DNA from: Methanosarcina barkeri 3
Lineage (GTDB): Archaea > Halobacteriota > Methanosarcinia > Methanosarcinales > Methanosarcinaceae
Assembly (NCBI RefSeq): GCF_000970305.1
Contig: NZ_CP009517.1
Location: 3,224,001-3,288,000 of the forward strand
Direction of reading: 5' to 3'
DNA: 64,000 nt
Position numbers and translations under genes: made by a program. Positions 1-64,000 of this stretch are shown piece after piece; positions within the stretch are counted from its first letter, which is position 1, and every line of letters begins with the position of its first letter. A model generated the notes under the pieces. That model saw nothing but the letters and a program-made list of their open reading frames with translations. It made no database searches and was not told the origin of the DNA.

Positions 1-298
1 CTGGAATCTCATAATCAAAACCAAAGGAATCAGCATCTATTTTTGTCATCAGCGCCTCAGTCCCTAAATCTGAACCAGAGTCATTGGTAAATGATATATT
101 GGCGTGATCGACAGAGTTATTGAAATCGGCCATGATATTTACAACGTCTCCAGGCCTGAAAGGACCGGTTTCGTTGTAAGTAACATTAGCACTCATATTT
201 CCTATATCAAAATGTATTGGTTCTGCAAATGCGCATCCTATCCCTGATAAAAGGAATATAATGAATATCGCACTTAATTGTATCAATCTTTGTTTCAT
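1..298 (-). CDS. Secreted protein, 5' portion only (runs off window)
   Basis: The reading frame starts at ATG 298-296 and stays open to the window edge, giving 99 codons. The N-terminus is a clear signal peptide: Met-Lys-Gln-Arg, a hydrophobic stretch, then Gly-Cys-Ala-Phe-Ala before Glu-Pro, which suits cleavage after Ala-Phe-Ala. The mature part (FDIGNMSANVTYNETGPF onward, with PGDVVN) is rich in Asn, Asp, Ser and Thr and looks like a beta-sandwich surface domain. The C-terminus lies outside the window, so neither family nor anchor can be named. The upstream region to about 1.2 kb contains no other gene. Confidence 0.7.
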   Translation of the reverse strand, partial: MKQRLIQLSAIFIIFLLSGIGCAFAEPIHFDIGNMSANVTYNETGPFRPGDVVNIMADFNNSVDHANISFTNDSGSDLGTEALMTKIDADSFGFDYEIP

Positions 299-1239
299 AT
301 TTTACACCTAGATTCCGCAAATATCCAATTTTTCGTCCAGTTTAAACATCATAGATCTTTGTTAATAATATTAGTAAGTAAGATATAGCAGATCCCAGCT
401 ATTTAAACGATTTAGACAAACAGTAAATTAATATATACATAGTTAGAGGTTTTTAGTTTAAATAAATTAATACTGTCTGTTTACTGTAAATTAGATTTTA
501 CCCCTATTTGGTAACCCAACCCCCTCTATATAATTAAATTGATATTTAAACTGATATTTTTGTTTGTTCGGTTGACAAGAAACCCAACGCTTCTCCGAAC
601 TCATTTTTGGTAGAAGTGGGGTAACATTTAATCCTGATGCGGCAAGTATTAACTTTTTTGTTCTTGCTGCTCAGGGAAGCTGATAGTCCTGTTTTTGTGT
701 CAGTGTTGACAGACAACCCTAAACATTAGACACGTACCCGCTATCGAAAGGCGAAGATTTATTATGAGCTAAACTTTTACTTACTGCAATCTTTTAATTT
801 TAATGCTGGGCACATATCTTTGTATATTATCTTAGGATGATAATATAGCTAAGATTACACTATAACTGATATAAATCTTTCTGACAGAATAGAATAATTA
901 AATTTAATTAGTGCTAAAAAAGAATCTCATGTATATTAATAGAAACTTTTTGAATTTTATATAGGATTAAGGATTTTTTTTAGAAATATTAGATTATTTT
1001 TGTTCTTATTTGCATTTTTAACTACTTTAATTGCGTAAAAATAGAACCTATGTGTAGAAGATTTATAGATTAAAAGATTTTGTTTTGAAAAACATTTAAG
1101 AAACTTTTCAAGTTGGGAACAAAGAAACCCACTGAACTAAAGAAGTAACATTATTTTTATTAAAATCAAAGCTGACAAACTTAAAGTGTGAAAAATACAT
1201 AGCTTAATAAAAACATTTTTATGCGAAAAGGATGGGGGT
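299..1239. other. AT-rich intergenic region, no gene seen
   Basis: About 940 bases lie between the divergent genes on either side. I see no RNA gene, repeat array or convincing ORF. A short open stretch near 595-688 on the plus strand has coding-like codons but no start and stops quickly; it could be a gene remnant. Confidence 0.5.
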
Positions 1240-1305
1240 ATTAAAATTCGATACACTTTCCAGAACTCTACTGAATTTCCAGTTCAAAGAGACTTTATTC
1301 AGGAT

Positions 1306-2373
1306 ATGCAGGCTTTTATAGCGATTTCGAAGGAAGTTATACCTCTGGAAAAATCAGCTATTACAATAAAAGATGAAAATCGAGAAAAGTTGGCAGCCTT
1401 TGAAGAAAGGGTTGAAGAAATAGACCTGTTTGATAAAGAAATGAGGAACTGTGTTGAAACCCACACAGCCGGAGTAGATGTAGCTGAACTTCTTGAGATC
1501 AAAGAGAAAATTCTTGAGACCTCTTCAAGTCTGGCATTGACAAAGAAAAACGAAAAATTTGCCGAACTCGACAAAGAGAACAAACTGGACTTAATGGAAA
1601 TGCAGCAGCTTGATACAAGGATACTTTCAGTCCTTGGCCCCTTTTTTGAAGACAGCATCTACGGAGCCCAAAATATGTGTTATGCTTTCATAGAAGATAA
1701 AGCGCTGAGGGGGAAACAGGTGGGCCTTGTTGACAACCTGCAATACGAGTTTGACCTTTTTTTCACACAAGACACCTTGAAGGTAAAAGACCTGGAAAAC
1801 CTGACTTTGCCTATATGGTCTAAGAGCGGGATTTTATCCAGAGAGGAGAAAGTAAAGAAACTCGATGTATCCGACTTCTATATAAAGAACATTAAGTCTG
1901 AGAAAAATAGCCTGGAAGCCGTACTTGAAGACAAGGATAAGGAAAACAGGTTCAACATTTCTTCGGATGAGAAAACTTTCCTAGTTATGCATAGGAATTA
2001 CGAGATCACACAAGATAAAGAACTCGCTGCTGAATTAAACAGGGACTCGGTCAGTGCGTTTATAACAAAGCTAAAGGGATTTTTCACCGAATTCGTAGGA
2101 TCGAAAAGGCTTATTAATATCACACTTGACGGGAAAAACGCAATTGAAGAAAACAGAATTTTTGACTGCTTGAAACTAATTGCTTCCATATATGGAAGAC
2201 TGGTAACGGAGTGCCTTGAAAAAGGATATACTGAAGGAGAAATTACCATCAAGATTGAAGAACCTGGGGGAACGAGGACAGAGAAATACCTTGAAAAGTC
2301 GGAAATTGCGAGAGAGCTGTCAACTATTGGAAAGGAAGGGGAAGAACTGGCTATTCTCCTGAGAGTTAAGTAG
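1306..2373 (+). CDS. Hypothetical protein, possibly starting upstream at an ATT codon
   Basis: Soluble, charged, alpha-helical protein of 355 residues from the first ATG, with no membrane segment or motif I recognise. The frame stays open upstream with protein-like sequence (RYTFQNSTEFPVQRDFIQD) to an ATT at 1246-1248, which sits seven bases after a GGGGG block (1234-1238). The cdc48 gene at 34422 has the same leader (ATGGGGGTATTA) before its TTG start, so translation may begin at ATT 1246 and add 20 residues. A one-base loss in the G run after ATG 1232 is the alternative. Neighbours give no clue to function. Confidence 0.75.
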   Translation: MQAFIAISKEVIPLEKSAITIKDENREKLAAFEERVEEIDLFDKEMRNCVETHTAGVDVAELLEIKEKILETSSSLALTKKNEKFAELDKENKLDLMEMQQLDTRILSVLGPFFEDSIYGAQNMCYAFIEDKALRGKQVGLVDNLQYEFDLFFTQDTLKVKDLENLTLPIWSKSGILSREEKVKKLDVSDFYIKNIKSEKNSLEAVLEDKDKENRFNISSDEKTFLVMHRNYEITQDKELAAELNRDSVSAFITKLKGFFTEFVGSKRLINITLDGKNAIEENRIFDCLKLIASIYGRLVTECLEKGYTEGEITIKIEEPGGTRTEKYLEKSEIARELSTIGKEGEELAILLRVK

Positions 2374-2834
2374 GCCTGAGAAAAAAATAGGCAGGCAAGA
2401 AGGAGAGATCCTGTTATTACAAGCCCAGGTTAATGTTGAATTCTGAAACGTTACCATGCCAAAAGCTCAAGAGGCTCCAAATTGACGAAAGCTTGAATAG
2501 CTCGGAAAGCAGTAAGCACCTTAAAAGTATAGTGACAACCTCCTCAAACCAAAAAGGTTCAAATGTCCTAATAATTATTACTTTCCAAATTTAAGAGTCT
2601 GATTACTCTTATTTTACTTTTGCAGTCGGACTATCTTTCTTAGAGATACTACGGATACTGTGTATCTTTATAACCATCATCCGGATCAGCAGTTTACTTT
2701 GCTTCTGGCAGAAAGGAGCTACAAATGATTTCAAAAACTGCTTAATTGAAATCGAGGTGAAAGCAACCGTATTAAGAGATGAGAAAGAAAAGAAAGTCCA
2801 GTAGAACATATCTTAATGACTAACAGATCTTGCT
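2374..2834. other. Intergenic region, nothing recognised
   Basis: A gap of 460 bases between the hypothetical gene and the insertion element. A short minus-strand frame (2609-2809) lacks a ribosome-binding site and resembles no protein family, so I do not call it. Confidence 0.4.
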
Positions 2835-2924
2835 AACTGATTTATTAACTGATTTATTAACTGATTGGTGCTCCATTATTATATAGTTGATATTTATATA
2901 TTAGATATAATATAATAATATTTA

Positions 2925-3365
2925 ATGGGTAAAAGAGGACCAAAACCAAAATTCACTGGCGTTTCCTGTCCAAACAAAGATTGTAAATTTCATGGTATTT
3001 CTGGAAAGAATAATATCGTAGGTAACGGCACATATCAAATCAAGAACAGGAGTGTTCATAAATACATCTGCCGCGAATGCGGCAGAGTATTCAACGATCG
3101 AACAGACACTTTCTTTGACAATCTTCGTAAGGATGAATTCATCATTAAGTTAGCTTTGAAAATGGCTATTAGAGGAATGTCAAATGAAGGTATTGCAGAT
3201 GTGCTGGAAATTCAACCAGTTACAGTCAGTAATTGGTTATCTCGTGCAGCAAAACAATGTGATAATGTAAATGAAGATTTGATGAAAGATATCAATGTTT
3301 CTAGAGTTGAGATGGACGAGCTGTGGGTAATAATAAAAAAAAGTTGCTCCAAGAAGCAAAGTTGA
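2925..3365 (+). CDS. IS1-family transposase, N-terminal frame (zinc finger and HTH)
   Basis: Residues 14-50 hold a Cys4 zinc finger (CPNKDCKFHG, then YICRECGRVFNDRT) followed by a helix-turn-helix (about 75-110, RGMSNEGIADVLEIQPVTVS), as in IS1 InsA. The frame then enters the catalytic part (VEMDELW, with the first catalytic Asp) before stopping. The stop follows a run of eight A (3335-3342). The catalytic remainder continues in another frame from about 3343. Either the A run is a slippage site or a one-base indel has broken a single-ORF transposase; related archaeal IS1 elements often have one ORF. Confidence 0.8.
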   Translation: MGKRGPKPKFTGVSCPNKDCKFHGISGKNNIVGNGTYQIKNRSVHKYICRECGRVFNDRTDTFFDNLRKDEFIIKLALKMAIRGMSNEGIADVLEIQPVTVSNWLSRAAKQCDNVNEDLMKDINVSRVEMDELWVIIKKSCSKKQS

Positions 3366-3381
3366 AGATGATGGAGCATGG

Positions 3382-4017
3382 ATGTGGGTAAGCTTTGCAC
3401 CTGAATCAAGGCTAATAATTGATTTTAAAATTGGACCAAGAAAACAGTATGTAGCAGACGAACTGATAGAGGGTACAGATAAACGTCTTTCAGATTCAAA
3501 ACCCATTTTCGTTACAGATGGATTAAAGTTCTATTCTGAAGCTCTTTTGAAAAAATACGGAGAATGGATGGAGTTTCCTAGAACAGGAAAGAGAGGAAGA
3601 CCAAAGAAACCAAGATTAGTAGCCAGTAAAAACCTGAAATATGCTCAAGTTATCAAAAATAGGAAAGGGAAGAAGCTCCATAAAGTTGAAAAGAAAGTTG
3701 TTTTCGGTGAAAGTATTGATCAAAAAAGAATATCAACGAGTTTACTGGAAAGACAAAACCTAACTTTCAGACAAGACAACAATAGAATCTCAAGGAAAAC
3801 AATAGGCTTTTCCAAGAAAACCAAATACTTGTTCAACCAAATGAAGCTTTATATTACTCATTTTAATTTTTGCAGGAATCATATGGGATTAACAAAAGAA
3901 AAGGAAGATGGAGTCTTTGAGAAAAAGACGCCTGCACAAGAGTCTGGAATTACTAAGAAAAAATGGTCACTCATAGAATTATTAAATTATAAGTCGACAA
4001 AAATATCAACTAATTAA
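3382..4017 (+). CDS. IS1-family transposase, C-terminal catalytic frame
   Basis: This frame is open from 3337 and carries the rest of the DDE nuclease: WMWVSFAPESRLIIDF, then the second catalytic Asp in PIFVTDGLKFY, and the RISTSLLERQNLTFRQDNNR region typical of IS1 InsB. The protein from the internal ATG at 3382 is unlikely to be made alone. It should be joined to the upstream frame at the A8 run; in codon phase this needs +1 or -2, not the -1 shift used by E. coli IS1. If no slippage occurs, this copy is inactive. Confidence 0.8.
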   Translation: MWVSFAPESRLIIDFKIGPRKQYVADELIEGTDKRLSDSKPIFVTDGLKFYSEALLKKYGEWMEFPRTGKRGRPKKPRLVASKNLKYAQVIKNRKGKKLHKVEKKVVFGESIDQKRISTSLLERQNLTFRQDNNRISRKTIGFSKKTKYLFNQMKLYITHFNFCRNHMGLTKEKEDGVFEKKTPAQESGITKKKWSLIELLNYKSTKISTN

Positions 4018-4029
4018 TAAAGGAGCACC

Positions 4030-4169
4030 AACTGATTTATTAACTGATTTATTAACTGATTTATTAACTGATTTATTAACTGATTTATTAACTGATTTAT
4101 TAACTGTTTTATTAACTGATTTATTAACTGATTTATTAACTGATTTATTAACTGATTTATTAACTGATT
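4030..4169. repeat. 12-bp minisatellite (AACTGATTTATT), right part
   Basis: Nearly twelve head-to-tail copies of AACTGATTTATT, one with a T substitution (AACTGTTTTATT near 4104). Two and two-thirds further copies lie left of the insertion element (2835-2866). The array therefore predates the insertion. Reading frames across it (NKSV repeats) are artefacts. Confidence 0.95.
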
Positions 4170-4383
4170 TTCCGTAGAGTGCCGTACCACGGATATCATC
4201 GATAATAGCTGGTTGAAGAACCACAACGTTGGGACATAAATTTCACCCGCAAGTTTATGACGGTATTTGACTATACAGGTTAGGTCTTTGACTACCCGAC
4301 CTTATATACTCCGCTTCTTCTACCATCAGAAATAATAGAACAATTAAGAACAATAGTTTATAAAATTCATTACTTAGGCGTCA

Positions 4384-4624
4384 ATGATAGTCACGCTAAT
4401 AAAGAGCAGGAAATCCTTATTCAGAAGCAAACCCGAAAGATATCTACTGGTAGCTACTATGCTCATTGTAGTCCTTACTCTTTGCTTCCCATTAACTCCT
4501 TTTGCAGAACTCTTAGAGTTTAAACCTCTTCCTTAAAGGTTATTTTAATTATTGTAGCTATAATAGGACCTTAATCTTCGTGATTGAGATAGTAGAGAAC
4601 TTATGTAAAAAGGTAAAGTTTTGA
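4384..4624 (+). pseudogene. Remnant of a P-type cation ATPase C-terminus
   Basis: The first open piece reads TLIKSRKSLFRSKPERYLL then LTLCFPLTPFAELLEFKPLP, the usual last-helices pattern of Mg/Ca-type P-type ATPases. After a TAA the sequence continues as KVILIIVAIIG, and after a further frame change as LIFVIEIVENLCKKVKF and a stop, again matching the C-terminal helix and basic tail of this family. Catalytic domains are absent. It lies just beyond the minisatellite, so the gene was probably destroyed by rearrangement there. Confidence 0.65.
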
Positions 4625-4679
4625 GAGTTACCTGCACTGACAGCTATACTGACAGGAGAAAACCCGGTTTACCTTGAAG

Positions 4680-4904
4680 TTACTCTGACTTGTCTTCATC
4701 ATAACCTTTCCCATCCGGTAGAAAAGGAGTGAAGATAACTATCGTAAATAGTAACAAAAAAGTTCCGTACATTTTGGTCGTCGCCTCAAACGTAGCATAG
4801 AAAATGAAAATCACAATCATGACCCAGATAATGAAACTAAGCTGAAGAGCAATTTTTACTCTAGATATATTTTCCGCACTTTTGCTCAACAAAATCCCCC
4901 TCAA
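4680..4904 (-). CDS. Small two-helix membrane protein
   Basis: A 74-residue protein with two hydrophobic segments (about residues 20-38 and 46-61), a charged N-terminus and an acidic tail ending in GKGYDEDKSE. It starts with TTG, chosen because GGAGGGG lies six bases upstream. No family is recognised. It stands alone between the ATPase remnant and an AT-rich repeat region. Confidence 0.5.
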   Translation of the reverse strand: MRGILLSKSAENISRVKIALQLSFIIWVMIVIFIFYATFEATTKMYGTFLLLFTIVIFTPFLPDGKGYDEDKSE

Positions 4905-5160
4905 AGAATCCCCTCCGAAATCCTAATTAAAAATGATTCTCAATTGGATAAATAGGTGTTTATTTTAAAGAAAGCTCTGGAGATCTCGAAAAATATGAAT
5001 TTGAAAACTCTTTAAAGAACCTTCAGGGGCCACCGTAAACCCCGAACTAGAGGAAGTTAAAGGCTTCAAGTTACCATTATTCGACATCATGCAACATGAA
5101 TCCAATTTTATAAACCTGGTAACTTGACTCCATAATCATATAGTTGGACATATAAATAAC

Positions 5161-5257
5161 GGCTCTACAAAAACCCTGTAAAAAATTTTAGGCTATGTAG
5201 AAACTTTGAAATAAAAGATTTTCGGCTCTGTAGAAATCCTCTATAATAAAGGGTTTT
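5161..5257. repeat. Degenerate ~31-bp tandem repeat (GGCTCTGTAGAAATCC type)
   Basis: Three related units begin at 5161 (GGCTCTACAAAAACC), 5191 (GGCTATGTAGAAAC) and 5224 (GGCTCTGTAGAAATCC). They may be eroded insertion-sequence ends. No reading frame crosses them. Confidence 0.6.
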
Positions 5258-5291
5258 CATTAATTTGAACTCACTAACTTTGACATGTTTT

Positions 5292-5333
5292 CACCTACCT
5301 ATTTCAGCTCATTATAGCTGATTTAGATAGGTG
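5292..5333 (-). terminator. Stem-loop downstream of the radical SAM gene
   Basis: CACCTACCTATTTCAGC pairs with GCTGATTTAGATAGGTG across an eight-base loop, with three mismatched positions. It lies about 45 bases after the stop of the minus-strand gene at 5379. It could end that transcript, or be a leftover mobile-element end given the adjacent repeats. Confidence 0.45.
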
Positions 5334-5378
5334 TTCCACAGGCCTAAATAGCAAATTAGTATTAAAATTAAAAGGCTA

Positions 5379-7088
5379 TTAAATCTCAATAAACCGGAGC
5401 AAGTTATTTCCTTCACTTACTCGCCTGAGAAAGTCTTCTCTATCAGTGTAGGGGATTCCGGCAACTATTGAGTCCGCAGATTTCCTTCCAAGCCCGGGAA
5501 GCTCTCTAATGAGATTATGAGAAGCGGTGTTAATATATAGAGGATAAGGTATGCCGGTAATCGAACGCATTCCATGACCTGTGACAGTAACATCAGTAAC
5601 TTTCCGCAAAGGCAGAAAAGCGGGAATTCCAACTAGCAAAGGGTATGAACCAAGCTGCCTCCCAAAAGTAATTCCTTTTTCGTGTATTTCACACATGACA
5701 TCCCTGAGTATGGTACCTTCAGGCACTACACGCCGTAACATTGGAAGGTCAATGTTCTTCCTTACCCGTGCCTTGTAGTCCAGAAAGAGCTTCTTATGCT
5801 TTCTTGCAGCTTCGTCTTTTCCGTAGATTGGGGTTCCGGGAAAAGCCATGACCTGGCGGATATTGATTCTGCGAAGTAGCAGTCCAGAATCGAGTACTTC
5901 ATTCAGGAAATCGTAATTGAGCTGGAAAGTTTTCTTGGACTCTCCCATCAGTCCATGAACGAAATTAATCCCCGGAAGGATTTCGGGAAGCCCATTTGCG
6001 CCTTGAACAGCTCCAAATCTATTTACAAGTTTGATTGCTTCAAAGACTTCTTCAGGGGTTGCCTTAAGGGAATTAGCTTCAATTACTGCCCTGTCGGCAC
6101 TCTCCATTCCAAAAGCTGCTACATCCCCTGCTGTATGATATTTAATTATAGTCTTTAGAATCTGTTCAGATTCTTCAGGATAAGTTGCAAGCGTAATCGG
6201 GTTTGCATTGTCCATGTGGAGCACAGACAGTTCCGGAGCCGAGTTTCGGATTCCTCTGTAGAGCCTTTCAATAGCATCTGGATCAGGTTTTGGAACAGGT
6301 CCTCCAGCGTCCTTACCGTGATAGGAAAAAAGGTCCGGCTGCCTGCCTATTCTGAAATAGCGGGCACCGTAGGAGTAAAGGGTGGATACTTCCAAAATTA
6401 CGTCCTCAATAGGTCGGTAGTCAGAAGTCCCGTAAAAAGGTTCTGTGCAGAAAGAACAATGAACCTGTCTACCGCAACCCCTGTATGTCTCAAGCTCACA
6501 CATGCAGTAAGGATAATCAGGGTGCTGCCTGATCAAAAAAGCTCCCCTGGGACCCCAGCGCCCGATTTCGGCTACTGTCCTGAAACGATGCTCTACAGTC
6601 TCAGGATTTTGGAGCCTAGCAGGAAAACTTCCGATAATATCGTCCATAAAAAGATCATAGACAAAAGCCTCGAGGTCCATTCTGGCAAGCACCGCATCTG
6701 AGAAGTTTATTCCATCTTCAGCACCTTTTGCAGCCCTTCCGCCTTCCCCACTGAAACCGAGCCTTATAGGCCCACCTATAACTTTTAACCCGTGTGAAGC
6801 TCGAAAAATTGTCTCGATTTCCCTGAGTGTAATTGGTGAAGCGCGAAGATATTTACCTGGCACCGTCATGCCTGCTATAATGATAACAAGGTCTGCTTTT
6901 TCTGTAAGTTCCCCTGCTCCAGGAGGGTTTTCTCGGAGGGTGTCAATGGTCAGATAGTGAATGTCATTTTCGGAAAGCCCGCGTTCTCTGAGAGCGCCTG
7001 CTATATAACGCGGATAAGGAGAAAGGTAGGGAGGAACCCCAAGACAGGCAGGTTCATCCACATAGCCGTCTATAATAAGTGCTTTCAT
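5379..7088 (-). CDS. Radical SAM protein with C-terminal helix-hairpin-helix (COG1031 type)
   Basis: A 569-residue protein. Residues 1-180 resemble a cobalamin-binding-like fold without an obvious cobalamin-binding His motif. The Fe-S cluster site is C205-x5-C211-x2-C214 (GCGRQVHCSFC), wider than the usual Cx3Cx2C. The radical SAM barrel follows to about residue 440. The C-terminus carries a helix-hairpin-helix (RELPGLGRKSADSIVAG), usually a nucleic-acid contact. This order matches COG1031, an archaeal family annotated as Fe-S oxidoreductase of unknown reaction; RNA or DNA modification is an inference from the HhH. It appears to be a single-gene unit. Confidence 0.85.
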   Translation of the reverse strand: MKALIIDGYVDEPACLGVPPYLSPYPRYIAGALRERGLSENDIHYLTIDTLRENPPGAGELTEKADLVIIIAGMTVPGKYLRASPITLREIETIFRASHGLKVIGGPIRLGFSGEGGRAAKGAEDGINFSDAVLARMDLEAFVYDLFMDDIIGSFPARLQNPETVEHRFRTVAEIGRWGPRGAFLIRQHPDYPYCMCELETYRGCGRQVHCSFCTEPFYGTSDYRPIEDVILEVSTLYSYGARYFRIGRQPDLFSYHGKDAGGPVPKPDPDAIERLYRGIRNSAPELSVLHMDNANPITLATYPEESEQILKTIIKYHTAGDVAAFGMESADRAVIEANSLKATPEEVFEAIKLVNRFGAVQGANGLPEILPGINFVHGLMGESKKTFQLNYDFLNEVLDSGLLLRRINIRQVMAFPGTPIYGKDEAARKHKKLFLDYKARVRKNIDLPMLRRVVPEGTILRDVMCEIHEKGITFGRQLGSYPLLVGIPAFLPLRKVTDVTVTGHGMRSITGIPYPLYINTASHNLIRELPGLGRKSADSIVAGIPYTDREDFLRRVSEGNNLLRFIEI

Positions 7089-7142
7089 GTTAATTCTTGT
7101 TTCCTTTGCTTGATGAAGTATATAGTCCAGTCAGATACAATC

Positions 7143-7268
7143 CAGTCAGATATAAGTTACAGGTGAATTACAAGTAAGTTAAGGCCAGTCAGATATAAGT
7201 TACAGGTGAATTACAAGTAAGTTAAGGCCAGTCAGATATAAGTTACAGTGAACTACAAGTAGTTAAGG
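7143..7268. repeat. 43-bp tandem repeat upstream of the radical SAM gene
   Basis: Exact 43-bp copies start at 7143 and 7186 (CAGTCAGATATAAGTTACAG...), and a third starting at 7229 loses bases. They lie 55-180 bases upstream of the start at 7088, so they occupy its promoter or leader region. Confidence 0.9.
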
Positions 7269-7514
7269 TAGTTATAGGTAAACTACGGATAAACCGTAGA
7301 TGACACCAAAAATTTCTGCGTTCACCACTGTTTTCTTTGTCGGTACGGTTAAGAAATTCAAGCTTTTCCTAAGCTTAATCCATAGTAAAAATGCCAGAAG
7401 CCATGTGAAGGCATCTATGCAAGAGGAATAAAGAAAATAGATACATAGAAAAAAAATAATAGGAAAAAAATACTAGTTAAAAAGTAAGAGAATAAGAATT
7501 CAAAAAGTAATTAG

Positions 7515-7588
7515 GGCCGGGACCGAGAATCGAACTCGGGTCGTAGCCTCCACAGGGCCACAGGATGGACCTCTACCCTACCCCGGCC
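7515..7588 (-). tRNA. tRNA-His (GTG)
   Basis: A complete cloverleaf on the minus strand: acceptor GCCGGGG/TCCCGGC, D arm GGGTAGAGGTCCATCC, anticodon arm TGGCC-CTGTGGA-GGCTA with anticodon GTG, and T arm with GTTCGATTC. The extra 5' G (position -1) typical of tRNA-His is encoded. CCA is not encoded. Confidence 0.95.
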
Positions 7589-7750
7589 ACAGGGTCTGGC
7601 ACTTCAGATTGAAGCAAGCTATAGAAGGAGTTTTTTTATATAAAGTTTTTGCCGGAAAGGACAGGGGACACTTCTCAGGAAAAGAAAAGCTTCTGCCTTC
7701 CGGCTCTCAATACGTACAAAGTTCGGCTAAAAGTTCTTTCTGGATCGGTA

Positions 7751-8533
7751 TTAGAGTTCTTTAAGCTTTTCAAGGGCAAGCTTTGCAGCCTTTTCTCCCG
7801 AGAGAAGCATGCCTCCGAAAACCGGGCCCATTCTTGGGGAGCAGGTTGCGGCATTTGCAGCCATGCCAGCAACTATCAGGCCCGGATAGATTTCCTTGGT
7901 TGCGTCAACAGCCAGGCGCTCGCCGACCTCTGACCACATTGGTTTTTCTCCAAGCTTTCCGAGGTTTCCGATTTTTGCATTGGGAATTTTCCTGAGAATT
8001 GTATTGCAGACGACAGCATCATGCCCTGTCCCGTCAATTACGAGTTTTGTACGAATCATGAGAGGGTCGACATGCAAGCGCTGTGCTGTGACAGGCCCCC
8101 AGTTTATGACGATTCCGGTAACCTTATCGTTTTCCCGGATCATAACATCCTCAAAGCTCACAAGGTTAAAAACCTCAGCCCCGGCTGAAGTCGCACCAGC
8201 AATCAGCTTCCCGACAGACTCTACGGAATTTGCCACATAGTACCCTGGCTGGTATTCTTTATACCTGATCCCGAAATCATCAAGGATGCGGCAGGCCTCT
8301 TTCTGTACAACGATACGTGGGAACATCATGCCTCCGGCCCACATGCCGCCCCCGAGTGATAACTTTTGTTCGTAAATGGCAACCTTTGCCCCTGCCTCTG
8401 CAAGATACTTTGCAGCCACCAGGTTTGCAGGCCCTCCTCCTATAAGCGCCACATCAACTTCCGTGTAGTCAAGGAAGGTTTTAGAGTACTCATCAAAAAT
8501 TGCCCGTGTGATTATGACTTCGTCAAGTTCCAT
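7751..8533 (-). CDS. thi4: Thi4-family thiazole synthase (sulfide-using type)
   Basis: A 260-residue enzyme of the Thi4 family, which makes the thiazole precursor of thiamine from NAD and glycine. The dinucleotide-binding motif IGGGPANLVA lies at 31-40 and a second glycine-rich site GGGMWAGGMMFPR at 61-73. Fungal Thi4 gives up its own active-site Cys (in a CMDP context) as sulfur donor. Here the matching position is His154 (RLHVDP), as in methanogen enzymes that use free sulfide with iron and act catalytically. No other thiamine gene is adjacent. Confidence 0.9.
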   Translation of the reverse strand: MELDEVIITRAIFDEYSKTFLDYTEVDVALIGGGPANLVAAKYLAEAGAKVAIYEQKLSLGGGMWAGGMMFPRIVVQKEACRILDDFGIRYKEYQPGYYVANSVESVGKLIAGATSAGAEVFNLVSFEDVMIRENDKVTGIVINWGPVTAQRLHVDPLMIRTKLVIDGTGHDAVVCNTILRKIPNAKIGNLGKLGEKPMWSEVGERLAVDATKEIYPGLIVAGMAANAATCSPRMGPVFGGMLLSGEKAAKLALEKLKEL

Positions 8534-8705
8534 TTTAATCTCTCATAAAGCTTCTAAAGTTAAAAGCCCGGAAAACAACCCGGCTTTATCAAGAACAAAT
8601 CAGGAATTATAAACCCAAATTTGTCGTCGTTAAAATTGACATTTTGATTATAGGCATTGCTTTTAAAGTTGTTGGAATCAATGGAAAGGATAGAAGAGCA
8701 GTAGC

Positions 8706-8948
8706 TCAGAGAGAAATTGCTTCAAGAATTAAAATTCCAGCAGTTGTGTAAACCATTAAAAAGTACCATAGTAAAATATTATTTTTTGTTTCGTCTTTCA
8801 AAAACAGGTAAAATATAAAAATCCATATAGGTGAATATTTAGATGCAAAATCAAGTTCAATATGGACTAAATTTTCGGGTACAATAACGAGTACCAAGGT
8901 GCAGGTTGCAGCTACTAAAGATAGTTTTACACCATCAGCTCGAGACAT
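8706..8948 (-). CDS. Small membrane protein of unknown function
   Basis: An 80-residue protein with three hydrophobic stretches (about 8-24, 38-51 and 60-78) separated by short charged loops (FLKDETKNN). It starts at ATG 8948. It is not similar to any family I know. It lies upstream of thi4 in the same orientation but more than 170 bases away, so co-transcription is uncertain. Confidence 0.45.
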   Translation of the reverse strand: MSRADGVKLSLVAATCTLVLVIVPENLVHIELDFASKYSPIWIFIFYLFLKDETKNNILLWYFLMVYTTAGILILEAISL

Positions 8949-9684
8949 TATGTTTAATAACCTGCTATATTGTATAATCGTTTGTTTTTATATAAATTAT
9001 TTTATAATTTTTCTTATTTTTATACCCAATAGCCAAAAAGAAAAAACAAATAACGAAAATCATGCAATTGAAAGATAAAGATCTCAAACAGAATTTTTCG
9101 ATCAAACCTTCCGTTCAGCTTGATATCAAATGGTAGAAAAATATTTTATAATTTGTATTTTCAAAAGAGAGTATAAGCTGCTCATTCTCAAAAGCTGCAG
9201 ATTTATACTGCTTAAAAGCTTTCCTCAAAGGTATGATTCCTGCTGTGCCTTTGCAGCTGGCTTTGATATAGTATGTTCTTGGAAAGAAAGCAAGCCTATG
9301 ACCTTATTTTCTATTTTTATTCTTCATATCTCTACTCTGTTTAAGTTGATTTGCGGTCACTGAAATAAGTGAATAAGATAAAATTGAAATTTGAATAACT
9401 GACCTGAGTTCAGAAACCCAGATTCCTATATTTCTATAATTAACAACACTAACCTTATTGATATCAAGACAAGTACCTGATTTGACAGACAAGAATGACC
9501 GATCAGGTTTCAGTACTGCATAATAGTGATATTTTTCAAAAATATAATGAATTTAAAGCAAGTTTCTGATAACTTACTTTTTAACAGGGGAAACTCAACG
9601 AAATCAAAAAATGGCAATTTTTTAGAAAACAAGTCTTTAAAAAACAAGTTCTGAAATCCAGATTCTGATAATGGAGGAGTCATT
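8949..9684. other. Intergenic region, no gene seen
   Basis: About 735 AT-rich bases. Frames at 9130-9363 (plus) and 9304-9492 (minus) overlap each other, lack ribosome-binding sites and have no recognisable content. Confidence 0.45.
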
Positions 9685-9825
9685 TTGCCAAAAGAAGATA
9701 AAGAACCGTCTTTCCAACCTGAGCCGATACCTGAACCTGAGCCCGAGCCTGTTCCTTCACCTGAACCGATACCTCATCCGGAGCCAGAAGTTGAACATGA
9801 TAAGAAGCCAAAGAAAATAAAGTAA
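9685..9825 (+). CDS. Pro/Glu-rich 46-residue protein
   Basis: A TTG start at 9685 is preceded by GGAGGAG (9673-9679) at good spacing. The product is almost wholly Pro-Glu repeats (PEPIPEPEPEPVPSPEPIP) ending in a Lys-rich tail, HDKKPKKIK. Such sequences are extended and often act as spacers or linkers; no specific function can be assigned. Its stop codon lies inside the first unit of the 18-bp array that follows, so the array seems to have grown from the gene's 3' end. Confidence 0.55.
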   Translation: MPKEDKEPSFQPEPIPEPEPEPVPSPEPIPHPEPEVEHDKKPKKIK

Positions 9826-9990
9826 CAAGAGAAAAATAAAGTAACCAGAGAAAACAAAGTAACCAGAGAAAACAAAGTAACCAGAGAAAACAAAGTAACC
9901 AGAGAAAACAAAGTAACCAGAGAAAACAAAGTAACCAGAGAAAACAAAGTAACCAGAGAAAACAAAGTAACCAGAGAAAACAAAGTAACC
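9823..9990. repeat. 18-bp tandem array (GTAACCAGAGAAAACAAA)
   Basis: About eight near-perfect copies of GTAACCAGAGAAAACAAA, preceded by one variant copy that overlaps the stop of the Pro/Glu-rich gene. Reading frames on the minus strand (FSLVTL repeats) are artefacts. Confidence 0.95.
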
Positions 9991-10110
9991 TAGTACTGCG
10001 ACTCTGAAGTAGGTTCATAAAATTTTATTTTTGAATATATAAGAGGATCACGGATTTTTCCAAAAGTAAAGAATTAATTTTGGAACCGAAGCACCAAATA
10101 TAAAGTACGG
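9991..10110 (+). repeat. Dispersed ~110-bp element, copy A (upstream of the TIR gene)
   Basis: Begins TAGTACTGCGACTCTGAA, continues through TTCATAAAATTTTA, GGATTTTTCC and TTAATTTTGGAACCGAAGCACC. It matches copy C at 52146-52268 along its whole length, and copy B at 12008-12113 in reverse. It ends six bases before the TIR gene start and contains AT-rich TATA-like stretches, so it may hold that gene's promoter. Confidence 0.7.
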
Positions 10111-10115
10111 AACCA

Positions 10116-10676
10116 ATGATCTCGAAAATATACATATCCCACTGTGAACAGGACGAGCCACTTGCTCAGGAACTTGCCAGATCGCTCTGGGCTGTAGAGC
10201 TGGAAAGCTTTTCATCTCTGTACAGGAAAGCTCGAATTCTTTCCCTAGGTGAAAGGATACGTTTTGGTATTCGCCAATCAGACTGTTTTATCCCGATTCT
10301 CACACAGAAAGGTGCAGGGTCTCCGGAAGTAAATCAGGAGATTGGCCTTGCAGTCGGAACTGACCAGCTTATAATTCCGCTAGTAGAAGCAGAAGTAGAA
10401 TTACCTATCCTTATACACCACCTCCAGCCCATTGTTTTTTCTTCTGAGGCTTATGAGGATGCTCTAGGAAAACTAATACAGAACCTGAGAGAACTGACCA
10501 GGCTTGACTGGCTGAAGATAAAGTGTCCCTATTGCGGAGAGGAGATGACGCAGTACATCTCACCTCAGGAAGAGATAGAGAGAGCTCTTCTAGCAGGAAC
10601 GCACCTTGAGACAAGATGCAGTTATTGCCAGAAGAGTATTCACATGGACCCAAGAACATTCAGACCTATGCTCTGA
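10116..10676 (+). CDS. TIR-domain protein with C-terminal zinc ribbon
   Basis: Residues 1-125 form a TIR-like domain: KIYISHCEQDEPLAQELA at the N-terminus, and SPEVNQEIGLA (69-79), which matches the SxxxxxE signature carrying the catalytic Glu of TIR NADases (here Glu75). Residues 137-171 form a two-CxxC zinc ribbon (CPYC at 137, CSYC at 168). Prokaryotic TIR proteins often cleave NAD or make signal nucleotides in antiviral defence; that role is an inference here. A 117-residue gene follows after 44 bases and probably shares the transcript. Confidence 0.75.
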   Translation: MISKIYISHCEQDEPLAQELARSLWAVELESFSSLYRKARILSLGERIRFGIRQSDCFIPILTQKGAGSPEVNQEIGLAVGTDQLIIPLVEAEVELPILIHHLQPIVFSSEAYEDALGKLIQNLRELTRLDWLKIKCPYCGEEMTQYISPQEEIERALLAGTHLETRCSYCQKSIHMDPRTFRPML

Positions 10677-10720
10677 TTATTGATTATCAATAGGGCTGAA
10701 AATAATAAAGAGGTGGACTG

Positions 10721-11074
10721 ATGGAAAGAAAAGCAACAAATGAGATAAAAGATGAGCCAGGAGAACCAATGGTAGCTCGATCCAAAATGGGTGAGGCGAC
10801 TGTAAGTGAGTCAGAGGTCAAAGGAATTGAAAACCTCACTTCGACAGAAAAGAAACACCTGCTTTTACAACTTGCCCGAGATAGGGTTAAAGACAGTTCT
10901 GCCGGCCCATGGGAAATTGTTGATATCTTCAGAGAAAATTGGAGAACTATTAAAGCTACGTTATCTCAACCCGTAGAAATTAATGTAAGGGATGTAGGAA
11001 GAGATGCTCTCTTTCAGGTATCCCTGGATATAACGCAATTAGAAAGAGAACTCGAAACCGAGGGACTGGAATAA
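10721..11074 (+). CDS. Small hypothetical protein, partner of the TIR gene
   Basis: A soluble 117-residue protein preceded by GAGGTGG five bases before ATG. The first 35 residues are polar and probably disordered. The rest is charged and helical (TSTEKKHLLLQLARDRVKD; WEIVDIFRENWRTIKATL), ending in DITQLERELETEGLE. I recognise no family. Its position 44 bases after the TIR gene suggests a functional link, for example as sensor, inhibitor or effector partner, but nothing in the sequence decides which. Confidence 0.65.
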   Translation: MERKATNEIKDEPGEPMVARSKMGEATVSESEVKGIENLTSTEKKHLLLQLARDRVKDSSAGPWEIVDIFRENWRTIKATLSQPVEINVRDVGRDALFQVSLDITQLERELETEGLE

Positions 11075-11321
11075 CACTCTTTAAATCTAAGACAGCTTCA
11101 TTTTTATACTGGGTTCATTTTACGTTTGGTTTATTCTGAAATTTTGACTGGATATTATTGTAATTTCAGGGCAACATAAGGAAAAGTAACAGAAAAAGGA
11201 AAAACTAGAGAAAAAGACAAAAATAAAGCGTAAGGAAAAAGAGAAATTGAGGTAAAAATATTAACCTCGCAAACTGACTGAAGATTATTAGAACTAAAAC
11301 ATAAAGCTTGATGCCGAAATA

Positions 11322-11516
11322 TTAGTATCTTTTAGGTTTGCGCTTTGCGTAACACTCCCTGCAGTAGACAGGCCTGTCAGGGTCCGGTTTAAAAGGCACT
11401 TCCGTTTCTTTGCCACAATCTGAACATTTTGCTTTGTACATCGTTTGTGGCTCTCTACTATAGCTGCGTTCTCTACTGGAACCCCGATCCCTACTCTGGG
11501 AACCTTTTCTTTCCAT
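11322..11516 (-). CDS. CxxC-x17-CxxC zinc-binding domain protein
   Basis: A 64-residue protein. The first 27 residues are Arg/Ser-rich (SQSRDRGSSRERSYSRE). The core is CSDC, seventeen residues, CREC, the exact spacing of the small zinc-binding family named CxxC-x17-CxxC (TIGR04272), followed by a basic tail. AGGGG lies just upstream of ATG. Nucleic-acid binding is plausible from the basic composition but unproven. Confidence 0.75.
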   Translation of the reverse strand: MERKGSQSRDRGSSRERSYSREPQTMYKAKCSDCGKETEVPFKPDPDRPVYCRECYAKRKPKRY

Positions 11517-12347
11517 ATAATTTCCCCTATTTGATTCTCGTTAAAGTTCACACAAAGAGAAATATCAAATAATTCAAAAAGAGCCTCATTTATGAACTGT
11601 TGTTGCTGGGGATCTCGATGAACTAATTGAACTATTAATATCTAGCATAATGGTATTTATTTTTACTGTACTAAACTTTATTAAGCTTCAACAATTTTGT
11701 TACTTTTTAAGCCGAGTGCTTAGCAATTTATTCCAATGAGCTATGCATCTCATACTCAAATTATTGAAATATTTGTTGCATTAAACTCTATTAATGTTTG
11801 AGTTACAAATAAACTTCGTTATCATTCAAGTGTCTCATTAAGTTTTTTAAGACTTAAGTTTCCAGAATAATACTAAGGAATTAAAGTATTAAGGAGCTAA
11901 GCAAAGTTTGCAAAATTATTCTACTTAAAACTGGGGTTTCGATTCTAAAATAGATTCTTTATTTAGCATGAAAGTGCTGCCATCTGCAAGCACTTTCATT
12001 GGCTGTGCATGTTATTCAAAGAATATCATGTTCGTTTTCTGGAAAAATTCATAACCTCAGGTTCTATTCAAAAGTCAAGTTTTATAAACCTATTTCGGAA
12101 TCGCAATACTCAGCCTATATTTAGCAAAAAATTTTAAAGATAGTTGCTGAGTTTCGAAAAAATACTGTGAAATATGGGTTTATAAATTTTAGCAGTAGAG
12201 TTATGACAAAAATAGCCTGGAAAATAACTATCAGATAACTGCATTCCGGATAAAGAAAGGAGGTTTATTAGCCTCCAATTTTATTTGGATAAAGGGAAAA
12301 CTTTTTACTCACTCCCTATTTAGCGCCTTACTGACTCTAAAGTAAGA
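11517..12347. other. AT-rich intergenic region containing dispersed element copy B
   Basis: No gene seen. The only recognised feature is the inverted copy of the dispersed element near 12008-12113. Confidence 0.5.
12008..12113 (-). repeat. Dispersed ~110-bp element, copy B
   Basis: Read on the minus strand it begins GCTGAGTATTGCGATTCCG, then GGTTTATAAAACTTGACTTT and AATTTTTCCAGAAAA, aligned with copies A (9991) and C (52146). Its first 45 bases are closest to copy C. It is not next to a gene start. Confidence 0.6.
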
Positions 12348-12535
12348 TTATTTTCCTTCAAATTCTTTGCTGACGTCGATAGTACTGGTGTACTCCTTGT
12401 CTGGAAGGTCTTCGAGAAACTCAATTACCTCATTACTAGCTTTATGCTTTTAGCATGCTCAATAAGGCCCTGTTTTTTTACAGGATAATCTATGTCCTTT
12501 AGAGCTTTCTGAACTTCAATAGGGCTTGTATGCAT
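12348..12535 (-). pseudogene. DUF2795 gene broken by a one-base frameshift
   Basis: Reads MHTSPIEVQKALKDIDYPV..., closely matching the intact gene at 13159-13347. Translation breaks where that gene has five T (plus strand) and this one has four (near 12450). The second half continues in another frame (KASNEVIEFLEDLPDKEY ... SKEFEGK). The GGGGG leader before the start is kept. Confidence 0.75.
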
Positions 12536-12612
12536 AAGTTTCCCCCTTTACTCCAATCAAGTCCCCTTTAAGTTCATTTTAACATTTACAGCTGTTTCAG
12601 AGACCTGATCCC

Positions 12613-12822
12613 TTATTTTGACTCTCCTTCAAAACGCTTTCCACTAAATTCCTGAGCAACATCGGCAGCATTTTTATATGTCCTATCTGGAAGTTGCTGC
12701 AAGTCAGAAATTATTTCATTATTAGCGTTATGTTGCTGAGCATAACTAACAATTTCATTCTTGTTTTTAGGAAAATCAATACCTTTCAGTGCATGTTCAA
12801 CGTCAGCCATACTTGTTCTCAT
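12613..12822 (-). CDS. DUF2795 protein, paralogue 1
   Basis: A 69-residue protein of the DUF2795 family (unknown function, common in bacteria and archaea as small helical proteins): a conserved ALKGIDFPKNKNEIVSYA core, then QQLPDRTYKNAADVAQEF and a short basic/acidic tail. It differs from the next copy at few positions. Start and stop of the two copies are both displaced by exactly 290 bases, so they arose by tandem duplication that included the intergenic leader. GGGGG (12830-12834, complement) lies seven bases before the start. Confidence 0.8.
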   Translation of the reverse strand: MRTSMADVEHALKGIDFPKNKNEIVSYAQQHNANNEIISDLQQLPDRTYKNAADVAQEFSGKRFEGESK

Positions 12823-12902
12823 ATATTTTCCCCCTTTACTCCGGTTAAGTCTCCTTTAACTGTTCATTTTAAAAGTTACAGCTTTCTCAGGGACATGGTC
12901 CC

Positions 12903-13112
12903 TTATTTTGACTCTCCTTCAAAACGCTTTCCGCTAAATTCCTGAGCAACATCGGCAGCGTTGTTATATGTCCTGTCTGGAAGTTGCTGCAAGTCCGAAA
13001 CTATTTCGTCACTTGCACCATGTTCCTGAGCATACTTTACAATTTCGTTCTTGTTTTTAGGAAAATCAATACCACCCAGTGAATGTTGAACATCAGCCAT
13101 ACTTGTTCTCAT
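12903..13112 (-). CDS. DUF2795 protein, paralogue 2
   Basis: A 69-residue near-copy of the gene at 12613-12822, with substitutions mainly in the central helix (EHGASDEIVSDL versus QHNANNEIISDL). The same GKRFEGESK tail is present. The 290-bp duplication and amino-acid conservation suggest both copies are kept functional. Confidence 0.8.
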   Translation of the reverse strand: MRTSMADVQHSLGGIDFPKNKNEIVKYAQEHGASDEIVSDLQQLPDRTYNNAADVAQEFSGKRFEGESK

Positions 13113-13158
13113 AACTTTTCCCCATATTTTGCATATTTCGAATTATTTATTAATGATT

Positions 13159-13347
13159 TTACTTTCCAGAGAATTCCTTACTAACATCTGCAGCGTTTGT
13201 ATATTCCTTGTCTGGAAGACTCTCTAGTACTTGCATTACTTCGTTACTGGCATTGTGCTTTTTAGCGTGCTCAATAAGATCCTTCTTTTTTACAGGATAA
13301 TTTATGTCCTTTAGAGCTTTTTGGACTTCAATTGGACTGGTCTGCAT
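13159..13347 (-). CDS. DUF2795 protein, paralogue 3 (diverged)
   Basis: A 62-residue member lacking the basic tail (ends DVSKEFSGK), with a KALKDINYPVKKKDLIEHA core. It is closer to the frameshifted copy at 12348-12535 than to paralogues 1 and 2, so the cluster has two subtypes. GGGGG (13355-13359, complement) precedes ATG. Confidence 0.8.
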   Translation of the reverse strand: MQTSPIEVQKALKDINYPVKKKDLIEHAKKHNASNEVMQVLESLPDKEYTNAADVSKEFSGK

Positions 13348-13698
13348 AAATTTTCCCCCGATTTTTGTATTTTATATATTTTTAATTCCTTACTGACATG
13401 TCAGTATGACATGCTTTCTAGCGATCTACATACTTTTCAGACAGAAAGCTTTATCTGAATACTTTATTGCCAAATTTTTGTACTTACTCTCAGGTGTATT
13501 CAGCCGTATAGGTTGTATAACACTCGATAGCTCACTTTTGAATGAGATAACCCGTTATTTCTATATGATCCGAACCTAAACTGCATCTGTTCTAAAACCC
13601 CTGCTAAGTAAACCCGTAACCATTTGGTTTTACGGTTTGATGTGTTCGATTTCCAGATATTGATTTTTCTGGTAGCATCATCAGGGTGTTACTCTATT

Positions 13699-13830
13699 TT
13701 AGAAATCCCTCAAAAGGTCCAGAACACTACTGCTTGCCTGCTTATCCTCAGCAAACTTTACAAGGTCGTCTCTACTTTCAGGTATACCCTATTCCCCGCC
13801 GATTTATAGATTCTTCAACCCGGCGTGGAC
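13699..13830 (-). pseudogene. Decayed fifth DUF2795 gene
   Basis: The frame reads VHAGLKNL, two stops, then GIPESRDDLVKFAEDKQASS and a further VLDLLRDF before TAA. This aligns with the DUF2795 pattern (VQHSLGGIDFPKNKNEIVKYA). The stops fall between the first helix and the Pro-containing turn, and the C-terminal third is missing. An AGGAGGTG site (near 13848) survives upstream. Confidence 0.55.
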
Positions 13831-14752
13831 TCCTTTTTATAAGTTCACCTCCTGGATTCAGGTAGCTATTGCCTTTCCCAATAAGTTGCCCACCCACCAT
13901 TGAGTATTATGTAAAATATAATATAAAAAAGAATTCAACTCAAACGTTTAGTAGAAGATGACTATTTAGATCTAGAAGCTTATTGCTTTTTTTTAGAATT
14001 AAAGACTGAACATGTCTGAAAACAAGGGTTTTTAGTTAGCATCTATTGAAAAGTATCCCCCGATAAATTGCTTGGTTTAAAACAGGTTATTTAAAGAAAA
14101 TATTCCATTTAGTAGATCACCCGCTACCGAAAAATTACTCCATGAGGAAATAAGTTAGCCACATATAAGAAAAACTTTCTTGAAGGCTACCGAAGCTCAG
14201 AGGTGTCATATAAAAATAAATAGGTGTGATTTCAGCCTATAATTTTGAAAAAGTAATTTTATAGTATAAAACTAATTCTGAGTCTAAAACAATTCTGAGT
14301 CTAAAACAATTCTGAGTCTAAAACAATTCTGAGTCTATCTAATGAAGACAGGCATTTCAACCTATGATAATGCCAGAAATCAAGGCTTATCTCCGTCTTA
14401 CAAAAGTACCAGATAAAACATTTGTCTCTACTGAAAAGTCTTCAATTGCCTAAACATAAAGAAACTATTTTCTTCTAACTGGCAAACTTGATATTTGACT
14501 TTCTAGAAGAGTCCAGATCACTAGCAGTAAATTCAGGAAAAGCAGTGCAAGATAAAAGCTAAATTGTATAAGAAATGAAAACAACAACGATAAACAAGTA
14601 ACAGTCCAGAGAAGATTTCACAAAAGAACAGAAGGATGATCAGTCCGATAACTGATCTTAGAATTCGGAATATCGTTTTAGATATTCCTTTTACAAATAA
14701 AGAAAATATAATTTTTATATAATTAAAATTACAGTGCGTCTTGAGATTATTC
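13831..14752. other. Intergenic region with a 17-bp repeat
   Basis: No gene seen in 920 bases. It contains the 17-bp array at 14274-14336 and AT-rich sequence that presumably holds terminators and promoters I cannot place. Confidence 0.45.
14274..14336. repeat. 17-bp tandem repeat (AATTCTGAGTCTAAAAC)
   Basis: Three exact copies from 14274 and a fourth partial copy to 14336. Confidence 0.95.
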
Positions 14753-15424
14753 TCAGTTATATAAACCTACAATATACATGAGTAAACCTGAGAACAAAGG
14801 AATTAAGAAATTATCATTAAAGAAAAACTTGAAGATGATTTGCGAGTTAAGTTCCCGGATTGTCTGCAAACCTATAATGCTTTCCAGCAGCATCCCACCT
14901 GTAGCCCCTATAAAGGCCTGAGCAGGGGTCACAAAAAGTAAAGATGGTAAAAAGGCTGCTACTATACCTGAGACCGTCCCTTCTACGGTTTTTTCTTTCG
15001 AATACGGCAGCTTATGCCTGCCTACCAGCACTCCTATAGCGGTTGCTATAGAATCCCCGAATGCGACTATAGCAATAGAAGCATATACAATTTCTTCAGG
15101 GAATAATAGAAAAGAGAGAGTTATTCCACAAAGGAGCATGATAGTACCTTTAAGTGGTATATTTTGCTTTGAAGGTCTTCCCCACCTGCACAGGAAAGTA
15201 GACAAACGAAGCGGAAGCTTATCCATGATAATAGCTACTGAGACTGTTACGTATAGAGCAAGCAGAAATAACAGGAGAGGAAATGCCATATCGCCGGCTG
15301 CCCGGATTAAAAGAATTAAAGTTATACCTGTAAACAGGTGTATACATTGGCGCTCAACTTCACCTTTAAGAGCAGTTCTTCTATCGAGATCACATGTTAA
15401 GTTTTGAGTGCTTTCCTTTGCCAT
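14753..15424 (-). CDS. Diacylglycerol/polyprenol kinase family membrane protein
   Basis: A 223-residue membrane protein with about six hydrophobic segments. The diagnostic region (about 121-155) is FGDSIATAIGVLVGRHKLP followed by the KEKTVEGT motif, the nucleotide-binding signature of the SEC59/dolichol kinase and CDP-alcohol-synthesis superfamily (COG0170). It probably phosphorylates a polyprenol or related isoprenoid lipid with CTP, but substrate cannot be told from sequence. The gene stands alone, more than 300 bases from the next upstream gene. Confidence 0.8.
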   Translation of the reverse strand: MAKESTQNLTCDLDRRTALKGEVERQCIHLFTGITLILLIRAAGDMAFPLLLFLLALYVTVSVAIIMDKLPLRLSTFLCRWGRPSKQNIPLKGTIMLLCGITLSFLLFPEEIVYASIAIVAFGDSIATAIGVLVGRHKLPYSKEKTVEGTVSGIVAAFLPSLLFVTPAQAFIGATGGMLLESIIGLQTIRELNSQIIFKFFFNDNFLIPLFSGLLMYIVGLYN

Positions 15425-15786
15425 AAAATCAACTTTTTAGTGACCTTATACAGTTTTAATTCCAATCGACTAATCGAAATTAAAATCTGAAAAATCAAAG
15501 TTGTACTGACGCGAACATATCCCGCTACAAGCAACGAGTTCGCACAACCGCTCCAGATTCCGTTAAAGGAAATAATAACCCTAAACAATTTAGTTTGAGC
15601 AGAAGGTAATAACCGAAAATGGAATTGAGAAATTATATTACCATCAACTGTTACCGGAAAAGTTTTCCATCCCCACAGCAGACTAGCGGGTATTCGATTG
15701 AAATAAAAGGCCTGAAAACATAAGCCTTGCGCTCTAGAAAGAAGTCTAGAACAAAAAAATTTCAAGCCAAAAAATGAAAAGGTAAT

Positions 15787-16785
15787 TTATCCCGTCTCTT
15801 TTAACGCCGGTAAGATATCTTTTCCATAGGCTTTAAGGAAAGCTATCTGGTCTGAAGCTGCCGAATGTAAGTAAATATGTGTGAAACCTAAATCAATATA
15901 TTTTTTTATAAAATTAATGTGGTCTTCAGAACTTTCGGAAAAACAAGCATTTTTTCGTACTGTATCCGAGCCCACAACTTTTCCATTCTGAGCAGACATT
16001 TCAGGAGTATATATTTTATTCAGGAAAAGGGCAGGTATAAGAGCTCCAGCCCAGTACTTCATGAAGTTCTCAATAGATGTTTCAGGATCTGTCCCATAGT
16101 CAACGAAGAGCTCTACTGCTTTTGGCAAATGTTCCGGGTTCTTACCTGAATCCCTGGCTCCTTTTTCAAACTCGGAAAGAATCTGCTCATATTTCTGTGT
16201 ATCCGATTCTCCTCCTACAGTTAGAAGGCCGTCTCCATAATAGCCTGCAATATATGCACTTTCAGGCACTAGAGAAGAAATATAAATTGGAATATTGTTT
16301 TTAGGCAGCGTGTAAAGTTTGGCGTTCTTTGTCCGGTAGTAACACCCATCAAAACTGACTTTTTGCCCGGTCCAGAGTTCACGGATAAGCCCTACTGCTT
16401 CTATCATTCGTATCTGGCGCTCGTCATATTGCGGCCATTCGAGTGTTACGGAATATTCGTTTAAAGCTTCTCCGGTTCCAACTGCAAGATAGGTTCTTCC
16501 ACCTGCAATCGACGATACGGTTGCGGCAGCCTGAGCAATGATAGCAGGATTATAGCGCAGGATAGGGCAGGTCAGACCTGTTCCAAGTTCGATATTTTGG
16601 GTACTCGCAGCTGCTGCACCAAGCCAGCTCCAGATAAAGCAGGCCTGTCCTTCTTCACTCCAGGGGTGAAAATGATCACTGGCATCAATACTTTCAAAGC
16701 CTGCCTCTTCAGCAGTTATTACCTGTTGCAGCAACTCGGAAGGAGGGAACTGTTCAGGTGCGATCTTGTATCCTAGTTTAAGCAA
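15787..16785 (-). CDS. F420-dependent LLM-class oxidoreductase (G6PDH-like subfamily)
   Basis: A 332-residue luciferase-like TIM barrel: ASDHFHPWSEEGQACFIWSW (36-55) and GLTCPILRYNPAIIAQAAAT are typical of the F420-dependent glucose-6-phosphate-dehydrogenase-like group (TIGR03557), and LAVGTGEALNE is the usual cofactor-phosphate loop. Methanogens have abundant F420. The true substrate is unknown, since archaeal members need not use glucose 6-phosphate. It begins with TTG behind ATGGGGGATAAGATTG, the same leader as the flavodoxin gene at 43750. Confidence 0.85.
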   Translation of the reverse strand: MLKLGYKIAPEQFPPSELLQQVITAEEAGFESIDASDHFHPWSEEGQACFIWSWLGAAAASTQNIELGTGLTCPILRYNPAIIAQAAATVSSIAGGRTYLAVGTGEALNEYSVTLEWPQYDERQIRMIEAVGLIRELWTGQKVSFDGCYYRTKNAKLYTLPKNNIPIYISSLVPESAYIAGYYGDGLLTVGGESDTQKYEQILSEFEKGARDSGKNPEHLPKAVELFVDYGTDPETSIENFMKYWAGALIPALFLNKIYTPEMSAQNGKVVGSDTVRKNACFSESSEDHINFIKKYIDLGFTHIYLHSAASDQIAFLKAYGKDILPALKETG

Positions 16786-16919
16786 TCTTATCCCCCATTG
16801 ATTATTTATTAAAATTATAAAATAATATTAGATAATTGTATTCAGACTTAAAAATTCAAAGTCGAGACCAGTACGTTCTGTTTATAAAGTAAGGCTTCTT
16901 GAGATATGACCTCTAGAAG

Positions 16920-17150
16920 AAAAAGACAAAGGAGAAAGTAAGTAAAGAAAGAATAACTAAAAAACAATAAAGAAAAAATAACTAAAGAAAAAAGCAAAGA
17001 AAAGAATAACCAAAGGAAAGACAGCAAAGAAAAAATAACTAAAGAAAAAAGCAAAGAAAAGAATAACTAAAGGAAAGACAGCAAAAAAGAATAACTAAAA
17101 AACAGCAAAGAAAAAAATAACTAAAAGAAAACAATAAAGGAGTAAAAGTG
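16920..17150. repeat. A-rich imperfect repeats (AAAGAAAAAATAACTAAAG type)
   Basis: Repeats built from AAAGAAAAAATAACTAA and AAAGCAAAGAAAAGAATAAC fill the gap between alaX and the F420 oxidoreductase. Long minus-strand frames here (FSLVIFSLL repeats) come from base composition. Confidence 0.8.
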
Positions 17151-17173
17151 AAGAAAGCTCAGATTTCTGGAGA

Positions 17174-17911
17174 TTAGTCCAGGAGTGTAAAGTACATTCT
17201 CCTGTTGCTCTTCCCTTTATTCTGAAGTTTTATGATCTTTATACCTTTTATTTCCTCAGTATTTTTAACATGAGTTCCTCCACAGGCTTCGATAGTGACT
17301 CCTTCGATTTCGACTATGCGAACTTCATTTATTTCGTCGGAAAAGCCTTTTGCCAGTGTGGTTAACCGCGAGAGCCTTTCTTCGGCTTCTTTACGGCTTA
17401 CAAGATAAAGATCGACAGGACTTTTCCGGGCTATAAGGTCATTGGCAATTTTCTCATATTCGGCAAATTTATCCCTATCAAAGACTTCAAGACTGAAATC
17501 CACCCTGCTCTGGTCAAGACCAAGCTGGTTTCCGGTTATCTGAGCTCCTGCCTCTTTTTCAATTACGTTTGCTATTATATGAGTCGCCGTATGCATACGC
17601 ATATGCCTGTAACGACGATCCCAATTTATGAATCCTTTTACCTTGTCCCCCGTTTTTAATCCATTAGAAACATTTTCACTGTCTATCTCGTGACTGATGT
17701 CTCCATTGGACTTACTCACATACAGAACATTAAACTCAGCTCCATCAGATTCACGAACCAGCTTTCCGGTATCACTGAGTTGGCCACCGCTCTCGGGATA
17801 AAAAGCAGTACGATCAAGAACGATAAATCGATTATCTGTAACTTTTTCGACAGTTGCTTCGAATTCTTTCAGATAACAATCAAGGAAGTAAAGCGCCTCT
17901 GTCATTGTCAA
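17174..17911 (-). CDS. alaX: Alanyl-tRNA editing protein AlaX
   Basis: A 245-residue free-standing editing domain that hydrolyses mischarged Ser- or Gly-tRNA(Ala). The zinc ligands are clear: HTATH (about 106-110) and CGGTH (about 216-220). The glycine-rich ESGGQLSDTG segment near residue 40 is typical of the larger AlaX-M type, which also has the N-terminal beta-barrel seen here. Translation likely starts at the first ATG, behind AGAGGT. No operon partner is visible. Confidence 0.93.
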   Translation of the reverse strand: MTMTEALYFLDCYLKEFEATVEKVTDNRFIVLDRTAFYPESGGQLSDTGKLVRESDGAEFNVLYVSKSNGDISHEIDSENVSNGLKTGDKVKGFINWDRRYRHMRMHTATHIIANVIEKEAGAQITGNQLGLDQSRVDFSLEVFDRDKFAEYEKIANDLIARKSPVDLYLVSRKEAEERLSRLTTLAKGFSDEINEVRIVEIEGVTIEACGGTHVKNTEEIKGIKIIKLQNKGKSNRRMYFTLLD

Positions 17912-18071
17912 ACCTCTTTTTTAAACTTTACTGAAGTGGAAATTAAGGAATAAAAACTGTCAGAATACATAAACTATACAGTTTTGAGTAAAAGTCCAAG
18001 CCTTACCAACATAATTCTCCATAACTGCAGAAAACGGTAACCATGGGAACGTTTATTTCAATCACTTGTGA

Positions 18072-18252
18072 TTACTGAATATCTATTAAACTAACACTGG
18101 CAAGAAGTTTTTCCTTTTGGTGTTCCAGTTCTCTCCTTAAAGCGACAAGCTTTTTTTGGAATCCTCAATATTCTCTTCAAGCGAGTGAGTTTTGCCCGGA
18201 AGTTCAGCTTTCTTATGTTTGAGTTCAACCAGCTTTTCCGTGTTCGAACTTT
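18072..18252 (-). pseudogene. Fragment of the downstream coiled-coil gene
   Basis: Codes for EKLVELKHKKAELPGKTHS..., the equivalent of residues about 355-425 of the coiled-coil protein at 19434-20741. The frame breaks in a run of seven A where eight would restore ELEHQKEKLLASVSLIDIQ. It ends SLIDIQ-stop, which probably shows the original end of the family. The first 350 residues are missing. The AIM24 gene lies between fragment and intact copy. Confidence 0.75.
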
Positions 18253-18378
18253 CTAATCAGCCTGGGAAAATTCTTTTTTCAACTTGATAATGCAGTTGGA
18301 GAGAAATGTTTTATAACTGTATGGACAATTGAATTATTAAAGAGTTAAGAAAATATAATATAAAAAAGAGATGAGAGC

Positions 18379-19071
18379 TTGGGACGCTATTCAATAGAGG
18401 ATTTTATTCAAAGCACAGAAGAAAAGGATCTGAATCAGGGAATTTTTGAGCTGGAACGTGAACGTCTTCTTGAGGTTAACCTTGAAGGAATGGTCTGGAC
18501 AAAAAGGGGGTCAATGGTCGCGTACACAGGCGATATAGTTTTTACGAGGGAAGGAGTTTTCGAACACGGAATAAGTACTTTTGTGAAAAAGGCACTTACA
18601 GGTGAGGGAGCTAGCCTTACAAAAGCTGAGGGCAAAGGAAAGCTCTATCTCGCAGATGAAGGAAAGAAAGTATCAGTCCTGAAACTTGATAACGATTCCC
18701 TTTTTGTAAACGGTAACGATCTACTTGCCTTTGAGACCTCTCTAAACTGGAATATAAAAATGATGAAAAGTGTTTCAGGAATGATGGCAGGAGGGCTTTT
18801 TAACATTAAACTTGAAGGAACCGGTATGATTGCCATTACAACTCACCAGGACCCCCTAACTCTTCGGGTAAGCCCAGGTCATCCGGTCTTTACTGACCCC
18901 AATGCTACAGTTGCCTGGTCAGGAAACCTGGAACCTGAGATAAAAACTGACATTTCCCTGAAAACCCTGGTTGGAAGAAGCAGTGGAGAATCATTCCAGA
19001 TGGCTTTCAAGGGAGAAGGATTTGTAGTGGTTCAGCCCTATGAGGAAGTTTATTTCCAGATGCAGACCTGA
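18379..19071 (+). CDS. AIM24 family protein
   Basis: A 230-residue protein of the AIM24/DUF124 family (COG2013), a beta-helix-like fold found in all domains; the mitochondrial member affects inner-membrane organisation, while the prokaryotic role is unknown. Typical features are GVFEHGISTFVKKALTGEG, GKLYLADEGKKV, GLFNIKLEGTGMIAITTH and SPGHPVFTDPNATVAW. Translation starts with TTG at 18379. The gene converges on the coiled-coil gene with a repeat array between them. Confidence 0.85.
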   Translation: MGRYSIEDFIQSTEEKDLNQGIFELERERLLEVNLEGMVWTKRGSMVAYTGDIVFTREGVFEHGISTFVKKALTGEGASLTKAEGKGKLYLADEGKKVSVLKLDNDSLFVNGNDLLAFETSLNWNIKMMKSVSGMMAGGLFNIKLEGTGMIAITTHQDPLTLRVSPGHPVFTDPNATVAWSGNLEPEIKTDISLKTLVGRSSGESFQMAFKGEGFVVVQPYEEVYFQMQT

Positions 19072-19192
19072 AAAATGCAGTTTTGGACGTATACTGGGGT
19101 TTTCGCTCAAGCCTTTTTAAAAAGTTTGCAGATAAATCAGCCTCATTCAGCAAGTTGAAAAATAACTGCTGTTCTGCCTCTAATTCAGCCCT

Positions 19193-19430
19193 CTTGAGCG
19201 AACGAAGCGAGCGAAACGGACCCGTCCTCCCGAGACGGGACTCGGGAAGTAAAACTCATTTATTAATAAATTAATCCGCTTGAGCGAACGAAGCGAGCGA
19301 AACGGACCCGTCCTCCCGAGACGGGACTCGGGAAGTAAAACTCATTTATTAATAAATTAATCCGCTTGAGCGAACGAAGCGAGCGAAACGGACCCGTCCT
19401 CCCGAGACGGGACTCGGGAGCTACAACTTT
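19193..19430. repeat. 86-bp tandem repeat of the LLSERSER type, array 1
   Basis: Three copies start at 19193, 19279 and 19365, each CTTGAGCGAACGAAGCGAGC... followed by CCCGTCCTCCCGAGACGGGA and CTCGGG, then an AT-rich spacer. Each can fold as CCCGTC/GACGGG or as CCCGAG/CTCGGG. Translations (LLSERSER) are artefacts. Related arrays lie at 39982 and 42808. Confidence 0.9.
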
Positions 19431-19433
19431 GCT

Positions 19434-20741
19434 TTAACTGAACTCATGCTGTCCTCCCGAGACAGGACTAGGGAAGTTTACACGCAAATCACTATCGATT
19501 AAACTGAGATTGGAAAGAAGTTTTTTCTTTTGGTGCTCCAGTTCTTCCCTTAAAGAGGTCAGCTTCTTTTCAGAGTCATCAATATCTTCCTCAAGAGAGC
19601 GAACCCTGCTCAAAAGTTCAGATTCCTTATGTTCGAGTTCAACCATTTTTCCGGTATTCGAGCTTTCGAGTTCAAATTTCTTTGCTTCAAACTCCTTCAG
19701 GGCTTCCAGATATTCTTTTTTTCGCTCTGGAAAGTTTGAGATTGCAGATTTGACCTGTAATAGAGCTTTTTCTTTTTTCGGGGTCTGCATATCCAGGGCA
19801 TTATCTTCGAATATTATTCGAAGTTCCGGGAAAAAAGAAGGATTTACATGCACAGGAGCTTCAAGACAAATATCAAGCTGTTTCTTTACTTCCGGCTTTA
19901 AGGTATACCTTCCGCTTTCGTGAAGTTTCTTAATTCTTGAGAGATGACCCGAAAGTGGGAGTACAAGAGAACTCAAACCTGTCTCGGCTTTCCTGACTTT
20001 TTCCCTGGATGCGTTAAGTTCTGCCTGAAGGCTCTGTAAACTCTGCCAGACTGGCCCTTTTCTGAAATCCTCAAGAGCCTGACTAGCTTTGGAAGTTTCA
20101 GCCTTCAAAGCCTGAACTCTCCGATTTCTGGATTCGAGTTCCATTTCTTCGGCAGTTATTGAGGCCGAAAGTCCCTGTACTTTATTCATATTCGAGTGAG
20201 CTGCTTCTATGGCATCCATTTCTTTCTTATTTACCCGAATTACCTCTCCGAGCTCGTTAAAAACTTTACCCAAGCTGGCAAGACTTTCGCTAACTTCTTT
20301 TGATTCTTCCGGAAAAACACCTCTGGTATACCTGAAACTCTGATTCATATGTTCCAGGCAGGTATTGAGGCTCTGTGCAGATGTTCCATAGAAGCTTTCA
20401 AGAGCCTTAAAGTCCCTGCTATCCTGCACCCTGATTTTATCTGTCAATGTTGCGACCTGTTTTGTCACATTTTCTCTGTTACTCTTCGCTCGCTTCACAG
20501 CCCTGATATCAAAGTCTCCCTCAACTTTAGCCTCAGCAAGCCTGGAGTTACTTTCCTTGAGTGCCAAAAGTGAAACTTCAAGTTCTTTTACAAGGCCGGA
20601 TACGTCCTTTTCTACTCGGGAAGATATTTTTTGAGACACGGCATCCAGCCATGAGGGAAGGTCTTCAAAATTGATTTCTTTGAGACCTCTCTCCTCACTG
20701 GAATCTTCTTTTTTTCCGAACAGTTTCTTAATCCACTTCAA
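19434..20741 (-). CDS. Coiled-coil protein of unknown function
   Basis: A 435-residue soluble protein, mostly heptad-rich coiled coil (about 45-120, 165-270 and 340-425), with a basic N-terminus MKWIKKLFGKKEDSSEERG. A middle segment (290-340) looks globular. No ATPase or other catalytic motif is visible, so it is not an SMC/SbcC enzyme. A decayed copy of the C-terminal part lies at 18072-18252 and stops after SLIDIQ. Here the frame runs on through a degenerate copy of the neighbouring repeat, adding PSPVSGGQHEFS. Confidence 0.8.
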   Translation of the reverse strand: MKWIKKLFGKKEDSSEERGLKEINFEDLPSWLDAVSQKISSRVEKDVSGLVKELEVSLLALKESNSRLAEAKVEGDFDIRAVKRAKSNRENVTKQVATLTDKIRVQDSRDFKALESFYGTSAQSLNTCLEHMNQSFRYTRGVFPEESKEVSESLASLGKVFNELGEVIRVNKKEMDAIEAAHSNMNKVQGLSASITAEEMELESRNRRVQALKAETSKASQALEDFRKGPVWQSLQSLQAELNASREKVRKAETGLSSLVLPLSGHLSRIKKLHESGRYTLKPEVKKQLDICLEAPVHVNPSFFPELRIIFEDNALDMQTPKKEKALLQVKSAISNFPERKKEYLEALKEFEAKKFELESSNTGKMVELEHKESELLSRVRSLEEDIDDSEKKLTSLREELEHQKKKLLSNLSLIDSDLRVNFPSPVSGGQHEFS

Positions 20742-20967
20742 CCTTGACCTTCCCTGAATTTGATAAAAAATTTAACTTATTTCATTAGTTCTGTATACTT
20801 TGTAAACTTGTGATGTTAAGTATTTATTCTGTAAAAGACTTTACGGGATTAAAAAGACAGAATAAAAGAAAGATAGAGTCTACAGATATATAAAGAAATT
20901 AAATGCTTTTTATATTGATAGCCAAATGATAAGTATAAATCCTGCACTCTATTTTAGAAGTTTACTC

Positions 20968-21125
20968 TTTATAAATCTACTTTTCGTAAGTTCTATTCTT
21001 TATAAATCTACTTTTCATAAGTTCTATTATTTATAAATCTACTTTCCACAAGTTCTATTCTTTATAAGTCCTACTTTTCGCAAGTCCTATCTCTATGAGT
21101 CCTACTGTTCGTAAGTTCTACTTTT
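20968..21125. repeat. ~31-bp tandem repeat upstream of mscS
   Basis: Four to five imperfect copies of TTTATAAATCTACTTTTCGTAAGTTCTATT. Each contains TTTATAAA, which matches an archaeal TATA box, so the array may present several promoter-like sites to the mscS gene that starts at 21230. Confidence 0.85.
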
Positions 21126-21229
21126 AAGAAGTAATAGTGTTAATAAGTTATATTGGAGAAGTTACATGAGAGTTGCTTTTGAGCTTCTCCACAAAGATAA
21201 GAAGGAAGGTAAAAATAAGGAAGGTAAAA

Positions 21230-22144
21230 ATGAGCTTTGAGACAATAATGAAGCAGGTAATTCCATATACCGAGATAACGGTATCCAGGCTGATTTTCGC
21301 ATTAATATTGCTCGTTATGGGGTTTATTTTATCAAAGTATATTATTCATGTTTTCAGAAGAGGACTACAGAAAACAAGGATTCCGGATCTCACTGTTCAA
21401 TTTCTCACCCATTTTTTAAGTATCCTCCTTTATGTAATTATTATTCTTATTTTCCTGAAGAGTTTGAATTTTGATGTGGATAGTTATGTATTAGGAGTTT
21501 CTGCAGCAATAGGCATTGTTCTCGGACTTGGCCTGCAGGACACCTTCACAAACTTGACTGCCGGAGTATGTGTTGCCGCAATCAGGCCTATTGACATGGG
21601 AGAGACTGTAACCGTAAACGGACAGACAGGAAAAGTGAGATCCGTAGGGATTATGTCAACCGAACTCCTGACACTTGACAACCAGCTCATAACAGTTCCG
21701 AACAAGCTTGTCTGGGGAAGTTCTATTGTTAATATGACACGGATGCCTACAAGAAGAGTTTCGGTTGATATAGGAATAAGTTACTCCTCAAGCCTCGAAA
21801 AGGCTACAGGAATAGCATTCAATCTAATGAAAACGCACCCTCTTGTCCTTAAGGAACCCGAGCCTGCAGTCGTAACCACTGAACTCGCCAACTCCTCGAT
21901 AAATTTACAGCTCAGGGCCTGGGCAAAAACAGAAGAAATGGGAACCGTAAAGAATGACCTTGTTACAGGAATATTTGACGCTTATACGAAAGAAGGAATT
22001 GAAATTCCATTCCCCCAGATGGACATAAATATAAAAGAAATTAAACCAAAGGAAGGTAGAAAGTACACAACGGAACAGGATATGAAGGTGCAGGAAGAAA
22101 AAATTGTACTTGAAGAGGGACTCAATGTGGAAGGACTATATTAA
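21230..22144 (+). CDS. mscS: Small-conductance mechanosensitive channel (MscS family)
   Basis: A membrane channel that opens under membrane tension and releases solutes on osmotic downshock. Three hydrophobic helices lie in the first 110 residues. The pore helix VLGVSAAIGIVLGLGLQDTF is followed by the conserved beta domain (RPIDMGETVTVNGQTGKV and VPNKLVWGSSIVNMTR). The C-terminus adds a charged tail after the usual end. ATG at 21230 is preferred because AAGGAAGGT lies just upstream; a start 19 codons earlier has no good site. Length 304 residues. Confidence 0.9.
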   Translation: MSFETIMKQVIPYTEITVSRLIFALILLVMGFILSKYIIHVFRRGLQKTRIPDLTVQFLTHFLSILLYVIIILIFLKSLNFDVDSYVLGVSAAIGIVLGLGLQDTFTNLTAGVCVAAIRPIDMGETVTVNGQTGKVRSVGIMSTELLTLDNQLITVPNKLVWGSSIVNMTRMPTRRVSVDIGISYSSSLEKATGIAFNLMKTHPLVLKEPEPAVVTTELANSSINLQLRAWAKTEEMGTVKNDLVTGIFDAYTKEGIEIPFPQMDINIKEIKPKEGRKYTTEQDMKVQEEKIVLEEGLNVEGLY

Positions 22145-22218
22145 TCGGAACCAATCTTTTAAAATATTTATACTTTTCTGGCCTCCATATATCTGTTTAC
22201 ATCTGAAAGTTATATGAC

Positions 22219-22581
22219 TTAACATGTTATATGGAACATGGCAGTGATCCTGCCTTCAAGTTCATTCCATCTTTCAATTGCCCAGGGTGTCGGAAAAAGT
22301 TCTATTCCACATTTTTTGCTCGTAAAGAAATCTTCAGCTTCCTCAGACAATTTAACGAATCCTGTCTGCCCGGTTCCAATAATGATTTTTTCTGTCCCTT
22401 CTTCATAAATGTGCTTTGCTTCATCAAGCGAGATTTTGTGGGAAGTTCCGTAGAGCTCCTTTGATAGCCCTTTCTCTCTTTTTTCTACCTGTCCATTGAG
22501 GCGAATAAGTATATCATATTTAAAAGTCTCTCCGTTTACAGTAATCGAACCAAAACTCGTAGAATCTATCTTTGGCTTCAT
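22219..22581 (-). CDS. Mth938-like domain protein
   Basis: A 120-residue protein of the Mth938/NDUFAF3-like fold (DUF498): FGSITVNGETFKYDILI at the N-terminus, EKIIIGTGQTGFVKLSEEA in the middle and the LFPTPWAIERWNEL end. Eukaryotic relatives help assemble respiratory complex I; prokaryotic function is unknown. It converges on mscS with 74 bases between stops. Confidence 0.85.
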   Translation of the reverse strand: MKPKIDSTSFGSITVNGETFKYDILIRLNGQVEKREKGLSKELYGTSHKISLDEAKHIYEEGTEKIIIGTGQTGFVKLSEEAEDFFTSKKCGIELFPTPWAIERWNELEGRITAMFHITC

Positions 22582-23414
22582 GGTTCACCTCTTAATTGAA
22601 ACTGAAAACAAGATTTTCTATTTTATAATTGTTGCAGTACCTCATATATTAATAGATATGCCCTGATACATGAGTTTTCAAGCTATAGGTACATCTGAAT
22701 GTAAACATTCATACATTTACCTCCAGTTCAACCTGAAGAAGATAAGAGACTTAAGAGGACTTTACGCCTTCTGGAAGTGAAATCAAGTACAAAGGCGTTA
22801 TAATCAAATTATGCCTTAAGCAGTTAAAGTTTTATTCTATTGATTATTCAGTTCAACAGGCGAGCAGATAAACGAGTGAGCAGATAACGAAATGTAACCC
22901 TATAAGCATCATCTTGCAGCGAAGAAGTGTGGAATTTTGTGAGGGCGAATAAGTGAGGAGTTTTAGAATTGGGGAAAATTTCGGAGAGAAAAATGAAATC
23001 TTATGTACAAATAACAGGCTTTCTTTTAAAAAAATGGAACAAATCTGCCATTATAAAGTTATAAAAAACTCTAATATCCCGAATTTACGTAAAATAACTT
23101 CTAAATGTTAATATTTTTTTACATAAAGAGTTAATATAAGGCATTGTAAGGCATGAACTCGTCAAATGTCTTACATATTTATTCTTGGAGATGTCAAATC
23201 CAGTTATAGTTATTAAAAGTTTTATGGTTCTTCTATTTTTAGGATAAAGTTTTATCAAGTTTTAATTTTGTTTTTCTATTTTTATTTACACTTAAAAAAA
23301 TAAGTATGTTTATATCCTAATATTTCCCAGTGAGTTTCGATTATGGGTGTTCTCAGATAAAATGAGACCCCCCCGAAAATAAAATGTAATAAGTAAAAAC
23401 ACGGAGGAACAGTA
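22582..23414. other. Intergenic region upstream of the Cys-rich secreted gene
   Basis: No gene seen in about 830 bases. TTTATATCC near 23309-23317 could be a TATA box for the plus-strand gene at 23415, and GGAGG lies just before its ATG. Confidence 0.45.
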
Positions 23415-23822
23415 ATGCGAAATATGTTTAAAGCAATCTCTATTTTCACATTAGTCTTTTTTGTCATGTCTATGACAGGAGCAGCCGCATGCAGTAGTAA
23501 AACAACAAATTCAATAAACGACACATACTCATTTCAACTTAAAAAATGTCCAAATACTGTTTATTGCTTCAATTATGATACTGTACTGAAGAATGACCAG
23601 GGATGCAACCTTAAAGTTACAAACACAGGGACTATCAAGACCAAACTGGGTGGTACAGTGACGATGAAGAGTAACGGCGCATTCTGCTACAAAGCATCAT
23701 CGACATGTTGCTCTAAAAAATGTGGTACTTGCACTGACAGTTTCAAATACTGTATAAAAGGAAAGGATGGAAAAACCGATTGTGCAACTGTTACACTGAA
23801 ACTCAAATGTCCCACCTGCTAA
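23415..23822 (+). CDS. Secreted cysteine-rich Ig-like domain protein
   Basis: A 135-residue protein with a signal peptide (residues 1-25, ending MSMTGAAAC). The mature part has 15 or more Cys, many in pairs (STCCSKKCGTCTDSF). Its pattern, GTVTMKSNGAFCYKA then DSFKYCIKGKDG then CATVTLKL, is that of the Ig-like/cadherin-like domain in surface adhesins, here a single domain probably cross-linked by disulfides. GGAGG precedes ATG. A Cys-rich single-domain form is unusual. The function is unknown. Confidence 0.75.
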   Translation: MRNMFKAISIFTLVFFVMSMTGAAACSSKTTNSINDTYSFQLKKCPNTVYCFNYDTVLKNDQGCNLKVTNTGTIKTKLGGTVTMKSNGAFCYKASSTCCSKKCGTCTDSFKYCIKGKDGKTDCATVTLKLKCPTC

Positions 23823-24179
23823 AGTACGCTTCAGGTACTTGCTCCAACAGGTGCATTTATTGTAACTAAACGCATTAAAGGGAAAAGAAAGTGTTAACCT
23901 TGGGGATTTAATCCCAATCCTTTAATGCTTTTAGCTTAATAATTACGGAATATATAAGTCCGTCAAAATTAACTGCATTTCAGTTCTAAAGTCTTTTTTC
24001 TAAAAGTTTACTTTCTGAGATTGTTAATATTAGGCTTCTATTAGGTTTCAAACTCAATTAGCTGAAGAACTATAGTTCACGTTTATAATATTTCTATCGG
24101 ATTCAGGATAAGGAACTTCGGTTTTTTAGTCAGGACATATTTTTCAGAATATTTTTAAAAACTTCTCAGGGTATCACTT
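23823..24179. other. Intergenic region, no gene seen
   Basis: The stretch AAGTACGCTTCAGGTACTT directly after the stop forms a short stem and may be part of the terminator of the secreted gene. Nothing else is recognised. Confidence 0.4.
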
Positions 24180-24986
24180 TCAAAAGCTGGAACTTGAGAT
24201 GTCATCCACGCACACTGCAGACAATCGGGCTTTTTCCTTTTTTGCACATTCAATTCCGTCTTCAACAGCTTCCCTGATAATATACCCGGCTTTGTGAAGG
24301 ATAGTGTCCCCGAGTTGAGGGTCTTTGTCCATGCTGGCAGTACAGGGATAGGAGTGATGAGCACCTGAGATGGTTTCCTTATATTCGGCAGTGTCAGTCC
24401 AGCCGAGTTTTTTTGCCACAAACCAGGTAGAGCCGCATGGAGCGTCCCTGAGAACACCTGCACCAGTAAACATCTTTCCGTCAGGGCTCATTTCAATTCT
24501 GAGCACAGGCTTTCCGAAACCAAGGTCAACAAATGCATCTATAACGGGCTTTCCGGTTTTCTCAAGAGCACAAAAAGGCTTTGGACCTTCAAACTCAACT
24601 CCAATAGCTTCAAGCTCTTTTTTAAGCTGTTCAAGTATTCCGGCAGGGGTTTTCTTAGAGTCTTCAGCAGGTGCGATTACGGCTTTGGCCTTCGTTTTCT
24701 TCACAACATCCGGAAGGGCTGTAAGAAGGTCTGGGTGAATGCCAATAGCAAGTATAAGGTCGCACTCCGGAAGTTTTGGAGGCATGTACTGCTCGGGCTC
24801 TTCTATAAACGAGGGCAGGTCTTGAGGAAATTCATGAATTCCTACGATCAAGTTCGCATATGACTTTCTGGCCTGCCTGCAATGGTTGCAGAGTTCTCCG
24901 CAGGACACGCAGAAATTTCCAGGATTAATCAGGTTCTGAATAACTTTTTTACCAAGTTCGCCTGAATAGAGTACGAGGATCTTCAT
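24180..24986 (-). CDS. DUF166 family protein (COG1810)
   Basis: A 268-residue archaeal protein. The N-terminus MKILVLYSGELGKKVIQNL is Rossmann-like. CVSCGELCNHC (about 26-36) looks like a metal or Fe-S site, and further conserved elements are GIHPDLL, VIAPAED and APCGSTWFVAKKL. This matches DUF166/COG1810, whose biochemical function is unknown. Two further Cys near the C-terminus (GIECAKKEKARLSAVC) may complete a cluster. An AGGGGGTAT leader precedes ATG. Confidence 0.8.
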   Translation of the reverse strand: MKILVLYSGELGKKVIQNLINPGNFCVSCGELCNHCRQARKSYANLIVGIHEFPQDLPSFIEEPEQYMPPKLPECDLILAIGIHPDLLTALPDVVKKTKAKAVIAPAEDSKKTPAGILEQLKKELEAIGVEFEGPKPFCALEKTGKPVIDAFVDLGFGKPVLRIEMSPDGKMFTGAGVLRDAPCGSTWFVAKKLGWTDTAEYKETISGAHHSYPCTASMDKDPQLGDTILHKAGYIIREAVEDGIECAKKEKARLSAVCVDDISSSSF

Positions 24987-25279
24987 AACATACCCCCTAT
25001 TTAATGACTGTAAGAATTGTTGTCATCATCTTTCTCTTTCGTTGTAGATAAAAGTTCGAATGACTTTTCCCCAAGAATATAAAAAAGAGGGAAAAGATTA
25101 GCGAAGAGACCTTTGAGAAAGTGTTTGAGAAACTGCTAATGTTCAGTTCTGATGCCTTCTCATTTAATGTCTATCCGATTTTCTATCAGATAAATTGTAA
25201 TTATTTGTTTCAATGTATAAATAACGGGAGTTTCAAAGTAGAAATCAGTATCCACATCTAAACCTGGATATACAGTTAA

Positions 25280-25450
25280 GTGGAACAAAAAGCACTGAAG
25301 ACAGGAAATAAAGAACTAAAAATAAAGGAAAAATTGAGGAAAAGAGGGAAGAAAAAGAGGGAAAAATTAGGAAAAAAGAAAAAGAAAAGAGAAAAAGAAG
25401 TAAAAAAAGGGGAAAAGGGAACTAAAAAAGGAAGGAAAAATAAACAGATT
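25280..25450. repeat. Purine-rich low-complexity tract
   Basis: Plus-strand A/G-rich tract (GAAAAAG/GGAAAAA units) directly downstream of the ferredoxin gene. On the minus strand it is pyrimidine-rich and could help end transcription of the homocysteine operon. Frames across it are compositional. Confidence 0.7.
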
Positions 25451-25489
25451 ATTGTCAAGGAAATAGTTGTAATTAGGTATACCCTTTCT

Positions 25490-25876
25490 TCACTCTCCCA
25501 GTTTCAAAGCTCCATGCGGACACATCTTAATGCACACACCGCATTGGATGCATTTCTTTTCATCTAACTGAACACTCCAGGAGTTGTCAAAAGAATACAC
25601 ATTCATAGGGCAGACTGAAATACAGGCTCCACAATTGATACATTCTTCCTCGTCCCTGTGAATAGGCTGGTCTAGAATGGAAACTATAGCTCCTCTCGAT
25701 TCCAGAGCATTTTTGATTTTATCGAACCTGAGATCGCTCACGTCCGCTATCAGTTCCCCATAGGTTGAATCGATATTTGCAACCATTATATTAATCAGGA
25801 TACCTGTTTCGACTATTGACTCGGAAATGATAGGGTTATGGATTCTGTCGGTAGGAATGGTAATCTTGATTTTCAC
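25490..25876 (-). CDS. NIL-domain/[4Fe-4S] subunit of aspartate-semialdehyde sulfurtransferase
   Basis: A 128-residue protein: a NIL domain (1-75, IHNPIISESIVETGILINIM) fused to two [4Fe-4S] clusters, CINCGACISVCP and CIQCGVCIKMCP. In Methanosarcina the partner pair DUF39-CBS plus NIL-ferredoxin is known to be needed to make homocysteine from aspartate semialdehyde and sulfide (EC 2.8.1.16). Here the start lies two bases after the stop of the larger subunit, so they form one operon. Its likely role is electron or sulfur handling for the large subunit. Confidence 0.9.
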   Translation of the reverse strand: MKIKITIPTDRIHNPIISESIVETGILINIMVANIDSTYGELIADVSDLRFDKIKNALESRGAIVSILDQPIHRDEEECINCGACISVCPMNVYSFDNSWSVQLDEKKCIQCGVCIKMCPHGALKLGE

Positions 25877-25878
25877 GT

Positions 25879-27381
25879 TCAGTACCTCCTTGCAAGAAGT
25901 TTGCTGATATTGTCACTTGTTATTATTCCGAGAACCTGTCTCTGAGCGTCAATTACTGGCATTGCAGATACACCATAACGATCCAGCCGCCTTGCTGCAA
26001 GGTCCACGGGCTCGTTCGGAGCACAGGTCAGAACCTTTTTCGTCATAACGCTCTCTACCGAATCAAAGCAGTTTTCTGCAACGGCTTTCGAGATATCCCA
26101 GGCGGTTAGGATCCCAACTAGTTCGCCAGTATCCGAAGTCACAGCCAGATGATTGAAAGAATTTTCCCAGATTTTCTTTGCAGCGTCCTGGACAGTTTGA
26201 TCTCTTTTGATTGTCACAATAAAACTTGACATCACATCTTTTACCAGAGGTACGGCCTGGGTCTCTTTCATGGGTTTGGCAAACCCCTCAGCATACAATC
26301 TTTCCACAGGCATGCTGACAAAGAATTTCCCATGCTTAACCCATTCCTTTAATTCATTTGCGATCTTTCTCGCGTTCTTGAAACTGGAGAGGGAAGAAGT
26401 GGGCACATCTTTTCCGTTAATCTGTACCGAGCCTGACCTCAGTTCAGCATAATTTATCTTTCTAATAACAGGCTTGTCCCGGCTTCCCACAGCATAATCC
26501 TGAATCGTGGTTACAATATCCTCATCACGGACTGCAGTTGCGGCAGCAAGTTTTTCGTTAAGGATAGGGATAGGGATTCCGATTCCCATGTAAAGAGTAG
26601 CTCCGTACCCGGTAAAGGAAGCAGCTCTCAAGTAGTCAGGGTTCATCTCCTTCAGGTTACCTTTAAGCATGAGAGTTCCAAAACCGGAGGACGGAGAATG
26701 CTGAGTTCCGTTTCCTATAACATAACCCTGGGTTCCTCCCATAAAGATCCTTGTTCCCATGCCTATAGTTTCATAATTCGGGTCGTTTGAGAGAGGAGAG
26801 AGTACACCTGCCCCGGAATAAGTCACATTTCCAAAACTAGGCAAAAGTTCACCCATATAAGTGTTCAGGATCCTTTTGGAACTATTAGTTGCTGCTGCAT
26901 ATTTCTGGTAAGCGTTTCTAGGGTTAAGAAGAATAGCTTCATTAAGGTCTTCAAGAGTAATTATCGTATCAAGTACTTTCCTCGGATAACAGTCTGTCCC
27001 ATATGAAGTGGCATGAACATCGATTTCTTTACCTCTCAAGAGGTCTTCAATAACATGAGCTCCACCATACTGGATTCCCCGTGTATCTGAAATCTGGGCA
27101 GCCCCCAGGTAAGCGTCTACAGCTGCCAGTCCGCTATATGCTTCTACATTGTTGAACCAGATCTTTTGGATTTTTATGGGAGGTTCGGAATGCCCCAGGT
27201 TAAGCATTAAGCCGGATGAACACATAGCTCCGAATGTGCCTGTAGTAACTACATCTACCTCTTTAGCAGCTTCTTCCGCGCCAAATTCCTCAACAATTGT
27301 GACCATTTCTTCAGCTGTCACTACATTGACGCTTCCATCTTCAATTTTCCTATTAATCTCATGAACCGATTTTTTAACCAT
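25879..27381 (-). CDS. L-aspartate semialdehyde sulfurtransferase (DUF39-CBS)
   Basis: A 500-residue protein. Residues 1-370 form the DUF39/HcyS domain, with conserved Cys in FGAMCSSG and SYGTDCYPRK; the latter is a candidate for the persulfide-carrying residue. Residues 380-500 are a CBS pair (VKDVMSSFIVTIKRDQTVQD and VESVMTKKVLTCAPNEPV). The family converts aspartate semialdehyde to homocysteine, the methanogen route to methionine. CBS domains may sense an adenosyl ligand such as SAM. Two copies of a candidate operator lie upstream. Confidence 0.9.
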   Translation of the reverse strand: MVKKSVHEINRKIEDGSVNVVTAEEMVTIVEEFGAEEAAKEVDVVTTGTFGAMCSSGLMLNLGHSEPPIKIQKIWFNNVEAYSGLAAVDAYLGAAQISDTRGIQYGGAHVIEDLLRGKEIDVHATSYGTDCYPRKVLDTIITLEDLNEAILLNPRNAYQKYAAATNSSKRILNTYMGELLPSFGNVTYSGAGVLSPLSNDPNYETIGMGTRIFMGGTQGYVIGNGTQHSPSSGFGTLMLKGNLKEMNPDYLRAASFTGYGATLYMGIGIPIPILNEKLAAATAVRDEDIVTTIQDYAVGSRDKPVIRKINYAELRSGSVQINGKDVPTSSLSSFKNARKIANELKEWVKHGKFFVSMPVERLYAEGFAKPMKETQAVPLVKDVMSSFIVTIKRDQTVQDAAKKIWENSFNHLAVTSDTGELVGILTAWDISKAVAENCFDSVESVMTKKVLTCAPNEPVDLAARRLDRYGVSAMPVIDAQRQVLGIITSDNISKLLARRY

Positions 27382-27439
27382 TGGGGGTCTCCTCTTTTTG
27401 CAGAATTATATGGATTGTAATATTTATTATAAATATATA

Positions 27440-27452
27440 TTACTTGTGATAA
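27440..27452. promoter_or_regulatory. Candidate operator 1, upstream of the homocysteine operon
   Basis: TTACTTGTGATAA, an imperfect palindrome preceded by TATATA. The same site with one change occurs at 27576. A related, more symmetric site, TTACTGATAGTAA, lies before the XRE-CBS regulator gene (31709). Position is 59-71 bases before the start at 27381. Confidence 0.5.
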
Positions 27453-27575
27453 TGTTAACGGTAATAGCCCTGTCCGAAGACGCAAAAAGCTATGCTTGAA
27501 CTTGATTTGTTTTCAGATTATCAGATTTATGCCCTTAGTCCAATAAATAATATTCATAATTATGGGCTATATATA

Positions 27576-27588
27576 TTACTTGCGATAA
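27576..27588. promoter_or_regulatory. Candidate operator 2, upstream of the homocysteine operon
   Basis: TTACTTGCGATAA with the same TATATA context as operator 1 (18 of 19 bases identical over TATATATTACTTGYGATAA). It lies between the homocysteine operon and divergent ribL, so it could act on either. Confidence 0.5.
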
Positions 27589-27745
27589 TTGGAAAACTCT
27601 CTTAATACTGAGTCGAACTATGAGTAGATTATAACAGTTCATGCGGTATACAGTTTGAACAATACGAGTTCTTTTCAGGTTCCAGGCAAGTCAATTTCAG
27701 TAAGTTTCTTATGCTTACAGGATATACCCGAGGCAAGGTGATCTG

Positions 27746-28165
27746 TTGACACGTATACTTGCTACCGGGACTTTTGACCTTCTCCACCCCGGACATATTT
27801 ATTTTCTGGCCCAGGCCAGAACTCTGGGAGATGAACTTTTCGTTATTGTTGCGAGAGATTCAAATGTAACTCACAAGCCAAAACCAATTGTGCCCGAGGA
27901 GCAACGGCTGGAGATGGTAAGTGCACTCGGGATAGTCGATAAGGCGCTTCTTGGTAGCGAAAAAGATATGTTTGAACCTCTGAAGCAAATCAGGCCAGAT
28001 ATAATTGCCCTGGGTTACGACCAGCGTTTTGACGCCGAAATTCTGGAAAAAGAACTTGGCAAAAGAGGGCTTCCTGCAAATGTGGTAAGAATTCCACTTT
28101 CGAAACAATGCCCACTTTGCAGCACAGGTGCAATCATAAAAGAGGTACTTAAACGGTATGGGTAA
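27746..28165 (+). CDS. ribL: FAD synthetase RibL (FMN adenylyltransferase)
   Basis: A 139-residue nucleotidyltransferase that adds AMP to FMN to make FAD (EC 2.7.7.2), the archaeal solution to FAD synthesis. The catalytic motif HPGH follows TGTFDLL (residues 7-18). The CPLCSTG motif near residue 121 holds the Cys pair conserved in methanogen RibL. It starts with TTG, supported by AAGGTGATC just upstream, a near-perfect anti-16S match. Riboflavin genes ribH and ribC lie within 2.3 kb. Confidence 0.9.
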   Translation: MTRILATGTFDLLHPGHIYFLAQARTLGDELFVIVARDSNVTHKPKPIVPEEQRLEMVSALGIVDKALLGSEKDMFEPLKQIRPDIIALGYDQRFDAEILEKELGKRGLPANVVRIPLSKQCPLCSTGAIIKEVLKRYG

Positions 28166-28250
28166 ATCTGCCCATACCATTTCATATTCGATTGATACCT
28201 GTTATTCTTTGTTTATACCTCTTTTCAGAAAGATAATTTACTGGATTTAT

Positions 28251-29393
28251 TCAGGAAAATACTTTTTCAAGTCTCTCAAGAGCTTCCCTGATTCGGTCAA
28301 TAGATGTTGCATAGGAAATCCTGACAAAGTCCTCGCCAGACGAACCAAAAGCAATTCCAGGCGTAACTGCCACCTGAGCTTCTTTCAGCAGTTGTTCTGC
28401 CACCTGAGTCCCGTTTCCATACTCACTGACATTAGCAAAAGCATAGAAAGCTCCATCGGGCTTTTTACATTCAAGCCCCATTTTGTTCAGGCCGTCAATA
28501 AGGACATCACGGCGCACTTTGAAACGGTCAACCATTGCTTTAACGCTGTCCTGAGGACCCTGAAGGGCTTCAAGCCCACCATACTGAACAAATGTAGTCG
28601 CACTGCTCACGGAATGAGACTGAATTTTAAGTAGAAGTTTGAGAATCTCAGGAGGAGCAGTCAGGTAGCCGAGTCTCCAGCCCGTCATGGCATATGCCTT
28701 GGAAAAACCGTTTACTGTGACAGTTCTCTCCTGCATCCCATCAAAGCTGCCAATGCTGATATGCTCTCTGTCATAGATAATTTTCTCATAAATCTCATCT
28801 GAGACCACTATGAGGTCATGGTCAATTGCAAGATCTGCAATACATTGCAAAGTCTTTTTCCCGAATACTCCACCTGTCGGATTTCCCGGACTATTTACAA
28901 CAATGAGCTTGGTTTTATCAGTGATGTACTCTTCAAAATTGTCAGGAATAAAACCTTTTTCAGGGACTGTCGGAACCCAGACAGTTTCCGCGCCTGCAAA
29001 ACGTATGCATGCATCATAAGTTACCCATGCAGGGTTAAACAGGAGAGCCTGGTCCCCATCATCGAGAACGCCCATCATTACCTCAAAAATTCCCTGTTTT
29101 GCTCCTGGGGTGACAAGAACACCTGTCTCAGTTACATCGAGGTTGTTTTCCGTCCTCAATTTTTCGGCAATGGCTGCTCTTAGTTCAGGGATACCTCCAG
29201 AAGGAGCATAGTGAGTTTTTCCCTCATACATAGCCTTTGCCGCAGCATCGCAGATATTCTTAGGGGTATTGAAATCAGGTTCACCAAGGCTGAAATTGAT
29301 TACGTCTGTACCCTCTTTAATCATTCTTGTCGCAATATTGGAGATCCTTATCGTTGCGGATTCTTCTACACGCTTGAGCCTTGCGGATGACAT
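28251..29393 (-). CDS. Class I aminotransferase, aspartate aminotransferase type
   Basis: A 380-residue PLP enzyme of fold type I. Typical motifs are FSLGEPDFNTP, PNPTGGVF-like VNSPGNPTGGVF, the cofactor Asp/Tyr in VVSDEIYE, and the Schiff-base Lys in VNGFSKAYAMTGWRLGY. Arg in FVRISYATS near the C-terminus binds the substrate carboxylate. Closest to archaeal aspartate aminotransferases, though several substrates are used in this group. Direct operon partnership with ribH, 51 bases upstream, is possible but functionally unrelated. Confidence 0.88.
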   Translation of the reverse strand: MSSARLKRVEESATIRISNIATRMIKEGTDVINFSLGEPDFNTPKNICDAAAKAMYEGKTHYAPSGGIPELRAAIAEKLRTENNLDVTETGVLVTPGAKQGIFEVMMGVLDDGDQALLFNPAWVTYDACIRFAGAETVWVPTVPEKGFIPDNFEEYITDKTKLIVVNSPGNPTGGVFGKKTLQCIADLAIDHDLIVVSDEIYEKIIYDREHISIGSFDGMQERTVTVNGFSKAYAMTGWRLGYLTAPPEILKLLLKIQSHSVSSATTFVQYGGLEALQGPQDSVKAMVDRFKVRRDVLIDGLNKMGLECKKPDGAFYAFANVSEYGNGTQVAEQLLKEAQVAVTPGIAFGSSGEDFVRISYATSIDRIREALERLEKVFS

Positions 29394-29444
29394 AGGGATG
29401 GTCCTGGTATATAAATTCGCTAGTTTATTCAGATATTATAAAAT

Positions 29445-29849
29445 TCACAGCCGCCGTACCAATTTTACTGCGGCTTCAACGGCTCGCTTTGCATAGTCCA
29501 CACGTTCATGAGCAGCCATGCGAGTCATACCTGGGCCTGGAATTCCGAGAGTTACAGGCTTATTGAACTCAAGAGAAAGATCCATGATCTTCCTTGCAGC
29601 ATGCTGCATAACCACCTGGTCATGGTCAGTCTCACCTTCGATTACAGATCCTATAGTAACCACGGCATCGATGTCATCCCTCTGGCAAAGCTTCTTAATC
29701 GCAAGGGGCATATCAAAGACCCCTGGGACAAGAATTGTCTCTTTAACTGTTGCCCCCAGGAATTCCGCGTGTTCTCTTCCAAGCAGTTCCATCTGATAGG
29801 TCAGATCCCTGTTAAATTCAGCTACAACAAATCCTAGGCTGATAGTCAT
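29445..29849 (-). CDS. ribH: 6,7-dimethyl-8-ribityllumazine synthase
   Basis: A 134-residue subunit of lumazine synthase, the penultimate step of riboflavin synthesis. Family motifs are [30 protein letters not shown] (with the substrate-binding GxxIxGxTxH pattern and catalytic His) and the [12 protein letters not shown] loop. GGAGACC lies upstream of ATG. It follows ribC by 39 bases on the same strand and both probably share a transcript. Confidence 0.93.
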
Positions 29850-29888
29850 CTGATAAGGTCTCCAGTCTTGTTTTTTACATAAATTAAT

Positions 29889-31139
<1,251 letters not shown>

Positions 31140-31703
31140 TTATTGGCCCTGTAGAAGCGTCATTACATCATGTTTTGTCACGACGCCGATAACTGCTCCT
31201 TTTTCTACTACCAGTACGGCAGGATTTCCTTCCAGCATATGCGACACAACTGAGATAGAAATGCCTGGAGACACTGTTGGGAAAGCCTCTCCCATTATCT
31301 CAGAAACTTTCAACTGGGAAATTGATTTTTTCTTATTTTCGGCCATCAATTTCACTATCATATCTTCGGAAACACTTCCAACCGGAATGCCCTTATCAAG
31401 TACGGGAACCTGTGAGAAACCATGCTTCTGCATCAAGTTTACTACTTCTTCCACAGAATCGCCTGGAGAAACATGAATTACAGGGGAATGCATCAGATCT
31501 ATTATAATAATCTGCTGTTCCTTCTCAACTTCCTCAAAAGCGTCAAGGATTTTCCTGACAGTTGAAAGCCTGGGATCTACATCTCCCGATTCTATACGAG
31601 CTATAAGGGGCTGACTTACTCCTGCCCTTTTAGCCAGATCGCTCTGGGTAAGCCCGAGTTCATTTCTTCTTTTTTTAAGACCTTCGGGTGTTGGAAGCTG
31701 CAT
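31140..31703 (-). CDS. XRE-type HTH regulator with a CBS pair
   Basis: A 187-residue protein. Residues 6-62 form a lambda-repressor-like helix-turn-helix (KRRNELGLTQSDLAKRAGVS, QPLIARIESG). Residues 70-187 form two CBS motifs (MHSPVIHVSPGDSVEEVV and VSEIMGEAFPTVSPGISI), which commonly bind adenosyl compounds. It probably represses or activates genes in response to such a ligand. A palindrome TTACTGATAGTAA lies six bases before ATG, suggesting autoregulation. The same motif class occurs before the homocysteine operon. Confidence 0.85.
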   Translation of the reverse strand: MQLPTPEGLKKRRNELGLTQSDLAKRAGVSQPLIARIESGDVDPRLSTVRKILDAFEEVEKEQQIIIIDLMHSPVIHVSPGDSVEEVVNLMQKHGFSQVPVLDKGIPVGSVSEDMIVKLMAENKKKSISQLKVSEIMGEAFPTVSPGISISVVSHMLEGNPAVLVVEKGAVIGVVTKHDVMTLLQGQ

Positions 31704-31708
31704 GTATA

Positions 31709-31721
31709 TTACTGATAGTAA
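31709..31721. promoter_or_regulatory. Candidate autoregulatory operator of the XRE-CBS gene
   Basis: TTACTGATAGTAA is a perfect TTACT/AGTAA inverted repeat with a three-base centre, immediately upstream of the start codon and next to TATATAATA. Binding here would block initiation or translation. Confidence 0.55.
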
Positions 31722-32127
31722 TTATTATATATAATATCATTGGTTAACATAATTTGTGAAGTTTAAATATAGACAATATTAAACTGAGAGAATTATTCTC
31801 AAAAAAACCCTTTACATAACTGGGTAAAAAGGAGAAATTAAAAAAATACTTGATTTTGAAGATCAGTTAACACAGACACATTGATTAAAAATTATTAGCA
31901 TGTAAGGAAAAAGAAGATAGTAGAAGTTAGCAAAATAGCGATTCAACAAATCAATAGGAGAATAAGAGTTAATAAATATACAGGGTAAAAAATTTATAAA
32001 TTAGTGGAAAATCAGAAGTTAGTAAAAGAACGGAAAGTCGGAAGTCGGCAAATAAAAACAAAACCAGAATTGGTAGAAGAACAGGAAAAATGAAAATAAG
32101 GTAAAACTTCATTCTTAGTGTTTTTAC
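31722..32127. other. Intergenic region, purine-rich
   Basis: No gene or RNA seen. The plus strand carries loose A/G-rich repeats (GAAGTTAGCAAAA, GAAAGTCGGAAGTCGG) downstream of the minus-strand cdc48 gene. Confidence 0.4.
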
Positions 32128-34422
32128 TCAAATGTAAGAGAGATTCTCAATCTCCTTAGATTTCCTTGTTCGGAGTTCGCCTTTTATAGCTTCGTAATAT
32201 TTCATTGTGTCCGATGTCACTGAAGGACTGGTTTCTGTTGCTGCTTTAAGGAAGTGTTTCTGCTTCACCTCTTTAGCGTGAAGGTCTTCACGTAAAGCAA
32301 GCCTTCCTGCCTTTTTACACACGGCTGCAATATCTGCACCTGTATACTGATTGGTCATAGAAACAAGCTTTTCGAGATCAACATCCTCAGAAAGTGTCAT
32401 TTTTTCAGTGTGGACCTTAAAGATCTCCATGCGAGCTCCCTCATCAGGAACCGGAACAAGGATCAGTTCATCAAAGCGCCCTGGTCGAATAAGTGCAGGG
32501 TCAATGACGTCAGGACGATTCGTTGCGCCAATTACTACTACAGCCCTAAGCTCTTCAAGCCCGTCCATTTCGGAGAGAAGCTGATTAAGGATTCTTGCCG
32601 TAACCTGTGGCTCACCTGCATAGGCTCCGCGAACGGGTGCAAGCGAGTCAAGTTCGTCAAGAAAAATAATTGAAGGAGCTACCTGCCTTGCCCGTGTAAA
32701 GACCTCAGAAATCCTTTTTTCGGATTCTCCGTACCATTTGGAAAGCAGATCACTTCCCTTGGCTGCAATAAAATTAGCATCAGATTCGTGGGCTATTGCT
32801 TTTGCAAGCAGAGTCTTTCCCGTACCCGGGGGGCCGTATAGAAGGACTCCTTTGGGAGCCTCAACCCCGATATCCCTGTAAGATTCCGGACTCTTAAGAG
32901 GCCATTCCACTACCTCTTTAAGGAGCTTTTTTAATTCTTCCAGGCCACCGATGTCGTCCCAGCTGACAGCTGGCACTTCAATCAGGATTTCCCTTATTGC
33001 TGAAGGCCGGACATCTTTGAGAGCATTTTCAAAATCCTCTCTTGTTACCTGAAGAGAGTCCAGAATTTCAACCGGAATTTCAGGTTCATTGAGATCGATT
33101 TTAGGCAAAACCCACCGTAGTGCACTCATAGCTGCCTCCCTGCACAGAGCAGCAATATCAGCTCCCACGAACCCATACGTGATTTGAGCAAAATCCATGA
33201 GATTTACGTCTTCGGCAAGAGGCATTCCCCTGGTATGGATCTGGAAAATTTCTAACCTTCCATCAGTGTCAGGGACTCTAAGTTCAATTTCTCGGTCAAA
33301 CCTGCCAGGGCGACGGAGCGCTATATCCAGGGCTTCAGGACGATTAGTTGACCCTATAACAATTACATTCTTGCGAACTTTAAGTCCGTCCATAAGGGAG
33401 AGAAGTTGAGCAACTACTCTCCTTTCGACCTCTCCTGTTACCTCAGCCCTTTTAGGGGCAATGGAGTCAATCTCATCCAGGAAGATAATTGCAGGGGCAT
33501 TCTTTTCTGCGTTCTCGAAAATTTCCCTTATAGCCCTTTCGGATTCGCCGTAATATTTGGACATAATCTCAGGGCCATTGATAGAAATAAAGTAAGCATC
33601 GGATTCATTGGCAACTGCTTTTGCAAGCATTGTTTTTCCCGTTCCGGGCGGACCATGGAGCAATACCCCTTTTGGAGCATCGATTCCTAGCCTGTCAAAA
33701 AGCTCAGGATGCTTCAAAGGCAACTCTATCATTTCCCTGACTTTCCCGATGGCTTCTTTCAGTCCACCCAGATCTTCGTACATAACAGTAGAAATATTAT
33801 GTTCAGGAGTTACTTCGATTGCTTCAGGCAAAAGCTCAACTTGAGTAAAGTCTGTAATTTTTACTATCCCAGATGGAAAAGTAGAAACTACCTGCAATTT
33901 TATTTCTCCAAGCCCGAAAGATGGCACGAAGCCCTCACCGAAAAAGTCCTGGAAGAAATCTTCGAACATAACTTCTTTGCCAAAAGTCTCCGTTTCCTTC
34001 AATTTCCTTAAACTTGTAGTGGAAATAAAATCACCCTTTGAAACCGTACGGTTCATAAATATAGCTTTAAGGGTTTCACTCGGCGCATAGATCTGCATGC
34101 CCTTAGCTACAGGTGCAAGAGTTACACTCTTTGCTTCTTTCCACTCAGCTTTACGAATATTTACATGTTCTCCGATACTGGTTTTTGCATTAGTGCGGAT
34201 AAGTCCATCCATACGTATAATCTCAAGTCCCGAATCACTTGGGTATAGGCGTCCTATGAGGGCTGAAGTCGATTTTCCCCCTCTTATTTCCACAACATCA
34301 AAGGGATTGAGGTCCAGCCTTTCCCTGAAATTTTCACCTATTCGGACAATGCCTTTTCCAACATCCCGTTGATCGGATTCTGCAACTTTTAATTTTATCG
34401 TTGTCTTTTCCGTATCCGTCAA
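32128..34422 (-). CDS. Cdc48/VAT-type AAA ATPase
   Basis: A 764-residue archaeal homologue of p97/Cdc48 that unfolds proteins, probably feeding the proteasome. The N-domain (1-205) has the double-psi barrel ([18 protein letters not shown]). D1 Walker A is GPPGTGKT (257-264) with Walker [11 protein letters not shown]2 has GPPGTGKT with IIFLDELDS. Arg-finger regions [12 protein letters not shown] and [11 protein letters not shown] are intact. Residues 136-172 are a Phe/Gly-rich insertion ([18 protein letters not shown]). It starts with TTG behind ATGGGGGTATTA. Confidence 0.93.
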
Positions 34423-34942
34423 AATAATACCCCCATCTCAGTAAAAGTGTTCGGAAATTCTTGAAAAACGAAAACATAGCTGTCAGGCTTATAAACCCCA
34501 TTCACTTGCCTTGTTTGTATTCTCAGAAAGTCTTTTAAGTTTATATAAATTAGATTTTTCTTGAATATCTCCTCACTTTCAACATCAGACTCTTTAAAAT
34601 GACTGTTAATATGTCAACAGACGCTTGAGTACTCCGCAACTATGTGATTTTTAGTATAAAGTTCAAAAATACCTTCATCTTCATAGTATATATGTTTCCA
34701 ACCTGATTTTATATATACGATCTGGCATTATAATTTCGTAATATTAGTACTGAACGACTATTCAGGCTCTAGATCATCTACTGATCTTTGGACTGAGTTC
34801 CATACAAGAGCAATTTAAAGATGGATACAGAAAAAGTCGATTTCAAGGATATTTCAAGTATAATTTTAGGATAGTAGACTGGAAAATCGAAAATAGGAAA
34901 GAATGGGAAAATTTAATAAAAGGTGAAAAAAGATAAAACCGC
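34423..34942. other. Intergenic region, no gene seen
   Basis: About 520 AT-rich bases between the winged-helix gene and cdc48. It must hold the cdc48 promoter; TTTATATAAATTAG near 34539 is a plausible TATA region. Confidence 0.4.
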
Positions 34943-35170
34943 TTAGAGCTTGAGTTCCTTAGCCATTTCCTGAAAGACTTTTCCTTTGTCAGTAGTGATA
35001 AAAAGTCCATTTTCGTGTCTGATGAGCTCTTTTTCTTTTAACATTTCAAGGTATTTCTGGGCAATATTAAAGTTTAAATTAACTTCGTATACAATATGAG
35101 TTTTCTTTGCTCCGTTCATTGCTACTCTTAAAATATCTACTGCAATATCAGTCCTGCTCCTTCTCTTAAT
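34943..35170 (-). CDS. Winged-helix protein with an apparent ATT start
   Basis: A 75-residue winged-helix protein of the archaeal SSO10a-like/HTH_45 type: TDIAVDILRVAMNGAKKTHI, VYEVNLNFNIAQKYLEMLKE, then the wing ELIRHENGLFITT and DKGKVFQEMAKEL. This is the full usual domain only if translation begins at ATT (35170-35168), which has GGGGGAGGAG ending five bases upstream. The first in-frame ATG is 17 codons later and would remove helix 1. No ATG, GTG or TTG lies between. Likely a DNA-binding regulator; target unknown. Confidence 0.65.
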   Translation of the reverse strand: MKRRSRTDIAVDILRVAMNGAKKTHIVYEVNLNFNIAQKYLEMLKEKELIRHENGLFITTDKGKVFQEMAKELKL

Positions 35171-36396
35171 ACTGACTCCTCCCCCACGATAGATATAAAA
35201 TAATCTTTGTAAGTAGTACGCTTTAAAAATATTAAAGCATATCTTTTTGTAGGTAACAAAGATTCTAAATCTTTATCGTTCTCCTTTCTATATAACAATT
35301 TCAGTACTATATATAATGCCAAGTTATAAAGAAAAAAGATTTAAACTGACGAGTTCCCTTTTATGGCTAGAGAAAAAGGAGAATTGCAAAAAAAATCGGC
35401 AACTGCTCCTGGTTAGTTATTTCAAATAAAATTTGAGTCAAAAAGGATATATGCTAGGCACTCAACCCATAGAAAACAAAACTGAGAAGTTGCGTAAATA
35501 GGTACGCTAATATTCTTTAAAAAATTTAAACAACTAATGGATAATTTAGCTAAAGGATGGTTATCCTGAAAGTATAAGACATATAAAAGTTAATTTCATT
35601 ATAAAGACATCAGGCAGGATAAGTGATGGAAAGAAATACTCTGCTGGTTTATAGCTTTCTCGTTTTTGTAATTATGGGTTTATTCGCTCATGGCATTTAT
35701 AGGATCAAGTAGATTGGTGAGATGTGTCAAAGTACCTTTATGGTTGTGAGGTCAAAGTAGCAACAAGCCTCTCATGTAGAGAACTGAATCAAATGAGTGT
35801 TATGATATTTCCTATTCCAGTATCAAAGGAAGGAAAACTTGTTTTTCAACCTGTCCAACAAGGTATTTTTTAGTCAGAAACCGGCAAGAAAGTTTTAATT
35901 AGCCTGAAAAGGGCGACAAGAGATTTTATTTTAAAAACGCAATCGAAAATTGTGATAACATAGTGTTAAACGTTAACGTATACAACCGGAATTCCAGATA
36001 CCATTACAGCAGAACTTGGTATTGTGCTCATAGTATCCATAACTGTTGAAGAAAGTTAAATATTCTACTTATTCCTTTGGAACTAAGTCTTGTCCCTTTT
36101 TCTATATTTTACACAGTATTCTATTATAGTCTATATTCTATTATAGTCTACCGTGTAGTAACTATTCAAATGTCCTTCTGTTTTTATGACAATTGACATA
36201 TCATAAAATTTGGTAAGGTGCCCAACACAAACTTCAATATGCATGTCATTTTCCCGACTAAAGGTATTAGATATTGGTTAGTGTACTATATCTGCACATA
36301 TCAATAGAGATTGAAAATTAGAGGGTGGAAAAAGCTTAGACCATTAAAAAAAGCTTAATAAACTCTTAGAACAGAAAATAAAGAAAAGAAAGTGAA
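35171..36396. other. Long intergenic region with a possible micro-protein
   Basis: Apart from the 28-residue frame at 35626 I see no gene. A short stretch near 35981-36058 reads TTGIPDTITAELGIVLIVSI before a stop and may be the end of a lost surface-protein gene. Confidence 0.4.
35626..35712 (+). CDS. 28-residue single-helix membrane peptide
   Basis: MERNTLLVYSFLVFVIMGLF followed by AHGIYRIK: one membrane helix with charged ends. The pattern ending GIYRIK resembles the first helix of haem-binding or Hdr/Nar-type membrane subunits, so it may be the remnant of a longer gene rather than a real micro-protein. Only a weak ribosome-binding site (GGATAAGTG) precedes it. Confidence 0.3.
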   Translation: MERNTLLVYSFLVFVIMGLFAHGIYRIK

Positions 36397-36470
36397 TGGG
36401 CCCGCTGAGATTCGAACTCAGGATCCCCGCCGTGTAAAGGCGATGTCATGACCGACTAGACCACGAGCCC
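36397..36470 (-). tRNA. tRNA-Val (TAC)
   Basis: A complete cloverleaf: acceptor GGGCTCG/CGGGCCC with discriminator A, D arm GGTCTAGTCGGTCATGAC, anticodon loop TTTACAC with anticodon TAC, and T arm GTTCGAATC. CCA is not encoded and no intron is present. Confidence 0.95.
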
Positions 36471-36920
36471 TTTTTGCCTACATTTATAAAATCGCTCTAA
36501 GAGCAAGACCAAAATGTCACTAGTTATATATATCTCTTTTGTTAGGAGAGAAAACCAGAGCCTATCTGAAAATCAGTTATTACATAAAATAAAACCCTAT
36601 TTCATCAAATAAATTTTAAGTTTAATTAAATAAGACTACTATTACGTTATATAATAATATGGCTGTAATGGATGATATAAATGTGATCATAGTATCACTT
36701 TTGTTAATATAAGTTTCCTTTAGTTTATTTATTTTCATACATTCTTATATTGGATAATTCTAATATCTAATAAGACTATTTTCTTAAATTATATTTGTTA
36801 GCGAATATATAATTATTGTAAAGTATAAAATTTAGAATAGTATGTTATTAACCTCCTTGCTTACTCTTATTATACACAAAGATGACATAATTTTGAACCA
36901 TTAGAAAAACTCAGCAAAAG

Positions 36921-36930
36921 ATATTTATAG
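36921..36930 (+). promoter_or_regulatory. TATA box of small-RNA candidate 1
   Basis: ATATTTATAG preceded by the purine-rich AAAAG expected of a BRE. Its centre is 26 bases before G36952, the first base of the RNA's closing stem, which is the usual archaeal distance to a transcription start. Confidence 0.65.
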
Positions 36931-36951
36931 GGGATTGACATGAAGTAACTT

Positions 36952-37022
36952 GTGAGCGGGTCTTTCTTTTATATGATAACCCCAACACCCAACACCCCAA
37001 TTCATACTCCCCAACCCGCTCA
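36952..37022 (+). ncRNA. Small-RNA candidate 1 with C-rich loop
   Basis: TGAGCGGGT (36953-36961) pairs perfectly with ACCCGCTCA (37014-37022), closing a 52-base loop. The loop carries CCCC or CCC at 36980, 36988, 36995 and 37009, separated by short A-rich spacers (AACCCCAACACCCAACACCC). A TATA box sits at the right distance upstream. There is no coding potential. It shares stem sequence, TCT after the stem and ATAACCCC with the locus at 37358. Function is inferred, not shown: C-rich single strands could bind G-rich ribosome-binding sites. Confidence 0.6.
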
Positions 37023-37325
37023 TCTTATTCTCATCAAATAGAAAAATATATTTAGGGAATCAGTTGCAAAGATCTAAATTATATATTTCTATTGTACAGA
37101 CTAGAAAAAAAATCTAGATTTCTGGCCATGAAAATAGTTCTGGAGACTCATTTAGAAAAAGTAACTTATTTAGTATAAAAAGATAAAGAAAAGTGGAGTT
37201 GAACAGGTTCGAGTCTTAACTTCACTCGATGGTATTATAGGCCTTTAATTCAGAACAAAATTTCTAGTTAGAAGAAAATAAATATAAGCTTTGAATTATA
37301 AACTATATACTATAGAAATGAAAAG

Positions 37326-37336
37326 TTATTTATAAG
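37326..37336 (+). promoter_or_regulatory. TATA box of small-RNA candidate 2
   Basis: TTATTTATAAG preceded by GAAAAG (BRE-like). Its centre is about 27 bases before G37358, the first base of the closing stem. Confidence 0.65.
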
Positions 37337-37357
37337 ATGAATAGGTATTCATGTCGA

Positions 37358-37449
37358 GTGAGCGGGTCTCTTTTCCATAGTATAACCCCCAAAACAATAT
37401 CCCCCAACTATTTCCCCCAACTATTCCCCAAACTCTCCAGCCCGCTCAC
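37358..37449 (+). ncRNA. Small-RNA candidate 2 with C-rich loop
   Basis: GTGAGCGGG (37358-37366) pairs perfectly with CCCGCTCAC (37441-37449), closing a 74-base loop. The loop contains C5 blocks at 37386, 37401 and 37414 and a C4 at 37426 (ATATCCCCCAACTATT and similar). TATCCCCC is complementary to the GGGGGATA leader of the F420 oxidoreductase and flavodoxin genes; TTTCCCCC to the GGGGGAAA leaders of DUF2795 genes. A hairpin with T tail follows at once. It is paralogous to candidate 1. Confidence 0.65.
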
Positions 37450-37470
37450 AAACTTTTCTCAGTTTGTTTT
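37448..37470 (+). terminator. Hairpin plus T run ending small-RNA candidate 2
   Basis: ACAAACT (37448-37454) and AGTTTGT (37461-37467) form a 7-bp stem with a six-base loop, followed by TTTT. It overlaps the last bases of the RNA's closing stem, so the two folds compete. Confidence 0.55.
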
Positions 37471-37672
37471 ACCTGTTTATGCAGTTCAGAAAACTTTTCT
37501 GTCAATTTATACTAACTCGTCTAAATTTGCATATAAATTTCTTTTGTATCTACCGCATAACCTGGAAAAGTGATATGACGCAAGTAAAGTAGCTAGAAAA
37601 AGTGAACTCGCTTCTGAAATAAAAAAAGTAAGAAAAAATAAAGGAAATTAAAAAATAAACGAGACCAGAAAA

Positions 37673-39661
37673 TTAGAAGTCGAAAAGCGTTTTTTGTGTT
37701 TTCGGCTCGACTTTTTTAGGAACCTCGCTAGTTTTAACCTCAGGTTTTTCAGATATGTCTGAAATTTTTTTAATAAAGACATCGCAGTTTACAGATTCCT
37801 TTATAGATTCCCCGGACCTGGTTAATTCAGAAGAGATGGTGTTTTCTATCGGTTCAGAGTTAGAAAAGACATCCTTCTCAAAAGATTCAGATAGGGATGA
37901 AGAATTCTCAACCTTAAGATTATCGTGTTCAGGTGAACTGGATGTAAGGCTATCAGATGTGAGCTTGATCCCGTCAATCTCTACCTGATGCTGTTTCGGC
38001 ATAAGAATATCGGAAGTAAAACCACCATCAGACGTAGAAGTATCAGGTATCAGGGAAACAGGTTTAGGAATATCGGAAGTGTTATTTTCTAAAGAAGTGT
38101 TATTTTCCAAAGAAGTGTCATTTTCCAAAGAAGTGTCATTTTCCAAAGAAATGTTATTTTCCGAAGGAGTCTCAGGTAAAATCTCAAAACCAAAAGTGAG
38201 AGTCTTCTGCCCGACCTTGGAAGTCCTGGAGTCGGGAACGTCGAGACTCTCAGAACGCTTCTCAAATTTTTCCTTAGGAGCCTTAACCGAGGAGCCAGAA
38301 CGATCTTCTTTACTATTACCTGATGATGGAGCAGGAACCCTGAAAAACTCAGTTCCATCGGGTTCTTCTTTTCCTTCAAGGAGGAGTTCCTGCGCCCTAT
38401 CATAGATTTTCTGCAACTTTTTACTGGCTTTTGTGCTTCCCGAGAGATATATCAACTCTTCAAGTTCAAGCCCGAGACCTGCAGTAATATCAATAGCAGA
38501 CTCTTCATTCTTTAACATGCGAGAGTAAAGCTCCAGCAGGATATTTCTTGAATAACGTATGGATTCGAAACTGTGTTTTCCAATTTTAGCAGCTATATTA
38601 TCCCTGAGGTCTCGCTTTGAACGTATCTGCCCCATTCTCTTCCAGAGAGAAGGCGACTGATACTTGATAAATCCGGGGTAGGGCCTTGTCTTTGAAACTG
38701 CAACTCCGCAGACCATCAACATGCTCGCGTACCTCCACATCCCATAGTTCTGGCGTTTTTTTACGCGCCCGAGGTAGAGATCAGCCCTGGAGAGATAACC
38801 AAAGCCGGTTTTGACATCCTCAAGATTTCCATCCTTGGAAGCATACTGAAGAGGTAGGTTTTCATCGATCCAGTGTACAAGGTCTTCAGGACTTTCATCA
38901 AGCCCGCGAGCAGCTTCAAGGGCTTTTTTACAGTCTGTGCTCTTAAAGATTCTCTGCATTGCCTTGAAGATGTTTTCCTTGACATCTCTGCCTGAAGTGA
39001 CGATGTCTTCAACTTCCAGCGCTTTTCTTCCGGCAGCTGCAGCCTGAAGGTCGTTGATTGCACTTCTCAGATCGCCTTCCGCACCTTCGGCGATTTGCTG
39101 GACTGCATCCAGGCTGCATAAAATTCCCTCGCTCTCACAGACCTTCTTCAAAGCAGGAACCATAGAGCGGCTCTGTACGGATCCGAATTTTATTTCCAGA
39201 CAGAGATTTCGAATAGTAGGAGTCAACTCATAAATATCGTTTGCAATCAGCACTATGGGTTGAAGCGTACTCTTTATGATTCCTGCAATAGCCCTCATCC
39301 CACCCCTATCTGAAGTGCCGTGAAGATTGTCCGCTTCATCCAGGATAATCAGGCGTTTTCCTCCAAAAAGGGTATTCATTGAAGCTGCCGATCCTGCAAC
39401 TTTTTCAATAACACCTGCAGTTCTCTGGTCACTTGCATTGAGTTCGATGACTTCCCAGCCCAGATCGCGAGCAAGAGCGTGGGCAGTAGAGGTCTTCCCT
39501 ACTCCTGCAGGCCCATGAAGGATCACTGCCCTTCTCTCTGGAATGCCTGAAAGCCACTTCTCAGCCCAGGTCCGCAAATCCTGCACCGCCTTCTTGTTCC
39601 CTACAATCTCCTTAAGGGTCTGTGGGCGGTATTTCTCAGCCCATTCAATTGCCAACGTCAT
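37673..39661 (-). CDS. rfcL: Replication factor C large subunit
   Basis: A 662-residue clamp-loader subunit that opens and loads PCNA on primed DNA. The N-terminus [17 protein letters not shown] and Walker A GPAGVGKT (50-57), Walker B LIILDEAD and an archaeal RFC-L collar domain are present. The C-terminal 200 residues are low-complexity ([10 protein letters not shown] repeats) and end in the PIP-box QKTLFDF. A second PIP-like QKTLTFGF lies before the repeats. ATG 39661 gives the family N-terminus; a TTG five codons upstream adds VWFK only. No small subunit is adjacent. Confidence 0.93.
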
Positions 39662-40309
39662 CTTAAACCATACCAATAAAAAAGGAACTCATTCTTAACT
39701 CTATACATTTTAATCTTTTAACTATTGAAAAGTTTTTGTTTTCACAATCTTCTGCTGTCGATTTTTAAATGATAATTCCAAATTTGCACTTAGATATAAT
39801 TAAAGTCTTTTTGTTCTCATAAAATAATACTTTCACTCACCAGAACAACTTTGAGCAGAAAAACTGTATTCATATGTCCTTTCGTCCTGATCACCAGTAA
39901 TTCCCTTGGTTTTAGCTCACCAGTACTTAGAATCAACCATTAGCACAAAAAACTCAATTTGACTACACTGTTTTCAGCCCTCTTGAGCGAACGAAGTGAG
40001 CGAAAAGGGCACCGCCCTCTCCCAAGACGGAACTCGGGTAATTCAGCCCTCTTGAGCGAACGAAGTGAGCGAAAAGGGCACCGTCCTCTCCCGAGACGGA
40101 ATTCGGGTAATTCAGCCCTCTTGAGCGAACGAAGTGAGCGAAAAGGGCACCGTCCTCCCGAGACGGAATTCGGGTAATTCAGCCCTCTTGAGCGAACGAA
40201 GTGAGCGAAAAGGGCACCGTCCTCCCGAGACGGAACTCGGGGGACAAAATTAATTAATGATCGTGTTTGTACTTCTTTGAACTACTTAAAATCTTACACA
40301 GCAGTCAGG
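39662..40309. other. Intergenic region with LLSERSER repeats
   Basis: Between divergent rfcL and mtxX. The right half is filled by four repeat copies (39982-40243). No gene seen. Confidence 0.5.
39982..40243. repeat. 67-69-bp tandem repeat of the LLSERSER type, array 2
   Basis: Four copies start at 39982, 40051, 40120 and 40187: CTTGAGCGAACGAAGTGAGC, then GGGCACCGTCCTCCCGAGAC and GG...TTCGGGTAATTCAGCCCT. Each folds through CCGTC/GACGG. It is the same family as 19193 and 42808 but with its own spacer. The array ends 66 bases before the mtxX start. Confidence 0.9.
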
Positions 40310-41173
40310 ATGGATATGGAAAAGAATAGCATGGATGCCCTCCTTGAGGCTATCGAAGTGAGAGCCAGGGCTAACAGGGCCAGAGTAGCTATGGGAATAA
40401 GGGATCCGAGTCCCAAACTGCTCGAAAGTGCCTGGAAAGCTCAGGAACTGGGATATGCACAGGTCGTCCTGGTAGGGATTAAGAAGGAAATTGATAAAAT
40501 CGGTACAGAACTAGAAGTAGTGGACACAGATGAGCCCGAAAAAACTCTTGCGGAACTTATGGTTACAAGAAAAGTCGATGCAGCAATAAGAGGCACTGCA
40601 AGAGCATCGGGAGCTCTGACCCATCTAAGAGAGACTCTAGGAAAGAAAAGAATCTGCCGGCTTGCCCTGCTCCTCACGGTTGATGGGACGCCTTTTTTTC
40701 TCGCTCCTGTAGGAATCGACGAAGGAAACACTATTTCAGATAAACTCAGGATGATAACGCTCGGTGCCGAACATATAAAGAGATTTGGAATAGAACCAAA
40801 GGTCGGCGTGCTGTCGGGGGGCAGGATTGGAGACATAGGAAGGAACAAACATGTGGACAGGACTCTTGCAGATGGAGAATTCGTGACAAAGCGGGCTGTT
40901 GAACTAGGGATCAATGCTAAGCATTATACAATTCTTATTGAAGATGCCATAAAAGAATCGAACTTTATAGTTGCCCCTGATGGAATTTCGGGAAACCTTA
41001 TCTTCAGGACAATTGCTTTCCTGGGTGGAGGTGACGGGCTTGGAGCTCCAGTACTCATGGATGATTACGTTTTTGTAGATACATCAAGGGTAGGTGGACA
41101 TTTTACGAAAGCTATAATGCTTGCAAGTGCACTATCTCACCTGAACAAGGAAAGGCAAAAGGTGATTTATTGA
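40310..41173 (+). CDS. mtxX: MtxX, methyltransferase-related protein
   Basis: The first gene of mtxXAH, described earlier from Methanosarcina barkeri as encoding homologues of the energy-conserving methyltransferase Mtr plus MtxX. The 287-residue product resembles phosphate acyltransferase-like folds: [39 protein letters not shown], and [18 protein letters not shown]. Its activity is unknown. ATG 40310 is chosen over an upstream TTG that has no ribosome-binding site. The stop overlaps the mtxA start, showing tight coupling. Confidence 0.88.
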
Positions 41174-41763
41174 AAACCATTGCGGGTACATGGCCGATAG
41201 TAAAAGGCGACTACACGGTAGGAAATCCGAGATCCAGGATTGCAGTGGTAACACTTGCGAGTCAGATAAATCCCTCACCTGAAGTGGCCCTATGGGGTAG
41301 CTCAAAAACTGAAAATTTGGGAGTCGAAAAAATAATCGTAAATACCATCGCAAATTCCAATATCAGGTACATTCTTATCTGCGGGACGGAATCCAGGGGT
41401 CACCTGGCAGGTAATTCCCTGCTCGCAATCCATACAAATGGGATTGACAAAAAGGGAAGAATTATTGGTTCTGAGGGAGCCATCCCTTTTATAGAAAACA
41501 TATCCAGAGAGGCAGTCAAACGCTTCCAGCAGCAGGTAGTACTTCTTGACAGGATAGGACTGACAGACCTCACGGAGATAATGAAAATTGTGAGAAAATA
41601 TAAGGACCGAGGGGAAGTTTACCCGGAGGAACCTCTTATAGCCATTTCTCAGAAGAAAAGACAATCTACTTTCACGCTTCCGCGTTCAGGTGATATAATA
41701 GTATCCGAAGAGTTTGTTATGGACTCAGCTGCAGGAATTGTCTGCTCTACCAAGGATTTTTAA
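41170..41763 (+). CDS. mtxA: MtxA, soluble MtrA-like corrinoid protein
   Basis: A 197-residue homologue of MtrA, the corrinoid subunit of methyl-tetrahydromethanopterin:coenzyme M methyltransferase. GTWPIVKGDYTVGNPRS, LGVEKIIVNTIANSNIRYIL and ICGTESRGHLAGNSLLAIH are conserved; the His in SRGHLAG corresponds to the MtrA cobalt-ligand His. The C-terminal membrane anchor of MtrA is absent, so the protein should be cytoplasmic. It starts with TTG overlapping the mtxX stop and preceded by AAAGGTGATTTA. Confidence 0.9.
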   Translation: MKTIAGTWPIVKGDYTVGNPRSRIAVVTLASQINPSPEVALWGSSKTENLGVEKIIVNTIANSNIRYILICGTESRGHLAGNSLLAIHTNGIDKKGRIIGSEGAIPFIENISREAVKRFQQQVVLLDRIGLTDLTEIMKIVRKYKDRGEVYPEEPLIAISQKKRQSTFTLPRSGDIIVSEEFVMDSAAGIVCSTKDF

Positions 41764-41861
41764 TTTTCAATTAAGAGATCTACTTCGAATGTATATTATT
41801 CGAGCGTAAATTACCATGTTTTGAAACAAAATACTGGCCTGTAGATTTTGAGGGTATAAAA

Positions 41862-42794
41862 ATGTTTAAGTTTCAGAAAGAACAGGAAATCGTTAATATC
41901 GCAGGAGTGAAGATAGGTGGACAGCCAGGAGAACTTCCGACCGTGCTTGCAGGGACTATCTTTTATGATAAGCATGAAATCGTGAAAGACGTTGCAAGAG
42001 GCCTGTTTGATCGGGCTGCTGCTGAAAAACTTATAAATCTGCAGGAAGCAAGTGCGGAAGAAACAGGAAACCCGCATATAATTCACATTTTCGGCACTAC
42101 CCCTGAAAGCGTTACCCGTTACATTGACTTTGTGGCCGAAATTTCAGAAGCTCCTTTTCTTATTGACTCGCCCGAAGGAACCGTGCGTTCCCATGCCGCA
42201 GAATATGTTAGCGAGATCGGACTTGCTGACAAAGCAATATATAACTCCATAAATATGAGTATAAACGATTCTGAAATTGAAGCTCTTGCTCTATCCGATA
42301 TTGACAGCTCGATTATTCTTGGCTTCAATGCAACGGACTCATCCTTGCAGGGAAGGATGGAGATGCTGGAAACTGGTGCAGGCTTGCTGGAAGAAGGATT
42401 ACTTTCAATTGCAGATAGGTGCGGAATAATTAACAAACTTATAGATCCGAGCATGACACCTATGGGAAACGGAGCAGGCGTAGCCCTGAGGATGACGATT
42501 ACTGCAAAAGCAAAATGGGGGCACCCTACAGGCTCGGGAATCCATAACGCACCCTCGGCCTGGAACTGGCTGAGTAAGAAAAAAGAGAAAGACCCTGTCC
42601 TCTATAAAATCTGTGATGTCGGTTCAACCTGCTTGCAGCAGGCAGCAGCCGGAGATTTCATTCTTTATGGACCTATCGAGTATGCACCCTATGTATTTCC
42701 TATGGCTGCCATGAGCGACATAATAATTTCCGAAGCTGTAGCCGACCTCGACGTAGAACCTGCTTCCCTTCATCCTGTTAACCTGCTGGTATAA
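41862..42794 (+). CDS. mtxH: MtxH, MtrH-like methyltransferase
   Basis: A 310-residue homologue of MtrH, the TIM-barrel subunit that moves the methyl group from methyl-tetrahydromethanopterin to a corrinoid. KIGGQPGELPTVLAGTIFY near the start, SPEGTVRSHAAEYVSEIGL and the IDPSMTPMGNGAGVALRM region are family motifs. GAGGGT precedes ATG. With MtxA it could make a soluble methyl transfer pair acting on an unknown methyl donor or acceptor. A 98-base gap separates it from mtxA on the same strand. Confidence 0.9.
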   Translation: MFKFQKEQEIVNIAGVKIGGQPGELPTVLAGTIFYDKHEIVKDVARGLFDRAAAEKLINLQEASAEETGNPHIIHIFGTTPESVTRYIDFVAEISEAPFLIDSPEGTVRSHAAEYVSEIGLADKAIYNSINMSINDSEIEALALSDIDSSIILGFNATDSSLQGRMEMLETGAGLLEEGLLSIADRCGIINKLIDPSMTPMGNGAGVALRMTITAKAKWGHPTGSGIHNAPSAWNWLSKKKEKDPVLYKICDVGSTCLQQAAAGDFILYGPIEYAPYVFPMAAMSDIIISEAVADLDVEPASLHPVNLLV

Positions 42795-42807
42795 TTCTCA
42801 AGTTCAG

Positions 42808-43018
42808 TCCCGGGAGGACGGTCCGAATTACACTTCGAGAGCATATGACCCTTTTCGCTCGTTTCGTTCGCTCAAGAGGGCCGAGTTACCCGAGTTCCGT
42901 CACCCGAGTTCCGTCTCGGGAGGACGGGGCCCTTTTCGCTACGCTCAAGAGGGCTGAACTGCCCGAGTTCCATCACCCGAGTTCCATCACCCGAGTTCCG
43001 TCTCAGGAGGACGGAAAA
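42808..43018. repeat. LLSERSER-type repeat, array 3 (inverted)
   Basis: Same family as arrays at 19193 and 39982 but in reverse orientation and partly rearranged: CCTTTTCGCTCGTTTCGTTC, GCTCAAGAGGGC, several CCCGAGTTCCGTCACCCGAG pieces and CTCGGGAGGACGG. It lies right after the mtxH stop, so it may also fold in the 3' end of the mtx transcript. Confidence 0.9.
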
Positions 43019-43282
43019 CTTTCGGATAACTTTGTTCGATAAAGAGGGGCGATTTATGTAGGTTAGAGTAACTGATTTTCAACTAATTCAGGAATTGATT
43101 TTCCAAAAGTTCGAAAGCGAAATAAGTTAATTGAAGATGCTAAAAAACAGGGGTATAATTTTGGATATTTCCCGCACCTTCGGTGGTTTCTACAGATTAA
43201 GTTGACTTTCCATCCAGTGTTTTCGCGGTTACTGAACTTGAAGTAAGCTAAGTGTTAAGTTCTTATGCTTTCAAAACTAAGG

Positions 43283-43750
43283 TTAACTCGGTGTTCCCTG
43301 TGGTTGTGGAGTTTTGCTTTTATGCTTTAGCTTTTCGGCAATGTCGACTCCAAGCCTTTTGCACTCCTGCAGGTCCTTATCTGTGGGTTTGTGCAGTATC
43401 CTGAGTACGGGATCTATGACAATCATTCCCATATCTCGCATTTTTTCGGCTATCAGTATAGGTGCTTCTCCGCTCCATCCGTATGACCCGAAAGCAGCTC
43501 CTAATTTTCCTTTAGGATTTGTGGAAGCTAGAGTCTCATCCATGAATTTTTCCATGGGCTGAAGCATCCTGTAGTAAAAGGTCGATGAACCGACTGCAAT
43601 TGCATCGGAGCCATTAAGATCCTCGAGTTTTACGTCATAAAAACTAATAGCTTTTGCGTCCACATGTTTCGACTCGATTCCGTTAGCTATTGCTTCTGCC
43701 ATAGCTTTCGTATTCCCCGAAGTACTGAGATAGACTACTATCGCTTTCAA
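43283..43750 (-). CDS. Flavodoxin-like FMN protein
   Basis: A 155-residue flavodoxin of the short type fused to FprA in other methanogens: the FMN phosphate loop STSGNTKAMAEAI (9-21), the SSTFYYRM loop (about 55-62) and FGSYGWSGEAP (about 87-97) are complete. It probably carries electrons in the cytoplasm. It starts with TTG behind GGATGGGGGATAAGATTG, nearly the same leader as the F420 oxidoreductase. A perfect inverted repeat lies about 80 bases upstream. Confidence 0.88.
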   Translation of the reverse strand: MKAIVVYLSTSGNTKAMAEAIANGIESKHVDAKAISFYDVKLEDLNGSDAIAVGSSTFYYRMLQPMEKFMDETLASTNPKGKLGAAFGSYGWSGEAPILIAEKMRDMGMIVIDPVLRILHKPTDKDLQECKRLGVDIAEKLKHKSKTPQPQGTPS

Positions 43751-43828
43751 TCTTATCCCCCATCCTGTGTAAGATCTTATATTAACGCCAGTAACGAACT
43801 GACAAAAAATGACTAAAGCAGGTTTGTA

Positions 43829-43851
43829 TATTTTCCAAAAATTGGAAAATA
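43829..43851. promoter_or_regulatory. Perfect palindrome upstream of the flavodoxin gene
   Basis: TATTTTCCAA-AAA-TTGGAAAATA, ten-base arms with a three-base centre. It lies 79 bases before the TTG start and next to TATA-like sequence, as expected of an operator for a dimeric repressor. Confidence 0.55.
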
Positions 43852-43972
43852 GGATAGACCCAAGATCTTCTCACTTTTCAATCCTTAATTAATTATAAAA
43901 ATTAATTTAAATAAGGGTTTCGTAAGGATCAGGTTAACTTCAATAAGGTTGATTTCACGTATGAAAAGATGT

Positions 43973-45757
43973 TTATCCAAAATCTGCCGCAATACGGACA
44001 GGAGCTATATAGTTAACTACCTGGAAGGCCACACTCTCAAGAAAACTGCGTACGTTCTGGGGAATTCTATCTGTAGTGTGAGAAGCAAAGTTAAGGCTAC
44101 CTATGATTTCTCCTCTGTGCTTCATAGGAATTACGGCTACTGCAGTAATTTTTTCATTCCTGATTAAATCTGCCATTTTATCTGAAAAAAAGTCCATCCT
44201 GTAGACTGGCTTCTCAGTCCAGATCTGCCGAGCTTCTGGAGAATCTGCCCTATATACCGAGACATTTTTCACGAATTCTGAAGAAAGTCCCCTGTGTGCG
44301 ACCAGATTAATCTGATCCAGGAGTTCATCTTTCAAGTATATGCCTGCAGCATCGATCTCTTCTATCTTCAGGCAGGCATCAAGAATTTGAGTAAGCATGG
44401 TCTGAAGATTCCAGGTAGTACTGAGGGATACTCCCAGCTCCTTCTGGATCTCGAGCATTTTTTCAGCCTCTTTTCTCCCGGTGACATCTATGATTATTCC
44501 CTGAAAACGAGTGACTTTGCCTTTACGGTCTCGCTGGATAAATGTTCGGTCTTCGACCCAGCGTATACTGCCATCTCCTGTAATAATTCTATATTCCATC
44601 TCGAAGGAATCGTATCCTTCTCTTACTGAGCGTGCCAGGCTTTCGACCACAGCTTGAATGTCTTCTCTATGAATTATATTCCCATAAAGTATTTTTCCGG
44701 AAAGAAAGTCTTCCGCTGAGTACCCAAACTGCGTTACGTTTTCAGAAATATAATCTACAGGCCAATTTTCTAAATTTGCAGGAAAGTTTTCTACATTTTT
44801 CCTTAGAAAAGCTACTGCCGAACTTTTATTAACTATACTTTGCAGCATTTTCTGCGTTTTTAACGATTTCCTCAGTGCTTTTTCAATTTTCTTTCTACGG
44901 GTTATATCCAGTACTATTCCCTGAAAGCAGACTACTCTTCCGTCCATATCTCTCTGGATAAAGGTTCTCTCGTTTACCCATAACATATCTCCGGTTTTTG
45001 TAAAAATTCTGTACTCAGAGTTGAAGCTTACCTCACCTTTCTGAATGCTCCTGTCAAGCTTCTCTTCTACTCTATTAAAGTCATCAGGATGTATGATTTT
45101 CCCATACTGGATTTTCTGTGATAGAAAGTCATCAACCGTGTATCCAAACTGTACCACATTATCTGATACAAAGACAGCAGGCCAGTACTTTTCATTCTTC
45201 CAAAGAAAGACTACTGCAGGACTATTATTAACTGCTGTAGTCAATACTTTCTGTATCTTAAGAGTTTCTTCCAGTTCTTCTTCGCCTTTTTTCCGCCTGG
45301 TGATATCAAGCACTACACCCTGAAAGTGCGTAGCCTCTCCGTCTGGTCCTCTCTGGATAAAAGTCCTCTCGTTTATCCATCGGATATCTCCTGCTTTTGT
45401 TATAATTCTGTACTCCATGCTGAACGCAGAAGCTCCACTTTTTGCTTTTCTCTCGAATTCTTCTTCAACCTCTTTGAGATCATCGGAGTATATCAGATCC
45501 TTATACATTATCCTGCCAGAAGTGAAATCTTCTACCGTGTATCCGAATTTAGCCACGTTCTCGGAAACAAACTCTACAGGCCATTTATCTTCGTTCTTCC
45601 AGAGAAAGAGCACTATGTGACTGTTATTGATCATCGTTTTCAGAGTTTCTTCTTTTTCCAGAGCTGCATGAAGAGCTTCTCCTCTTACATTATTTTTACT
45701 GCCTGCAGTCTGGAAGTTATCGTTTAAAGTTCCATAGTCCTCCGACTCCTCATCCAT
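43973..45757 (-). CDS. PAS-PAS-PAS-GAF sensor without output domain
   Basis: A 594-residue protein with three tandem PAS/PAC repeats (about 36-155, 162-285 and 295-430; each has SEYRI/MEYRI, WVNERTFIQR-like and FQGVVLDITRR elements) and a C-terminal GAF domain (about 435-590). No histidine kinase, ATPase, GGDEF or receiver domain follows, and there is no transmembrane segment. The three PAS units are close relatives, from internal duplication. It may work with a separate kinase, or be a truncated kinase. No partner gene is adjacent. Confidence 0.85.
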   Translation of the reverse strand: MDEESEDYGTLNDNFQTAGSKNNVRGEALHAALEKEETLKTMINNSHIVLFLWKNEDKWPVEFVSENVAKFGYTVEDFTSGRIMYKDLIYSDDLKEVEEEFERKAKSGASAFSMEYRIITKAGDIRWINERTFIQRGPDGEATHFQGVVLDITRRKKGEEELEETLKIQKVLTTAVNNSPAVVFLWKNEKYWPAVFVSDNVVQFGYTVDDFLSQKIQYGKIIHPDDFNRVEEKLDRSIQKGEVSFNSEYRIFTKTGDMLWVNERTFIQRDMDGRVVCFQGIVLDITRRKKIEKALRKSLKTQKMLQSIVNKSSAVAFLRKNVENFPANLENWPVDYISENVTQFGYSAEDFLSGKILYGNIIHREDIQAVVESLARSVREGYDSFEMEYRIITGDGSIRWVEDRTFIQRDRKGKVTRFQGIIIDVTGRKEAEKMLEIQKELGVSLSTTWNLQTMLTQILDACLKIEEIDAAGIYLKDELLDQINLVAHRGLSSEFVKNVSVYRADSPEARQIWTEKPVYRMDFFSDKMADLIRNEKITAVAVIPMKHRGEIIGSLNFASHTTDRIPQNVRSFLESVAFQVVNYIAPVRIAADFG

Positions 45758-46291
45758 CTATAAATCACCTTCACAGGATTCATTAATATCCCCATTTCCT
45801 GTACTTTCATGCTCCTGCTTTCCGTGTTCTTGCTTTTATATCTATATTTTGTTTATATAATTACATTCCTATCAAGTATCAATCTCTTTAATTCCAGTGT
45901 TACTATTGTCTTGTTTTTAGAAACGATAAAAACGATAAATATAAATAGTCAATTTTTGATCTCCCCGAAATTAGGCTTTATGTATCGAGTTATGTGTAAT
46001 TTCATTTAGGGAAAATTATATATATTAGATGTACGGTAATAAGAATCCGTACTCCTGATTTACAGGTAGAAGTCTGCAGCTAGAGTAACTCCGGTGTTAT
46101 ATTTCCATCATTACAACACCAGAGATATAATCCCTAAATCTGAATGTCTATCATGAACCCCATTATTAATCCGATATGTCAGAGTTAAACATCAAAAAGA
46201 GACTTTTATCGGCAAGCGTAAAGCTAAGGTGGATTTCTAGAAGAAGACACAGTAACCGAGTAAACCGGTAAATCTGGAGTACTAAAGAAAA

Positions 46292-46360
46292 ATGGCAAAA
46301 AATCCTAAGACGGCAAAAAATCCAAAAACGGCAAAAAACCCAAAAATGGCAAAAATCTGA
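46292..46360 (+). repeat. 18-bp repeat that could encode (AKNPKT)n peptide
   Basis: ATGGCAAAAAATCCTAAGAC... is built from three 18-bp units and ends ATGGCAAAAATCTGA, giving 22 residues of Ala-Lys-Asn-Pro-Lys-Thr repeats. No ribosome-binding site is seen, so coding is doubtful. Confidence 0.5.
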
Positions 46361-46656
46361 AACAACATAAAACCTCCATTAAAGATCTGCGGTAGGGTAT
46401 GAGGGAGACCCTACTTCAGTTTCTTTATCTACTACTTATGTTGTAGTCTGCTTTAAGGATTCATTTTTCGGAATAAACTTCATTTCCAACCTCACAGTAC
46501 TGATATGGAAAACTAAACTTCCGGATCCCAGCGCGTCATAAAACAACTTGTTTTACTCAAAAATCAATACTTCCGGTTTTGGAGAAAGGTCGGCAGTTCT
46601 GAAAATATAAGGTAAAAGCTGCTAAGTAAGTACTCAAACGAAAAGTGGAAGAAATT

Positions 46657-46743
46657 GTGAACGGGTGTAACCCTCTCATGGTTAATTTTTGTAGTTTATT
46701 AGGGTGTGATCTTGTAGACGTGGTCCAGAGCAGGCCCGTTCAC
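46657..46743 (+). ncRNA. Stem-closed RNA candidate 3
   Basis: GTGAACGGG (46657-46665) pairs perfectly with CCCGTTCAC (46735-46743). The closing stem matches the two loci at 36952 and 37358 (GTGARCGGGT) but the interior is different: GGGTGTAACCC can fold, and C blocks are lacking. AAAATATAAGG at 46602-46612 could be a TATA box with a start 25 bases before the stem. Strand and function are uncertain. Confidence 0.4.
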
Positions 46744-46918
46744 TATGCAATAATACAAAAATCTGAGTGATTATATAAATATTTGGATGTTATTATATTA
46801 TCTTGCCTTTTTGTGAAAATTCTGGAAATTTCTATAGCTCAAATATAGACTTTTATCTAATTATAATATATACTATCTGAAAGAGAGTTTTTCCATTAAA
46901 CTCTTCTCAGATTTTCAA

Positions 46919-46997
46919 GGTCATACAGGTTTGCAAGGTCATACAGGTTTGCAAGGTCATACAGGTTTGCAAGGTCATACAGGTTTGCAAGGTCATA
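46919..46997. repeat. 18-bp tandem repeat (GGTCATACAGGTTTGCAA)
   Basis: Four full copies and a partial one, about 200 bases upstream of ilvD, probably inside its leader or promoter region. Confidence 0.95.
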
Positions 46998-47193
46998 ATT
47001 TTAATTCAGCTGGATTGCAGTTAATTTCATTAACTGTCCTTTTCAGATAACCTTCCTGTACCTATTCTCTAAATTTTCAGTACCTTCTTCCTTTTTTACA
47101 ACCAATTTCTCCCCAATCTGTTTATACTATGAAGTTTTTTCCTATCTATACATTATACTTAATTTTCATCACGAGATTTTAAGGAGATTTGTA

Positions 47194-48855
47194 ATGAGAA
47201 GCGATATTATTAAAGAAGGACCAGAACGTGCTCCTAACCGTTCACTTCTTAAAGCGACCGGAGTCACAGATTCCGAGATGAGGAAGCCATTCATCGCAGT
47301 CGTTAATTCCTGGAACGATATAATCCCTGGCCATATCCATCTAAATAAACTTGCTGAAGCTGTGAAAGCCGGAATTCGAAATGCCGGAGGAGTTCCTTTT
47401 GAGTTCCATACTATAGGGGTCTGCGATGGAATCGCAATGGGACATGAGGGTATGAAATATTCCCTTCCCAGTAGAGAAGTTATCGAGGACACGATAGAGC
47501 TTATGGTTAAAGCTCATCAGTTTGACGGAATTGTCCTTATACCCACATGTGACAAGATCGTGCCAGGACACCTTATGGCAGCAGGCAGACTTGACATTCC
47601 TGCAATTGTTGTAACCGGAGGACCTATGCTTCCCGGCTATGTTGATGACAAATATACGGACCTTATCTCGGTTTTCGAAGGAGTAGGTGCTTATAGCGCA
47701 GGCAAACTTTCAGAACTTGATCTTAAAAGGCTTGAGAATCTTTCGTGTGGAGGAGCAGGGTCCTGTGCAGGGATGTTTACCGCAAATACTATGGCCTGTA
47801 TAACTGAAGCACTTGGTCTGAGCCTTCCAGGCTGTGCAACTGCCCATGCAGTGGATGCAAAAAAAGTCCGTATTGCCAAGGAGTCAGGTGAGCGTATCGT
47901 CGAAATGGTTAAAGAGAACCTGACCCCCAGAAAGATTGTCAGTCTCAAATCTCTTGAGAATGCCATAATGGTAGACATGGCAGTTGGGGGAAGTACAAAT
48001 ACCACTCTACATCTTCCTGCCCTTGCCCATGAATTCGGGCTGAACCTCCCTCTTGAAAAATTTGATGAACTGAGCAGGACAACCCCTCATCTGATCTCAC
48101 TTCGCCCTGGAGGCCCTAATTTCATGCTACACTTTGACAGGGCAGGCGGAGTTCAGGCAGTCATGCAGAGACTTTCCTCCAAACTGCACCTGGATCAGCT
48201 TACAGTAAATGGTAAAACTATCGGAGAAAATCTGAACGAGTTAGAGATTGTTAATCCGAAACTCAATAAAGAGATAATTGCAACTCTCGAAAAACCTATC
48301 CATGCCGAAGGAGGAATTGCAGTCCTTAAAGGTACCCTTGCTCCTGCTGGTTCGGTTGTGAAGCAGGCAGCCGTTGATCCGAAAATGCGCATTTATACAG
48401 GTCCTGCCAAGGTTTATGACTGTGAAGAAGATGCTATGGAGAGTATCCTTGCAGGCAATGTAAAACCCGGAGATATTGTAGTCATCCGTTACGAAGGCCC
48501 AAAAGGAGGCCCTGGAATGAGGGAAATGCTTGCAGCCACAGCAGCAATCGGAGGTATGGGCCTGCTGGAATCCGTAGCTCTGATAACTGACGGACGCTTT
48601 TCTGGGGGCACACGCGGGCCATGTATAGGACATGTCTCTCCCGAAGCCAGTGAAGGAGGGCCAATTGCCCTGGTAAAAGATGGGGACATGATAGAGATTA
48701 ATATTCCTAAGAGAATTCTGAACCTTAAAGTCTCAGAAGAAGAGCTTAAGCAAAGAAAAGCATCATTTGTACCTCCAAAAAAGGAAGTTACAGGTTACCT
48801 TGCAAGGTACCAGCGTTCTGTTCACTCTGCAAATACAGGCGGAATAGTTGACTGA
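47194..48855 (+). CDS. ilvD: Dihydroxy-acid dehydratase
   Basis: A 553-residue Fe-S dehydratase of valine, leucine and isoleucine synthesis (EC 4.2.1.9), converting dihydroxy acids to keto acids. Cluster-ligand regions are [21 protein letters not shown] and [16 protein letters not shown]; the C-terminal [16 protein letters not shown] and VKDGDMIEI are intact. AAGGAG lies ten bases before ATG. It appears monocistronic, with no other branched-chain gene nearby. Confidence 0.95.
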
Positions 48856-49067
48856 GCTTCCGATAGTTATTTAAAAATTTTGTCTTGGGAGGAGCTCATC
48901 CTTCCTATTTTTTAATTTTCTCCAGCCTTAACCATTTTTGAAATCATAGAAATTCTATAGAACTTGTAATAAATTCAAAAAATGTTTTAAGCAAATTAAA
49001 GATTCAAGAGTCAACTCTCTTAGCATAACTCATTGTCTTCGTTATGATTAAACTATCCTTAGCGCGA

Positions 49068-49080
49068 CCGTTGGGTCGCA
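49068..49080 (+). terminator. Short GC-rich hairpin (GCGACC...GGTCGC)
   Basis: GCGACCGTTGGGTCGC forms a six-base stem with a four-base loop downstream of ilvD. Its role as terminator is a guess because no T run follows. Confidence 0.25.
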
Positions 49081-49215
49081 ACCGTTGACCCGAAACCGTT
49101 GCGCCGGTTTATCACGCCGATAGGGTTAGGGGATAAGATTTCCAAATACAAACGCAACCGCTGATTCAGTTGATCACGCTGTTATGACTGTTTAGATTTA
49201 GCAGTTGTTTTTGCT

Positions 49216-49238
49216 CAAGCCTTTTTTGAAAAGGCTTG
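49216..49238 (-). terminator. Perfect 10-bp hairpin downstream of the regulator
   Basis: CAAGCCTTTT-TTG-AAAAGGCTTG, about 30 bases after the minus-strand stop at 49268. AAAAGGCTTG occurs again at 49256-49265, so an alternative fold is possible. Confidence 0.5.
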
Positions 49239-49267
49239 CGGGCAAGCAGTTTTTTAAAAGGCTTGAT

Positions 49268-50065
49268 TTACTCATGTGGCATTTGGGTAACCTGAGTAGA
49301 ATGCTTGAGCAGTTCATCAAAAAGTTCATTTCCAAACTTGAGAGCTGAAGGCTCGTAACTTATCAGGCTTTCCCTATCGAAATGCTTCTGGCTTTTGGGG
49401 AAGAGCGAAATCATGACGAACCTGTCAGTTACGATAAGATTCGCAATTTTGAGTTCTTCCGAGTAAAGGAAAAACTTCACGTTTTCAAAGGCCAGCATAT
49501 TCTGAAAGTCCTCAAGGTAATCCTTAGAATAGTGCTCAAAAACAGGTCCAGACATCAGAAAAGAGAGTTTGATTCCATTTCTGGTAAGTTCCTGGTATAT
49601 GGAGATAAGCGAGGGATCAAAATAGGCTATACACTCAAGAATATAATTTGACTTAGAGAGATTTTCGACTATCTCCGGATCAAGCTCGAACATCCTGTCC
49701 AGATCAGGCTGGATCAGTTTACACTTTTTGAGCTCTCCAAGACGCCTTCGGAAAAAAGGAGGAATTCCTTGAAGGTCTCTTTCAGCCCAGTAATCAAAGT
49801 TGTCCTCAAAGACGTCAATTACGCTGACAAGAGGCTGCATCTTTTCAACAAGGACTTTTCCTATAAGCGAGAGGGTGTAGTTTTTGTCTTCCTGAACTAA
49901 CAGGGATTTTTCTTTTAATTTTTTTATCTGAGGCAAAATGGCAGTGGACGTTACCTCAAGGGCTTTTTTGATTTCATCTATATTTTTCGGCCCGTCTTTC
50001 AGAAAGAGCAATAACTGCTTTCGCTTGTCGGAAAGAAAAATCAACTCTAGAAGTTCTAATTGCAA
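49268..50065 (-). CDS. Msr/MreA-type winged-helix regulator
   Basis: A 265-residue regulator of the family specific to Methanosarcinales: an N-terminal winged helix (SDKRKQLLLFLKDGPKNIDE, then EVTSTAILPQIKKLKEKSLL) and a C-terminal ligand/effector domain (DUF1724: FDYWAERDLQGIPPFFRRRL, ELKKCKLIQPDLDRMFELDP, TDRFVMISLFP). Family members control methyltransferase and acetate/methylotrophy genes; which genes this one controls is unknown. A paralogue lies at 53432-54241, so the pair flank DUF1699 and fae. Confidence 0.85.
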   Translation of the reverse strand: MQLELLELIFLSDKRKQLLLFLKDGPKNIDEIKKALEVTSTAILPQIKKLKEKSLLVQEDKNYTLSLIGKVLVEKMQPLVSVIDVFEDNFDYWAERDLQGIPPFFRRRLGELKKCKLIQPDLDRMFELDPEIVENLSKSNYILECIAYFDPSLISIYQELTRNGIKLSFLMSGPVFEHYSKDYLEDFQNMLAFENVKFFLYSEELKIANLIVTDRFVMISLFPKSQKHFDRESLISYEPSALKFGNELFDELLKHSTQVTQMPHE

Positions 50066-50651
50066 CCCTTCAGTCTCCTATCGAATTTTATGTAACTAAA
50101 GAGATTAAAGCTATCAAAGGTATATAAGTTACTATTGTTTCTGACTTTTTGTCTATAACATATACCATGATTCAAAAATATTTATCCAGATCTGGAACTA
50201 TGGATAATCATGAGTCTCTCATCACTGAAAATAGTTCTAAAACTCGCATATGTTTTAAGTATGAAGCTTGTTCTGGAATGAACTCTTAGGTAAGTTCACT
50301 AGATAAACTATTATATTGTCGAAAGGAATGAGGAGTTTTTTCCATATCGTGTCTCAATATAGTGAATTAAAAAGAGTAGTAAAAATATTCAGTTTTAAGG
50401 AAGGAATGTAATAAAACAATAGTGAGATAAACAATAACAACAGAAGAGAATTGAGAATCAAAAAACATATGGAGTCTCCCTGTCCTGGAAAGCTCACGCT
50501 ACTGCCCAGGATCAGGGAACCTACTCAGGTTCCTTAAACTTAATATTTAAGCTGGAATCTGGATAATAGAGAATATTCTCAAAGGTTTGATACTATTAAT
50601 ATGGTTTTACCTGTACCTAACAATCCGGTGGAAGTCCGGCTTGATACTTAT
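50066..50651. other. Intergenic region with a structured element
   Basis: No protein gene. The structured segment at 50478-50533 is the only notable content. Confidence 0.45.
50478..50533. ncRNA. Possible structured RNA or regulatory element
   Basis: CCCTG-T-CCTGG (50478-50488) pairs with CCAGG-AT-CAGGG (50506-50517); next to it GGAACCT-ACTC-AGGTTCC (50516-50533) is a perfect 7-bp hairpin. The two helices share two G, so they abut or exclude each other. It could be an independent RNA, a 3' element of the DUF1699 transcript or a leader of the regulator. Strand cannot be decided. Confidence 0.4.
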
Positions 50652-51059
50652 TCAGGCAGAAGCTTCCTTGGTCAGGATATAAGCAACCATTTCAGGATTA
50701 AGTTTGCTTTCCCTTGCGACCTTTTCTTCGATTCTCTCAGCAGGTGTCCCCTCAGATTTTAACTCCCTTATTTTCTCAATGACTGAGGAAGGAATACTGT
50801 AGTATTCGTTAATGTCCTTTCTGTGACCCCATACATCGCCTTCGATAAGCTGGATTCTCTGCATCTCAAGGAACATTTCTATAGATTTTGAAACCGTACG
50901 CCTGTAAGATTTAGGCAACTGAATTACCTCAATTTTCGGGCAGGTTTCAACGAGTGCAAAAATATCCTTGTTCGAAGGCCTGAAGGCCAGATGAACAACA
51001 CGTTCATTAGGATTGAGAGTGAATATTTCCTCTCTAGAACTAACTACTCTAATTTTCAT
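50652..51059 (-). CDS. DUF1699 family protein
   Basis: A 135-residue protein of the methanogen-associated DUF1699 family: KIRVVSSREEIFTLNPNERV, AFRPSNKDIFALVETCPKIE, QLPKSYRRTVSKSIEMFLEM and EGDVWGHRKDINEYY. The function is unknown; the C-terminal 40 residues look helical. GTGGGGGAATTACATAA precedes ATG. The surrounding regulators and fae belong to methyl/one-carbon metabolism, but a link is only positional. Confidence 0.8.
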   Translation of the reverse strand: MKIRVVSSREEIFTLNPNERVVHLAFRPSNKDIFALVETCPKIEVIQLPKSYRRTVSKSIEMFLEMQRIQLIEGDVWGHRKDINEYYSIPSSVIEKIRELKSEGTPAERIEEKVARESKLNPEMVAYILTKEASA

Positions 51060-51309
51060 TTATGTAATTCCCCCACTATAAAGTTCCTATTTTTTACCTC
51101 AATATAAACTACTTATACTTATTATAAATATTTGTCTGCCCGCACTTTTATTTTTTACGCAGTTACTCAGTCTTCGATATCCTTTCCGGTCCTCATAGAG
51201 GCCGATAAAAGCCTGGAAAGAATAAGACCTATAAAAATAATCATAAATCAGAAATTTTAGTCCTCGCGAGAACATTCTCAGCAAAGAAATAAAAGAAAAA
51301 AACAAAAAC

Positions 51310-51446
51310 CTGTCCTGAACGTGTCACTAAACGCGCTCCTGAACGTGTTCCGGAATATGATACTAAACGTGACCCTGAAAGTGATACGAAACGTGTCTCT
51401 GAAAGTGATACGAAACGTACCTCTGGATATGATACTGAATGTGTTC
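51310..51446 (+). repeat. 24-bp imperfect tandem repeat, possibly once coding
   Basis: Units such as GAAAGTGATACGAAACGTGT run five to six times. In one plus-strand frame they read PERVTKR, PEYDTKRDPESDTKR and so on, continuing to a stop at 51542. The frame has no start codon (a TAA lies just upstream), so it may be the remains of a repeat-protein gene. Confidence 0.6.
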
Positions 51447-52145
51447 CCGGTGCTCCAAACATAGATAAACTATACTCACAAAGTTTGAGAAATGTTCTGG
51501 AATACAGCATAGTGAGTACAACCATCCAGGACAAAAAAACTTAGAAGGAAAAAGTCACTTTACGCTGCTGTATATGACACTTGATGTTAGGTTATCTGGC
51601 AGCTTCATACTTCAGAGGAAGAGTGAGATGAATCCAGAAATTGAAAGAAAAACAGAAAATAATTTAGGTAGAAAAATAATTTATAAGATGTTCAACTGCT
51701 CTAGAAAGGAAAAAAATAAGGACTGAGGTCACCTAATGCTGGAAAAAGTAAGGTATCAGCCTGCTGCTTGTATCTTTTTCCGGTTAACTATTAACACAAA
51801 CTTTACAGTAAACTTTGAATTTCTGACCTTTTTTAACTAAAAATAATTCGGAGATTCAACACTCAGTCAGATGGATAAGTTAGCACTTTAGAGTCCTAGG
51901 ATAAGAGTAAGAGGATAAGAGTAAGTTTTCTGATTTTGTTTTCTAAAAAGATCAGGTTTCTATTGACTATAAGCTTTTTCAGCTCCTGATAGACACATAT
52001 AGAGAATTGAAGCTGGAAGTACAGCATTGGAGCCTGTCGTTGAAGTATGATAGTATAACGTATTATATATTTCAGGCATATTTACCCTAAAAAGACCAGT
52101 TGATCAAAGATATTAAATCCGCGAATACTGAATCCGTATAGAGTC

Positions 52146-52268
52146 CTAGTACTGCGATTCCGAATTAAGCTTATAAAACTTGACTTTAGAACCGGTCTGT
52201 AGATCACATATTTTTCCAGGAAATAAGGAATTGATTTTGGAATCAAAGCACAGGTTATGTACTGCACG
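52146..52268 (+). repeat. Dispersed ~110-bp element, copy C
   Basis: CTAGTACTGCGATTCCGAAT, GCTTATAAAACTTGACTTTA, ATATTTTTCCAGGAAATAAG and ATTGATTTTGGAATCAAAGC match copy A (9991-10110) in order and spacing. TTATAAAA is a TATA-like core. A small frame begins 27 bases after it. Confidence 0.7.
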
Positions 52269-52294
52269 AGAAATCCGAAGGACCGGAAAAGTGT

Positions 52295-52456
52295 ATGCAG
52301 GCATCTCTATTCGAAATACGCCAGGATATTCAAAAAGACTATAAAGAAGATTATAGGCAGAGTCTTATAGACTGGATAAGAAGCTCTGAGATTCCGCCTG
52401 TCAGCAGTTCAAAAGGTAGGTTTAAACCTGAAATAGGCAGGTTAAACCTGAAATAA
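52295..52456 (+). CDS. Possible 53-residue protein after element copy C
   Basis: MQASLFEIRQDIQKDYKEDY, then RQSLIDWIRSSEIPPVSSSK and a duplicated KPEIGRLNLK-like end. The first 40 residues look like a real amphipathic helical protein. It has no strong ribosome-binding site and no known family; it may be the truncated start of a longer lost gene. Confidence 0.35.
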   Translation: MQASLFEIRQDIQKDYKEDYRQSLIDWIRSSEIPPVSSSKGRFKPEIGRLNLK

Positions 52457-52487
52457 ATTGTTTTTTGAATTAATTGTGCCAAAATAT

Positions 52488-52994
52488 TCAGGCAAACGGG
52501 TGTTTTGCTGAATCTTTTTTAGTAAGCGCTTCTTCGACAGTTGGCTTGCCTTCAATAGCTCTTGCTATTGCAAGCTTCGTCGCTTCATAATTAAATTCGT
52601 AAACTTTGTCCTTATCTTTAGCATCCCATTCAATAAATACTGAAACGATAATAAAAGTGTCATCAGCCTGTTCTTCAGGGAGCACACCATCAGCCACGGA
52701 ATCCATAACTGCCTTTGCAACTGCAGCCTGAGCCGGCCCGAACATAAGGGCAGCTTGAGATACGTTTTTTATAGTTACCTTATTTACAAGTAGAGTCACA
52801 GGTTTGGGTTGGAGATTTGGTTCCAGGACTGCAAGAAGTGGTGTATGACCCTGCCTGGGCATTGCAAGTGAATTCATAAATGCTACTTCAACTGGCCCTC
52901 CTCTTGGCCCGATAACCAGGTCTATGTGTGCAATTTCCGGACCAGAACCTATGAGAGCTTCTCCTACCATACTTTTAAGAATATTTTTGACCAA
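52488..52994 (-). CDS. fae: Formaldehyde-activating enzyme
   Basis: A 168-residue Fae, which condenses formaldehyde with a tetrahydropterin to the methylene form. VGEALIGSGPEIAHIDLVIG near the start (with the conserved His), MNSLAMPRQGHTPLLAVLEP and AALMFGPAQAAVAKAVMDSV are family motifs. In methanogens it may detoxify formaldehyde or use it for biosynthesis. TTG 52994 is chosen because GAGGTG lies six bases upstream; the next ATG (after LKS) has none. Confidence 0.92.
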   Translation of the reverse strand: MVKNILKSMVGEALIGSGPEIAHIDLVIGPRGGPVEVAFMNSLAMPRQGHTPLLAVLEPNLQPKPVTLLVNKVTIKNVSQAALMFGPAQAAVAKAVMDSVADGVLPEEQADDTFIIVSVFIEWDAKDKDKVYEFNYEATKLAIARAIEGKPTVEEALTKKDSAKHPFA

Positions 52995-53431
52995 GTTTAA
53001 CACCTCAATATGTTTCACAAATAAAGGCTTAATATCCAAAATCGCCAGAAAGAAGAGAATTAATTTTCATATTATCAATGAATAAGATAGCGAATCGGTT
53101 ATTAAGCAGAATTACTCCTATCAGAGAGGATGATTAACTCTTTTAATACTTGCACACATACATAAATAATTTGCCAATTTTGATTTTAACAAATTAAGGA
53201 AAAACGGAGCTTGAGGTCAAGGAACAAAAGAGAATAAGTAAATTATATAGAAAAACGTAACTGGATATGTTTACTATTGAAAAATCTCTATTTTAAGCTA
53301 TTATGACGTTTTAGAGCGATCAAGCAATACATATTCCACTATTACATACTCATTATTACATAGTTATTATCACATACTTACTATTACATACTCACCATTT
53401 CTGCATTTTTATCTCCAGATAAAGAAAAATA
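52995..53431. other. Intergenic region with loose ATTACATA repeats
   Basis: No gene seen. Around 53336-53400 the sequence repeats ATTACATACTCA-like units downstream of the second Msr-type regulator. Confidence 0.45.
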
Positions 53432-54241
53432 TCAATGAATTATCAAACTTGTTTTGCCTGAAACTGACACTGATTCCTTTTGCATGTACAAGAATAGGTC
53501 GGCTCCCCATTTGAGAGCTTGAGGGTCGGAACTGACCAGGCTTTCATGATCAAAAAACTTTACTTGAGGGAGAATGGTAAGCAGAAAAAACCTATCTGTT
53601 ACTGTGAAGCTTGCAAGTTTCTGATTTTTCGGCAAAAGAGACAGGTTGACACATTCAAACTGAACCAGAGTTTGAAACTCTTCACTGTAATCGGCTTTAA
53701 ACCTCTTTAGCACGGGTTCGGTCAGTATTAAAGAAATTTGGACCCCTTTTTTTGCGATTTCCAGGTAGAGAGAAATAAATGAGGGATGAAAATAAGAACT
53801 GAAGCCTAAAACCTGCCTTGAAAGAAGAAGATTTTCCACAAACTCGGAGTCAAGTTCGAACATGTGATTCAGATCTGGACGGATAAGTTTGCAGCTTTTT
53901 AACTCCCAGATTCGGCTTCGTAAAACCTGGGGGATTCCTTCTAAACTCCGTAGTGACCAGTAATCAAAATTGTCTTCGAACACTTTCATGGTATCCAGGA
54001 AAGGAGACATCCTATCCACAATCGCTTTCCCTATAATGGAGAGCTCATAAGTGTGATCCTTCTGTATGACCAGTTCTCTCTCTTTAAGTTTTTTAAGCTG
54101 GGGAAGGATAGAGACGGAATCTACTGACAGGCGTTCCTGAATTTCATCTATGGATTTGGGTCCATCTTTGAGGTAAATCAGAAGGTTTCTGCGTCTCTCA
54201 GACCGAAAGACCAGTTTCATTAAACCGATTTTTGTGCCCAT
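53432..54241 (-). CDS. Msr/MreA-type winged-helix regulator, paralogue 2
   Basis: A 269-residue paralogue of the regulator at 49268: winged helix SERRRNLLIYLKDGPKSIDE, SVDSVSILPQLKKLKERELV; then FDYWSLRSLEGIPQVLRSRI, ELKSCKLIRPDLNHMFELDS and TDRFFLLTILP. The same domain order and near-identical length point to duplication. ATG 54241 is chosen over one five codons upstream because GGTGATTCGG lies just before it. Targets are unknown. Confidence 0.85.
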   Translation of the reverse strand: MGTKIGLMKLVFRSERRRNLLIYLKDGPKSIDEIQERLSVDSVSILPQLKKLKERELVIQKDHTYELSIIGKAIVDRMSPFLDTMKVFEDNFDYWSLRSLEGIPQVLRSRIWELKSCKLIRPDLNHMFELDSEFVENLLLSRQVLGFSSYFHPSFISLYLEIAKKGVQISLILTEPVLKRFKADYSEEFQTLVQFECVNLSLLPKNQKLASFTVTDRFFLLTILPQVKFFDHESLVSSDPQALKWGADLFLYMQKESVSVSGKTSLIIH

Positions 54242-54510
54242 CCGAATCACCATCAAAAAAGCTTATTATGAGAAGATGGTGTGGCAGTTATAAATATGTT
54301 TTCATTAAATTTATACAGTTATAGATAGATATGACAAGTAAAAATGAACTTTACAGGAATTTAGGGTTGAAACCGTCTTAAAATGAGTAAATGACAGTAT
54401 AATTTTTGATAATGAGTTTACCTTTGGATAGGCTTCGAACAGTTTTTTGAAGAATTGACGATTAATTAGCAAGAAATGTTATCAAGTTTGCTAATGGGTT
54501 TTTAGAGCAA

Positions 54511-54798
54511 TTACATTCTAATGCTCCTGAGTAAAGCAAGCTTTTTCTTCCAGTGATCAAGCCCTCGCTTTGCAGCATACCACTCAAGATATTCCTCAGC
54601 GAGAAGTTCACCAGCTTCAAATTTTTTTATGAGTTCGGTAGAGATCAGGTCATACCGATCTTCAAACTCATCGCAGATCATGGCGTAGCGATCAATCTTG
54701 TATTTTGCAAGATGTTTCTCATGTTCCAGAGCCGAGCGAATTATCTCGCTTGCTTCCTGAAGCGAGTAATCGGTATCAATCTGCAAGGTTAGTTCCAT
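54511..54798 (-). CDS. Antitoxin-like protein (TumA-type), orphan
   Basis: A 95-residue helical protein whose C-terminus EEYLEWYAAKRGLDHWKKKL matches the gene at 60191-60412 (DDFFDWYAAKRGLDTWNKKL), which sits in front of a TumE-like toxin frame. No toxin frame follows this copy within 250 bases. It is therefore either a solitary antitoxin or a remnant kept after toxin loss. Assignment to TumA is inferred from the paired locus. Confidence 0.6.
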   Translation of the reverse strand: MELTLQIDTDYSLQEASEIIRSALEHEKHLAKYKIDRYAMICDEFEDRYDLISTELIKKFEAGELLAEEYLEWYAAKRGLDHWKKKLALLRSIRM

Positions 54799-55674
54799 AT
54801 TTATCCCATAGAAAAAATTATTGATGGTAATAAAAAATGATCCTATATTTCTTTTTCTATTTTGTTAGTCAGATTCTTCCATCCTGGCCCGGAAAGTTCA
54901 TTTAACTTATTATTTCGTGCTCAGAGCTTTATTTGCACCCCTATGTTTTCACAATTGATAACCTTTTATCTCTTTTGAGCAGAAAATGCCACTAAAAACT
55001 TCAGTCTAGTTCCATTTTAAATTGAGTTCGTTTTAAAGTAAAAATTTAAAGTGAAAAAATAGCAGTGTGCTGATTTTTCTGTAAATTTTCTTCGTAGTTT
55101 ATAAGGTTTGATGGTAAAACTTATGGGTATTCTAAAAGTTACAGACTTCTGGAAAATTACAAAATACATTTGGTATACAGAATTAACACAACTTTGCCAA
55201 AAGTAGAATACTAAATGTTGTTTTTGTTTTATCATCTGGTTATTATAAAGGAAATTTCACTTTTTAGATGGAATTTTCCACAAATGCCTATGTGTTTGTT
55301 TTCTCGATCATTCCATATTGTATAGGTATTTACTTGTTTCCTTCGATTAATCCGCATCAAATGTCGTATAAGAAACACATAAGCATATTTCTTAATGTCT
55401 TTTGATAGCGAAAAAATGCCGTAGTTTTGATTTTCATAAAATCCGCTCATACGGGCCAAGAATCCGTTTTGACTGCAAAATTCCTCAAAAAGACAGTACC
55501 ACATTCAATTCTTGATCAACAGGTTAGGTCTCTTTTGCGTTTACCTTTAAAAAGTAATATTACCATCAAGAGCATTGGCAATGCGGCATGATAACTGATG
55601 AAAGATGCCGTGATCAGGGACAGAGTAAGAGTGGGCTGCAAATGTTTAACTCGAATTTTCTCCAATATATTCTG
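54799..55674. other. Intergenic region with a doubtful ORF
   Basis: AT-rich. A 90-residue minus-strand frame lies at 55232-55504. Base composition changes to GC-richer at about 55.6 kb where the ABC exporter begins. Confidence 0.4.
55232..55504 (-). CDS. Doubtful 90-residue protein
   Basis: LFEEFCSQNGFLARMSGFYE, NQNYGIFSLSKDIKKYAYVF and LIRHLMRINRRKQVNTY look protein-like and basic, but the frame has no ribosome-binding site and no known family. It could be a fragment of a mobile-element protein. Confidence 0.25.
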   Translation of the reverse strand: MWYCLFEEFCSQNGFLARMSGFYENQNYGIFSLSKDIKKYAYVFLIRHLMRINRRKQVNTYTIWNDRENKHIGICGKFHLKSEISFIITR

Positions 55675-57348
55675 TCATATGGCGTCTTTAATTATTTCCT
55701 TCCAGGTGATGTTGAAGCTTTTGCGCCATAAAACCATGATGATAACCAGCGACAGGACAATATTCAGAATTACCCCGAAAGGGACATAGGTAAGCAGCAG
55801 GTGAACAAGGGCGCATAACCCGCATACAAGCATTGAAGTCAGCATAATCCCCATCCGGTTCATACCCTGCGTGACTTGAAAATCCCGGTAGAAGGGGAGT
55901 TCCTTGCGGTTCAATTTAAAAATAAAGAGCAGAACCATAATCATATTTATAAATATCAGGATGAGATCGGGGATGATTTTTAAGCCGCATAACAGAACGA
56001 ATATTAAGGCGATCAACAGGTAAATAGGGATGACAAATTTAACTATAAAAGCCTTTAAGGCGCCTTTTAAAAGCGGAACGGGGCTTTGTATTGGCAACGC
56101 CCGGTAAATCCAGGCACCGCTGAAATTTTCGCTGGAGCTGATCATGGTGGCTGTAAAAGCCAGAAAAATAGCGGACCAATAAACAGCCAGATAAAGTTTG
56201 CTGTTGGCGAGGTCAACTAAAATGTCAGACCAAGAAACCCCATCCCCTATTATTCCGGGCAGCATTAAAAAGGGCATGACCACGGCGAAAGCCAGCTGTG
56301 GATATAGCTGCAGCTTGAGTTTTCTTTCATTGGACAGCATATTCTGGGTGAATTGATAAAAAGCCTTTTCCGTCCGGCTGAAGCAAAGCAGGTTGGCAGC
56401 TGCCCGCTGTATTTTTTCTCTGACGGCTGCACCTTTGTTAGTGCGTATACTGCTGCTGTTCAATTTTTGCAGTTTGCCTTCAAAATAGGGAAGAACCAGG
56501 GTCATGTATAAGACCGTAGCTACGGTCGGGACGATGAGGGCGAGCAGGCTTAAAGCAGTGAAGTACTGGCTGGAGTTGTGCTCGATAAACAGGCTGAAAG
56601 GGGCGGCGAACCAGGTGGTGGGGATGAGGAAATGCCACCAGGCGGGATGGAAGGTGACGGTAAGGCGCGTCAGGTTGAACATCCGCCCCATGAACTGGTA
56701 GCCGACCAGCATAAAGACCGAAAGCAGTACTTGAATATAATTGATCATGTCCTTCAGTTTCTCGCCGTCAAAGAAGGATAAAACAGCCATGTACAAAACC
56801 GAAGTGAAAAAGACTACCAGGCAGCAGATCAACACCAGTTCGAACATGAAGATTAGAGCGAAGGCCGCCCCGTATTTAAACAGCCCGACCAGCAGAGCCA
56901 ACCCTGAAATGCTCATGGTAATGGTGAAGAGGTAGATTACAATATGCAGTAATTTGGCTGTATTGACGGTTCTGGCGTCAACCGGGCGGGGCAGCAGGAT
57001 GTTTTTATCCTTTACGTCCAGGAGAACGGTGGAAAAGTCTGAAATCATGGTGGCCATCACCATAAATATAATGAGCCCGAAAGCCAGGTTCATTTTATAA
57101 AAGAGCGGAAAAGGAACCAGCATCAGCAGGCCAATAAAAACTCCCAGGATTCCGTATGTAATTAGCGATGATTTAAAGAAGTTGCCGCTTCGGGTCTTTT
57201 TTTGATTTGTCAGAATGGTGGGCACCCGGCGCTCGTCCATGGTGAGCTGCACCTGCAGAATCCGACGCATGGTGGGATAATCAACCCCCATTTTATTAAA
57301 GAGGAAACAGAATCTGTCCAGCAATTTTAATACGGTGAAATCTTTCAT
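55675..57348 (-). CDS. ABC exporter permease (ABC-2-like), laterally acquired
   Basis: A 557-residue integral membrane protein with about 12-13 hydrophobic segments, starting MKDFTVLKLLDRFCFLFNKM. It pairs with the ATPase encoded just upstream (stop at 57353, four bases before this ATG). The pattern is that of large export permeases in Firmicutes of unknown cargo. The gene is visibly GC-richer than its neighbours (for example GGCGGGATGGAAGGTGACGG near 56640) and probably arrived by transfer. ATG 57348 follows GAGG at good spacing. Confidence 0.8.
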   Translation of the reverse strand: MKDFTVLKLLDRFCFLFNKMGVDYPTMRRILQVQLTMDERRVPTILTNQKKTRSGNFFKSSLITYGILGVFIGLLMLVPFPLFYKMNLAFGLIIFMVMATMISDFSTVLLDVKDKNILLPRPVDARTVNTAKLLHIVIYLFTITMSISGLALLVGLFKYGAAFALIFMFELVLICCLVVFFTSVLYMAVLSFFDGEKLKDMINYIQVLLSVFMLVGYQFMGRMFNLTRLTVTFHPAWWHFLIPTTWFAAPFSLFIEHNSSQYFTALSLLALIVPTVATVLYMTLVLPYFEGKLQKLNSSSIRTNKGAAVREKIQRAAANLLCFSRTEKAFYQFTQNMLSNERKLKLQLYPQLAFAVVMPFLMLPGIIGDGVSWSDILVDLANSKLYLAVYWSAIFLAFTATMISSSENFSGAWIYRALPIQSPVPLLKGALKAFIVKFVIPIYLLIALIFVLLCGLKIIPDLILIFINMIMVLLFIFKLNRKELPFYRDFQVTQGMNRMGIMLTSMLVCGLCALVHLLLTYVPFGVILNIVLSLVIIMVLWRKSFNITWKEIIKDAI

Positions 57349-57352
57349 GATA

Positions 57353-58141
57353 CTATGCCTCGTCCAGCACAGCGATGAATTCATCAGCTATTTCTTTATG
57401 CCGGTTAAAACCGGTAAGCTGGTTGAAGATTTCTTCCAGGGATCCCTCGCGGCATTTCTGGCTTAATTGATCAAATGAGCCATCGGCCACTATTTGCCCG
57501 TTATTTATCAGGATTATGCGGCTGCTTATCTTCTCCACCACGTCCATGATGTGCGAGGAGTAGAAAATGGTTTTTCCATGAGCAGCTAGGTCGGTCATGA
57601 TTTCCTTGAACACCATTACGCTGTTGGCGTCCAGCCCGCTTAAAGGCTCGTCAAAAAACAGGATGTCCGGATTGTGAAGGAGGCTGGATATTATTAGCAG
57701 CTTTTGCTTCATGCCTTTGGAATAGGAGGCGATGCGGGCATGATACACATCGGCAATATCAAATAAGGCCATGAGCTTATGGGCTTTCCGGTCTACCAGC
57801 CTGAAGTCCATGCCGTACATTTCCCCGATAAATGTTAGGTATTCATGAGCGGTAAGGGTGTCATAGATCTCGGCTGTTTCGGGAACATAGCCGATTTTAC
57901 GCTTGTATTCAATCCCGCCGCCGGCTATGTCCTCCCCCTGGACTTTAACCTGACCTTTAAAACCATCTACGAGGCCCAATATTATTTTAACCGTGGTGCT
58001 CTTGCCGGCACCGTTGGGTCCAATGTAGCCGATGATTTCCCCTTGAAAGATATCCAGGTTGATGCCGCGCAATACTTGATTAGCACCATAGCTCATGGTT
58101 AGACCGCGAATGGAGACTACTGCTTCTCCTTTAGTACTCAT
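57353..58141 (-). CDS. ABC exporter ATP-binding protein
   Basis: A 262-residue ABC ATPase: Walker A GPNGAGKS, Q-loop region GYVPETAEIY, signature YSKGMKQK, Walker B ILFFDEPLSG, H-loop IFYSSHIMD. The C-terminal part (LEEIFNQLTG) is typical of exporter ATPases of the multidrug/bacteriocin type. ATG 58141 lies behind AGGGG; fifteen upstream in-frame codons are unlike the family. It forms a two-gene operon with the permease and shares its GC-rich composition. Confidence 0.88.
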   Translation of the reverse strand: MSTKGEAVVSIRGLTMSYGANQVLRGINLDIFQGEIIGYIGPNGAGKSTTVKIILGLVDGFKGQVKVQGEDIAGGGIEYKRKIGYVPETAEIYDTLTAHEYLTFIGEMYGMDFRLVDRKAHKLMALFDIADVYHARIASYSKGMKQKLLIISSLLHNPDILFFDEPLSGLDANSVMVFKEIMTDLAAHGKTIFYSSHIMDVVEKISSRIILINNGQIVADGSFDQLSQKCREGSLEEIFNQLTGFNRHKEIADEFIAVLDEA

Positions 58142-59217
58142 AGTGTCCCCTACTGTAATTACCATAAAAGGCATATTAAGGTTCATTATCTTATTTATAA
58201 TTAGGGTGTTTTTGCAAAAAACGCCAAAGTGGTATATTAAAGAGTGGAAAATATGTAATTGAAAATATATTATATACTGATAATTTTAGGAATTTTGTTT
58301 TTCAAAAATACTTATCTCTCATGCTTTCGTTTTTCTTACAGGCCCAGTACCAGCGAAGCTGTCACCAGGGGCAAAGTAGATGGTAACAAAATTTGAATGA
58401 GCTCTGAGCCCCTGATTTTCAACCGCAAAAAATCAGGATTTTCTAAACATCCTAGTCTAAATTTTTCTTTTTCCGTTATGATTTTATCAGATAGCGTTGA
58501 CCTACCTTGCACTTCATAACAGCTTCACTGGTACTAGGCCTATGAGTATTAACGGGATACAAAAAGATCCGATTTTCATTTCATATCTTTTGAGTTCGAT
58601 ATTAGGACTTGATTATTTATTTTTCGATTCGTTTCCATTAATATTACTCCTAGTTAATGATTTTTAAAACTAAGAGTTATCAATCGCATTTTCATTGATG
58701 CACATGTTTTGTAAAACTTGTTCATTCGCTCTTGAAAATTTAATTTTGCAGGGTACTTTGACATACGATCCTTTCTACATAGAGCGTTCGTATTTTAGCA
58801 GAAATAGTCAGTTTTTCCTGTCAAAAATTCAAAAAAATACCTCAAAGTACGAACCTTTATAGAGAATATTCGTAATTCAGGTTTAAATAAAACCTGAGTA
58901 TAAAATATCCTTCGAGAGCTTTTATCCGTAAAAATCCGGCTAGAAATTGAAGTCATGTTCGGATTTAGCCTAAAAACCTATGTATCATGTGTAGAACGAA
59001 TTTACAGAACTTTTAATACATTGTCGAAGAAACACAAAAAATAGCAAACAATGGCAAGATGTAACAGTTTAAGGGTAAAAGATTAAAAGCTAAAGTAAAA
59101 AGTGAAAGCTAAAAGATAAACGGTAAAAAGTAAAAGAGAAAAAATAGAAAAAGAGAAAAAAATTCAGAACAGATAGTTAATATAGAGTGTGGTTTTTAGA
59201 GCGAAGCCACACAGTCA
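58142..59217. other. Intergenic region with a MITE-like element
   Basis: No gene seen. Contains the inverted-repeat element at 58341-58540 and low-complexity AAAGCTAAAAG repeats near 59080-59150. Confidence 0.5.
58341..58540. mobile_element. MITE-like element with ~40-bp terminal inverted repeats
   Basis: The left end GGCCCAGTACCAGCGAAGCT (58341-58360, matching to 58380) is complementary to the right end (58501-58540), which inverted reads GGCCTAGTACCAGTGAAGCT. Matches continue with scattered differences for 40 bases. The 120-base interior has no ORF. This is a non-autonomous element or a long hairpin; a target-site duplication is not clear. Confidence 0.65.
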
Positions 59218-59457
59218 TCAGTTCTCGGCTAAACTGGGAATTTTCCCGGAATTCTCCAGATTTCTGTAAACGAATGCTGAAGAGTAAGCAAGCAGCATGA
59301 ATGTAAAACCACCGAGGAAATCCGTCTCGATAAATTTTAAAATCATGCCTACGAAGAACGCAAGCTGTATAGCGCACAGAACCACTCCGGTTACTGTGAA
59401 CATTTTTTGACGACTGCTACTATCACTACTGTCTGGATCATCTGATTCTTCTGACAT
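59218..59457 (-). CDS. Small two-helix membrane protein
   Basis: A 79-residue protein with an acidic, Ser-rich N-terminus (SEESDDPDSSDSSSRQ), two membrane helices (about 20-42 and 48-64) and a short hydrophilic tail. No family is recognised. It lies alone, with repeats on one side and the toxin-antitoxin remnant on the other. Confidence 0.55.
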   Translation of the reverse strand: MSEESDDPDSSDSSSRQKMFTVTGVVLCAIQLAFFVGMILKFIETDFLGGFTFMLLAYSSAFVYRNLENSGKIPSLAEN

Positions 59458-59822
59458 TTTGTTTCAAGCCTCGCAAATAAAGGTACTAAGTGTGCTCTTT
59501 ATTTAGCTCGTTTTTATTTTGTCTTAATTGGTTTTTGTGTTTTAGTCGATCAGGCCTTATTGTCGGCAGCTTTCAACCAGCTCAAAAATTAAATAGAGTT
59601 CCCCGCAAAAGCATATAGACTGGCTCTTATGGAGTCCTAAAAATGAGACAAAAAGCTGAAAACTTCAATGGATGCATCTGAAGGTTCAGTTCTACATTGA
59701 TCCTCTGGTGCAACATTATCTGAAAAAACACTCTCCGAATTAGAGACTTTTATACAGTATCCCTATTTATTGGGGATGGTATATATAGCTTACGAGGAAA
59801 GTAGAACTCTCAAATGATTACG
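59458..59822. other. Intergenic region, no gene seen
   Basis: About 365 bases between the small membrane protein and the TumE-like frame; nothing recognised. Confidence 0.4.
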
Positions 59823-60194
59823 TCATTCAAGATTAAGTCCTTTGTCAAGTATTAATTCAAGATTCATGGCAGGAGAAGAATACACTCCATTTGGATCATG
59901 GACGTGGTCTGGAAATATGTCCAGTTCTTTGTGGTGCGGAGCGTTATCCCATCTTTTTAGCAGCTCACCCTCAAATGATTGCCACTGGTGTTTATACTTA
60001 GCAAGTACAGGGGTATCATTCTAAATCTCAACAAATTCAAAAAAGTAAAGTGTCGAACCATTAATGAATTCAAGTTTACCTTTTAAATAACCTATATAAG
60101 CTGTAACTTCCTCAAATTCAATAGAAAAGTGTGTAATGAGAGAGAAATCTTTGAGTAAGGATTCTATTTTCAAATAATAATCTCTGAGATTCAT
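59823..60194 (-). pseudogene. TumE-family toxin (DUF6516) with an in-frame TAG codon
   Basis: A 123-codon frame: MNLRDYYLKIESLLKDFSLI, FSIEFEEVTAYIGYLKGKLE, YFFEFVEI, then TAG at codon 58 (60023-60021), then NDTPVLAKYKHQWQ, RWDNAPHH and FPDHVHDPNGVYSSP. This is the full TumE/DUF6516 pattern on both sides of the TAG in the same frame. Methanosarcina species read some TAG codons as pyrrolysine, so the product could be full length, but a nonsense mutation (for example from CAG) is simpler. ATG overlaps the antitoxin stop (ATGA), as in toxin-antitoxin operons. Confidence 0.75.
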
Positions 60195-60412
60195 ATCTGA
60201 ATCCCAAGGATGATTTTCAACTTCTTATTCCAGGTGTCAAGCCCCCTTTTTGCTGCATACCAGTCAAAGAAGTCATCATCGTCTCCAGGTTCTCCGGAAT
60301 TGAATTTTTCCATAAAAGTATCTGAATCCGTTTCATAGTTCTTTTCAAAATTCTCACAAATATCCGAATACTTTTTTATCTTGTACTTAGCTACACACTC
60401 ACTGTACAGCAC
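60191..60412 (-). CDS. TumA-type antitoxin, probably 5'-truncated
   Basis: A 73-residue protein read from GTG, ending FFDWYAAKRGLDTWNKKLKI. It overlaps the TumE-like start by four bases. Compared with its 95-residue relative at 54511-54798 the N-terminus is missing. Upstream codons up to the stop of the CUB-like gene still read SEIIHEAFECNGRIAKI before a TGA, which matches that lost N-terminus. The module therefore looks partly decayed. Confidence 0.6.
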   Translation of the reverse strand: MLYSECVAKYKIKKYSDICENFEKNYETDSDTFMEKFNSGEPGDDDDFFDWYAAKRGLDTWNKKLKIILGIQI

Positions 60413-60470
60413 AAGTTGAGATCATATTTTCGCAATGCGCCCGTTACACTCAAATGCTTCATGAATGATC

Positions 60471-61831
60471 TCACTTACTTTTTGGGGGTGGGAAATACTT
60501 CTTCTGTAGGATGATACTAATTACTAAGAGAATAAGTCCACTAACTAGTGGATTTTCAGATATTATGACAATAATCTTTTTAACTGCTGAGTTTTGCTCT
60601 GTACTAGACTTTTCTTCGGAACTATTCAACTGCTCAGAACTAAACTGATCTTTAGAACTAGATTTCGCCATTCCGGTATTAGTTTGTTCTTTAACCGTTA
60701 GTGTGAAAGGAGACGATGTGCTGGGTTTAAAGTTAATATCTCCACTATACCTTGCTGTGATCGAATGTGAGCCAGAAGAAAGAGATGGCGTCTCCAAAGT
60801 TGCCTGCCCTGAACTCACATCTACAACTCCTATGGACTTGGTCCCATCTATGAAGGTAACTGTACCAAAAGGTTCTTCTGTTCCTTGGGAAGGAGTATCG
60901 ACTTTAGCAACAAGTATCACTGATTGTCCGAACGCAGAAAAATTGGCTGAAGAAGTTAATTTGGTAGTAGTTAAAATCTTATTTCCACCCGCGTCGGTGT
61001 CACCATATTGAACTTCAGTTGATTCTGCAGTATTAGAGTCTTTTGTATCTACACTTTCAGAAAAATTATTAATTTCGCTTACTCTAGTCTTTACTCTGTC
61101 AATTTTGAATCCATAATCAGTTCTTGAGCCATCTGTCACAAGCTTGACTTTCAATGTATCTCCTGTATACCAATCTGTCCAAAAATCCTGATAATTAATT
61201 CCGTCATAATCTCCATAAGTTTTAAGCTTGTTATCGAATTTATCCAAAAGAATTACCTTATCATAACCACCAATAGTAGCAGCATCATCAGATGCAAGCT
61301 GAATATACTCAAAGTGTAATCTTATCTGAGAAGCATCAGGTTCACTTACAGTCCATGTATCTACAAAGTTATTTGCATAAGGGTGATCAGATTCGGCTAA
61401 AGAGTTATTAGATATGCTTTTATCTGGCCTAATTTCTGTCTTATCAATTTTGAATCCATAATCAGTTCTAGAACTATCCGTAACAAGCTTTACTTTTAAT
61501 GTATCTCCTGTATACCAGTCTGTCCAGAAGTCCTGATAATTAGTTCCGTCATAGTCACCATACTCTCCAAGTTTGTTATCGAATTTATCCAAAAGAATTA
61601 CTTTATCGTAACCGCCAATGGTAGCTAAATCATCAGATGCAAGCTGAAGACATTCGAAATGAAGTCGTATCTGAGAAGCACCGGGCTCGCTTATAGTCCA
61701 GATATTTTTAAAATTTTCGCATAAGGGTGATCAGATTCGGCTAAAGAGTCAGATGATAAAGCAGGTATACATCCACAAATAATTATTAGCAAACAAGATA
61801 ATATCATTTTTAAAATACATAACCTAGGCAT
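60471..61831 (-). pseudogene. CUB-like/Ig-like surface protein broken by a frameshift
   Basis: The start ATG 61831, behind GGTGGAG, gives a signal peptide (MILSCLLIIICGCIPALSS) and SDSLAESDHPYAK, then a one-base loss in an A run (complement of 61714-61717) breaks the frame. The rest is open from 61592: two CUB-like repeats (DHPYANNFVDTWTVSEP, GYDKVILLDKFDNKL, NYQDFWTDWYTGDTLKVKLV), an Ig-like domain (PFGTVTFIDGTKSIGVVDVS) and a C-terminal membrane helix with basic tail. It was a secreted, membrane-anchored surface protein related to the gene at 63245. Confidence 0.75.
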
Positions 61832-62405
<574 letters not shown>

Positions 62406-62817
62406 TTAACTGTTTGGAAAATTAGCTGGTTCTAATTTGAAAACATAAGTGTTAAATCCGTTTTTAGGAGTATACTCCCAATCAATTACTTTGAGCAATC
62501 CAACATACTTCCACACTCTTTTTTCACGATCTTGTCTAAATCCATATACACTTCTTCCATCGTTTTGCGAATCAACAAGAGCTTTATTTGCAGCCGTTAA
62601 TTTTTGATTTTTATTTACTCCTTCCCCATCATAGGAAAATGTGTTCTCACTAAATTCATCTGTGTAAGGACCAAGTTGCTTTTAGAACAAAATAATATGG
62701 CCTACCATCTGTGAATTTCTCAAGTTGATTCCTTTTATTCCATAACCAAAATGAGTACCAAATCGATTCAATTTCTTCTTTTGCATATTCCTTGTTTAAT
62801 GTTAAGTTAAAACTCAT
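62406..62817 (-). pseudogene. SRA/YDG-like domain protein broken by a frameshift
   Basis: The first frame reads LNKEYAKEEIESIWYSFWLW ... GRPYYFVLK, then stops out of frame. After a one-base shift in an A run (complement of 62681-62684) it continues QLGPYTDEFSENTFSYDGEG, LTAANKALVDSQNDGRSVYG and YVGLLKVIDWEY. This is the pattern of YDG/SRA-type domains linked to restriction of modified DNA. The size suggests a stand-alone domain or the remnant of a larger nuclease. Removing one A would restore a 136-codon gene. Confidence 0.6.
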
Positions 62818-63244
62818 AATAAATTAGATGTGATTAGAATTTTTATACATTTTGATTGTTAAAATGTTATTAAAAACTACAACTTTAACTCTCATCTCCT
62901 CCTTGATAGAGGGACATTTCCATTATTAGGGCTCTTCGCTATTTCGGATGGATTGAAAATAATTACTCAGTTAAATAGTAGCTAGGTCAAAAAGAGAAAC
63001 ATCAAGCTTGAGCATGATTTTCAACACCAAGTGTTTCTGGATATTGGATATGTTTCTGGATATTGGATATGTTTCTGGATATTGGATATATTACTTCAGT
63101 ATTTAGTAGATGAATGGAAGTTACCCACATAAAACAGCGAAGAGCCAAAATTAAGGTCGAATTGCAGGAGTCTTGAGATTAAGGGATTGTAAACTACAAC
63201 CAGTAATATAAAGTAAATGTAGCTACACATCCCTTATCTCGGTC
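62818..63244. other. Intergenic region with a 19-bp repeat
   Basis: No gene seen in about 425 bases apart from the repeat at 63032. Confidence 0.45.
63032..63088. repeat. 19-bp tandem repeat (TGTTTCTGGATATTGGATA)
   Basis: Three exact copies. Confidence 0.95.
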
Positions 63245-64000
63245 TTAATGAATTCGTTTTTTCAAAGTATAGAAAGCAAAAAGCCCAAAAATAGTTATAA
63301 ATAACCCAAATCCAGGACTCTTAGGTTCCTCTTCTGATTGGATACTATTCCTTGCTCCAGTGGAAAGGAGCTGTGAGCTAGATGATGACCCTTCCTTAAC
63401 TTTTATCGGTAGATTGAGTGTGTAATCCTCGGCATCTTCTGGATCACCATCAAAATAATAAATTACCCTGCCGTTGACATTAAAGTTTCCAACCTGATTG
63501 GACTTAATTCTTATTTCGATATCTTTTCCCTGTCCGGGCTCAAGCTCATAAGTAGTTGTATACTGGCCAGCTCCAGAATTAACAAATTCGGAGGATGTTA
63601 CACTCATTCCAGAAGGTGGAAGAAGAATCACCTGGATGCTCATGGTTGGTTTGGTGATCAAATTCACAGCAGATAGTCTGAGCAGAATGTCTTCTCCTAA
63701 AGTAACGTCTGTCTTTTCACCATACAATTGCACGCTAGCAGATGATTGTCCCTCATTATTATTTTCAGTTTTTTCTGTTTGTTTGGGCCTGAGATATTCT
63801 GTTTGTTTAGGCTTGGGATGTTCTGAACTAGAAGATCCAGAAGGGTTAGAACTTTTTTCATCAACAAATTCAGAAGGTTCACTTGTTTCATCCATTCTGG
63901 TTTCGGTCTTGTCAATTATAAACCCATTCGCAGTCCCTGAGCTGTCTGTTACAAGTTTTACCTTTAATGTATCCCCTGTATACCATTCTGTCCATAAATC
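63245..64000 (-). CDS. PGF-CTERM surface protein with CUB-like domain (partial)
   Basis: The frame is open from the window edge. The first visible residues, WTEWYTGDTLKVKLVTDSSG, match the CUB-like repeats of the broken gene at 60471. A Ser/Lys/Gln-rich linker (KPKQTEYLRPKQTEK) and a beta-sandwich domain (VTLGEDILLRLSAVNLI) follow. The end, SPGFGLFITIFGLFAFYTLK plus basic residues, is a PGF-CTERM signal, which archaeosortase A recognises to anchor proteins at the archaeal surface. The N-terminus lies beyond the window. Confidence 0.8.
   Translation of the reverse strand, partial: DLWTEWYTGDTLKVKLVTDSSGTANGFIIDKTETRMDETSEPSEFVDEKSSNPSGSSSSEHPKPKQTEYLRPKQTEKTENNNEGQSSASVQLYGEKTDVTLGEDILLRLSAVNLITKPTMSIQVILLPPSGMSVTSSEFVNSGAGQYTTTYELEPGQGKDIEIRIKSNQVGNFNVNGRVIYYFDGDPEDAEDYTLNLPIKVKEGSSSSSQLLSTGARNSIQSEEEPKSPGFGLFITIFGLFAFYTLKKRIH

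Follow-up and report, generated by a model that had tools for sequence, protein, structure and literature searches.

A 64,000-nucleotide stretch of the Methanosarcina barkeri 3 genome (positions 3,224,001–3,288,000 of a 4.56-Mb genome; hereafter, the window) contains two tandem intergenic loci on the plus strand, A (36952–37023) and B (37358–37449), in each of which a stem encloses a loop carrying runs of C. They raise the question of whether such inverted repeats are genes at all and, if they are, what their RNAs would do in the cell. The loci are flanked by a tRNA gene (36397–36470, minus strand) and by a gene (37673–39676, minus strand) that we take, from its sequence, to encode the large subunit of replication factor C. 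Between the latter and the gene at 40277, a 69-bp unit with GAGCGAACGAAGTGAGCGAAAAGGGC is present in four tandem copies (39973–40241). Elsewhere in the host genome, GGGGGATAAAATG occurs four times in identical form (131304, 243829, 609740 and 2434838), probably marking where a repeated gene, for example a transposase gene, begins. A sequence-only reading of the window had described A and B as paralogous small-RNA genes whose C-rich loops are complementary to G-rich ribosome-binding leaders. The stems, TATA boxes and C-blocks of both loci lie where that reading had placed them, and all its coordinates hold. The two loci are organized as follows.

36922–36929, plus strand: TATA box of gene A, TATTTATA, with AGCAAAA before it (0.95–0.96 conserved, 25 copies)
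36952–37023, plus strand: putative small-RNA gene A, predicted to start at the stem's first base
36952–36961, plus strand: gene A closing stem, 5' arm, GTGAGCGGGT
36962–36970, plus strand: gene A pyrimidine/U-tract, CTTTCTTTT
36980–37013, plus strand: gene A open-loop C-blocks (CCCC 36980–36983, CCC 36988–36990, CCCC 36995–36998, CCCC 37009–37012)
37014–37023, plus strand: gene A closing stem, 3' arm, ACCCGCTCAT
37327–37334, plus strand: TATA box of gene B, TATTTATA
37358–37449, plus strand: putative small-RNA gene B, predicted to start at the stem's first base
37358–37367, plus strand: gene B closing stem, 5' arm, GTGAGCGGGT
37368–37374, plus strand: gene B pyrimidine/U-tract, CTCTTTT
37386–37429, plus strand: gene B open-loop C-block repeats (37386–37390, 37401–37405, 37414–37418, 37426–37429), the number of units varying between species
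37440–37449, plus strand: gene B closing stem, 3' arm, GCCCGCTCAC

The centre of the TATA box precedes the first base of the stem by 26.5 nt in A and by 27.5 nt in B. The stem comprises 10 bp when the next pair is counted (U-A in A, U-G in B), and its first pair is G-U in A. Folding with ViennaRNA gave a single 10-bp closing stem for each locus, with a wholly open loop in B and one weak inner helix in the loop of A. The opposite strand of both inverted repeats is G-rich.

DNA searches among 60 relatives matched A in 26 genomes and B in 27, all belonging to Methanosarcina or to one sister genus, with E values in other species as low as 1e-63 for A and 1e-78 for B; within Methanosarcina the two loci are conserved throughout. 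Across 25 copies of A, the segment from AGCAAAA and the TATA box to the 3' arm of the stem is 0.81–0.98 conserved, compared with 0.56 upstream and 0.59–0.63 downstream; B shows a similar footprint with softer edges (0.75 upstream; 0.72 and then 0.53 downstream). Three stem pairs vary in concert: pair 1 is G-C, G-U or A-U, pair 6 is C-G or U-A, and pair 10 is U-A, U-G or C-G. In a 28-sequence alignment, 99.3% of the stem cells pair and both sides change at three pairs, against at most one in slid controls. One repeat unit of genome G049 was omitted from alignment A3, which kept the rows in register. The covariation of the stem across Methanosarcina that the sequence-only reading had proposed as a check is therefore present, compensatory changes included. 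The cross-species E values, the recurring spacing between TATA box and stem and the compensatory changes place both loci far beyond chance. The same evidence, together with the conservation of the footprint, supports two paralogous small-RNA genes with a promoter, a stem and single-stranded C-blocks, and on the strength of their conservation A and B are almost certainly real, presumably transcribed genes.

The loop of B consists of CCCCCAACTATT units, the count of which differs among genomes. In G015 (loci L015 and L060), gene B carries about nine CCCCCAAC-type units within 160 nt in total, the stem being intact. One genome also has an additional paralogue beside A and B (L147, G026:C12:36986–37063, minus strand), with its own TATA box and a different C-rich loop.

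A covariance model built from A and B matched shorter relatives in other genera. It also uncovered C (3,570,080–3,570,152 in the host genome), a third member that nearly every Methanosarcina genome carries and whose loop is almost invariant. A second model, R2, was trained on diverse members including one A-type sequence from a sister genus and excluding the A and B of the window. In the host genome it detected both A (49.8 bits, E 9e-12) and B (36.3 bits, E 2e-7) and yielded a fourth member, D (24,266–24,323, minus strand), so that this genome holds four members, A to D. A and B have the anatomy that defines the family, namely a 10-bp closing stem enclosing a U-tract and C-blocks, with a TATA box 21–30 nt before the stem.

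R2 matched 224 of the 238 genomes of the host's class, including 150 of the 151 of good quality, with 1–13 copies per matched genome; none of the six genomes of g22, a genus of small genomes in the same family, gave a match. Across 393 genomes sampled from the whole phylum, matches beyond the class were confined to five. Four of these, all from family f15, contain divergent members that are real by inspection (TTGAGCGGGT, CGTTTTTAT, CCATCCCC and ACCCGCTCA, with TATTTATT upstream), and the match in the fifth was due to chance. Among named genomes, scanning for the pattern picked out records of Methanosarcina, Methanolobus, Methanohalophilus, Methanococcoides, Methanomethylovorans, Methanosalsum, Methanothrix/Methanosaeta, Methanoperedens and ANME-2, plus a single chance match in a gammaproteobacterial record. 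The latter, together with matches in G430 and in one viral contig, was judged to be chance because the stem is missing; weaker matches in G245 correspond to a GAGAGAA-type repeat and not to family members. Against Rfam 15, only tRNAs were matched at the gathering threshold and only chance matches appeared at a relaxed one. The family is thus absent from Rfam 15 and occurs in nearly all members of the host's class of methane-cycling archaea.

The core common to the class consists of GTGAGCGGGT, U4–7, CCCCCACUCCCC and ACCCGCTCAC, and a U-tract and C-blocks are present in members from every family inspected. Among 112 distinct members, the sequence most often preceding the 3' arm is CCCCACTCCCCA. 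These members were collected with a regular expression requiring eight paired positions in the stem, a U-tract no shorter than four and C-runs, so their statistics for stem, U-tract and C-runs are conditioned. The TATA spacing is unconditioned: the centre of the box lies 21–30 nt before the stem in 79% of the members, against 24% for shuffled upstream DNA. We sought a conserved reading frame in the family members and found none. The lengths of the 112 members spread over all three frames, and the frame starting at the stem meets stops within 46 of them, which rules out small protein genes or a small protein-coding RNA.

Could these loci act as DNA, without a separate RNA? A terminator-like or mobile element, or a G-quadruplex on the opposite strand, would account for the inverted repeat with its G-rich complement and for copies that are scattered and intergenic. 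We nevertheless consider this very improbable, given that the TATA box occurs on one strand at a fixed spacing in 79% of members, that promoter and loop are conserved together and that the neighbouring genes are inconsistent. No neighbour is shared by C, D and two distant members, which argues for action in trans. A housekeeping RNA of the class, using CCCCCACUCCCC to contact a single universal partner (ribosomal RNA, tRNA or some other stable RNA), would explain an almost invariant core found in 150 of 151 good genomes, but fits poorly with a copy number of 1–13, with the divergent loops of A and B and with the lack of a match in the six g22 genomes, and seems unlikely to us.

If the RNAs act in trans on messages, the C-blocks should find G-rich partners. 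Within the loop of B, TATCCCCC (37398–37405) and TTTCCCCC (37411–37418) had been proposed to pair with the leaders of an F420 oxidoreductase, a flavodoxin and DUF2795 genes. Both the positions and the complementarity to GGGGG leaders were borne out, and minus-strand GGGGGATA/GGGGGAAA leaders were located at 43750, 16785, 13347 and 12822; the named targets were not supported as such. An enrichment of targets near start codons, which that reading would have counted in its favour, was not observed: GGGGGATA occurs at 19 sites within 12 nt of an ATG, against 20 for the reversed pattern, and such leaders were discarded as an enriched target class. The flavodoxin leader is not conserved among five relatives, being kept in two, altered in two and replaced by GGAGGAG in one. 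Of 203 sampled genes, 13 carry a G5 leader, against none of 750 internal ATGs, a contrast inflated by a choice of starts that favours G-runs. Most G5 leaders of the window show no conservation across species. A search of 31 genomes for long conserved complements of the A loop (GGGGAGTATGAATTGGGGTG) and of the conserved B element (GGGGTTATACTATGGAAAAG) gave none beyond control. The only match to the B element that recurs among close relatives falls within a coding sequence resembling aIF2-gamma, and a ranking of sampled starts by duplex energy, which returned mostly G-rich internal sites, was set aside.

Likely TTG starts with a GGGGG leader were seen on the minus strand of the window at 34422 (CDC48-type ATPase), 43750 (flavodoxin) and 16785 (the F420 oxidoreductase, as named in the earlier reading). 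Three small paralogous genes (12822, 13112 and 13347, minus strand) have GGGG(G)AAAA leaders 7 nt from the ATG; the protein starting at 13347 is a DUF2795 protein, and its leader keeps the G-run in some relatives and reads GGAGG in one.

The best candidate target of the family, judged from leader conservation, is a DUF1699 gene (PF08004; 50652–51059, minus strand).

51070–51077, minus strand: candidate target site AGTGGGGG in the DUF1699 leader (start codon at 51059)

This site is the exact complement of CCCCCACU, the core of members C and D, and is kept in all six syntenic leaders compared (the host and five other species), the match having been picked post hoc among 41 genes. In ACDS operons, the internal leader GGGGTATTCTGTG is kept in the copies read, one of them differing by one base, and could pair with the ATACCCC of member C.

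Our preferred explanation, which we hold with modest confidence, is that these are multicopy trans-acting RNAs that mask the G-rich ribosome-binding sites of chosen messages; the general idea of translational control through C-blocks, already put forward from the sequence, thus remains the best explanation even without the targets then named. Each RNA would be transcribed from its own TATA promoter, beginning at the stem's first base. The 10-bp stem would hold the 5' and 3' ends together and leave the U-tract and C-blocks exposed in single-stranded form. Through these C-blocks the RNA would pair with ribosome-binding sites of the GGGGG type and hold ribosomes off a selected set of messages; the U-tract may serve to bring in an Sm-like protein. 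The predicted anatomy, with its stem-locked ends and open tracts, fits such pairing with G-runs. The tail of 16S rRNA pairs with GGGGG only by way of a G-U pair. Since the C-blocks match GGGGG exactly, the family could separate GGGGG sites from GGAGG sites. The invariance of the core across the whole class counts against masking, because a changing set of targets would require less of it. A bolder proposal, which we regard as rather doubtful, is that stem, U-tract and CCCCCACUCCCC form an ancient universal RNP of the class and of a sister lineage that would filter GGGGG from GGAGG sites globally; we know of no such global translation filter in any domain.

The main rival to masking is that the RNAs serve mainly as a protein platform. 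The stem, U-tract and CCCCCACUCCCC core would bind an Sm-like or C-rich-binding protein, which the copies would titrate, as CsrB titrates CsrA. Stem sequence, U-tract and C-core are indeed kept far more than pairing needs, the repeat units of B expand and shrink (to about nine in one genome) like protein-binding arrays, and the 31 genomes gave no long conserved target for either loop. No candidate protein was identified, however, and outside the core A, B and C have different loops, each of them highly conserved in itself, which suggests separate partners. We see this alternative as possible but less probable.

Masking of ribosome-binding sites has its nearest known functional analogue in LhrC of Listeria monocytogenes, which is present in five copies and masks Shine-Dalgarno regions through three redundant CU-rich motifs (CUCCC...UUUU) (PMC4132741). 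A and B likewise belong to a family with multiple near-copies per genome and several single-stranded C-rich motifs in each RNA. LhrC differs in being bacterial, in its length of 111–114 nt and in its structure, which includes a terminator hairpin; its targets are proven, whereas those of the family are candidates, and Rfam matching revealed no sequence relation. Runs of C also occur in the loops of 6C RNA and of other Rfam families with C-rich loops, none of which A and B matched at gathering or relaxed threshold.

Among archaea, masking of ribosome-binding sites has been reported for the three M. mazei RNAs studied so far, sRNA162, sRNA154 and sRNA41 (PMC3510493; PMC5867862; PMC6560208), and a 2015 study of Methanolobus psychrophilus described nine conserved cold-induced sRNAs (PMC5378194). 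Like the proposed family, sRNA162 and sRNA154 are trans-acting and pair with ribosome-binding sites, but they are described (PMC3510493; PMC5867862) as having two or three stem-loops and making contact through a single-stranded linker or loop, in contrast to a single stem that closes off an open loop rich in C. For sRNA41, masking within the polycistronic ACDS messages is reported (PMC5867862; PMC6560208). It comes from the same genus, and the kept ACDS leader, GGGGTATTCTGTG or nearly so, fits the ATACCCC of member C, which in genome G007 is separated by about 24 kb from an ACDS operon. As a guess, member C could be M. mazei sRNA41; A and B are loci other than this candidate. In that case sRNA41 would belong to a family spanning the class, a view that the cited M. 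mazei sRNA papers do not state.

Archaeal regulatory RNAs are mostly known singly and in few species. The family described here, missing from Rfam, is present in 150 of the 151 good genomes of its class, which include major methane producers and the ANME-2 methane oxidizers, and four of its members sit in one genetically tractable genus. It therefore offers a defined starting point, open to experiment, for studying how translation is controlled in these archaea.
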